Translations under genes and position numbers: made by a program | Assembly: GCA_944389915.1 (NCBI GenBank) | Contig: CALXOC010000043.1 | Location: 1-39,698, forward strand | Length of the DNA: 39,698 bases | Direction: 5' to 3' | From: an uncultured Opitutales bacterium | GTDB lineage: Bacteria; Verrucomicrobiota; Verrucomicrobiia; Opitutales; Intestinicryptomonadaceae | Shown here: piece after piece, positions 1 through 39,698 of the stretch | Numbering within the stretch: the stretch's first letter is position 1 | Layout of the letters: each line of letters begins with the position of its first letter | Notes under the pieces: generated by a model | The model's database searches: none | The model's input: the letters and a program-made list of their open reading frames with translations, nothing else | Told to the model about the DNA's origin: nothing

Positions 1-590
1 CTGCAACCATATCCGGCAAGCTCCGCGTTTAAGGCTATGCTCCAATTTAAAATAAAGGCTTTTGACGCGCCGTAAACGGCCAAGAACGGCGTAGGCTGAA
101 AGGCTGCAGTTGAAGCCACATTTAAAACGGCGCCCCCGCGCCTCAAAAGTTCAGGAATTAAAGTCTCGGTTATAAATACCGGCGCCCTAACGTTTACGTC
201 CACAAGATTGAGGGATTCGCAAAATCTATTTTCGCGGGCGTCGGCACTGTTCCCGAAGGTGGCTATTCCGGCATTGTTTATTAGCAATATGCGCCCGGAA
301 TTGGCGGAAGGCAATTCGGACATCAGAACGGAAACAGCGGAGCTTAACTGCCCATAATCCGAGAGGTCGCAACTTATATGCCTAAGCGTAGACCCGCATT
401 CGGGAAGCTTTGGAGCCGACCTCGACAAGTTAAAAATCTTTATGCCGGCGGCAAGGCGCCCTAAGCACGATATGAAAGCCGCGCCTATTCCCGAAGATCC
501 GCCTGTTATTACCACAGCGGAAAAATCCGACAGGAAGTCGGACACTTTCGCATATTTGCGCAAAGTCAAATTGTATTCGGCATTTTCCAT
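1..590 (-). CDS. Short-chain dehydrogenase/reductase (SDR), 3'-truncated by window edge
   Basis: The reverse strand reads open from an ATG at 590 to the window edge, giving about 196 residues with the C-terminus missing. Classical SDR signatures are present in order. TGGSSGIG (about residues 29-36) is the Rossmann cofactor loop, NNAG follows (about residue 99), then an Asn in the VDVN stretch, a catalytic Ser in VASTA, and YGASK with the catalytic Tyr and Lys. It is therefore an NAD(P)-dependent oxidoreductase of the classical SDR type; the substrate cannot be told. The start was chosen because the only nearby upstream ATG meets a stop after one codon. It is divergent from the pyrophosphatase gene at 689. 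No clear ribosome binding site is seen. Confidence 0.88.
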   Translation of the reverse strand, partial: MENAEYNLTLRKYAKVSDFLSDFSAVVITGGSSGIGAAFISCLGRLAAGIKIFNLSRSAPKLPECGSTLRHISCDLSDYGQLSSAVSVLMSELPSANSGRILLINNAGIATFGNSADARENRFCESLNLVDVNVRAPVFITETLIPELLRRGGAVLNVASTAAFQPTPFLAVYGASKAFILNWSIALNAELAGYGC

Positions 591-649
591 CAAATCATAA
601 AACTAATATGCAGAAACAAAAATAGTATCAGACAATATAGCAATTTTAT

Positions 650-679
650 TTGTAAAAAATCGAGGAATTCTGTTATAAG
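650..679 (+). promoter_or_regulatory. Possible sigma-70 promoter for the pyrophosphatase gene
   Basis: TTGTAA (650-655) and TATAAG (674-679) are separated by 18 bp. The implied start of transcription lies only a few bases before the ATG at 689, so the mRNA would be nearly leaderless, and no Shine-Dalgarno sequence precedes this gene. The match is by eye only. Confidence 0.3.
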
Positions 680-688
680 ACGAAAAAA

Positions 689-2350
689 ATGAAGATTACA
701 TATATAATGGGGCACAAAAATCCCGATGCCGATTCTGTATGTTCGGCTATAGCCTACGAGCGCCTTAAGAAAAGCCTCGGCTTTGAAAATTTCCGCGCAG
801 CCCGGTGCGGGAATTCAAATACCCGCATAGACAGAATACTGCGAAGATTTTCCGCACCGCTTCCGGAATTTGTAGGGGATCTCAGGCTTCGCGCAAAAGA
901 CGTGATGAAGACCGACTTTATCAGCCTTCCCATAGACGCCTCCTGCTATTCCGTTATGGATATGATAGACAAGTACGATTTGCGAACCATTCCGCTTGTA
1001 GACGGTGGCGGCGTTCTTGTGGGAGAAGTTTCGGTTTTCGATTTGGGGGAATTTTTCATACCGCGCCCCAAACAGGTTAGGGAGGTTCGCCATGTGCGGG
1101 CCACTCTCAACGACATAATAAAAACGCTAAACGCCAAAGTAGAATCGCTGTTCCGCCCCGACGAAACCGAAGACATGTATGTGCGCATTGGCGCCATGGA
1201 AGTAAATACCTTTGGATCCTTTATAGACAAGGAATGCCTGCGCCCCGAACAAAATCTGATTGTGGTAGGAGACCGCTTCGACATTCAAATAAAAGCCATT
1301 CAAATGGGGGTAAGGGGGATAATAATAACCGGGGGATACGGCATAGACCCGTCGGTAATAGAGATGGCCCGCCAGAAGTCCGTTAGCATACTTTCGTGCA
1401 ATTACGACTCCGCAACAACCGCATTGTTAGTGCGCATGGCAACTCGCGCGGCGCCTCTGATGCGCCGCGACTTCGCGACGGTCAAGAGCGATTTTCTCCT
1501 TTCGAAGGTGTCGGCGCGCATAAGGGACTATTTCGGCAAAACCGTTTTTGTGTGCAATTCCGACGGTAAAATAGAGGGGCTCTTTACGAGCACGGACCTG
1601 CTCGACCTTCCAAAACCGGGGCTCGTGCTTGTGGACCACAACGAAATTTCGCAGGCCGTTACCGGAGCCGACGAAGCCGACATAGTGGAAATAATAGACC
1701 ACCACCGCATAGGAGCCCTGCCGACGTCCAACCCGATTTTATTTATAAACAAGCCTGTCGGCTCCACCTGCACAATAGTCAGCCAGATGTATGAAAAGTC
1801 CGGCCTAATTCCCGACGCGCAAACCGCCGGGCTGCTGCTCAGCGGTATCATAAGCGACACCCTAAACCTCAAGAGCCCGACCTCGACTTTAGAAGACGAG
1901 CGCGAATACTCCAAACTGGCAGCTCTCGCAAATATAGACGCCAACGCCTTGGCGGACTTCATATTCAGGGCCGACAGCCCAATTCTGACAAGCTCTCCCG
2001 AAGACGTCATAAAAGCCGACTGCAAGCATTACGGCGAAAAAGGCAGGGATTTCTCCGTATCGCAAATCGAAGAGCTCGACTTCGGAAATTTCTACGCCCA
2101 CATAACCCAGTTGCGCAGCGCCCTTGAAAATTACAGAAAGGAAAACGGCCTGCTGTTTTCGGCGCTATTCGTTACGAATGTAATGTCCCAGGACTCGCTT
2201 CTGATGGTCTGCGGAGACGGGGATTTTACAAGCAGAATAAACTATGCTAAAGACGCCGACAAGGACGTATTCGAACTTCCAAAGACCGTCAGCCGAAAAA
2301 AGCAGTTAATTCCCTACCTTACTTCGCTCTTCAGAGATTACCCGGCCTAA
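689..2350 (+). CDS. ppaC: Manganese-dependent (family II) inorganic pyrophosphatase with CBS and DRTGG regulatory insert
   Basis: This 553-residue protein hydrolyses pyrophosphate to phosphate in the cytoplasm. The DHH-family phosphoesterase core is split by a regulatory insert. The N-terminal metal motif GHKNPDADS (residues 8-16) supplies H9, D13 and D15. The core resumes at DHNE (316-319), DHH (337-339), GSTCT (358-362) and D390. The C-terminal substrate-binding motif SRKKQ is at 535-539. Residues about 70-125 and 255-310 look like the two CBS halves, and the ITGG stretch near 213 belongs to the DRTGG domain between them. In this subfamily the CBS module is inhibited by AMP/ADP and activated by ATP or diadenosine polyphosphates, and that regulation is inferred here from architecture. 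All catalytic residues are intact. It appears to be transcribed alone, with a 143-bp gap before the next gene. Confidence 0.96.
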   Translation: MKITYIMGHKNPDADSVCSAIAYERLKKSLGFENFRAARCGNSNTRIDRILRRFSAPLPEFVGDLRLRAKDVMKTDFISLPIDASCYSVMDMIDKYDLRTIPLVDGGGVLVGEVSVFDLGEFFIPRPKQVREVRHVRATLNDIIKTLNAKVESLFRPDETEDMYVRIGAMEVNTFGSFIDKECLRPEQNLIVVGDRFDIQIKAIQMGVRGIIITGGYGIDPSVIEMARQKSVSILSCNYDSATTALLVRMATRAAPLMRRDFATVKSDFLLSKVSARIRDYFGKTVFVCNSDGKIEGLFTSTDLLDLPKPGLVLVDHNEISQAVTGADEADIVEIIDHHRIGALPTSNPILFINKPVGSTCTIVSQMYEKSGLIPDAQTAGLLLSGIISDTLNLKSPTSTLEDEREYSKLAALANIDANALADFIFRADSPILTSSPEDVIKADCKHYGEKGRDFSVSQIEELDFGNFYAHITQLRSALENYRKENGLLFSALFVTNVMSQDSLLMVCGDGDFTSRINYAKDADKDVFELPKTVSRKKQLIPYLTSLFRDYPA

Positions 2351-2475
2351 TCCGCCCATGTTATCCAAAGAACTTTCCGGGCGGGCGCCACGCCGGCCTT
2401 TTATTGGGGCTCAAAGGCTTTTGCGCGCGGCGAATTTGTGTGGAATAGAAATTGTTATTTGACTTATAAAATATT

Positions 2476-2490
2476 ATTCCATATTGGAAT
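2476..2490. promoter_or_regulatory. 15-bp inverted repeat just before the SGNH gene pair
   Basis: The arms ATTCCA and TGGAAT are separated by TAT and end three bases before the ATG at 2494. No Shine-Dalgarno is present here. The position fits an operator or a small hairpin affecting initiation; function is not established. Confidence 0.3.
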
Positions 2491-2493
2491 CAT

Positions 2494-3894
2494 ATGAAAG
2501 CGGTTAAAATTTTAAAAACGCTCATTGCAATACCCGCGCTGCTGGCGTTGGCCTTCCAAAGTTTTGCGTCGCAACATCCAAAAGCTTTTGACGCTAATGA
2601 CAAAGTATTGTTCGTAGGAGACAGCATCACGGCCGGAGGCTACTACATAAAGCACATAATGCTATATTACATTACGCGTTTTCCAAACGCAAAGGCGTGC
2701 TTTATAAATTCGGGAATATCAGGAGACTATTGCGACGGCCTGCTGTGGAGAATGGATTGGGATATTCTATCCAACAAGCCCGACGTGGCAACATTGATGA
2801 TTGGCATGAACGACGTTTTGCGAAACAGCTTCTCGACATCCGAAAAAGCGAAACCAATGCACAAAGACAGGCTTCTGGCCAGGCGCAAATCTTACGCGGA
2901 AAAGCTGTCAAAAATAATCGGAGCCCTGTCTGAGAACTCGCGTTCGCTGATTGTTTTTACTCCGTCCATATACGACCAAAGCGCGCGCATTAAATGCGAA
3001 AATTTAATAGGCGTAAACGACGAGCTTTCAATATACGGAAATATCGGAGCCGAACTCGCTTCGAATACGGGCAATGCCCGCGTTGTTGACATGTCCGCGG
3101 CGATGGCTAAGACCAACCTTGCGTATCAAAATTCGGAGGGTTCCGACAAGACAATCATAGGCCCCGACCGCGTCCATCCGGGCGATGTGGGCGGATTGGT
3201 AATGGCAAAGACATTTATTGAAAGTTTCGGGGAGTCCCCAACGGTTTACAATTTGCACATAGACGCTCCCTCCCAAAGCGTTAAATATGCAAATAACTGC
3301 GAAGTTCAGGATTTGAAATCCGACACATGCAAAACAACTTTCACCTTGCGCGAAGAATCTCTTCCCTACCCCTTTACCGCAGAGACGGAAAAGATAGACA
3401 AATATATAAATTTTACGGAGACGTTCAATTTGCAAAAATTGAAGATAAGTAGCCTTCCTGTCGGCGATTATTCCTTGGAGATAGACGGCAAGGAGGTCGG
3501 CATATACTCCTCCGAAGATTTCTCAAAAGGAATAAATTTATCGAAAAACAGAAAAACGCCCCAGTATGCGCAAGCCATGGAAGTATTAAAGCTCTGCGAA
3601 CAATTCAGGAACTTGAATGTAAAATACAGAAACTTCTTTCTCCCCGAACTTTTCACTTTCAGGGAATGCTATGGAAAAGATGCTGCCCAAAGAATGGAGA
3701 TCATAAAGGAAAAATATCTTAAAATTAAGGCAAACAAGAACTCCAACCCCTATGTTCTCAAATGCTTTAAAAATTATATTGAAAATCAGCGCGAGAGGGA
3801 AATGTTGCCGCAAAAAATAAAAAATGTGCTCGACTGTGCGTACAATGAGGCTCAAGCTAAATCCCACATCTACACAATCAAACTCAAGAAATGA
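2494..3894 (+). CDS. Secreted SGNH/GDSL-family hydrolase, first of a tandem pair
   Basis: This 466-residue protein begins with a signal peptide (hydrophobic 9-25, likely cleavage after FAS near residue 26). SGNH signatures are complete: block I GDSIT with nucleophile S44, block II G in SGISGD, block III GMND with N106, and block V DRVH with D225 and H228. It should be an esterase or carbohydrate deacetylase-type hydrolase acting in the periplasm or outside the cell; the substrate cannot be inferred. The catalytic domain ends near residue 245. About 220 further residues form a second domain rich in Lys and Glu and probably helical towards the end. The same two-part layout recurs in the adjacent gene, whose start overlaps this stop by 4 bp (ATGA), so the two are translationally coupled duplicates. 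Confidence 0.9.
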   Translation: MKAVKILKTLIAIPALLALAFQSFASQHPKAFDANDKVLFVGDSITAGGYYIKHIMLYYITRFPNAKACFINSGISGDYCDGLLWRMDWDILSNKPDVATLMIGMNDVLRNSFSTSEKAKPMHKDRLLARRKSYAEKLSKIIGALSENSRSLIVFTPSIYDQSARIKCENLIGVNDELSIYGNIGAELASNTGNARVVDMSAAMAKTNLAYQNSEGSDKTIIGPDRVHPGDVGGLVMAKTFIESFGESPTVYNLHIDAPSQSVKYANNCEVQDLKSDTCKTTFTLREESLPYPFTAETEKIDKYINFTETFNLQKLKISSLPVGDYSLEIDGKEVGIYSSEDFSKGINLSKNRKTPQYAQAMEVLKLCEQFRNLNVKYRNFFLPELFTFRECYGKDAAQRMEIIKEKYLKIKANKNSNPYVLKCFKNYIENQREREMLPQKIKNVLDCAYNEAQAKSHIYTIKLKK

Positions 3895-5312
3895 AGAAGC
3901 TTTCAAATACATTAATTTTTGCTTTTATTTTTTGTTCTGCCGCGCTGTGCGCCCCGGCGGTAGAGCAAAAACCCGTGGCAATTAGTGCCGGAGACACGCT
4001 TTGCTTCGCCGGAGACAGCATAACGCACCACGGGTATTATCCGAAACATATCGCTTTGTATTATGTAACCAGATTTCCCAATGTGCCCGTTAAATTTAGA
4101 AACGCCGGCGTAGAAGGCAATAGCGCAATACATGTGCTTTCGCGTATCGACAGCGATTTGCGCCCAGACAAGAAAACAGTGTTTACACTCATGCTCGGCA
4201 TGAATGATTGCCGTTACGGGAGGCTTGTCGGCCTCCGTCCCGAAGACAAAAAAGCCAGGCACGCGGAATTTTTGGAGGAATTCAAAAACCGCATTGCGGA
4301 GCTGTCGGAGGCATTGGCGGAGGATTCTAAGAAACTGATACTTCTGTCTTCGTCGATATACGACGGCGAAAGCGATATAAAGAAACCCATAACAGTTGGC
4401 ATAAATGGAGAAATTATCCCGAAAAAAGACGACTCAAAAACGCCCGAACGCAACCGCATATTAAAAGATTACGCCGATTTTATAGTGAATTACGCCAAGT
4501 CAAATTCCATTGCCTGCGCCGATATTTGGAAGGCAACGGATGAGGCCAATAAAGCCATGCACCTGAGCGACAAGTCGATGTCGGCGATAGGCCCCGACCG
4601 CGTTCACCCCTTCAATTTAGGGGGCTTAATAATAGCCGAAGCTTTTCTGAGCGCTATGGGTGAAAGCCCCATCGTATCCGAAGTTTCAATAGACGCCCTC
4701 AAGCCTGAGGCTACAAAATCCGTAAACGCAAAAGTTTCAGCTCTGGCAAAGAATTCTGCCGGGAGCATATCATTTGAACTTCTCGAGCGCTCGCTGCCCT
4801 ATCCAATAACAGGCGAAACCGCCCCGGCCGCCAAACTTCTGGATTTCTATTCAAAGTTGGACAAACAAATCCTTCGCGTGCAGAATTTGCCGGGCAAACG
4901 CTACAATTTGCTCATAGACGGCAAATCGGTCGGCAAATACACCGCGAAAGATTTTTGGAAGGGAATAAATCTCGCCCTAAACCCGGAAACCCCGCAATAC
5001 AAACAAGCCCTGGAGGTGGAAAAGCTTCTTGAAACATGGCGGGCAAACGTGCAGAAATACAGGAACTGTTTGGCAACTGAAATGGCGTATAAGATAGATT
5101 CGTCGAAACCCGAGGAGGCGCGGCTGAAACTCACCAAAGTATTGGAGGACAAAAGCAGCCACTATTACGCAATAAAACGCAGCAAAGACTACCTAATAGA
5201 GGGCTCCATGCGCGACAAATTCCTTTCCGAAGCCGACAAAGCTCTATCTGAAGCTTACGCCGCCGCCCAGCCGCGCAGCCACACATACAAACTGGAGCGA
5301 AGTGATAACTGA
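3891..5312 (+). CDS. Secreted SGNH/GDSL-family hydrolase, second of a tandem pair
   Basis: This 473-residue paralogue follows with a 4-bp overlap (ATGA). The N-terminus is a signal peptide (hydrophobic 8-19, likely cleavage after LCA near 21). The Cys at 20 is preceded by A-A-L, a poor lipobox, so I favour signal peptidase I. Catalytic motifs are GDSIT (S43), G in NAGVEG, GMND (N105) and DRVH (D236, H239). The GYYxKHIxLYYxTRFPN stretch after block I is almost identical to the preceding protein. The C-terminal domains also align, including an ID-GK-VG-Y segment and repeated PQYxQAxEV. The pair probably arose by duplication and may act on related positions of one polysaccharide; this is inference. 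Confidence 0.9.
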   Translation: MKKLSNTLIFAFIFCSAALCAPAVEQKPVAISAGDTLCFAGDSITHHGYYPKHIALYYVTRFPNVPVKFRNAGVEGNSAIHVLSRIDSDLRPDKKTVFTLMLGMNDCRYGRLVGLRPEDKKARHAEFLEEFKNRIAELSEALAEDSKKLILLSSSIYDGESDIKKPITVGINGEIIPKKDDSKTPERNRILKDYADFIVNYAKSNSIACADIWKATDEANKAMHLSDKSMSAIGPDRVHPFNLGGLIIAEAFLSAMGESPIVSEVSIDALKPEATKSVNAKVSALAKNSAGSISFELLERSLPYPITGETAPAAKLLDFYSKLDKQILRVQNLPGKRYNLLIDGKSVGKYTAKDFWKGINLALNPETPQYKQALEVEKLLETWRANVQKYRNCLATEMAYKIDSSKPEEARLKLTKVLEDKSSHYYAIKRSKDYLIEGSMRDKFLSEADKALSEAYAAAQPRSHTYKLERSDN

Positions 5313-5373
5313 CCGCTCCACTCGGCATAAAGCTCTGTTATTTTTTGGACTGGAACTATAAAAAAGGCCATTT

Positions 5374-6792
5374 ATGAAAATATATTTTATGGGTATATGC
5401 GGGACGGCCATGGGAAACGCCGCAATACTTATGAAGCGTTTGGGGCACTCCGTGTGCGGCAGCGACACCGGAATTTACGATCCCATGAAGAGCGCTTTGG
5501 CGAAAGCAGACATAGACATTTTTCCGGGTTGGAATCCGCAAAACATAAAGCTTTGTTGGCCCGATCTCATTGTTGTGGGGAACGCCATCAGCAGAATGAA
5601 TCCCGAACTTGAATACGTGTTGGCGGAACAAAATTTCAAATACACAAGCCTGCCCGCGCTAATAGGCGAAAATATAATATCCCAACGCCCGAGCCTCGTA
5701 GTTTCCGGCACCCACGGGAAAACGACAACCACAACCCTTGCCTCGTATATTTTAATGCGCAACTCCGTAAATTGCGGGTGGATTATAGGCGGCATTCCCG
5801 AAAATCTTGAAGACGGCGGCTCGCGGCTTGGCGGCTCAACCGACAATTCCCCCTTTGTTATAGAGGGCGACGAATATGACTCCGCTTTTTTTGACAAGCG
5901 CAGTAAATTTATACACTATCGCCCCAGGATATTGGCGATAAACAACATAGAGTTCGACCACGCCGATATATTTAGGGACCTAATAGACGTAAAGCGCGCT
6001 TTCACGCATGTGCGCCGCATAGTTTCCCCTGTTGGCGCCATAGTGGAAAACGGGGACGACGATAACATCGCCTCTCTTGAACCAACTCCGTGGACCCGCA
6101 GAATAAAAGTGGGCTTCGGGAAATCCTGCGACGTTATAATAAAGGATTTCTCTCAAAATTCGGAATCGTCGTCGTTTTCAATATCGGGCGGAAACAAGCA
6201 AAAATTTGTGGAGTGGAAAATGCAGGGCGAATTCAACGCGAGAAATGCCGCCATGGCGGCGGTGTCGTGCGCGGCTCTGCTCAACAGGGATCCGCTCGAT
6301 TTGGACCTCTCCTGCCTGGCGGATTTCGGCGGGGTGAAAAGGCGCCAGCAAATTTTGTTAAGTGGCGAAAACATCATAGTGGTTGAGGATTTCGCACACC
6401 ACCCCACCGCCATAAAATTTACTTTGGAATCCCTCAGGCAGCGCTACAAAGAATTCGCTCTCGTTGCTTGTTTTGAGCCGCGCAGCAACACGGCAAAAAC
6501 AAACATATTTCAAGACGCGTTTGCGAAATCGCTGTCAATAGCCGACCGCGCATACATAGGGGCGGTAAACGCCGCAAAAATAGAGGAGTCAAGGCGTTTC
6601 GACGGCAAAAAGGTGGCCGCCCAAAACCCTTCGAAATTTCAGGCATTTGAAAGCAATGCGGCGCTTTTGGAAAAGCTTCAAACAGACCTCCCGGGGCTTG
6701 GCAAAAAAGTTCTTGTAGTATTTTTCAGCAACGGCTCCTTCGACGGCATACACAATAAGTTTGCGGAATCAAACAAAGCTCGTTGCCGATAG
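5374..6792 (+). CDS. mpl: UDP-N-acetylmuramate:L-alanyl-gamma-D-glutamyl-meso-diaminopimelate ligase (murein tripeptide recycling)
   Basis: This 472-residue Mur-ligase-family enzyme joins recycled L-Ala-D-Glu-meso-DAP tripeptide to UDP-MurNAc with ATP in the cytoplasm. The N-terminal UDP-binding Rossmann segment starts with IYFMGICGTAMG. The ATP loop is GTHGKTTT (112-119), followed by EGDEYDSAFFD (164-174) and the NNIEFDHAD segment near 190-198. FAHHPTAI, typical of Mpl/MurC, opens the C-terminal domain. The EGDEYD and IEFDHADI motifs favour Mpl over MurC, as does the ICGTAMG N-terminus. It implies meso-DAP peptidoglycan and turnover recycling. The 61-bp upstream gap contains an A/T-rich stretch but no clear promoter or strong Shine-Dalgarno. 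It converges on the small gene at 6798 with five bases between. Confidence 0.93.
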   Translation: MKIYFMGICGTAMGNAAILMKRLGHSVCGSDTGIYDPMKSALAKADIDIFPGWNPQNIKLCWPDLIVVGNAISRMNPELEYVLAEQNFKYTSLPALIGENIISQRPSLVVSGTHGKTTTTTLASYILMRNSVNCGWIIGGIPENLEDGGSRLGGSTDNSPFVIEGDEYDSAFFDKRSKFIHYRPRILAINNIEFDHADIFRDLIDVKRAFTHVRRIVSPVGAIVENGDDDNIASLEPTPWTRRIKVGFGKSCDVIIKDFSQNSESSSFSISGGNKQKFVEWKMQGEFNARNAAMAAVSCAALLNRDPLDLDLSCLADFGGVKRRQQILLSGENIIVVEDFAHHPTAIKFTLESLRQRYKEFALVACFEPRSNTAKTNIFQDAFAKSLSIADRAYIGAVNAAKIEESRRFDGKKVAAQNPSKFQAFESNAALLEKLQTDLPGLGKKVLVVFFSNGSFDGIHNKFAESNKARCR

Positions 6793-6797
6793 CCCTG

Positions 6798-7022
6798 TTA
6801 CTGGAAAATATCCCACGCCTGCCAACATTCATAGACAAACCAGCCGACCGCCAAAGCCAAAGCCACATAGGCAAGCTTTAACACCGCTTTCCACACCTCC
6901 CCCGGCAAATCGTATTTTCCTATCTCTTTGCGCGATGATTTCCGGAACTCGTACAACGGATCTTTTGGCTGCACGGAACGCGTGCGCTTGCTTACTTTTA
7001 GAGCCCTACTGCGCTTGAACAT
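6798..7022 (-). CDS. Small single-pass membrane protein, unknown function
   Basis: This 74-residue protein starts at an ATG at 7022. The open frame extends further upstream, but that part overlaps the hisI start region and does not look coding. The N-terminal 40 residues are strongly basic (many Arg and Lys) with a DPLYEF stretch, and residues about 45-66 form one hydrophobic segment ending near W-x-x-Y-E-C-W. By the positive-inside rule the basic part should be cytoplasmic. No family was recognised. It is convergent with mpl and divergent from hisI. Confidence 0.55.
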   Translation of the reverse strand: MFKRSRALKVSKRTRSVQPKDPLYEFRKSSRKEIGKYDLPGEVWKAVLKLAYVALALAVGWFVYECWQAWDIFQ

Positions 7023-7127
7023 AAGGGCATTTTTTATTTGGAAGGCAGCAATGCAAGATTTTATTTGCCGACCCGAACGCGCCCGAAAAAAATTGACAGA
7101 AAAGCCCAAAGTTCCGATTGTAATTGT

Positions 7128-7496
7128 ATGAGCAAAGAAATCGAAGAAGGATTGGATCTGAATTTGGACTACACAAAGCTTAAAAAAGTGGCCCAATGCT
7201 CCGAAGACGTGATTCCTGCCATAGCCCAATGCGCCGATACGGGCGAAGTTCTTATAGTGGGCTATGTAAACAAGCTCGCGCTCGACACGGCCATAAGAGA
7301 AGGCATGGCTACATTCTGGAGCACCTCAAGAAACGAGCTTTGGATAAAGGGCAAAACCAGCGGAGACTATTTGGAAATCAAGGACATACTTGTAAACTGC
7401 GAGCAAAACTCCATAGTTTACAAGGTTGTGCTAAAAGGCAAAGGCTCGTGCCATACGAAGGATTCATCGGGGAAGGCCCGCCGCGGATGCTATTAA
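7128..7496 (+). CDS. hisI: Phosphoribosyl-AMP cyclohydrolase (histidine biosynthesis), atypical metal site
   Basis: This 122-residue protein opens the adenine ring of phosphoribosyl-AMP, the third step of histidine synthesis. Recognisable family segments are VGYVNKLAL (44-52), ATFWSTSRNELWIKGKTSG (61-79) and the GSCHT motif (106-110). The start at 7128 is chosen because it lies just before the homologous region; the open frame upstream is unrelated. Zinc-ligand candidates C91, C108 and C121 are present. The canonical DCDxD magnesium motif instead reads N90-C91-E92-Q93-N94, and the last two cysteines are farther apart than usual because of an insert (KDSSGKARRG). It is a stand-alone protein with no HisE fusion and no other his gene nearby. 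Confidence 0.87.
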   Translation: MSKEIEEGLDLNLDYTKLKKVAQCSEDVIPAIAQCADTGEVLIVGYVNKLALDTAIREGMATFWSTSRNELWIKGKTSGDYLEIKDILVNCEQNSIVYKVVLKGKGSCHTKDSSGKARRGCY

Positions 7497-7622
7497 CGCC
7501 GAATAAAGGTGAAAGACTCAAAAGCCGCAGGCTTGGAATTTCTCGAAGGCATGCAGTAAATAAAAAAAATGTCTGGATTTTTCGTCGAAATTCGGTTATT
7601 TAAAACGCGCAATATTTTAATG

Positions 7623-7640
7623 CTCCCTTTTTTTTGGGAG
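7623..7640. other. Short hairpin in the hisI-dnaN gap
   Basis: CTCCC (7623-7627) and GGGAG (7636-7640) flank a run of eight T. It ends 24 bases before the dnaN ATG. The U-run is in the loop rather than after the stem, so it is not a standard terminator. The rest of the 168-base gap shows nothing recognisable. Confidence 0.25.
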
Positions 7641-7664
7641 AAAAGGCAAAAATAAATACAGGGT

Positions 7665-8795
7665 ATGAAGTTTAAAATAAACAAGGAACATTTCGCAATG
7701 GGCTTGCGCCAAGTTACAAACGTGGTGAGCTCAAAGCCTCCGATGGCTGTACTCAACAACGTGCTAATAAAGGCGGAAGACGGCAAAGTAATGCTGACAA
7801 CGACTAATCTCGACCTCGGCATAAGATGCGCAATAAAGGCGGAAGTAGAGGTTCCAGGAGACATTACTCTGCCCGTGAAAAAACTCGCCCAGATAGTCAG
7901 CGCAATGCCGCAGCAGGAAATAACATTGGAGAGCAAGGACGGCCAAACCGCTCGCATACGCTCGGGGCGCTCGGACTTTCAGCGGTTCAACGGAATAAAG
8001 GCGGAAGACTTTCCGCCGCTTCCGAATTTTGTGGACCAGCACAGCTACGAACTCGGGCCTCAAGAGCTCATGACTATGCTGCGCTCTGTATCCTACGCGC
8101 AAAGCACCGACGAAAACCGCTATATTCTCAACAGCGTATTCTTTAACTTTTCGGAAGGCAAACTCACGCTTGTTGCAACCGACGGCAGGCGCCTGGCGCT
8201 CATATCGCGCGATATGAAAATCGACCATGAGGACGAGGGAAGCATAATACTTCCGGCCAAAACTGTTACGGAGCTGGAAAAGCTCCTTGTGCAAGGCAAG
8301 TCTGTAAAAATCAGCTTCAATGAGCGCCAAGTGGCTTTCGACATAGAAATAGGAGAGGAATCCGAAAGCAACGGATTGTCGGGCTCAATATATTTGGTTT
8401 CCAAAATAGTTGAGGGAAGCTATCCCAACTACAAGCAGGTCATACCAAAAGAAGCCGAGCAGCGCATAAAAATCGAGCGCGAATTGATGCTTGAGACTGT
8501 GCAACGAGTGAAAATAGTGACTTCCGACAAGCAAAACTCCGTGCGCCTGAAAATAGCAGACAACTGTCTTGAGATATCCGCTCAGAGTTCCGAGTTGGGA
8601 GAGGCTAAAGAACCGATAGAAGTTGAATATTCCGGCCCGGAAGTGCAGCTCGGATTTAATCCGGATTTCCTTTTAAGCCCTTTGAGCAACCTCACTAAAG
8701 ACGAAATATATTTCGAGTTTAAAGACGAAATGAGCCCGGGCGTGTTTAAGACGCTCGACAACTTCCTCTGCGTGGTAATGCCCATGCGCGTATAA
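7665..8795 (+). CDS. dnaN: DNA polymerase III sliding clamp (beta subunit)
   Basis: This 376-residue protein is the ring-shaped processivity factor that tethers DNA polymerase III and other clamp-binding proteins to DNA. The full length fits three clamp domains of about 120 residues. Typical features include the N-terminal pattern with TTTNLDLGI (45-53), the RRLALI stretch after VATDGR in the middle domain, and the C-terminal hydrophobic-cleft ending VVMPMRV. The N-terminal helix also fits. The gene is not next to dnaA or recF here. It is preceded by 168 non-coding bases with a CTCCC/GGGAG hairpin at 7623-7640, and only a weak GGG lies ahead of the ATG. Confidence 0.96.
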
Positions 8796-8839
8796 GGCGC
8801 ATGGTAATCACTAACCATTAAAGGGCAAAATTTGCCGTT

Positions 8840-9709
8840 ATGGCGGGCAACAGTGAACTTTATTATGCGCTTGTGGCCCTCTTTGGGGCTGTATTAATAC
8901 TGTCAGCTCTTAATGCCTATTTTTTTGCCTCAAGAAATTTGTGCCTACTAAAGCGCTGGACCAGATGCTTTTTTTTCTCCTTAGCCATAGCCCTTATACT
9001 GGACTCGCTATTGCCCGAACGGCATTTTGAAGCCCTGCTTGTCGGGGGTTTTTTGCTGTTTTTTCTCGGTGAAAGTCTTTTTTATTGGATACAGTTAAGC
9101 GTATTTAACGCCGCGGGCCTTCCGCTCTTTGCAAAATACGAGCCCGCTGAAAACGCATGGTTGAGCGCGAAAAAATATGTGCTTTTAAAGCGCTCCATAG
9201 AGAAATTGGGCTTCAAAAAGTGCGCTGCCTACAAATCCGAAATAGAGGGAATAGAAACTTTTGCAACATGTTTTGAAAATGCGGAAAAAACGGTTGGGCT
9301 AAGCGTTGCATTTGTGCCCTACACCAGAAAGATGTACTTGACGGAATTTGGCTATTACAGCGTGCTGGCCGACGGCTCGCGAATATGCACCGACAGCTCG
9401 TCGCTACCTTTCGGATTGGAGTATCCTCCGAACTGGAGAGTTGAGCGCCATCCATGCGTAAGCAGTCCTTCAAAGCTGCTGAAGATACACATGTCGCGTT
9501 TGAAAGCGCGCGAAGAAGAAGCGGCTGTTCGCCTGCCAGACACGCCAAATATAAACGCCGAGCTCGGGGAAGTTGAAATGACATGCAGAAAATGCGGCCT
9601 GACAAACCCGCCGACCTCGTCGGGCGGCGGCATACTTACCCCAAAAGGTAAATACAGGCTTTGGAAAGACATGATTCTGGTTAACTTCCTTCCGTTTTTT
9701 GCGCGATAA
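8840..9709 (+). CDS. Unknown three-helix membrane protein with C-terminal soluble domain
   Basis: This 289-residue protein has hydrophobic segments at about 9-30, 42-59 and 64-87, then a soluble region of about 200 residues. A conserved-looking CRKCG pair of cysteines (C249, C252) near the C-terminus could bind a metal. The soluble part contains aromatic-rich strands (EFGYYSVLADGSR) that suggest a compact beta-containing domain. No family was recognised. The start is preceded by AAGGG and a small palindrome (GGCAAAATTTGCC, 8824-8836). The gene sits 44 bases after dnaN in the same direction, and its end is four bases from the convergent lpxK end, so it may be cotranscribed with dnaN. Confidence 0.7.
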   Translation: MAGNSELYYALVALFGAVLILSALNAYFFASRNLCLLKRWTRCFFFSLAIALILDSLLPERHFEALLVGGFLLFFLGESLFYWIQLSVFNAAGLPLFAKYEPAENAWLSAKKYVLLKRSIEKLGFKKCAAYKSEIEGIETFATCFENAEKTVGLSVAFVPYTRKMYLTEFGYYSVLADGSRICTDSSSLPFGLEYPPNWRVERHPCVSSPSKLLKIHMSRLKAREEEAAVRLPDTPNINAELGEVEMTCRKCGLTNPPTSSGGGILTPKGKYRLWKDMILVNFLPFFAR

Positions 9710-9713
9710 GCCG

Positions 9714-10967
9714 CTATTTGTCTTCGTCGGCCGCCCGCTTGGGGAAACATATGCGCTCTACGGCAGATTCGAAGTCGTCGGCGCCCTCGAGTATTTCAAT
9801 TTCGAGTTTCGTATAGTAAAACGGCATTCCGGCATCGTACGATGAGTCTATGCGCACAGAGTCCTTTTCGGTTGTGAGAGCCATCTGCGCCCCCGAAGCC
9901 CTCGCCTTGTCAAAAAACGAATCGAGTTCGGATGAATCGAAGCGGTGGTGGTCGAGAAAGCGCTTTGAAAACACAATTTCAGCGCCCAAGTTCCTCAACA
10001 GCCCTTCGAAACTTTCCGGAACGGCTATTGCGCAAAAACACGCGACCTTCGCGCCCTTTAAGACGTTCAAATCCAATCGGGCCCCCGTTGAAAAGTCGAC
10101 CAATGCGCTGGGTTTGTGCGAACATTCTATTATCTCCGCAGTGGGATTGTAAGTTCGTATTATGCGGTCTAATTCCGGATCGGGCGATCCGTCGGACTTT
10201 GTCAAAAATATGTACGAGGCGCGCTTCAGATGGGAAACAGGCTCCCGCAATATGCCGCGCGGCAACAGTCCCATGTTGCCGAAGGGATTGCTCTTATCCA
10301 CAAGTAAAAGCTGGAGCTGCCCCCGTAACGGAAGATATTGAAATCCGTCGTCAAGAACAAGCGTGTCCGCCCCAAACTCCGTTATTGCGTAATGCCCCGC
10401 CCTAACCCTGTTTTTGTCGACAATCACGATAACGCCGGGCAGATTGCGCGCAAGCATGTAGGGCTCGTCACCGGCAAATTCCGAATCTAAAAGAACGCGC
10501 TTGCCGTCTGATACAACTTTCGGTTTCGGAGCCTCGCCATGCGTCAGCCAGCGGATAAACTTTCCAAATGCGCCGTCGGACTTGCTCTTGTATCCGCGGC
10601 TCAAGATTGCGACTTTGCGCCCCCTCTCAGCCAGCGACCTCGCAAATTTTTCAACTATAGGAGTCTTTCCCGTTCCGCCTACCGTCAAATTCCCGACAAC
10701 AACAACCAGACAACCCAAAGGGGCATCGCGAAAGATTCTGTTTTTATACATCGCATAACGGGCGCGCACAATAGCCTCAAAAACAAAGGACAGCGCCTTT
10801 AAAAAAACCGCATATGCGCGCACCCAGAAATTCGGCTCGGCGCGGTCGTAAATAACATCTGCGGTAAAATGCGCAAAATTCTCAATACCGCGCGATATGC
10901 GGCGTTTCAATCTCCTAATATTATTCACTTTTGCAAAAATGGATAAAATAAAGCCACAACTATTCAA
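9714..10967 (-). CDS. lpxK: Tetraacyldisaccharide 4'-kinase (lipid A synthesis), N-terminally extended
   Basis: LpxK phosphorylates the 4' position of the lipid A disaccharide at the inner membrane. The P-loop [13 protein letters not shown] spans 91-103 and the DDGFQ motif is present, followed by the PFGN and [10 protein letters not shown] stretches typical of the family. The residue after DDGFQ is Tyr where many homologues have His. At up to 417 residues it is longer than the usual 320-350, with about 90 residues before the P-loop rather than about 50. The annotated start is a TTG overlapping the upstream stop by 8 bp. A GTG at 10928 or later alternatives are possible, so the start is uncertain. 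The hydrophobic stretch at 52-66 would be the membrane anchor. It implies a lipid-A-containing outer membrane. Confidence 0.93.
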
Positions 10968-12645
10968 GCTCTTTTAGCGTCCTGCTTGGCGAATACTTCT
11001 CCCTAAGCTTTGCCGAATTTACGCTTGCGCCATTTACATTTTCATACATTGAAACAGTTTTCAGCGCCGAGCGCATATCGCCATTGTCCGCGAATTTTGA
11101 AGCTAAAGGAACTGTAATCTTATTCCAGCATGCGTCAGGATTTGACGAGCAGCCGCGCAAAACGTCGAGATACATGGGAAACATCTCCGTTTTGTCCTCC
11201 AAACGCGCAAATAGACCGTTTAATTCGTCGGAATAAACTTCAAGCGCAAAGCCCGGGTCGTTGCGCATGACACCGCGCATTTCCGCTACAAACAGGCGGT
11301 CGGCTTCTTTCGATTTCTTGCGCATTATTAAATTGTTGCGATACGCTTTCAGCATTTTTACGGCCATGTCCGGATACCTTCTAAAAGCCTCGTAGCTGTC
11401 TCTCCAGAGAGCGTCGAGCTCATTCGGCTCGGATCCGCCGCGCGCTCTGGCATAAATATACGCCTGATACGCGCGCCAATTCTCGGTATTTGCTTTCTTT
11501 GATTTGTCGGCAAGAATTGCCGCGTCAAAATAAGAAGCCCTGTCGTACAATATCTGGGAGCACCTCAAAAACATATTTGAGATTACGCCGTCTCTTGTGA
11601 GATTGTACCTGCGCCCAAGCATAGCCATATCGTACATGTCCACTGTTTTCCAAGTCTGCGGATTGAGAGGCCGGCCGAAAAGCTTTTTGGCTTCGGGACT
11701 GCGCTCTATATCGTATTTCCAAACGCCGGGTTTCGACATGTAAGCGAACCATATTTCCAAGTTCCCCTTCGCCTCCTCGCAAAAATACAGGCACGGTATG
11801 CCGTTGGCATTGGCAAGGCGCCATGTGTAATACATTTTCTCGCTATTGGAGGCCCCGTATTTCTTCATGTTGGCAAGGGTAAAATTGTGCTCAAATTCGT
11901 CCCACGGAAGAAACTTCTTATTTTTGAGCCTGGAATAGTCGGTCTTTATAAGCTGCTTTGCCTTCTCTATCACCGCCGGAGAAGTGTTGGGTTTAAGCAT
12001 TTCCTTTAGTTCCGACAATGGGCCGGCAACTCCCATCATCCATACGAGCTCCCCTACACTCAATTTGTCCATCGGAAACATAAACACCGACGGATCCTCC
12101 ATAAAGTGCCAAAATAATTCCTGCGGCTGCGATATTGCAGCCGGATTTGAAGGCATTTTGCAATCCGGCCAGTTTGAAGGAGGAGGAACATCGTATATCA
12201 GGGAAATGGCGTAAGCCGCGCGCAGATATTTTAAGGTTTGAGCCGGATATATCTGATAAAGCGTCTTAAGGGTGCCGCAAAAGCCCGGCATATTATCCTC
12301 CGGACGAATAGTCTCGTACATATCGGAAAAAGCCGCGAGATCGGAAAGCATGGCTTTCTTTAAAGCGGGGGGAAGGTCTTTCCCGTACTCGGCGAAAAAT
12401 TCGGCGGCCAAATGCGTATAAAGCCAATTTGCGGCCCACTCATAGGGTTGCTTTAGCGCATATTCCACAGCCTTATTTTTTGCGCTGCCTGACAGCTCCT
12501 TCCAACGCTCGGGAGAATCTGCCCGAATATATTCGTCGAGCTGCGCATCTGTCAGAGGCAAGGCCGGAAAATTCGGCAAAGCCTCCGTCTGAGCCTGTGC
12601 GAATGCGCAAAAACAAAATATGAATATGGTGAGAATTTCCTTCAT
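10960..12645 (-). CDS. Secreted protein with degenerate transglutaminase-like domain
   Basis: This 561-residue protein has a signal peptide ([19 protein letters not shown], cleavage near 17-19). The start at 12645 was chosen because the signal peptide begins there. The middle resembles the transglutaminase-like fold: a YGASN turn, a helix, NGIPCLYF, then EIWFAY and WKYD. In active members these positions are Cys, then GIPA, then His, then Asp. Here they read S266, E297 and D312, so two of the three catalytic residues appear replaced. The C-terminal 200 residues are helical and repeat-like (TPR-like spacing, not proven). The function is unknown, and a binding or scaffolding role outside the cytoplasm is plausible. 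It is cotranscribed with lpxK, whose possible start overlaps its stop. Confidence 0.7.
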
Positions 12646-12701
12646 CGTACAAAGAATGAAAAATAAAAAACTCGGTGGATTGTCAAGCAAGGGTGTTGAA
12701 A

Positions 12702-12719
12702 AATCGCCGGCCGGCGATT
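12702..12719 (-). terminator. Perfect 18-bp palindrome, possible second terminator
   Basis: AATCGCCGG at 12702-12710 is followed directly by its complement CCGGCGATT at 12711-12719. On the minus strand it is followed by a short T-run (TTTTTC), so it could act as a second terminator after the Gfo/Idh gene. Alternatively it may be an operator about 60 bp upstream of the transglutaminase-like gene. Confidence 0.4.
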
Positions 12720-12753
12720 AGAAAGACACCGCCATCAGTCCAATGTTTCAGGC

Positions 12754-12783
12754 AAAAAAAATCCGCCCTAAAAAGGGCGGATT
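12754..12783 (-). terminator. Intrinsic terminator after the Gfo/Idh gene
   Basis: A 10-bp perfect stem (AATCCGCCCT, 12760-12769, with AGGGCGGATT, 12774-12783) has an AAAA loop and, on the minus strand, a T-run from 12759 to 12754. It lies 19 bases beyond the end of the minus-strand oxidoreductase gene. Confidence 0.88.
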
Positions 12784-12801
12784 GCAAGAAGCGCTGCCGG
12801 A

Positions 12802-14166
12802 CTATCTCAGGCTAAAGGGCAAAAAAGACTTGTTGTATTCGTAAAGCGACCTTACAAGCCTGTCCGCCTCGGGACAATCCGCAAAAGACATCTTTGAGGG
12901 AATATATGTCAGCTCCCTGTCGGGGAAGCAGAGCGATATCATGTTCAAGAGGCACATTTCCGTAAACGGAGCTGCGTAGTCAAAGTTGCCCTGGGGCTGT
13001 TTCCCCTCAAGGCAACCGCGCACCCATTCGAGCTGGGGATTATCCGGAGAAGCGGAGCGCGCTATGGTCTTTTTCGGAAGAGCGTTCGCCTTCTTGAGTT
13101 CCACCATTCTCTCGCGGGGATATATATAAGTGCCGAGTCCATATTCGTTGGTGTAGACCGTCTCCTTCGTGCCCACAATGAAAGTGCAATTCTTGTTGCG
13201 CTCGTCCTTCAAGAACTCCGGCTTTACGCGCTTGATTTCCTTGGGTTTGCGCCCGCCGTCGTACCAGTGCAGCCTTATCCTGTTGTCTACGCCGCGCTTG
13301 TTCATGAATGTCATTATAGACGAGGCCTCCTTCGGCCAACTGTAATCGTTAAACTTAGAGGAATTTCCGCTAATCTTCATGGGATAGCCCAAATCAAAGG
13401 CAGAGTACGGCACGTCGAGGAAGTGGCAAGCCATGTCTCCGCAAGCGCCCGTACCGTAGTTGCGCAAGCCTCTCCATTTGAATGGAACAAATGCGCTGTT
13501 GTAGGGCTGGTACGGCGCCACTCCGAGCCACAGGGGATAGTCGAGCGTGGACGGAACTTTTTCCGCCGGGGGCATTACCAACTCTCCCTGCGGCCATATG
13601 GGGCGATTTGTCCAAATATAAATATCCTCTATCTCGCCTATGATTCCGGCCTCGTACCATTCGCGAATAAGGCGCCAACCTTCGTTGGTGTGGCCTTGGT
13701 TGCCCATCTGGGTGATGACTCCGGCGCGCGAAGCAAGCCTCTTTAGTTCGCGGGATTCCCATATGGTGCGCGTGAGGGGCTTCTGGCAGAAAACATGCTT
13801 GCCCATTGCAATGGCCCATGCTGATTGCGCATAGTGCATGTGGTCGGGAGTGGAGACTATCACCGCATCTATTTGCTTGTCCATCTTGTCAAGCATAACG
13901 CGATAATCTTTGTAGCGCGGAATAGTCGGAAATTCTTTGTACCATTTTGCCGCCCTATTGTCGTCGACATCGCAGAAAGCCACAATATTTGCCTCTTTCT
14001 GGTTGCGAAGGCGCATAATGGACAAGCCCCCTATGCCCCCCACTCCAATGAGAGCAATATTGAGCTTCGAATTAGGCCCTATTTGTTTTCCTATACTCCA
14101 AGAAGGAAGGAGCATCAAACTTCCAGCGGCTCCTACACCCTTCAAGAAACTTCTGCGTGTTACCAT
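12802..14166 (-). CDS. Tat-exported Gfo/Idh/MocA-family oxidoreductase
   Basis: This 454-residue protein carries a twin-arginine signal (TRRSFLKG, residues 3-10) followed by a hydrophobic segment, so it should be exported folded with its nucleotide cofactor. The Rossmann loop GVGGIGG is at 41-47. The active-site segment CQKPLT (127-132) replaces the usual EKP with QKP. The domain order is an N-terminal NAD(P)-binding fold and a C-terminal alpha/beta domain. Such proteins oxidise or reduce sugar hydroxyls and are numerous in Verrucomicrobiota and Bacteroidota, where some work with TIM-barrel partners in keto-sugar chemistry; the substrate here is unknown. AAGGA precedes the ATG at a good distance. 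An intrinsic terminator follows, so it seems to be a single-gene unit. Confidence 0.92.
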   Translation of the reverse strand: MVTRRSFLKGVGAAGSLMLLPSWSIGKQIGPNSKLNIALIGVGGIGGLSIMRLRNQKEANIVAFCDVDDNRAAKWYKEFPTIPRYKDYRVMLDKMDKQIDAVIVSTPDHMHYAQSAWAIAMGKHVFCQKPLTRTIWESRELKRLASRAGVITQMGNQGHTNEGWRLIREWYEAGIIGEIEDIYIWTNRPIWPQGELVMPPAEKVPSTLDYPLWLGVAPYQPYNSAFVPFKWRGLRNYGTGACGDMACHFLDVPYSAFDLGYPMKISGNSSKFNDYSWPKEASSIMTFMNKRGVDNRIRLHWYDGGRKPKEIKRVKPEFLKDERNKNCTFIVGTKETVYTNEYGLGTYIYPRERMVELKKANALPKKTIARSASPDNPQLEWVRGCLEGKQPQGNFDYAAPFTEMCLLNMISLCFPDRELTYIPSKMSFADCPEADRLVRSLYEYNKSFLPFSLR

Positions 14167-14240
14167 ATATATCCTTTTTTATATTAAGCTATGATTAAAA
14201 TATGCGCAAAAATAAAAATTTCCGAATCGACAAAACAAAC

Positions 14241-14250
14241 TCGATATCGA
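14241..14250. promoter_or_regulatory. Small palindrome in the Gfo/Idh-cutA divergent gap
   Basis: TCGATATCGA is a perfect 10-bp palindrome near the middle of the 162-bp region between the two divergent genes. It could be an operator half-site or chance. Nothing else firm is seen in this gap. Confidence 0.2.
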
Positions 14251-14328
14251 AATCCTATATCCCTGCTAGGTAAAGGATCGTAGAAAAAAACTTTTGCGTC
14301 AATAATTTTTTGCATAATAATAGCCTTC

Positions 14329-14649
14329 ATGAAAAAAAGCATTTTTAAGGTAGAGACCACTTGCCCAAGCATTGAAATGGCCGAACTCATAGCCAACACC
14401 CTCGTATTCGAGAAGCTTGCGGCATGCGTTCAAATGGGAAGCGAAATCAGGTCCGTTTACACTTGGAAGGGAAAGGCTTATAAAGAGGCGGAAATCCCCA
14501 TAACAATAAAGACCTCGGGGAAGTCGCTCGAGAGGCTCCGGGACCGGGTATCGCAACTGCACAGTTACGAGTGCCCGCAGTGGATAATTACTGAAGTTTC
14601 CGCATCTGAACCATATGCCGACTGGGTTGAAGAAAATACGGTTCCGTAG
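14329..14649 (+). CDS. cutA: CutA1 divalent-cation tolerance protein
   Basis: This 106-residue protein matches the length of CutA1, a very stable trimeric ferredoxin-like-fold protein linked to copper tolerance and proposed to have a PII-like signalling role. Diagnostic positions are present: LAACVQ (34-39), SVYTWKGK (44-51 region), a central IKT, and LHSYECPQWI where the family has LHPYEVPEII, ending in YADWV. The replacement of the usual PxxVPE by SxxCPQ is a local variation. It is divergent from the Gfo/Idh gene and lacks an obvious Shine-Dalgarno. Confidence 0.93.
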   Translation: MKKSIFKVETTCPSIEMAELIANTLVFEKLAACVQMGSEIRSVYTWKGKAYKEAEIPITIKTSGKSLERLRDRVSQLHSYECPQWIITEVSASEPYADWVEENTVP

Positions 14650-14718
14650 CTTTTTAAACGGAGCAAAAAAAAGAAGCTCGGACAAATCCGGGCAACACCG
14701 ACAAAAGTCTCAAACAAC

Positions 14719-14747
14719 TTGACACTTTCACATTACTCATTCTTAAT
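14719..14747 (+). promoter_or_regulatory. Promoter for the def-coaE-rho gene run
   Basis: A consensus -35 box TTGACA (14719-14724) is followed 17 bp later by CTTAAT (14742-14747). The predicted start point is next to the ATG at 14755, so the transcript would be leaderless or nearly so, which fits the lack of a Shine-Dalgarno there. Confidence 0.5.
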
Positions 14748-14754
14748 TTGAACC

Positions 14755-15213
14755 ATGCCTAAAGTCGATATAGAACTTGTTAGAATGGTTTTGCAAAAGG
14801 CCGAGATTGACGCCAGCAAAATAGCCCAGATTCTCGACGATATAAAATTTGAATCGAAAGAGAGCGCCAAAGAGGAAGGCAAAGAGCCCCCGGTAAAAAA
14901 GCAATTTGTTGTGATTTTAAGCGATCCATACGGGAAAGTAGCCGATACCGGTTTTGAATACACAGGCTGGGTGGTGCAAATACCGGAGGACGAAAATCCC
15001 GCCTCCGCCTTGGAGCGCCTCCATAGGGGGGCGTACGATTTTAACGCCACGCCCAAAGGCCGCAGAATGCCATTAAAAACGGTGGCAGAAGCCTGCGAAT
15101 TCGGATCGGCGAAAATAAACAAGGAACACAAGGTGTGGATAAAGACAAAGGAGCCCGTTCTCATAATGACAACTTCGGGAAAAATTCCCAGAGAAGCCAA
15201 GGACAAAGAATAA
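14755..15213 (+). CDS. Unknown 152-residue cytoplasmic protein
   Basis: No signal peptide or membrane segment is present. The first 35 residues look like a helical pair (MPKVDIELVRMVLQKAEID, then KIAQILDDIKFE). A charged linker rich in Lys and Glu follows. From about residue 50 a beta-rich domain starts (KQFVVILSDPYGKV, FEYTGWVVQIPEDENP) and continues through a helix with ALERLHRGAYDFN to KVWIKTKEPVLIM. No family was recognised. It lies five bases ahead of peptide deformylase, at the head of a close-packed run with coaE and rho, so it is probably cotranscribed with translation-related genes. Confidence 0.7.
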   Translation: MPKVDIELVRMVLQKAEIDASKIAQILDDIKFESKESAKEEGKEPPVKKQFVVILSDPYGKVADTGFEYTGWVVQIPEDENPASALERLHRGAYDFNATPKGRRMPLKTVAEACEFGSAKINKEHKVWIKTKEPVLIMTTSGKIPREAKDKE

Positions 15214-15218
15214 CTTTT

Positions 15219-15806
15219 ATGCCGCGCGAACTCATAAAATACGGGAATCCCATACTCAGGGCAAAATCCTCCGCCGTTGAGAGTTTCGACGAAGACCTTG
15301 CCGAGCTTGCCCGCGACCTCAAAGAAACGCTAATAGAGGAGAAAGGGCTGGGCTTGGCGGCGCCCCAAATAGGAGTGTCGAAAAAAGTATTTGTAATAGA
15401 TATGCGCCTGCGCTCCAATACGGACGCCCCATGTAATTTTACCATAGACGGCAAAGCTTTGCCTCTCGATATAGCAATGCCCCTTGTTGCGGTAAATCCG
15501 GAAGTTTTTGAAGAGGGAGACTATATCATAAGCGCCGATGAAGGCTGCCTCTCCTTCCCCGGAATTTTCGCCGAGATTGAGAGAAGCGAAAAGGTGCGCA
15601 TGAAATACTTTGACGTAGACGGAAATCCCCACGAATTGCGCTGCGACGACCTCTTTGCCCGATGCGTGCAGCACGAGAACGACCATTTAAACGGCGTGTG
15701 CTTCATAGATAGAGCCAGGCAAAAAGAGCTGTTTAAAATAAGCGCAAAACTGCGGAAGTTAAAGAAGCAGACGCGCGAGCTTTTAAAGCACCAAAGCGAA
15801 AAATGA
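15219..15806 (+). CDS. def: Peptide deformylase
   Basis: This 195-residue enzyme removes the formyl group from the N-terminal methionine of new proteins. The three family motifs are complete: GLGLAAPQIG (43-52), EGCLS (108-112) with metal-ligand C110, and QHENDH (151-156) supplying metal ligands H152 and H156 and catalytic E153. The ATG at 15219 was chosen because MPRELIKYGNPIL matches the normal N-terminus; the longer open frame upstream overlaps the previous gene. There is an insert between motifs one and two (about 66-85) compared with the shortest homologues. The next gene overlaps its stop by 4 bp. Confidence 0.96.
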   Translation: MPRELIKYGNPILRAKSSAVESFDEDLAELARDLKETLIEEKGLGLAAPQIGVSKKVFVIDMRLRSNTDAPCNFTIDGKALPLDIAMPLVAVNPEVFEEGDYIISADEGCLSFPGIFAEIERSEKVRMKYFDVDGNPHELRCDDLFARCVQHENDHLNGVCFIDRARQKELFKISAKLRKLKKQTRELLKHQSEK

Positions 15807-16438
15807 CAACCATAAACATTGCCCTGACAGGCGCTATGGGCTGCGGCAAAAGCGCGGCCGCTTCCATTTTCAAGGGACTCGGAGCGGAGGTTGTAGATTT
15901 GGACAAGTTGTGCAAGGAACTGTTGTCAAACGATGCCGAAATAAGGGCGAAAACATCGCGGCTTTTAGGGGCCGAAGTCTTCGATCCCTCCGGGAATCCC
16001 AATGCGTGCCTCATTGCCCAAAAAGTGTTTTCAGATAAAGAGCTCTTGCTGGAATACGAGGCAATAATACATCCGGCGGCACTAAAAAAAGCGGGCATAG
16101 ACATTTTTTGTTGCGGCAGTGTCGCGGCTGGCTGCGAAAGATCAGGCGCAAATACTTCAAAAACTTCCCCGAAGCGCATACGCATTTTTGAAATTCCGCT
16201 GCTTTACGAAAAAAGGCTTGATAAATATTTTGAAATCTGCGTGAGTATTCTGTGCAGCGAGGCGCTGCGATTGTCGCGTTTGCGTGCCAGGGGCATGTCG
16301 GCCAACGAAATATCGGCGCGCGACGCTTTTCAAATGTCTGCCGAAAAAAAGGCCGAAATGGCCGATGTGGTTTTATTCAATGAGGGTTCAGTGCCCTTTT
16401 TGAAAAGGCAGGCGAATCTGTTTTTATCACGTATATAA
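15803..16438 (+). CDS. coaE: Dephospho-CoA kinase
   Basis: This 211-residue enzyme phosphorylates dephospho-CoA, the last step of coenzyme A synthesis. The P-loop GAMGCGKSAAA is at 10-20 (usually GxxGSGKS; here Ala and Met occupy variable positions), followed by VVDLDKL with the catalytic Asp pair. The HP motif in AIIHPAA and the EIPLLYE substrate motif are both clear. About 20 extra residues (CCGSVAAGCERSGANTSKTS) lie between the HP helix and the EIPLL strand where typical proteins have a short turn. It overlaps def by 4 bp and is three bases from rho. Confidence 0.94.
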   Translation: MTTINIALTGAMGCGKSAAASIFKGLGAEVVDLDKLCKELLSNDAEIRAKTSRLLGAEVFDPSGNPNACLIAQKVFSDKELLLEYEAIIHPAALKKAGIDIFCCGSVAAGCERSGANTSKTSPKRIRIFEIPLLYEKRLDKYFEICVSILCSEALRLSRLRARGMSANEISARDAFQMSAEKKAEMADVVLFNEGSVPFLKRQANLFLSRI

Positions 16439-16441
16439 AAA

Positions 16442-19162
16442 ATGCAAGAAGAAGCTCTTGAAAATAAACCCACTGATCCGGAAACACCCAGTGTGCCGAA
16501 AAAACGCGGGCGCAAGCCCAAAACGTCCGAAAACAAAGCTCCGAACCAGACGGACACCCAGGAAACTCCAAAACGCAAGCGCGGAAGGCCTCCCAAAAAC
16601 AAGGCGCTTTCCGACGGATCGGCATCCGCGCCGGCAAACGAAGAAGCTATAGAAAAAAATCCCGAAAGCAGCCCCAGCAACAATGCTTCATCGGGCTCCG
16701 ACGAGAGTAAAGAAGCGGACAACACGCCCAAAAGGGGGCGCCCCCGCAAAATTTTCAAACGCGAAGGCGGCCCGGAATGGCGCGATATTCCCGAGGATTC
16801 AGCCCCTTCCGAAACTTCGGCTGATGCAGAATATCCCGAAGAGATATTTCAACATACCGACAGCGATGATTTTGCCTATGCGGAAGCGGCTGAAACTCCC
16901 CAAATAGAGGAAACCCGCACCCGCGAAAATTCCGCAGAGGAGGATTCCGAAGAGATTCCCACATCATTTTCCACTACCGACGAAGATCTGGCCCCGGAAG
17001 CCTACGCAACCAGATACGAAGCGGAAGATAATGCAAACGATTACCGCGAAGCGTCCGACGAACCTAAACCGCAGCAGCAAGATTCCCTTCCGCAGCGTCA
17101 ACAGAAGGTTTTTGATAAGCGCGGGCGCTGGCAACAGAACCAGCAGAACAACCAGCGCCAGCAGAACTTTGCGCAAAGCGGCCGCGACCGCAACAATTTT
17201 AGAAACGCCCAGCAATCGAGAAATATGCGCGGACAACAGGGGGGCCAAAGACAGCAGAACGCCCCTCAAAAACTTCAGCAACGCGGGCAACAAAACCAGC
17301 GCCAACAGCAGGCTCAACAGCTTCAAAAGCATAAGAAGCCGCGTTGGATGCAAAGCCAAAACGCCGAAAACGACTTGATGAATCCGGCGGATTTGCCGGA
17401 ATGGAGCGCATTAAAGACGGAAAAGGCTCTCGACGAATTTCTCGCTCAGGCATTCTTTGGCATAAAGCCGGCAGAACAAAACGCCGAAGAAGCGAAAGCC
17501 CCTTTTGATTCCGCGCCGGATGCGGATTTAGCCCAGAAAGATTTCTCAGGCGAAGCCTGCAAAGAGGATCTTGCTCCAAAAGGAAGCGAAGGCAACACTG
17601 AAGACAAAAGCCCCGAAGATACTTCGAGCAAAAGCGGCGATTCCTTGGCCAGCGAGGAGCCTCAATCGGACGAAGGCGAAGGCAATTACAAGATAGAGCC
17701 ATCGTACTGGGCTGTGATGAACAGCGCAAACAAGATTCTTGCCCCTGAAGCCAAGGAGCAAATAGCTGCGGCTGCATCTTTGGAGCCTGAGCACGCGGCG
17801 CATGCGCCGGACTTTCAGTCCAGCAAATCCGAATCAGGCTACAAAGAGCCGGACGCTATGGAGCTAACATGCGGTAAGGCCATAGAGTCCATATCGGGTT
17901 TTGACGAATTTTACTCGTGCGGATTGCGCCAGATGCAGGAAAAGCTCGATGGGCTTGGCGCCGAATACCGCAGGGGCTCAGGCAAATCCGAATTGGTAAA
18001 GGCCTTTTTCAGGTTTGCCGCCTCAAAGCTCAAACTGGTGCGCGTAAATGGCGTTTTAGACGTATTTGGCTACGGATTTGGAGGGGCTATAACTTTCGCC
18101 TCAGATAGTTACAAACTTTCAAAAAGCGCGGTATATGTGCCGCAAATGTTCATAGACAAATATTCTTTAAGGCGCGGCCATATACTGGGCGCGCTTGCCA
18201 TGCCCCCCCGCGAAGGAGGCAGGGAGACCTGCCCCATTGCCGTAATGATAAGTTCCGTAATGGGCGGCGCTCCCGAATCGGCGAAAGACGTGGTTCCATT
18301 TACAGAATTAACCCCGTATTATCCTACCCGGCGCATGATAATGGAGGCCGACGCATCGTGCGGCTGGGACAATCTCTCAATGCGCGCAATAGATTTGCTC
18401 GCCCCCATAGGCCTCGGGCAGCGTGCCCTAATAGTGGCTCCGCCTCGGACGGGAAAGACCGTTCTAATGCAGGGCATGGCAAAATCGATACGCCGCAATA
18501 CCCCCGAAGCGCATCTGATAGTATTATTGGTGGACGAACGTCCGGAGGAGGTTACCGACTTTCGCAGGAGCGTCGACGCCGAAGTTGTGGCATCAACTTT
18601 TGACGAAGACGCCTCGAGCCATGTACATGCGGCCGAAATGGTGATAAGCAAGGCCCGCAGAATGGTGGAAAAGGGCCGCGATGTGGTGATATTGCTGGAT
18701 TCTATTACCCGTCTGGCGCGCGCCTATAACGCCATGATGCCAAACGGAGGCAGAACAATGTCTGGAGGCGTAGAGGCCAACGCCCTGCAAAAGCCGAAAA
18801 AATTCTTCGGCTCTGCGCGAAACATAGAGGGGGGCGGCTCCCTCACTATAATAGGGACTGCCCTCATTGAGACCGGAAGCAAAATGGACGAGGTCATATT
18901 TGAAGAGTTCAAGGGAACGGGCAATCTTGAATTGCATCTGGACCGCGCGCTCTCCGACAAGCGGATATTCCCGTCTATAAACATGGAAAAGAGCGGGACA
19001 AGAAAAGAGGAGCTGCTCTACCACCCCGACGAAATGTCGAAAATATACGCCTTGCGCCGCGCGATGAAGGGCATTCCGGCGGCCGACGCCATGGAAATGC
19101 TCGTCCAACGCTTAAAAAAGGTAAAAACAAATATTGAATTTTTGTTAGGATTGAATAGATAG
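16442..19162 (+). CDS. rho: Transcription termination factor Rho with ~480-residue disordered N-terminal extension
   Basis: Rho is the hexameric RNA-dependent ATPase that ends transcription. At 906 residues it is more than twice the 419 of E. coli Rho. The conserved part starts near 485 with the Rho_N helical domain, then the cold-shock-like RNA-binding domain (about 533-605). The ATPase has P-loop APPRTGKT (666-673), DERPEEV (698-704), Walker B D753, and the Q-loop [13 protein letters not shown]. The first ~480 residues are low complexity. Three AT-hook-like cores lie at 21-27, 46-52 and 97-103. An acidic Glu/Asp/Ser-rich section follows, then a Gln/Asn/Arg-rich prion-like stretch (about 205-300), then a second acidic section. 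It is last in the def-coaE run, although the pilus genes follow after 49 bases. Confidence 0.96.
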
Positions 19163-19192
19163 TTGACTTTTAGACCGATAAACGCATCTATT
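19163..19192 (+). promoter_or_regulatory. Possible promoter for the pilus/secretion assembly genes
   Basis: TTGACT (19163-19168) starts on the base following the rho stop codon and is followed after 18 bp by TCTATT (19187-19192). The -10 match is weak. It would give a leader of about 13 bases before the ATG at 19212. Confidence 0.3.
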
Positions 19193-19211
19193 TACCCAAC
19201 GCAAATCCCCT

Positions 19212-20936
19212 ATGACATCAGACGATACTTTTGTACTCCAACTTGTAGAGGAAAAAGGGCTGGTGCCCGCTGACATAATAAAACTCGGTAGAGAGCAACT
19301 CGTATCCGAAGGTGTCAACGCGGCTGACCTCGATTCCAAACTCATAGACCTACTTGTCGAAAAGAGATATACCAAGTATGACGATATAACTTTCATGCTT
19401 GCGCAGGAATTTAATATTCCGCTCATATCGCTGCGCAATCTCAATATAGACGACGAAGTCAAAACTTTAGTAAAGGAAGACATCGTACGCAAATACGAAG
19501 TGTTTCCCATAGCCGTAAACAACGGGCAACTTGAGCTCGCCATATCCGATCCCATGGATATGGACTCTGTGGACAATCTCAGCCACATACTTAAGATGCC
19601 AATTGATCTGCGTCTGGCGCCCCCCGCCGAAATAAAAAACGCCATAGACGAACATTACGGGGTGAACGCCTACGGCGACGTTCTCGGCGATATGAACGCC
19701 GAAAACGCCGAAAGCTCCGACGGCATATCGGGGCTTGCCACCGGCAATGAAAAGGGGGTTTCCGAAGAGGAGGCTCCGATTATACGCTACGTCCACAAAT
19801 TGATAACGGAAGCGGTAAAGAGGCGTGCCAGCGATATACACCTTGAGCCGCTTGAAAAAAGATTCCGCATACGCTACCGCATCGACGGCGTGCTGATTGA
19901 AGTGGAAAATCCCCCCAAGCGCCTTCAGCCCTCCATCATTTCGCGCCTAAAGCTAATGGCCAACATTTCAATAGCCGAAAAGCGCGTCCCGCAGGACGGC
20001 CGCATACAGATTGTCTATAACAAGAAAGAGATAGACTTGCGCGTATCGAGCCTCCCCACTGTATATGGAGAGAGCATAGTAATGCGTATTCTCGACAAGG
20101 AGGGATTGCGCTTGGGCTTGCCTGAGCTCGGATTTTTCTCCGACGACCAAGCCGTATTTGAGCGGATAGTTGGAATGGCCGACGGAATCTTTCTCGTAAC
20201 CGGGCCTACAGGTTCCGGTAAATCCACCACACTGTATTCCGCGCTGAATTATTTAAACCACCCCGACCGCAAAATAATAACGGTTGAAGACCCGGTAGAG
20301 TATCAAATGACGGGCGTAAACCAAGTGCAGGTTCGAAGGGAAGTTGGAATGACATTTGCGGCGGCGCTCCGCTCAATGTTGCGCCAGGCTCCGAACATCA
20401 TAATGATAGGGGAAATTCGAGACCTTGAAACGGCGGAAATAGCAATTAACGCATCTCTCACCGGACACATGGTGTTCAGCACGCTCCACACGAACGACGC
20501 CCCAAGCGCGGTTACGCGTTTGGTCGACATAGGTGTGAAGCCCTTCCTTGTAAGCGCATCGTTGCGCGCGGTGCTCGCGCAGAGGCTCGTGCGCAAGACA
20601 TGCACCCAGTGCAAGACCCCCTATGCGCCGGATCCGAGAATATTGCAAGCGATAGGAATAAACGAGATTGCCGCTGCCGGAATGAGCTTTTACCACGGAG
20701 AAGGCTGTCCAAAATGCAACGGCATAGGATTCCGCGGCCGAATGGGAATATTTGAAATGTTCATAGTAAACGAGGAACTGCAGCAGATGATATATGAAGG
20801 CCGCACGCTCGTGGACATTAGGACAAAAGCCCGCGAACTCGGCATGAGGACGATGAGGGAGGACGGTGTAAGAAAAGTCGGCAGCGGGCTCACAACCCCG
20901 GACGAAGTTCTGAAAGTTACCATGAACGAAGCATAG
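19212..20936 (+). CDS. PilB/GspE-family assembly ATPase (first copy)
   Basis: This 574-residue cytoplasmic hexameric ATPase powers pilus or pseudopilus assembly in type IV pilus or type II secretion systems. The N-terminal ~150 residues form the MshEN/T2SSE_N domain. The catalytic core has P-loop GPTGSGKST (331-339), the Asp box around [10 protein letters not shown], Walker [12 protein letters not shown], and the His box in STLHTND. A four-cysteine zinc element (CTQC and CPKC) marks it as the extension-type PilB/GspE rather than the retraction ATPase PilT. It is 10 bases upstream of a second such ATPase. No pilin gene is in the window, so whether the system is a pilus or a T2SS cannot be settled. 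Confidence 0.92.
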
Positions 20937-20946
20937 GAGCACGGCA

Positions 20947-22629
20947 ATGTTTGAAGACCACAACAACGCAATTTACGACATAGTAAAGTCCGGCAAGTTC
21001 ATATCGCAGGAGCAGCTTGACGAACTCAACAACACGCACATAACCACCGGGCAAAGCCTCGCCGACGCAATACTGTCTTCGGGATTGATGGACAAGAATA
21101 AGATTCTTGAAGCGGTTGCCGCGGATCTCGGCTACGAATACATGCCTATCCCGCCGCAAAATATTCCGGAAAACATATACAAGCAGCTGAGGCCGAATCT
21201 GGCGCGCACATACGGGGTGGTTCCAATACGCAGCGACGACACCTCCATAACGCTACTTGCGAAGGATCCCTTTAACAACGCCATAATAGACGACCTTACT
21301 TTCACCCTCAATAAGGACGTATCGATAGTAGTGATGGATCCCGACGCGGTGGATTCGCTCATTATACAATGTTACGGCGAGGAAAATTCCAGCATAGACG
21401 ATCTTCTTTCGGAAATATCGCAAGTTGATTTCGGCGAGAACGCCGACGATGCGGACATTGCGAATATGGCGAACGAGACGCCTATAATACGCTTTGTAAA
21501 TCTTATACTGCAGCAGGCCATACGCGACAAGGCCAGCGACATCCACTTTGAGCCTTTTGAAGACCAATTCCGCATACGCTACCGCATCGACGGAGCCCTA
21601 TATGAAATGGCTCCGCCGCCAAAGAGCCTTGCCCTGCCGGTTATATCGCGCGTGAAGGTGCTCGCGAATTTGAACATAGCAGAGAACCGAATTCCGCAAG
21701 ACGGCCGCATAAAAATGACAATTTCCGGCCGCCCCGTTGATTTGCGCGTATCTACCCTTCCGACGCAATTCGGAGAGAGCGTGGTGTTGCGCGTGCTCGA
21801 CAAGAGCGTGGTAAACCTCGATCTTGAAAAATTGAGCATGAGCGACGACATCATAAACAACATTCGCCGCCTTGTAAAACTGCCCAACGGCATATTCATA
21901 GTAACCGGGCCTACCGGCTCGGGAAAGACCACCACGCTCTATTCTGCGCTGCGCGAAGTAAACACTACGGACATCAAAATACTGACCTCCGAAGACCCTG
22001 TCGAATACGAAATAGACGGCATAATGCAGGTGCAGATAAACCATCAGGTCGGCCTCGATTTCGCGCGCTGCCTCCGCGCCTTCCTGCGCCAAGACCCCGA
22101 CAAGATAATGGTGGGAGAAATCCGCGACCTTGAAACGGCTCAGATTGCGGTGCAGGCATCGCTCACCGGGCACGTCGTACTTGCGACACTGCACACAAAC
22201 GATTCGCCGGGAGCAGTAACCCGCCTAATGGATATGGGATTGGAGCCATTCCTAATTGCGGCATCGCTCGAAGGCGTATTGGGGCAGAGGCTTGTCCGCA
22301 GGATATGCACGCACTGCCGCACGGCCTACGAGCCCGACCAGGAAATAATAGACCACTTGGGAGTCGATCCTATTGAGATAGCTGACAAACAATTCTTTTT
22401 CGGCAAGGGATGCTCCGAATGCGGAGGCTCCGGCTACAAGGGCCGGCAGGGGCTCTTTGAACTGCTGCTTGTCAACGACACTCTTAGAGATTTAATTACC
22501 GCAAAGGCGCCGACGCTGGTGCTCAAACAAAAAGCGGTGGAACTTGGCATGAGAACGCTGAGAGACGACGGCCTGCGCGCAATATTTGACGGCGCCACAA
22601 CCGTGGACGAAGTTTTGAAATACACCTAA
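20947..22629 (+). CDS. PilB/GspE-family assembly ATPase (second copy)
   Basis: This 560-residue paralogue of the preceding ATPase has the same domain order. The N-terminal MshEN-type domain comes first, then P-loop GPTGSGKTT (321-329), SEDPVEYE, Walker [12 protein letters not shown], and a zinc element with CTHC and CSECGG. Residues around [22 protein letters not shown] match the family's core entry. A good Shine-Dalgarno (AGGAG) precedes the ATG by six bases. Both copies keep all catalytic elements. They may form separate or mixed hexamers, or serve two different machines sharing the PilC-like protein encoded 24 bases downstream. Confidence 0.92.
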
Positions 22630-22653
22630 ACCCCCAAAAAGGAAGCTATACTT

Positions 22654-23898
22654 ATGGCAAAATTCAAATATACAGCCCTCGATAAAGAGGGGCGCGAGAT
22701 GAGCGGAGTTATCGAATCTACAAGCGAAAGCCGCGCTCGCAAGGAGCTAAGCGCGCAGGGTTTGACAGTCTCGCGCATGGCGGAAGTTACAATACAAGCC
22801 GACAAGAAGACTGCATCAGCAAAAAAGCACCGCAAACCGCTCATAGGAACGGGAGTGTCCAGAGAGAATGTTACAATTTTCTCGCGCCAATTGGCTACTC
22901 TGCTCAAGGCTGGACTTCCCCTTTTGCGCTCGCTTGAGGTAATAGAGAGGCAGGAAAAGAACCCCTTCTTCAAGGATATAATAACGCAATTGGCGGAAAG
23001 CGTGCGAACCGGAAACAAATTTTCGGAGGGACTTGCCCAACATCCGAAGGTATTTGACAGGCTCTATATAAATATGGCCAAGGCCGGTGAAGCCGGGGGC
23101 GTTCTAGACGTTGTGCTCGACAGGCTCTCCACCTTCCAGGAAAAGGCCATGAAGACAACGAATAAAGTCAAGAGCGCCATGGTATACCCTATAGTCATCA
23201 TGACAGTCGCCATTGCCATAGTAGCTATATTGATGATATTTGTTATTCCGCAGTTCCAGCAGATATTTGCCGACATGCTTGGAGGAGCGGCCATGCCTGC
23301 CCTTACACAGCGCATTATAGACATTTCTGACTTCATGCGCACCAACTACATTGCGACTATCCTCATTGTAGTCGGGGTAATTGTTGGAATAAAACTCATC
23401 TTTAAGACAAAAATGGGAATAAGGGCGTGGGACGCTTTCACTTTGAGGGCGCCAAAGATTGGAGACCTTGTAATGAAGTCTGTGGTGGCTCGTTTCACGC
23501 GCACCTTCGGCACGCTTCTCGCATCGGGAGTTCCTATATTGGAGGCTATTACCATAACAAAAGGCACCATAAAAAACAGCCTCGTTTCAGACGCCCTTGA
23601 GCGCGTTCACGACCGCGTAAGGGACGGCGAGCCGCTCGCCACTCCTTTGGACCAGCAAAAGCTCTTTCCCACAATGGTTACAAGCATGGTGGAAGTGGGC
23701 GAAGAAACAGGCCAACTTGCCGAAATGCTAAACCGCATTGCCGACAACTACGACGAAGAAGTCGACAACTCCGTGGGCGCCATAACTTCAGTTATCGAGC
23801 CTATAATGATAGTATTTTTGGCGGTTATAGTCGGAACAATAGTTGTGGCTCTATTCCTGCCTATCATTCAGATCATACAAAAGCTCACCGGAGGCTGA
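22654..23898 (+). CDS. PilC/GspF-family inner-membrane platform protein
   Basis: This 414-residue polytopic protein is the membrane platform of type IV pilus or type II secretion machines, and contacts the assembly ATPase. The N-terminal YTALDKEGREMSGVIE stretch and two repeated T2SSF domains (about 70-195 and 275-400) are typical. Hydrophobic segments lie near 176-200, 230-250 and 378-405. The GLPLLRSLEVI and GVPILEAI stretches mark the starts of the two repeats, and each is followed by an AxxGE-type turn (MAKAGEAGG and MVEVGEETG). AGGAAG precedes the ATG. The gene is followed by a strong terminator, ending the run with the two ATPases. Confidence 0.94.
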   Translation: MAKFKYTALDKEGREMSGVIESTSESRARKELSAQGLTVSRMAEVTIQADKKTASAKKHRKPLIGTGVSRENVTIFSRQLATLLKAGLPLLRSLEVIERQEKNPFFKDIITQLAESVRTGNKFSEGLAQHPKVFDRLYINMAKAGEAGGVLDVVLDRLSTFQEKAMKTTNKVKSAMVYPIVIMTVAIAIVAILMIFVIPQFQQIFADMLGGAAMPALTQRIIDISDFMRTNYIATILIVVGVIVGIKLIFKTKMGIRAWDAFTLRAPKIGDLVMKSVVARFTRTFGTLLASGVPILEAITITKGTIKNSLVSDALERVHDRVRDGEPLATPLDQQKLFPTMVTSMVEVGEETGQLAEMLNRIADNYDEEVDNSVGAITSVIEPIMIVFLAVIVGTIVVALFLPIIQIIQKLTGG

Positions 23899-23930
23899 TT
23901 CAAGTCTCAAGAAAAAAGCATTTCACAAGG

Positions 23931-23959
23931 GTCCGCTTCGCAAAAGCGGACTTTTTTTT
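23931..23959 (+). terminator. Intrinsic terminator after the pilC-like gene
   Basis: An 8-bp stem GTCCGCTT (23931-23938) / AAGCGGAC (23944-23951) has a five-base loop and is followed by eight T (23952-23959). It closes the plus-strand run that ends at 23898. Confidence 0.9.
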
Positions 23960-24293
23960 GCAAACCTTGTTTTTCTATCCGAAAATCTAAGGCCTTAAAA
24001 AAATCTCCTCAAAAAAAACATATAATCATTCTATTTTAGAAAGCACTGCCCGCTTTGATTCCGACATAACAGCCCGAGATTATATATACAATTACTGGCA
24101 TGGGTCCCAATTTTTCGGACAAGTCGGTAAACATTACATCTGCTTTCTGGAATATGGCATATTAGCGCGCAAAAATTGCATAATGTGCCAAGTTTTGGAA
24201 AGCCACGCTTTAGATAACATCAAGCACGCATTGCCTTTTCGAAAGACTTAACTGCGCGCCCTATAAGGGCAATCCGCATACAAAAATGCGCAT
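23960..24293. other. Non-coding stretch between convergent units
   Basis: About 330 bases between two terminators hold no convincing gene. One plus-strand frame stays open for roughly 85 codons here but has no usable start codon and no family resemblance. Small hairpins (for example GCCCT/AGGGC near 24260) occur. No RNA gene was recognised. Confidence 0.5.
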
Positions 24294-24328
24294 AAAAAGA
24301 GCGCGCATGCATCAATACATGCGCGCTC
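24294..24328 (-). terminator. Intrinsic terminator of rpsA
   Basis: An 11-bp perfect stem GAGCGCGCATG (24299-24309) / CATGCGCGCTC (24318-24328) encloses an 8-base loop. On the minus strand it is followed by five T (24298-24294). It lies 24 bases beyond the rpsA stop. Confidence 0.85.
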
Positions 24329-24351
24329 CGTAAAAATAGAAATATTATTAG

Positions 24352-26016
24352 CTATTCCTTTGTGGCCTCGTCAAGGAGATCTCCAAGAGAAGTCAAATCC
24401 TGATCCTTGCGGATCTTCTCAAAAGCGGCAACCTCCTCTGCCAGCTTTTCAGCGTCGTATTGCGCAGCCTTGATTGAAAGGCCTATGCGGCGCTCGTCGC
24501 GGTCGATCTTAACTACGCGGGCGGTAACCTGATCGCCAACCTTGAGGTGGTCTTTTATTTTTCCAACGTGGTCTTCGCTAATCTGGCTGATATGCACAAG
24601 GCCGTCTATGTCGTTCTGAAGCTCAATAAACGCGCCGTAATTTGTAATTTTCGACACTTTGCCAGTAACGAGATCGCCTATCTTGAATATAGAGTCAATC
24701 TCCTCCCAAGGATCTACCGTAAGCTGCTTAATGCCCAGAGATATGCGCTGGCCTTCGGGATCCACGCCAAGAACTATGGCGTCGACTTCATCGCCCTTCT
24801 TGAGCATTTCCGAAGGATGGTTTATCTTGCGAGTCCAGCTCATGTCGGAAACATGCACCATTCCGTCTATGCCTTTCTCAAGCTCGACAAACGCGCCGTA
24901 GGTTGTCAAATTGCGGACCTTTCCGCGGACATGGGCGCCAACGGGATAGTTGTGTACCGCCATTTCCCATGGATTGTCCTCAAGCTGGCGAAGCCCGAGA
25001 GAAATCTTTTGCTCTTCTTTGGCAATGCTCAACACCACAGCCTCGACCTCGTCTCCTACTTTGAGGACTTCGGAAGGCTTCGTAATGCGCTTTGTCCATG
25101 AAAATTCCGTAATGTGCACAAGGCCTTCAACGCCCTCTTCAAGCTCGATAAACGCGCCGTAGTTAACCAGGTTGACAACTTTGCCGCGCACGCGCGCGCC
25201 CACAGGGTACTTGCGCTCTATATTTTCCCACGGGTTTGACGTGGTCTGCTTCAAGCCAAGCGACACCCTCTCGCGCTCCGTGTCCACTTCAATTATCATG
25301 ACCGAAACTTCTTCGCCGACCTTCACCATTTCGGAAGGATGCGAAATCCTGCCCCAACTCATGTCGGTGATGTGCAGAAGTCCGTCGAGACCGTCCAAAT
25401 CGATAAACGCGCCGTAATCGGTAATATTCTTGACTATGCCCTTGCGGACATCTCCGGGCTTTACCTCCGACAAAAGCTTGCGGCGCTTTTCCGTGCGCTG
25501 TTCCTCAATCAACTCGCGGCGCGAAACAACTATGTTTTTGCGCTCAACATTTATTTTTACAACTTTAAAGTCGTAAGTCTGCCCCACATATTGATCGAGA
25601 TTCTTCGGGGGCTGAACGTCAATCTGGGAAGCCGGCAGGAATGAATCCACTCCAATGCTCACAATAAGTCCACCCTTAACCTTGGCCTTTACGCGGCCGG
25701 GAAGTATGGCTCCCTCCTTGCAGTTTGCCAAAATTTCCTCCCAGTTCTTTTTCTGCTGGGCCTTGTCGTAAGATATTACGGGATTGCCCTCTTTGTCTTC
25801 AAGCTTCTCGAGCAATACTTCTATCTCCTGCCCGACTTGAATGTCGTTAATATCTATGAATTCGCTTACGGGCACAACGCCCTCGCTCTTACCGCCTATG
25901 TCCACTACGACTTCATTCTGGCGAATTTCTATTATTTTGCCCTTTACAATAGAGCCCTGTTTTAGTTCAGCAAAGCTGCTCTGGGCGAGCAGTTCTTCCA
26001 TTACACTGTTAGACAT
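24352..26016 (-). CDS. rpsA: 30S ribosomal protein S1
   Basis: This 554-residue protein fits the six-S1-domain form that delivers mRNA to the 30S subunit. Repeats lie roughly at 20-85, 103-168, 188-258, 275-345, 360-432 and 447-517. The last four share the strong pattern G-x-V-x-x-[IL]-x-x-Y-G-A-F-[IV]-[ED]-L and end in GLVHI/GMVHVS. The first two repeats diverge, as usual for the ribosome-binding domains. The start at 26016 has AGGA six bases upstream. A perfect 18-bp palindrome (26033-26050) and a possible leader peptide (26001-26069) lie in the mRNA leader, suggesting translational control. E. coli S1 also autoregulates, but by a different leader. Confidence 0.96.
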   Translation of the reverse strand: MSNSVMEELLAQSSFAELKQGSIVKGKIIEIRQNEVVVDIGGKSEGVVPVSEFIDINDIQVGQEIEVLLEKLEDKEGNPVISYDKAQQKKNWEEILANCKEGAILPGRVKAKVKGGLIVSIGVDSFLPASQIDVQPPKNLDQYVGQTYDFKVVKINVERKNIVVSRRELIEEQRTEKRRKLLSEVKPGDVRKGIVKNITDYGAFIDLDGLDGLLHITDMSWGRISHPSEMVKVGEEVSVMIIEVDTERERVSLGLKQTTSNPWENIERKYPVGARVRGKVVNLVNYGAFIELEEGVEGLVHITEFSWTKRITKPSEVLKVGDEVEAVVLSIAKEEQKISLGLRQLEDNPWEMAVHNYPVGAHVRGKVRNLTTYGAFVELEKGIDGMVHVSDMSWTRKINHPSEMLKKGDEVDAIVLGVDPEGQRISLGIKQLTVDPWEEIDSIFKIGDLVTGKVSKITNYGAFIELQNDIDGLVHISQISEDHVGKIKDHLKVGDQVTARVVKIDRDERRIGLSIKAAQYDAEKLAEEVAAFEKIRKDQDLTSLGDLLDEATKE

Positions 26017-26069
26017 TTATATTCCTGATTGTCGCCGCCTCGAGGCGGCGGGTTGATTGTTATTGTCAT
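26001..26069 (-). CDS. Candidate leader peptide overlapping the rpsA start
   Basis: A 22-codon frame starts at an ATG at 26069 with AGGAG (26084-26080) ten bases ahead, and ends at TAA 26001-26003. It overlaps the rpsA start in another frame by 16 bases. Its first residues are M-T-I-T-I-N-P-P-P-R-G-G. The Pro-Pro-Pro-Arg-Gly-Gly codons are exactly the palindrome at 26033-26050. Three consecutive prolines are a known ribosome-slowing context relieved by EF-P. It could couple or regulate S1 translation, but it may be chance; nothing beyond the sequence supports expression. Confidence 0.35.
   Translation of the reverse strand: MTITINPPPRGGDNQEYKCLTV
26033..26050 (-). promoter_or_regulatory. Perfect palindrome in the rpsA leader
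   Basis: CGCCGCCTC is followed immediately by GAGGCGGCG, ending 16 bases before the rpsA start codon and just upstream of its Shine-Dalgarno (AGGA). As RNA it forms a GC-rich hairpin with a minimal loop, well placed to influence initiation. Confidence 0.6.
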
Positions 26070-26185
26070 GGTCGCAACACTCCTGTGCGAAGAGTCCGAT
26101 CCATAAGTTAAAGCGTGAAACTCTACTATGAGCTCCAACACTTGCAAGCTATTTTTTCATAATTAAAATGCCCGAACGCTTGCGC

Positions 26186-26211
26186 AAAAAAGGCGCGCAA
26201 CATTGCGCGCC
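26186..26211 (-). terminator. Intrinsic terminator of the sugar isomerase-like gene
   Basis: A 9-bp stem GGCGCGCAA (26192-26200) / TTGCGCGCC (26203-26211) has a two-base loop and, on the minus strand, six T (26191-26186). It is 37 bases past the stop at 26249 and separates that gene from rpsA. Confidence 0.88.
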
Positions 26212-26248
26212 CAAAATTGGCATAAATTTTGGCCAAAGGAAGTTTCGC

Positions 26249-27199
26249 CTAATCTACGTCAACAGAACGGTATGCGGCCAAAAGCTTGGCATCGCCCGCC
26301 TTTGTGGTATCGCTCTGCCCGTGTTCCATTCCTATTACGCCTTTATAGCCCTTGTCCCATAAATGCTTAAATACGTTTTTATAGTTTATTTCGCCCGTGG
26401 TTGGCTCTTTTCTTCCGGGAACATCGCCCACTTGAATATACGCGATTTCGCTCCAAGCAGTATCTATATTTTCTATCAAATTTCCCTCTGTTACCTGCTG
26501 GTGATATAGGTCGTCAAGTATTTTGCAACTCGGACTATTTACAGCCTTACATATAGCATAGGCCTGCGGTATGCGCTTTAGGTAGAGGCCGGGGTGGTTT
26601 TTTATATTTAGAGGCTCAAGCACCATTATCAATCCGGCCTTCTCAAGAAATTCCGCATAATACTTCAGATTGTCAACAACATTAGCGAACTGGTATTCCG
26701 GCTCCAATCTTGGATCTTCAAGCCCGGGAACAACTGTGCACCATTTTGCGTTGACGCGCTTTGCCGTTTCTATAGCCGATTCGGCCTCCTTTTTTATGCG
26801 CTCGCGCACGGCTGCCTTGTCCGTTGAGCGCTTGGACATATCGAGGCGGTTGCCGGAAAACGCAGCAGATTTCCACTCCGTCCAAGAGCAGAATACGCCC
26901 ATTTCCATGCCGAGCTTTTCCATTGTTTTAGCAATGGCGTTCTGCTCTTCTATGGGGCGCTTTTGCATGCCGTTGTCCTCCAAACCGCGAAAACCGCAAT
27001 CGTAGAAAAACTTCAGCTTATCCACAAGCGACATTCCCTTGGTGCTTGCCTTAAGATGCCCAAAATTCGGATAAAATTTACATTTATACGCTTCGGTTGA
27101 TTTGGCGATGTCGGAGACATCTGCCGCCATTATGTTTTTCGCCGAAAAAGCCGTAACGGTTGCGGCCACCGCCGTTTTTGCAAAATTTCTTCTGTCCAT
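26249..27199 (-). CDS. Exported sugar isomerase/epimerase-family TIM barrel (hydroxypyruvate isomerase-like)
   Basis: This 316-residue protein starts at 27199 with a twin-arginine-type signal (MDRRNFAKT then a hydrophobic stretch to about 26). A longer frame upstream lacks sense, and AAGGG precedes this ATG. The rest is an AP-endonuclease-2-type TIM barrel. Segments VLEPLN, ILDDLYHQQ, YIQVGDVPGRKEPTTGEI and IGMEHG carry the metal-binding Glu, Asp, Gln/His and Glu positions typical of hydroxypyruvate isomerase and related keto-sugar epimerases. The signal suggests that it works outside the cytoplasm, so a simple glyoxylate-pathway role is unlikely. It is divergent from a second exported TIM-barrel gene at 27308. 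Confidence 0.88.
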   Translation of the reverse strand: MDRRNFAKTAVAATVTAFSAKNIMAADVSDIAKSTEAYKCKFYPNFGHLKASTKGMSLVDKLKFFYDCGFRGLEDNGMQKRPIEEQNAIAKTMEKLGMEMGVFCSWTEWKSAAFSGNRLDMSKRSTDKAAVRERIKKEAESAIETAKRVNAKWCTVVPGLEDPRLEPEYQFANVVDNLKYYAEFLEKAGLIMVLEPLNIKNHPGLYLKRIPQAYAICKAVNSPSCKILDDLYHQQVTEGNLIENIDTAWSEIAYIQVGDVPGRKEPTTGEINYKNVFKHLWDKGYKGVIGMEHGQSDTTKAGDAKLLAAYRSVDVD

Positions 27200-27255
27200 T
27201 AATAATAACCCTTTTTTAAATTGAAACTTCATGTTAATTTCAAACCGACAAAAAG

Positions 27256-27279
27256 AAAAGCTTTTTTTCTTGCAAGAAA
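27256..27279. promoter_or_regulatory. Two adjacent palindromes in the divergent TIM-barrel promoter region
   Basis: AAAAGCTTTT (27256-27265) abuts TTTCTTGCAAGAAA (27266-27279), both perfect palindromes, in the 108-bp gap between the two divergent genes. They are candidates for a shared operator. Confidence 0.4.
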
Positions 27280-27307
27280 GAACCATTGCCAAAGAATATT
27301 TTTACTT

Positions 27308-28141
27308 ATGAAGAAATTAATAATCTTATTAACGCTGACGGGTATTCTCGCAGGATGCGCTTCCGCACCCAATTGCGAAGCCCAAAAGAAAGAACCTCGC
27401 AAAGTTGCCGTACAACTCTATTCATTGAATAGATTTACCCTTGAAGATTCAATCCAGAAGCTCAAGGACCTAAAGCTTGACGCCATAGAATGCTATCCGG
27501 GACAGCGCCTAAGCGACAAATATCCCAACGTTAAGGTCGGGCCTACGATGAATACCGAACAGCGCCGGTTTATGAAAATGCTCTTGAAAGACGCCAATCT
27601 TAAGATGGTAAGTTTCGGCGTAACCGGAGCTAAAAATGAAAAAGAAATCGACGCCATTTGCCAATTTGTAAAAGAAATGGGCGGCGAGCGCGTTCTTACT
27701 GAAGCTCCAGTATATTATCTGCCAATGTGGGAAAAGGCATGCGAAAAATACGGCCTTACAATGTGCCTGCACCACCATGCCACCAATAGCGGAGCAACAT
27801 ATTGGGATACGGATTTCTTCAAGAAACATGTAAAGGGATTTAAGCACATAAAGTACAATCCCGATCCCGGCCACTGGTCTCGTTCGGGCATAGACCCGGT
27901 AAAGAGCCTTAAGGAAGTCGACGGCTATGTAGCCTCCATACACTTCAAGGACCAAAAGGAGTTTAACAATATACAAAACCAGCCGACTCCATTCGGGAAA
28001 GGGGTTCTCGACGTTAAAGGAATGCTTGCCGAACTGGACAGACAGGGCTTTAACGGCTATTACGTCATAGAGTACGAAGCCGACTGGCTGAACAATATTC
28101 CCGCAATCAAGGAATGCGTTGAATATTTGCGCAACAACTAA
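27308..28141 (+). CDS. Lipoprotein sugar phosphate isomerase/epimerase-family TIM barrel
   Basis: This 277-residue protein starts at 27308 with a lipoprotein signal (MKKLIILLTL..., lipobox LAGC with C17 as the lipidated residue). The mature part is an AP-endonuclease-2/xylose-isomerase-like TIM barrel: VAVQLYSLNRFTLEDSIQKL, LDAIECYPG, MCLHHHATN, YNPDPGHW, VASIHFKDQ and YYVIEYEADW. The Glu, His, Asp and Glu of the usual divalent-metal site are represented. Lipidation places it on a membrane facing the periplasm or the surface. Similar lipidated barrels occur beside exported Gfo/Idh oxidoreductases in keto-sugar degradation; that link is inference. A strong bidirectional terminator follows. Confidence 0.87.
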   Translation: MKKLIILLTLTGILAGCASAPNCEAQKKEPRKVAVQLYSLNRFTLEDSIQKLKDLKLDAIECYPGQRLSDKYPNVKVGPTMNTEQRRFMKMLLKDANLKMVSFGVTGAKNEKEIDAICQFVKEMGGERVLTEAPVYYLPMWEKACEKYGLTMCLHHHATNSGATYWDTDFFKKHVKGFKHIKYNPDPGHWSRSGIDPVKSLKEVDGYVASIHFKDQKEFNNIQNQPTPFGKGVLDVKGMLAELDRQGFNGYYVIEYEADWLNNIPAIKECVEYLRNN

Positions 28142-28153
28142 TTAAGCGAATAA

Positions 28154-28193
28154 AAAAAAGCCTTCCCGACCATCAAAGCGGGAAGGCTTTTTT
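28154..28193. terminator. Bidirectional intrinsic terminator
   Basis: A 15-bp perfect stem (28154-28168 with 28179-28193; core GCCTTCCCG / CGGGAAGGC) is flanked by A-run and T-run on each side. It serves both the plus-strand lipoprotein gene and the convergent minus-strand rubrerythrin gene. Confidence 0.92.
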
Positions 28194-28228
28194 ATTTTTA
28201 CAGCTTTTGAAAAGCCATGTGCCTCACA

Positions 28229-28801
28229 TTAATAATTCTCAGCCAAAAGCTCAAAATACGCTTTCGGATGCGCGCACGCCGGACATTTCTCAGGAGCTTC
28301 TTTCCCCGTAAATACAAATCCGCAATTTCTGCATTTCCACTGGACGCTTTCGCCGCGCGCAAATACCTTTCCGTCTTTTATATTCTGAAGCAATTTAAGA
28401 TATCGCTCTTCGTGGTGGCGTTCAACTTCGGCTACTTTTTCAAAAACCACCGCTATCTCGGCAAAGCCCTCCTCTTTGGCTTCGGAGGCAAAACGCATGT
28501 ATAAATCGGACCATTCCTCGTGCTCTCCCTGCGCCGCGGCCTCAAGGTTAGTGGCGGTATCGCCAAAAACCGACGGGAACTCCCCGGAAATTTCAACGGG
28601 ATTTCCCTCTAAAAATTTAAAGAAACGCTTTGCATGCTCCTTTTCATTGTCCGCAGTTTCCGCAAATATGGCCGATATTTGCTCGTAGCCCTCCTTTTTT
28701 GCCACGCTTGCATAAAATGTATATCTGTTTCTTGCCTGCGATTCTCCGGCGAAAGAGCTCATGAGATTGCGTTCAGTTTTAGTTCCTTTTAATGATTTCA
28801 T
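28229..28801 (-). CDS. rbr: Rubrerythrin
   Basis: This 190-residue non-haem iron protein reduces hydrogen peroxide in anaerobes and microaerophiles. The N-terminal four-helix ferritin-like domain supplies diiron ligands E20, E53 and H56 (ExxH), E94, and E127 with H130 (ExxH). The C-terminal rubredoxin knuckle has C157-x-x-C160 and C173-x-x-C176. AAGGA lies ahead of the ATG. It indicates an anaerobic or oxygen-sensitive lifestyle. A GAACG/CGTTC inverted repeat sits about 50 bases upstream. Confidence 0.96.
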
Positions 28802-28847
28802 ACTTTTCCTTTTTTTTAATGGCTAAAGCGCATTCGTTTTGTCTATT

Positions 28848-28862
28848 GAACGATTTGCGTTC
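28848..28862. promoter_or_regulatory. Inverted repeat upstream of rubrerythrin
   Basis: GAACG and CGTTC arms are separated by ATTTG, 47 bases ahead of the rubrerythrin start. It could be an operator for a peroxide- or redox-responsive regulator; the type cannot be told. Confidence 0.25.
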
Positions 28863-28932
28863 TTATTTATCGAATTTTTTTTTAAAAATTACAATCAATT
28901 ATGGCTTAAACCTCAAATTCTTCCGTATATGA

Positions 28933-28962
28933 TTGACTGTTAAAATAAAGGGCGTCTATTTT
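28933..28962 (+). promoter_or_regulatory. Possible promoter for the ZIP transporter gene
   Basis: TTGACT (28933-28938) and TATTTT (28957-28962) are 18 bp apart, giving a predicted leader of about 38 bases before the ATG at 29007. Confidence 0.4.
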
Positions 28963-29006
28963 TATTGATAATGTTTTTTCCCTAATACCCGATATATAAA
29001 GCCTAT

Positions 29007-29843
29007 ATGGACAATACCGCAATAAACGCTTTTATAATAACATTTTTTGCAGGAGCGGCGACCTCCATAGGAGCCGGAATATCTTTTTTTGCCCGAAGAA
29101 ACGATTTTAAAGTTTTCGCCCTTGGATTGAGCTTTTCGGCAGGAGTAATGCTGTTCGTGTCTTTTATGGACATTATGCCGCTCTCTATAGAGCACATGCA
29201 AAACGGCAACCATGCCTTTGAAGGACTCGGCGTCAGGCTCGGTTATATAGCGGCAATAGCCATGTTTTTTATCGGCATGGTCGCGGCGGCTCTCATAGAC
29301 TACTTTGTGCCGGAACACCCACACAACGAAATGGCTCCCGCGCGCTCCGAAAAGCACGCCGATTTGCAAAGCTCCCCAAGGGGCGCTTCTTCCAAAGCCC
29401 AACACACAGCTATGCTTACGGCAATAGCTCTTGCAGTCCACAATTTTCCGGAAGGGCTATCGGTCTTTGTAAGCAGCCTCGAAGACACGGGTGCCGGCAT
29501 CGCCGTAGGATTTGCGATACTGTTGCACAATATTCCGGAGGGAGTATCCGTAGCACTGCCGATTTATAACGCGGGGGGAAGCAAATCACGGGCATTCTGG
29601 ACGGCTACAATGTCCGGAATGGCCGAACCGCTCGGCGCCGCATGCGCCTATTTGCTGCTCATGCCATTTTTAACTCCCGTCACCATAGGGGCTCTGCTTT
29701 CGCTCACTGCGGGAATTATGGTTTACATATCGCTCGACGAACTTCTGCCTATGGCCAGGGAATACGGCGAAGCGCACCACGGAATTATAGGCGCGGCTCT
29801 CGGAATGGCGGTAATGGCAATCAGCTCCGTTTTCTTTATGTAG
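29007..29843 (+). CDS. zupT: ZIP-family divalent metal transporter (ZupT-like)
   Basis: This 278-residue inner-membrane protein takes up zinc and probably iron or other divalent metals. Eight hydrophobic segments are consistent with the ZIP fold. The two metal-site motifs are intact: HNFPEGL (145-151) and HNIPEGV (174-180). A cytoplasmic-type loop at about 101-132 is His- and charge-rich (PEHPHNEM, EKHADL), as is usual before helix IV. It is divergent from rubrerythrin. No Shine-Dalgarno is visible ahead of the ATG. Confidence 0.94.
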   Translation: MDNTAINAFIITFFAGAATSIGAGISFFARRNDFKVFALGLSFSAGVMLFVSFMDIMPLSIEHMQNGNHAFEGLGVRLGYIAAIAMFFIGMVAAALIDYFVPEHPHNEMAPARSEKHADLQSSPRGASSKAQHTAMLTAIALAVHNFPEGLSVFVSSLEDTGAGIAVGFAILLHNIPEGVSVALPIYNAGGSKSRAFWTATMSGMAEPLGAACAYLLLMPFLTPVTIGALLSLTAGIMVYISLDELLPMAREYGEAHHGIIGAALGMAVMAISSVFFM

Positions 29844-29928
29844 CGGCAACGCAAATTCCGCATTTCATCGGGTATTGCCGCGAAAAAATTTTGCATTTTT
29901 TACCGGAGCCGCCAAATTCAAAGATTTT

Positions 29929-31773
29929 ATGAATGTAGTTACGCTTCGGAATGTATCATTGCGCTATGGCGCGCGCATATTGCTCGACTGCGCCGATTTT
30001 GGTGTGCGCGAGGGAGATAAGCTCGCCTTGATTGGGCGCAACGGCTGCGGCAAAACAACCCTTCTTAAGATAATAGCCGGATTAACGGAAGCGGACTCCG
30101 GCATCGTGGAGCGCGTCAATGCGTTAAAGTCGGCATACCTGCCGCAAGAAGTTCCCTCGGATTTATCGGGAAAAGCCTACGATATTGTTGCCGCCGGCTT
30201 TGGGCGCGAAGGCGAGATTGCTGCCATGGTGAAAGGTAACGCAGCATCGGCGCACCACGGAATCGACGAAGCGGGCCTCTGGAAGACCGACGCAAAGATT
30301 TGCGAATTGTTAAGCCGCTTGGAGCTCGACCCAAATTTGGACAGCGCAAAAGCATCTGCGGGATTAAAGCGCAGAATGCTGCTCGGAAGAGGATTGGCGG
30401 CGGATCCCGACCTGCTCTTGCTCGACGAGCCGACCAACCATCTGGACATAGACTCCGTGCTGTGGCTTGAAAAATTTTTAAAAGGATACGCAAAGACAAT
30501 CGTCTTTGTCTCCCACGACCGCTCGCTATTGAGAAATATTGCCAACAGGGTCGTCGAATCCGACAGGGGCAAGCTGATATCCTTCGATTGCGGATTCGAC
30601 GAATTTATGCGCAGGCGCGACGAACTTCTCGAAGCGCGCGAACGCGCGGAATGCGAGTTCGACAAGAAGCTGAAGCGCGAAGAGGCCTGGCTGAGGCGCG
30701 GAGTAAAAGCGAGGCGAACCCGCAACGAGGGGCGGGTTCGGGAATTGGAAAGGCTTAGGAAAATACGTTCGGAGAGAATCTCACAACCCGCAGACATGTC
30801 ATTAAAGCTTCAAAATGCCGATATTTCTGGGCAGAAGGTTTTGGAGGCAAAAAATATAGAACTAAGTTTTGGCGGCAGGAAGATAATAGACAACTTTTGC
30901 GCAACAATCTGGAGGGGAGACAAGATAGGGATAATAGGCAAAAACGGGGCCGGCAAGACCACCCTTTTAAAAATCTTGCTGGGAGAGTTGTCTCCCGACA
31001 GGGGAAGTGTCATAAGAGGCACAAACATTAGCGTTGCATATTTCGACCAACTCAGAGCGGAACTTGATCCGAAAATGCGCCCATTCGACTTTGTGGGAGG
31101 CGGCGGAGACTTTGTTACAGTAAACGGGGAAAAAAGAAACGTCATGGGCTATCTGCAAAGTTTCCTCTTTGAGCCCGCGCAAATACTTGGGGAAATAGGC
31201 ATGCTTTCGGGCGGCGAAAAGAACCGGCTGATGCTGGCAAAACTTCTCGCAAAACCCGCAAACGTAATAGTGCTCGACGAACCAACCAACGACCTCGACA
31301 TGCAAACAATGGAGCTTCTCGAATCCATGCTTGTGGAGTTCCGGGGAACGCTCCTGCTTGTATCGCACGACCGCACATTTATGGACAATGTTGTGAACGG
31401 GGCATTCTGTTTTTGCGATGGAGGAAAAATTGTAGAGACGGCCGGCGCATACGAAGAATGGCTGAAGTTGAAGCAGCGCCAGACAAAGGCCGAGAAAACC
31501 ATTCCGGCAAGGGAGAAAAACGCCCCCTCCCCTGCCCGGAGGTACAAGCTCAGCAACAAAGAGCGCGCCGAGCTGGAATCTATCCCGCAAAAGATAGACG
31601 AACTTGTGGCCGAACAAAAACGATTGTCGGAAATGTTATCGGATACGGAATTTCTCATAAAGCAAAGCCGCGAAATCGAGAAAGTTAACGCCCGCATGCA
31701 AGAAATAGAGCGCATGTGCGACGAAATGCTTGAGCGCTATACGGAGCTGGAAGAGCGGCAAAAGAAACTTTAA
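29929..31773 (+). CDS. ABC-F family ATPase, Uup-like
   Basis: This 614-residue soluble protein has two ABC ATPase domains and no membrane segments, so it belongs to the ABC-F group that acts on ribosomes or nucleic acid rather than in transport. Walker A motifs are GRNGCGKTT (36-44) and GKNGAGKTT (337-345). Walker B segments LLLLDEPTNHLD and VIVLDEPTNDLD are intact. The first signature is degenerate (ASAGLKRR) and the second is LSGGEKNR. A charged inter-domain linker (about 230-285) and a C-terminal coiled-coil from about 540, starting NKERAELESIPQKI, match Uup best. The ATG at 29929 is preferred over an upstream frame extension because MNVVTLRNVSLRYG begins the first ABC domain. Confidence 0.92.
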   Translation: MNVVTLRNVSLRYGARILLDCADFGVREGDKLALIGRNGCGKTTLLKIIAGLTEADSGIVERVNALKSAYLPQEVPSDLSGKAYDIVAAGFGREGEIAAMVKGNAASAHHGIDEAGLWKTDAKICELLSRLELDPNLDSAKASAGLKRRMLLGRGLAADPDLLLLDEPTNHLDIDSVLWLEKFLKGYAKTIVFVSHDRSLLRNIANRVVESDRGKLISFDCGFDEFMRRRDELLEARERAECEFDKKLKREEAWLRRGVKARRTRNEGRVRELERLRKIRSERISQPADMSLKLQNADISGQKVLEAKNIELSFGGRKIIDNFCATIWRGDKIGIIGKNGAGKTTLLKILLGELSPDRGSVIRGTNISVAYFDQLRAELDPKMRPFDFVGGGGDFVTVNGEKRNVMGYLQSFLFEPAQILGEIGMLSGGEKNRLMLAKLLAKPANVIVLDEPTNDLDMQTMELLESMLVEFRGTLLLVSHDRTFMDNVVNGAFCFCDGGKIVETAGAYEEWLKLKQRQTKAEKTIPAREKNAPSPARRYKLSNKERAELESIPQKIDELVAEQKRLSEMLSDTEFLIKQSREIEKVNARMQEIERMCDEMLERYTELEERQKKL

Positions 31774-31943
31774 GCCGCTTTATAGAGCGCAATAACTGCA
31801 GCCGCCGGTCGGGCTGGTTTGAACGCGCTTTCCCCAAGGATTTCAGCAGTATCCGCGCACGCGCACCAGCGCCGCCCCCCGCGCTAAAAATACGCAAGAG
31901 CAAATCAAGCCCCGCACGAGAAATCCCGGTGGTATTGAAAAAA

Positions 31944-33152
31944 CTACAGCGGAAGATTATACGAATTTTCAGGATCCAATTCCAAAACCTTCCATGGCAA
32001 GCCGTAGCGCGCAACGGCCTCGAGAAATGGATCGGGATCAAGCTCCTCCATATTCCATACTCCGGGCGCCCCCCATATTTTTTGAGCAACCATTCTGGCC
32101 GCGCAAGCCGCGGGAACCCCTGTGGTGTAGGATATTGCCTGGCTCCCGACTTCCGCGTAGCAGTCTTCGTGGACGCAAACGTTGTAAATATAGTACTTTT
32201 TGCGCTTGCCGCCCTTTATTCCGTCAAAAATGCAGCCTATATTGGTCTTGCCTTTGGTTAAGGGGCCCAAGCTTCCGGGATCTGGAAGAACGGCTTTAAG
32301 GAACTCCAATGGCTCTATCTCTACACCCTTTATTTTTACGGGTTTTATGGAAGTCATGCCCACATTTTGCAGCACCCTAAGATGCGTCAGATATTTATCG
32401 CTGAATGTCATCCAAAAGCGTATCCGCTTAAGCCCTTTCAAATTCCGGCAGAGAGACTCCAATTCCTCGTGATACAACAAGTATGAAGGCTTCACGCCCA
32501 CTTCAGGATAGTCGAAATCGCAACGCATTGACAGCGGCTCCGTCTCAATCCACTTTCCCGACTCCCAATACCTGCCATTTGCGGTAATTTCGCGTATGTT
32601 TATTTCGGGATTAAAATTTGTGGCGAAAGGCAGGCCGTGGTCTCCGGCGTTGCAGTCCAGTATGTCCACATAGTTTATTTCGTCAAAGAGATGCTTTTGG
32701 GCGTACGCGCAATACATGTTTGTAACCCCCGGATCAAATCCCGCACCCAATACGGCGGTCAATCCGGCCTTCTCGAAGCGCTCGCGGTAGGCCCATTGCC
32801 ACTTATATTCAAATTTCGGCACGTCCGGAGGCTCGTAATTTGCGGTGTCTATATACGGAATTCCCGCTTTTAGGCAGGCGTCCATAAGGGACAAATCCTG
32901 ATATGGCAAGGCCACATTTACGAGCAAATCCGCCCCGATTCTCGAGGCGAATTCCGCCGTCTCCGACGCGTTGTCGGCGTCTATCTGGGCCGTTCTTACG
33001 CGCCCTCCTGGAATTGACGACGCGATAGCGTCGCACTTGGATTTTGTGCGCGATGCCAAGTAAACCTCGTCGAACGCGTCGGACATCTGCGCGCATTTGT
33101 GTGTCACTACGCGGCCTACGCCGCCAGCCCCTATTATCAATACTTTTGCCAT
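31944..33152 (-). CDS. Carboxynorspermidine (carboxyspermidine) dehydrogenase, saccharopine-dehydrogenase family
   Basis: This 402-residue NADPH-dependent enzyme would condense a diamine (putrescine or diaminopropane) with aspartate semialdehyde to give carboxyspermidine or carboxynorspermidine. The Rossmann loop GAGGVG (8-13) starts the protein. Family segments include NVALPYQDLSLMDACL, YIDTANYE, GAGFDPGVTNMYCAYA and LDCNAGDHGLPFATNFNPEINIREI. The call over a lysine-pathway saccharopine dehydrogenase rests on the nearby decarboxylase NspC at 33786, which uses its product. Together they form the alternative spermidine pathway common in gut and marine bacteria. It is divergent from the gamma-carbonic-anhydrase-like gene. 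Confidence 0.9.
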   Translation of the reverse strand: MAKVLIIGAGGVGRVVTHKCAQMSDAFDEVYLASRTKSKCDAIASSIPGGRVRTAQIDADNASETAEFASRIGADLLVNVALPYQDLSLMDACLKAGIPYIDTANYEPPDVPKFEYKWQWAYRERFEKAGLTAVLGAGFDPGVTNMYCAYAQKHLFDEINYVDILDCNAGDHGLPFATNFNPEINIREITANGRYWESGKWIETEPLSMRCDFDYPEVGVKPSYLLYHEELESLCRNLKGLKRIRFWMTFSDKYLTHLRVLQNVGMTSIKPVKIKGVEIEPLEFLKAVLPDPGSLGPLTKGKTNIGCIFDGIKGGKRKKYYIYNVCVHEDCYAEVGSQAISYTTGVPAACAARMVAQKIWGAPGVWNMEELDPDPFLEAVARYGLPWKVLELDPENSYNLPL

Positions 33153-33183
33153 TTCCTACTTGATGATTATTTTATTGCATGTA

Positions 33184-33198
33184 AATTTCGTTGAAATT
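33184..33198. promoter_or_regulatory. Inverted repeat between polyamine genes
   Basis: AATTTC and GAAATT arms flank GTT in the 88-bp gap between the divergent dehydrogenase gene and the carbonic-anhydrase-like/nspC run. It is a possible shared operator. Confidence 0.3.
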
Positions 33199-33240
33199 CA
33201 AATTAGTTCAAGCAAGATTTCGAGTTCTAACAAAAAAATT

Positions 33241-33777
33241 ATGACACTGGAAGAGAGACTGGAAAAATACCTCGCAAAAGAGCCTTCGATTGACGATAGC
33301 GCGTATGTGAGCAAACACGCCGTTCTAATAGGCGATGTAACCATAGCCAAAGACGCAAGCGTATGGCCGGGTTGCGTATTGCGAGCCGACATAAACTCCA
33401 TAGAATTGGGCGAAGGCTCCAACCTTCAGGACGGCACAATGGTGCATCTGGCCGACGACGCCGGAGTAAAGGTAGGAAAATACACTACGGTGGGCCACGG
33501 AGCAATATTGCACGCCTGCGAAATCGGAGACGAATGTTTGATAGGCATGGGCGCTATAATACTCGACCATGCTGTGATAGGAAAAAACTCAATAGTAGGC
33601 GCCCACGCCCTGGTGACTAAAGGGACAATAGTTCCCGAAAGCTCGCTTGTTTTGGGCTCTCCGGCAAAAGTTGTCAAGCAGTTGGACCAGAATACAAGGG
33701 AGGGATTGGCGTATTGGTCTAAAAAATACGTAAAGCTTGCGCGCGCCAACAAGGCCAAGGAAAGCCAAAATAAGTAG
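33241..33777 (+). CDS. Gamma-carbonic-anhydrase-like hexapeptide-repeat protein
   Basis: This 178-residue left-handed beta-helix protein (YrdA/PaaY type) shows repeated [LIV]-G-x-x-x-x-[IV] hexapeptide turns from about 24 to 145. Zinc-ligand histidines are at H69, H86 and H91 (VHL and VGHGAILH), so a metal site is likely. Some homologues hydrate CO2, while others have unknown thioesterase or scaffold roles. The start at 33241 begins at MTLEERLEKY; upstream in-frame sequence lies in the promoter gap and is not family-like. It is eight bases ahead of nspC, so cotranscription is likely. A link to the decarboxylase's CO2 product is possible but is inference. Confidence 0.88.
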   Translation: MTLEERLEKYLAKEPSIDDSAYVSKHAVLIGDVTIAKDASVWPGCVLRADINSIELGEGSNLQDGTMVHLADDAGVKVGKYTTVGHGAILHACEIGDECLIGMGAIILDHAVIGKNSIVGAHALVTKGTIVPESSLVLGSPAKVVKQLDQNTREGLAYWSKKYVKLARANKAKESQNK

Positions 33778-33785
33778 GAGTCAAA

Positions 33786-34958
33786 ATGCCGAATCTCCCC
33801 GAAGGGTTGAATTTAAAACGAATAGAGACTCCCGCATACATTGTGGAGTTGGACAAGCTTGAAGAAAACCTCAAAACGCTAAAGGCCCTTGAAGCCGCCT
33901 CCGGCGCAAAAGTTCTCCTGGCGCTAAAGGCTTTTTCAATGTATTCTACTTTCCCTATTGTAAAAAAATACCTTTGCGGCACCACGTCGAGCGGAGTAAA
34001 CGAGGCAATGCTGGCGCGGCAATATTTCGGCGGAGAAATACACGTTTACAACCCGGCTTTTAAAAAGGACGAAATTGAATTTCTTGCAAAGTTCGCCCAC
34101 ACCATAGTTTTTAATTCGGCGTCGCAGGTTCTAAAATACGCGCCCGCGGCGAGGAGGGCGGCCAAAAGAAGCGGCAACAAAAACCTCTGGATAGGATTGA
34201 GGGTCAACCCGGGCTATTCGGAGGTAAAGACCCCGCTATACGATCCGTGCGCGCCATGCTCCAGGTTGGGGGCGTCGGCGCAATCAATAGACGATTCCGT
34301 TGCAAGGCATTTAGATATGCTGCATTTTCACGTAATGTGCGAACAAGACAGCCGCGTACTGAAACGCGTGCTTGGGCATTTCGAAAAAAAGTTCGCCCAT
34401 CTCATAAAAAAGGTAAAAAGCCTAAACTTTGGTGGGGGGCACCACATTACGCGCGAAAATTACGACATTCCCCTCTTGGTTTCACTCGTAAAAAAATTCT
34501 ACAGGAAATATCCCAATATCAGCTCCATATATCTCGAACCCGGAGAAGCTGCCGCCCTTGACGCAGGCGTTTTTGCAGCGCGCGTCTTAGAGATAGTTGA
34601 AAATTCAAAAAAGATAGCCATACTCGATTGTTCCGCCACATGCCACATGCCCGACGTGCTTGAAATGCCATACCGCCCGCAAGTATGCGGGGCGGGAATG
34701 GAATCCGAAAAGAAGTTCGACTATATTTTGGCGGGGAGGTCGTGCCTTGCCGGAGATGTTATAGGTTGCTATTCTTTCGACAAAGAGCTAAAGCCGGGAG
34801 ATGTTTTAATATTTAAAGACATGGCTCACTACACCATGGTTAAAACCACGAGTTTCAACGGCGTAAATATTCCCGACATTGCCACTTGGAGCGCCGGGAA
34901 AAAGGAATATAAGATTGTAAAAAAATTCGGGTACGAGGATTTTAAAAGGAGACTCTAA
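33786..34958 (+). CDS. nspC: Carboxynorspermidine decarboxylase
   Basis: This 390-residue PLP enzyme of the alanine racemase-like fold III decarboxylases converts carboxynorspermidine or carboxyspermidine to norspermidine or spermidine. The PLP lysine is K48 in LALKAF. The GGGHHIT turn and LEPGEAAALDAG bind the cofactor phosphate, and DCSATCHMPDVLEMPYRP holds the cross-subunit active-site Cys region, characteristic of NspC versus lysine or DAP decarboxylase. Shine-Dalgarno AGGAG lies seven bases ahead. trmB follows after two bases. With the dehydrogenase at 31944 it completes the two-step route. Confidence 0.95.
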   Translation: MPNLPEGLNLKRIETPAYIVELDKLEENLKTLKALEAASGAKVLLALKAFSMYSTFPIVKKYLCGTTSSGVNEAMLARQYFGGEIHVYNPAFKKDEIEFLAKFAHTIVFNSASQVLKYAPAARRAAKRSGNKNLWIGLRVNPGYSEVKTPLYDPCAPCSRLGASAQSIDDSVARHLDMLHFHVMCEQDSRVLKRVLGHFEKKFAHLIKKVKSLNFGGGHHITRENYDIPLLVSLVKKFYRKYPNISSIYLEPGEAAALDAGVFAARVLEIVENSKKIAILDCSATCHMPDVLEMPYRPQVCGAGMESEKKFDYILAGRSCLAGDVIGCYSFDKELKPGDVLIFKDMAHYTMVKTTSFNGVNIPDIATWSAGKKEYKIVKKFGYEDFKRRL

Positions 34959-34960
34959 AA

Positions 34961-35545
34961 ATGAGTTTGGAACAGGCCTTGGCAAGGCGCAATGAGCGCA
35001 TATCGAAACTCGGAGCCCTGTGCGGTGGGATTCTATGCGGACGCGAAAAAATAACCCTCGAAATTGGATGCGGCAAGGGGCATTACCTGAGCGCGTACGC
35101 GGCGGCCTTCCCCAATGAGTTCTGCGTCGGAATAGATTTGATATCCGACAGGATTCGAGACGCAGCCAGGCGCGCAAAAAACCTCAACGCCAACAATGCC
35201 GCTTTTATAAAGGCCGAGGCCCTTGAATTTCTTGAAGCCATGCCCGAAGGGATAAAATTAGAAAAAATATTCATATTTTTTCCGGATCCGTGGCCGAAGG
35301 CCAAGCACCATAAGCGCCGGCTAATCCACAAAGAATTTCTCGACACCCTGCGCAGACATTCTGAAAACGGGGCGCGCCTGTATTTTCGCACGGACTTCTT
35401 CGAATATTTTGAATGGACAAGAGACGCAATAGCAGAAAGCGCTGTATGGGAGCTAAGCCCGGACCCCGAGCTGCCCTTTGAAACGGTTTCGCAATTTCAG
35501 CGCATATTGCCCGATTTTTCGACACTGTCGGCAACGGCCAAGTGA
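34961..35545 (+). CDS. trmB: tRNA (guanine-N7-)-methyltransferase
   Basis: This 194-residue SAM-dependent enzyme makes m7G46 in tRNA variable loops. The SAM-binding motif EIGCGKG is at 34-40. The diagnostic FPDPWPKAKHHKRR stretch (about 107-120) matches TrmB, and a C-terminal LYFRTDFFEYFEW segment fits the family. The length is somewhat short (commonly 200-240), with little N-terminal extension. AGGAG lies upstream, inside the nspC end, and the gene is two bases from nspC, so the two should be cotranscribed. Confidence 0.95.
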   Translation: MSLEQALARRNERISKLGALCGGILCGREKITLEIGCGKGHYLSAYAAAFPNEFCVGIDLISDRIRDAARRAKNLNANNAAFIKAEALEFLEAMPEGIKLEKIFIFFPDPWPKAKHHKRRLIHKEFLDTLRRHSENGARLYFRTDFFEYFEWTRDAIAESAVWELSPDPELPFETVSQFQRILPDFSTLSATAK

Positions 35546-35565
35546 GAGCGGGAAACACGCTTGAA

Positions 35566-35865
35566 TCACAATATGTCGATTATTAGAAAAAAGTAGAACA
35601 AGGCTGCGGAAGCCAGCGCCAACAGGGCGTAAAACATATACAGTATTTTTCGAATGGAGGAAAACTTCGCAAAATCCCCGTTGTATTTTCTATCGCCGTT
35701 GCAATCTACAAATCTGTCGAACTCCGAATATGGATCGTCGGAGCATATCACCACTCTGGAGCACATAACCAGAAATATTACTGTAGAAAATATTGCTCCG
35801 GCTATACAGAGCAAATCAATGATATCCAAGTGGAGGTTTCTGATATTTTCAATATAATCTTCCAT
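35566..35865 (-). CDS. Unknown small two-helix membrane protein
   Basis: This 99-residue protein has hydrophobic segments at about 15-36 and 74-97, joined by a polar loop rich in Asp, Arg and Lys that includes two cysteines (CSDDPYSEFDRFVDCNGD). No family was recognised. It converges with trmB (20 bases apart) and lies downstream of the PEP-CTERM genes on the same strand, separated by a weak hairpin at 35879-35899. The uncorrected frame of the frameshifted PEP-CTERM gene runs 64 bases into this gene. Confidence 0.55.
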   Translation of the reverse strand: MEDYIENIRNLHLDIIDLLCIAGAIFSTVIFLVMCSRVVICSDDPYSEFDRFVDCNGDRKYNGDFAKFSSIRKILYMFYALLALASAALFYFFLIIDIL

Positions 35866-35878
35866 ATGAGAAAATAGA

Positions 35879-35899
35879 GTGCGCCTTTTTCAGGCGCAC
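35879..35899 (-). terminator. Weak terminator-like hairpin after the PEP-CTERM genes
   Basis: GTGCGCC (35879-35885) and GGCGCAC (35893-35899) form a 7-bp stem with a seven-base loop. On the minus strand it is followed by the T-rich TCTATTTTCT rather than a clean T-run. Confidence 0.5.
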
Positions 35900-35920
35900 C
35901 CATTAACCGTTCACTATTAT

Positions 35921-36323
35921 TTATTTCGTCCTCTTTGCGCGCAAGACCGCGCATAGAGCAAAAAATCCGAAAATTACCGCAAAGCAAGACGGCTCTGGAA
36001 TGGCATCCCCCCCCTACGACAAAATCGGCCACAGTATCAGGAGACCAATCAATACTGTTTCCGTCGAAATCTTGAAATAGGTTTATAAAAGCGGCTTGCG
36101 CGGCATCGTTGCTATCATAGACCGATATTACTATGGTGGCATCTTCCCCAAAAAGAATGAGGTCGTTTACCGAGTCTTCAAATGTTACATTGTTTAGCGT
36201 GTACCCCGCGTATTCGCTGCCCGGCATCGTTTCGTTTATATATGCAACATCCTCCAAAACTTGTGCCGATAGCGGTATAAAACCTGCTAACAGAAAACAT
36301 TCTGCCAATGCATTGCCGCCCAT
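35921..36323 (-). pseudogene. Short PEP-CTERM protein, frameshifted at a run of eight G
   Basis: From an ATG at 36323 (eight bases after the previous stop) a signal-peptide-like start (ALAECFLLAGFIPLSAQ) leads into a short ectodomain with TLNNVTFE. A segment DLILFGEDATIVISVYDSN follows, ending WSPDTVADFVV. Both ends align closely with the preceding pentapeptide-repeat protein, but the long repeat core is missing. At 36007-36014 eight C on the plus strand (eight G in the gene) shift the frame. With seven G the protein would be 133 residues and end GGDAIPEPS, a hydrophobic helix and RAKRTK, a complete PEP-CTERM signal stopping at 35921. As given, translation runs out of frame to 35802. It may be a phase-variable gene, a decaying copy or a sequence error. 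Confidence 0.75.
36007..36014 (-). repeat. Homopolymer tract of eight G (gene strand) at the ectodomain/anchor junction
   Basis: Eight consecutive C on the plus strand sit directly before the codons for the PEP-CTERM signal. A length of seven restores the sorting signal; eight removes it. Runs of seven or more G/C occur elsewhere in the window (for example in rho near 18203), but there they keep the frame. Confidence 0.9.
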
Positions 36324-36330
36324 GTTCAAT

Positions 36331-37611
36331 TTAGCTTTTTTGCCTTCTATTCCTACATGCCGCAAAGCCAATAGCCAAAGCCCCAAAAATAAATGCGAAA
36401 GTCGATGGTTCGGGAATTGCGGCTACAACGAATGAAGCAACCGTTTCTGGAGACCAGTCCGCGGCGTTGCCGTCGCTGTCCTTGAACAAGCCGATAAAGG
36501 CTTCTTGCGCGCTCAAATCGTCGCTGTAACCAGACATCACAATACTTGTAGAATCTCCCATAAGCAACAAGTCTTCAACCCCGCTTGCGACCTCAGAATC
36601 AAAAATGATATTTATTTTGTCGCTCATGGTAATTGTAACTCCGTCCGAGACTTCCAAGATTTCGCCTCCTTGAATCTCTATCGTTCCGGCTACAAACTCT
36701 GCGTCACTTGCAATTTTAACGTTTTGTCTTGAATCTCTTTCAAATCTTGCGTCATTTGCGTATATCGTTATTTTGTCCGATTCAGATTGCATCGAAATAT
36801 TGGACAAGACTCCAGACGAAGTTATAGTATTCTTGTATATCGCGCCGCTACTGTTGCCCAATATCATGGATCCCCGCAAATCCGCACCTGTAAAATCGGC
36901 ATCTGTCAAATTTACGTTCAAAAGAGTTGCATTGCGGAGATTTACACCAGAAAAATCTACGCCTGAAAAGTCCACGTTCCCGCCGTTTGAAGTTACAAAA
37001 ATCTCGTTTAGCTTCTTGTTTTTGTAGCTTGCGGTGCTTTCCAATATGCCTTTGCTAAAACCTGCATCAATAAAGGTCGCGCCCGCTATATGCGTGTTCT
37101 TCAAAGTGGAGTTCTGCAAATCTACAACAAAGAACGACGAACCATACAAATCAGCATTGTCAAATGTGGTCTTGTCGTCAAACTGCACGGACTGGAATGC
37201 CACATTGTTTACCACTGCGTTTGAAAAATCCGCATTGTATAAATTTATGTTTACCCGGTAAGTAGTAGTGGAACTTCCACTGACAACTTCAGTTTGGCCG
37301 GATATGCTGCCTCCATTCCAACGTGAATTTGAGAAATTCAGATTTAAAAAGTAGCCGCCTATTTCGCTACTCGGCAAGCCCGTATCGTGCCGAACGTGAA
37401 ATACGACATTATTCATAGCAGCTCCAGAAAAATCCGAACCGTGAATGTCCGAAGCTTCAAATGTAACGTTGTTTAATGTGCTTCCCCTGTAATCTACATT
37501 CGGGATTGTCTCCCTCTCGTAGGTCTTGTTTTCTATTACAACAGCAAATAGGGAGCCGGCGTAAATAGAAATAATTACAGCATACAACACAAATACTATT
37601 CTATATATCAT
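36331..37611 (-). CDS. Pentapeptide-repeat protein with PEP-CTERM sorting signal
   Basis: This 426-residue protein has a signal peptide (hydrophobic 5-22, ending SLFA). Residues about 45-255 hold many pentapeptide-type units of the A(D/N)Lxx kind, such as DFSGV, NLRNA, DFTGA, DLRGS, ADFSN and ADLYG, which fold as a right-handed square beta-helix. A non-repeat domain follows (DKITIYANDARFERDS to WSPETVASFVV). The C-terminus is a complete PEP-CTERM signal: IPEPS (399-403), a hydrophobic helix, and RNRRQKS. Such signals are processed by an exosortase for delivery to the cell envelope; none is in the window. AGGAG precedes the ATG well. It sits 23 bases after the upstream PEP-CTERM gene and eight ahead of its short paralogue. 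Confidence 0.88.
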   Translation of the reverse strand: MIYRIVFVLYAVIISIYAGSLFAVVIENKTYERETIPNVDYRGSTLNNVTFEASDIHGSDFSGAAMNNVVFHVRHDTGLPSSEIGGYFLNLNFSNSRWNGGSISGQTEVVSGSSTTTYRVNINLYNADFSNAVVNNVAFQSVQFDDKTTFDNADLYGSSFFVVDLQNSTLKNTHIAGATFIDAGFSKGILESTASYKNKKLNEIFVTSNGGNVDFSGVDFSGVNLRNATLLNVNLTDADFTGADLRGSMILGNSSGAIYKNTITSSGVLSNISMQSESDKITIYANDARFERDSRQNVKIASDAEFVAGTIEIQGGEILEVSDGVTITMSDKINIIFDSEVASGVEDLLLMGDSTSIVMSGYSDDLSAQEAFIGLFKDSDGNAADWSPETVASFVVAAIPEPSTFAFIFGALAIGFAACRNRRQKS

Positions 37612-37634
37612 AACACGCCGACTCCTTAATTAGT

Positions 37635-39698
37635 TTATATTTTTTTCCTTCTACTAAATGCCGCAATAAGGGCAATTACTCCAAATATTGATGCTATAAC
37701 CGACGGCTCTGGAACGGCTATGGCAAAGTTGCCTATTTCGCCAGTAATGGTGTTTAAAGAGCCGTCTTCAAGCCATGAATCGAGTTTTATCCACGTGCCG
37801 CTCGAATCTTGGTGGTAAAGATTCTTGCCTGCCATATCGCCGTCGGCAATAAAACTCAATACGACTGTATCTTCGCTATTGTAATTTACAGTCCACGCGG
37901 CGAGCAAATCGTCTCCGAAGAAATCGGCGGCAACCGCATCGTTCCTGACGTTTTCGCCGAAGGCCGTATCACTTTGAGTCATAAGCGTTACAGCAGACGC
38001 ACCGTCGCCAAATTTCATTGTTCCGGCGCCCTGTACGGTGGCCATAGACATGTCGCCGTATGCATTTTCAGTATTATAATCGCTGACGAAGGTGCCGCTT
38101 AAAGCGTCGAATTTTCCGCCATAAGCCTCCACGTTTCCATAATTCAAACCAGAAGCCGCAGCCACCTTGGCAGACGAAGATCCCCTCTTTATGAGAGCGA
38201 GCGTTCCGGCGTTTGAAAGTAGGAGATTTTCATTGCTTAGAACCGCTTCATCGCCAACGCTCAAGCGCAATACGGCGTCGCTTGCAATAGTTATCGAGCT
38301 GGCTCCGAGCTTGTCGGACACATTCATTTCGCCCTCGTTCACAGATAAGGATCCTGTAAAATATTCCATTGACGAATTTACCGTTAGGATTCCAAGACCG
38401 TTCTTTGCAATACTTGCGGTATTGTCGCTCGATGCAATGGAGTCGCGGCCTGCCGTGCCGTCGCCTATGGTCATGCTCGCGTTTGAGGCGATATTAAAGT
38501 ACGCCGTCGAACGGCTTCCCTCCTGTTGGAAGGCAGTGTCGTTGTGCAAGTATAAGAAACCTCCGTTGGCATCGCTGGCTATGCCGTTTATAATAACCGA
38601 ATTGCCGACGTTTACGATGTCCTTACCTTCGGAAACCTCAAAGCTTACATTCGCGCGGCGCGATCCGAGCGCGCCACCATATGCATTTCCGGAATCCGAA
38701 GTAGCCTCCGCAGTATTGTTTGTAAATACCGTGTCTTTAAATGTAAGGGAGCCGTTATTAGTATTGGCAAAACTTATCTGCGCGGCGCCTCCCCATGCAT
38801 CGCTCTGGGACACGGCCTTATTATTGGCAAATATCGAATCTGAAACCGTTATTATTGTTCCATTTTCGCTTTGCGCATAGTTATCGCCGTACAGCGCTCC
38901 GCCGCGAGCCATGGCATCGCTGTTGGCCACATTGCCGTCAAATGTGCTTCCGGAAATTATAAGCTCGCCCCCGTAGGTGGTAACTGCCGCGCCGGTTGTA
39001 TTTACCCCGCCGTTTCCTTTGTTAGCCGTAAAACTTGAGGATTCTATTTTCATGTCGCCGCCGCTCAAATACACTATGCCTTGAACTTGAGCGCTCGTAG
39101 AATTTGTATTTTCATTAAATACGGTATTTTTAATATGCGTGCTTGAATCGCTCGAAGAAACCACGGACCCGTAAACGCCGTTCACATCGCTCAAATTATA
39201 TTCGGCGGAATTGTTGGAATAGTTAGAATCGGATATTGTCAGGGTCGCATTGTTGCGCGCCTCAACCAAGGCCAGTCTGGGTCCGAATTCGCCCTCGCTG
39301 ACATAATTCTGCCCCGACAAATTCGCACCTGTTATATTTGCCACGGAATTGTCAACAAGCGTTTTGCTTGCGCCCAAACCATTGTTTATGTTCATTGTTC
39401 CGTTGCTTACATTCAATGTCCCAGTAAAGTGCGACATAGAACTGTTTACAGTAAGCGTACCGTCCCCGACCTTGTTTATTACCGCTTTTTCATCGCGAGA
39501 GGCAATGGAATCGTATCCTTCGCGGCCGTCGCCTATGGTCAATGTGGCTCCGGCGGCTACATTAAACGAGGTGTCTGAAGAAACGTTCTTTGAATTTATG
39601 AATAGGAAGCCGCCTTTTGAATCGTCGGACACTCCGTTAACTATCGCCTGATTGCCGGCGTAGGTCATATCTTTGCTTACATTTATGTTGACGTTTTG
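37635..39698 (-). CDS. Large PEP-CTERM surface protein with Pmp-like and autotransporter-type beta-strand repeats, 5'-truncated
   Basis: The frame is open to the window edge (687 residues visible), so the N-terminus lies outside. Two autotransporter-associated beta-strand modules (G-x-GTLTVNSSM-x-x-FTG-x-L-x-V) bracket a central section. That section has five FxxN motifs (FNEN, FTAN, FDGN, FANN, FTNN) and three GGA motifs, the pairing seen in chlamydial polymorphic membrane proteins. Both predict a right-handed beta-helix adhesin-like fold. The end is not an autotransporter barrel but a PEP-CTERM signal (VPEPS, hydrophobic helix, SRRKK). Composition is rich in Ser, Asn, Gly and Thr, as expected for a surface protein. 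Its stop lies 23 bases before the next PEP-CTERM gene, so the three genes look like one operon. Confidence 0.88.
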   Translation of the reverse strand, partial: QNVNINVSKDMTYAGNQAIVNGVSDDSKGGFLFINSKNVSSDTSFNVAAGATLTIGDGREGYDSIASRDEKAVINKVGDGTLTVNSSMSHFTGTLNVSNGTMNINNGLGASKTLVDNSVANITGANLSGQNYVSEGEFGPRLALVEARNNATLTISDSNYSNNSAEYNLSDVNGVYGSVVSSSDSSTHIKNTVFNENTNSTSAQVQGIVYLSGGDMKIESSSFTANKGNGGVNTTGAAVTTYGGELIISGSTFDGNVANSDAMARGGALYGDNYAQSENGTIITVSDSIFANNKAVSQSDAWGGAAQISFANTNNGSLTFKDTVFTNNTAEATSDSGNAYGGALGSRRANVSFEVSEGKDIVNVGNSVIINGIASDANGGFLYLHNDTAFQQEGSRSTAYFNIASNASMTIGDGTAGRDSIASSDNTASIAKNGLGILTVNSSMEYFTGSLSVNEGEMNVSDKLGASSITIASDAVLRLSVGDEAVLSNENLLLSNAGTLALIKRGSSSAKVAAASGLNYGNVEAYGGKFDALSGTFVSDYNTENAYGDMSMATVQGAGTMKFGDGASAVTLMTQSDTAFGENVRNDAVAADFFGDDLLAAWTVNYNSEDTVVLSFIADGDMAGKNLYHQDSSGTWIKLDSWLEDGSLNTITGEIGNFAIAVPEPSVIASIFGVIALIAAFSRRKKI
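38299..38651 (-). repeat. Internal protein-level repeat, copy 2
   Basis: This stretch encodes about 118 residues (from NVSFEVSEGKD to LGAS) that align with copy 1 at 39366-39695. Shared segments are INGIASDANGGFL, TIGDGxxGxDSIAS, GxLTVNSSM and FTGxLxV. The similarity is at protein level, with diverged codons. Confidence 0.85.
39366..39695 (-). repeat. Internal protein-level repeat, copy 1
   Basis: This stretch encodes about 110 residues (NVNINVSKD to LGAS), paralogous to 38299-38651. The two copies flank the FxxN/GGA section, giving a module order of beta-strand repeat, Pmp-like block, beta-strand repeat. Further copies may lie beyond the window edge. Confidence 0.85.

Follow-up and report, generated by a model that had tools for sequence, protein, structure and literature searches.

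A one-G insertion in the poly(G)7 tract of pldA inactivates this gene in Helicobacter pylori, as cited in Orsi et al. (2010; PMC2831843), and in Listeria monocytogenes the A7/A6 switching of inlA involves a frameshift of independent origins whose reversion has been measured (PMC2831843). In Akkermansia muciniphila, surface-related genes contain G tracts of about 8 that have been proposed to phase vary, according to the available part of that report (PMC3048395). Our literature searches returned nothing combining exosortase, PEP-CTERM and frameshift, and a search for PEP-CTERM together with phase variation gave, judged by title, no paper on phase-varying PEP-CTERM substrates. Variation of H. 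pylori pldA is found between strains and has been followed experimentally, and frameshift pseudogenes occur in large surface-protein families.

Here we analyzed a stretch of 39,698 nucleotides (the window), which is contig 43 of the 2.21-Mb draft genome (218 contigs) of an uncultured Opitutales bacterium. In this window a short PEP-CTERM gene carries a tract of eight G, whose notable property is its site at a domain junction combined with a break of the reading frame, not the tract as such.

The G tract and the reading frames of the short gene

The features considered are listed below (window positions unless a contig is named).

36331-37611, minus strand: upstream long PEP-CTERM pentapeptide-repeat protein, 426 aa, intact; linker VVAAIPEPS, without a G tract
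35802-36323, minus strand: short gene as sequenced (eight-G frame), from ATG 36323 to the stop at 35802; alternative start at the in-frame TTG 36386
36261-36323, minus strand: signal-peptide-like N-terminus, MGGNALAECFLLAGFIPLSAQ, lacking K/R and containing an E
36170-36171, minus strand: in-frame internal deletion junction, NVTFEDS joined to VNDLILFG, relative to the second gene of G007:C44 and to G001:C1
36015-36167, minus strand: C-terminal ectodomain module of 51 residues, common to the family; matches profile A1 (E = 1.2e-28), of which the window sequence is a row
36007-36014, minus strand: G8 tract at the ectodomain/PEP-CTERM junction; the in-frame length would be 7
35921-36004, minus strand: PEP-CTERM signal in the seven-G frame, AIPEPSCFAVIFGFFALCAVLRAKRTK, ending with TAA 35923-35921; clade profile match E = 3.3e-11, the window's own tail being in the profile
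35877-35901, minus strand: intrinsic-terminator-like hairpin with 10 pairs and a U-rich tail, located after the seven-G stop and before that of the eight-G frame
G000:C12:13464-14330, C70:1163-2011 and C15:1368-2135: three exosortase (EpsH) homologs in one 2.2-Mb genome (PF09721)

Eight C on the plus strand, equal to eight G in the gene, occupy 36007-36014. Translation of the eight-G frame from ATG 36323 gives MGGNALAECFLLAGFIPLSAQVLEDVAYINETMPGSEYAGYTLNNVTFEDSVNDLILFGEDATIVISVYDSNDAAQAAFINLFQDFDGNSIDWSPDTVADFVVGGGCHSR..., and the frame reads ...TVADFVVGGGCHSRAVLL... before its stop at 35802. The PEP motif, the hydrophobic helix and the basic tail are out of frame with the ectodomain as sequenced and are present only in the seven-G frame: one base fewer in the tract joins ectodomain to signal and yields ...FVVGG-DA-IPEPSCFAVIFGFFALCAVLRAKRTK, followed by TAA at 35923-35921. 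An earlier note on this DNA had placed the tract between ectodomain and sorting signal, had put the signal in the next frame and had read it there as IPEPS, a hydrophobic helix and a basic tail; all three points are borne out, the signal being otherwise intact and the seven-G frame open down to its stop codon.

A clade profile built from 22 PEP-CTERM tails matches 36004-35927 (E = 3.3e-11, 45.4 bits) within an open frame of only 30 aa, a score that is partly circular because the window's seven-G tail is among the 22 rows. Neither Pfam PF07589 (E<=1) nor NCBIfam TIGR02595 matched the orphaned signal of the window. The exosortase (EpsH family) is encoded in the window's genome, with three PF09721 matches over the cut-off, suggesting that the sorting machinery is probably there.

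The terminator-like hairpin lies about 20 nt past the seven-G stop codon and about 75 nt before the eight-G stop (35802). The 61 nt from 35925 to 35865 fold with -21.7 kcal/mol (z = -5.4), and in several relatives a hairpin-like repeat and T run, read by eye, soon follow the PEP-CTERM stop. Since the terminator precedes the eight-G stop, the eight-G transcript is predicted to be a non-stop mRNA, very probably ending at 35901-35877 before any eight-G stop codon. A tmRNA gene is present in the window's genome (144.5 bits), and the eight-G state is predicted to be OFF via tmRNA tagging and degradation, with no unanchored secreted form. The idea that the tract toggles anchoring rather than expression, put forward in the earlier note, is therefore probably wrong as to the output. 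Directly downstream, a 99-aa ORF (35566-35865, minus strand) that contains hydrophobic stretches and matches nothing in Pfam overlaps the last part of the eight-G frame.

Linkers of relatives and a second slipped tract

Several relatives have linkers as long as that of the seven-G reading (VV-GG-DA-IPEP), namely VV-AG-PA-IPES in G008, VV-AG-AS-VPEP in G005 and VV-GG-PA-IPEP in a fragment from G014. The in-frame length is thus seven G, as had been proposed, and the change that disrupts the short gene relative to its homologs is a single +1 inside GTA(G8)ATGCC. The other subfamily, including the upstream neighbor, has a linker two residues shorter (VV-AA-IPEP). In the closest homolog (G008:C19:17744-17821), the in-frame PEP-CTERM signal has IPESS, not IPEPS.

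Comparison of the tract position in orthologs revealed a second slipped G run at the same linker, in a homolog from a different genus of the same family (G014:C34). This gene has GTA GGGGGG CTGCGGTTCCGGAG and is out of frame by one; its ectodomain of about 400 residues runs into VVGGLRFRSPPPM... in the six-G frame, leaving the PEP-CTERM signal (E = 6.2e-14) orphaned within an open frame of 35 residues. Seven G would restore the frame there too. Because a stop closes the six-G frame ahead of the terminator-like T run of this gene, a secreted form is conceivable in this organism. The same linker is shifted +1 in the window and -1 in G014:C34, that is, in two lineages, which points to a mutational hot spot and makes the observation more interesting than the window sequence alone could tell. 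Recurrence alone shows no switch, because among the 19 family genomes searched neither of the two pure tracts (G8 in the window, G6 in G014:C34) has the in-frame length. At the linker of other family members, G runs are interrupted or absent, and most relatives carry the signal in frame without any tract.

The earlier note had advised looking for similar tracts before other PEP-CTERM signals. The pattern G6..[IV]PEP, run against 373 genomes of the order, hit four places in the family; two of them, in the window and in G014:C34, belong to PEP-CTERM genes, and the other two (G001:C1:82154 and G007:C83:12777) do not. The backward-read control pattern also matches commonly in the order. A third junction frameshift among the family's genomes was found in a cultured isolate, Puniceicoccaceae Marseille-Q1082 (G001), whose PEP-CTERM gene (G001:C1:259382-259453, L147) is out of frame exactly at the ectodomain/signal junction, CTCTCCCCACGTCCCCGAACCC, with the break at or near a C4 run. 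Other alleles of the window gene were absent from viral contigs, and the genome collection, which may not include the window's own species, returned only relatives already compared.

G/C tracts of 8 or more number about 20 in the 2.21-Mb genome versus 21-35 expected (0.4-0.6 per window) from Markov models fitted to the window. A genome-wide excess of G8 is thus ruled out, and at genome scale the tract is neither longer nor commoner than base composition predicts. About 13 other such tracts lie in intact coding frames, largely of housekeeping genes as judged from translations, and several are intergenic, indicating that G8 is no marker of switches in the window's genome and that tract-length errors are not general in its assembly.

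Each genus genome with a match contains 16-83 PEP-CTERM genes. Broken copies are frequent and break at varied positions (G015:C209, G009:C51, G001:259382 and the remnant G014:C50), and others are likely broken too (G010:C22, G007:C128 and G007:C71); part of the signals inspected had been selected for short open frames and yields no unbiased rate. In this clade, decay is what one would expect of a family member by default. Orphaned PEP-CTERM signals were also considered as further switches and rejected, as many lie at contig ends and the internal ones represent frameshifts or truncations at varied distances. In addition, ATA stands at the expected start of a good signal peptide in G014:C50 (L049), G014:C34 (L045) and G001:C1:1425217 (L150), the ATA-start PEP-CTERM sequences being IKTKTIALLAIIASGLSVAAQ, IRSLLGFNLLISASVL and IKPNAFICALAALAAVSASA; in such otherwise plausible genes ATA is either a rare AUA start or a lost start.

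Gene structure and explanations of the frameshift

About 300 residues are missing from the window copy relative to the second gene of G007:C44 and to G001:C1. G007 shares the arrangement, with a long gene and then a second gene that keeps its pentapeptide-type ectodomain to the contig end (MNNKIAVVCFLLASSVPMFAQNLENATYKNETMPNGAYAGYTLNNVTFEDSDIHDSNFSN...), and G001 carries a complete version of this second-gene type. The short gene looks like an internally deleted copy of a pentapeptide-repeat gene of about 430 residues. In G007:C44 (L022), visual inspection of the translation shows an integrase-like frame upstream of the two tandem PEP-CTERM genes.

The N-terminus of the short gene has a hydrophobic stretch, no basic n-region and one glutamate, versus MKKLLTI, MKTTTIL, MKTKTIF, MKKTILT, MIYRIVF and MNNKIAV in relatives; since a start at the in-frame TTG 36386 would add basic residues, this mark of signal-peptide decay is not absolute. 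Within the 51-residue module, three residues (M14I, G16V and S34F) depart uniquely from columns invariant in the other seven members, a count that G005 alone equals. The terminal branch of the module, with weak branch support, is about twice as long as that of G008_C19, its nearest relative, and its dN/dS versus G008 is about 0.3; drawn from 51 codons, these values are only suggestive. Further disabling changes had been named as a sign of a pseudogene, and the deletion, the weakened signal peptide and the unique changes are candidates for this kind, but only the frameshift is certainly disabling.

Tract length sets the frame of a gene that is also internally deleted and whose signal peptide is eroded, and we consider it probable, as our leading reading, that a recent frameshift occurred at a slippage-prone linker in a dispensable, degenerating paralog. 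We infer the order of events, the loss of function and the fate of the product as follows. Of two tandem genes for PEP-CTERM pentapeptide-repeat surface proteins, the short gene would be the second, degenerating copy, which would have lost about 300 internal residues and seen its export signal erode. Its GGN-GGN linker would have turned into a pure G run, to which slipped-strand replication may have added one G (7 to 8), throwing the sorting signal out of frame. The mRNA of the eight-G state would most likely end at the terminator without a stop codon, and its product would be expected to be tagged by tmRNA and degraded, leaving the gene off and nothing secreted. This reading draws on the deletion versus full-length relatives, a signal peptide that lacks basic residues and has an acidic one, the unique departures and long terminal branch of the module, the opposite slip in G014:C34, the frequency of broken PEP-CTERM genes in the clade, the terminator before the eight-G stop together with a tmRNA gene, and the other G8 tracts being mostly in intact frames. 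It has to be set against a deletion that is in frame, an ectodomain module that is otherwise open and a seven-G signal intact to its stop, with the frameshift alone certainly disabling; against a module dN/dS still about 0.3, with the marks resting on 51 codons and one signal peptide; and against the weak branch support, the equal count in G005 and the TTG start.

Surface-protein phase variation at a contingency locus, in which the tract would slip reversibly with 7 (or 10) G as the ON, anchored state and 8 or 9 as OFF, is a less probable reading. The tract sits exactly at the junction, the frame beyond it is intact in both slipped genes, the same event recurs in another genus with the opposite shift, three exosortase homologs make the sorting machinery probable, and insertion from G7 to G8 is an inactivation route described for H. 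pylori pldA (PMC2831843). However, neither pure tract is in frame, the G6 of G014 is short for high-rate slippage, the window copy has an eroded export signal and a deletion, G8 is not enriched genome-wide and lies mostly in intact, largely housekeeping genes, and other family members have no tract. That the Gly-Gly linker might form a heritable, reversible surface-protein switch acting via non-stop mRNA and tagging, in at least two genera of gut Opitutales, seems unlikely. An assembly or sequencing error, with a true tract of seven G and an intact gene, is quite improbable: the genome is a draft and the frame past the tract reads faultlessly through to its stop codon, but about 13 other 8+ tracts within coding genes of this assembly keep the frame, and a shorter run, G6, breaks the frame in G014 as well, an unrelated assembly with contig names of the k127 type given by MEGAHIT. 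Recoding, by which RNA polymerase or ribosome slippage on the G run would yield a fixed anchored fraction from the eight-G gene, fits a homopolymer exactly at the frame change, with a run also there in G014:C34, and is nevertheless extremely improbable, as reaching seven G would take a shift in opposite directions in the two tracts (from 8 in one, from 6 in the other), the signal of most relatives is in frame with no tract present, and bacterial transcriptional slippage, as known, occurs mostly on A/T runs.

Comparison with known systems

If the change is reversible, it would be the first case, in the literature searched, of phase variation on a PEP-CTERM/exosortase substrate, in a little-studied group of gut bacteria with dozens of PEP-CTERM proteins per genome. 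If it is not, the locus is a caution that mutations concentrate at a homopolymer lying on a domain junction, in a clade where broken PEP-CTERM genes are frequent.

Like H. pylori pldA, the short gene would be a cell-envelope gene inactivated by one G added to a seven-G tract within the coding region; unlike pldA, it is seen in one state in one draft genome, with the tract at the junction before a sorting signal. L. monocytogenes inlA is similar in that it, too, codes for an anchored surface protein and is hit by a homopolymer indel, with frameshifts of independent origins, whereas the inlA tract is at the 5' end and leads to an 8-aa peptide, and its protein belongs to the LPXTG/sortase and not the PEP-CTERM/exosortase system. 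A. muciniphila is likewise a Verrucomicrobia-related gut bacterium with PEP-CTERM proteins; unlike the window gene, the genes named in the available part of its report are capsule genes, not PEP-CTERM genes, and slippage was proposed from sequence. Finally, the short gene resembles frameshift pseudogenes of large surface-protein families in being a duplicated, diverging gene whose frame is broken at its longest homopolymer and which shows further degenerative changes, and it differs from the average such pseudogene in that the same linker has slipped in two genera.
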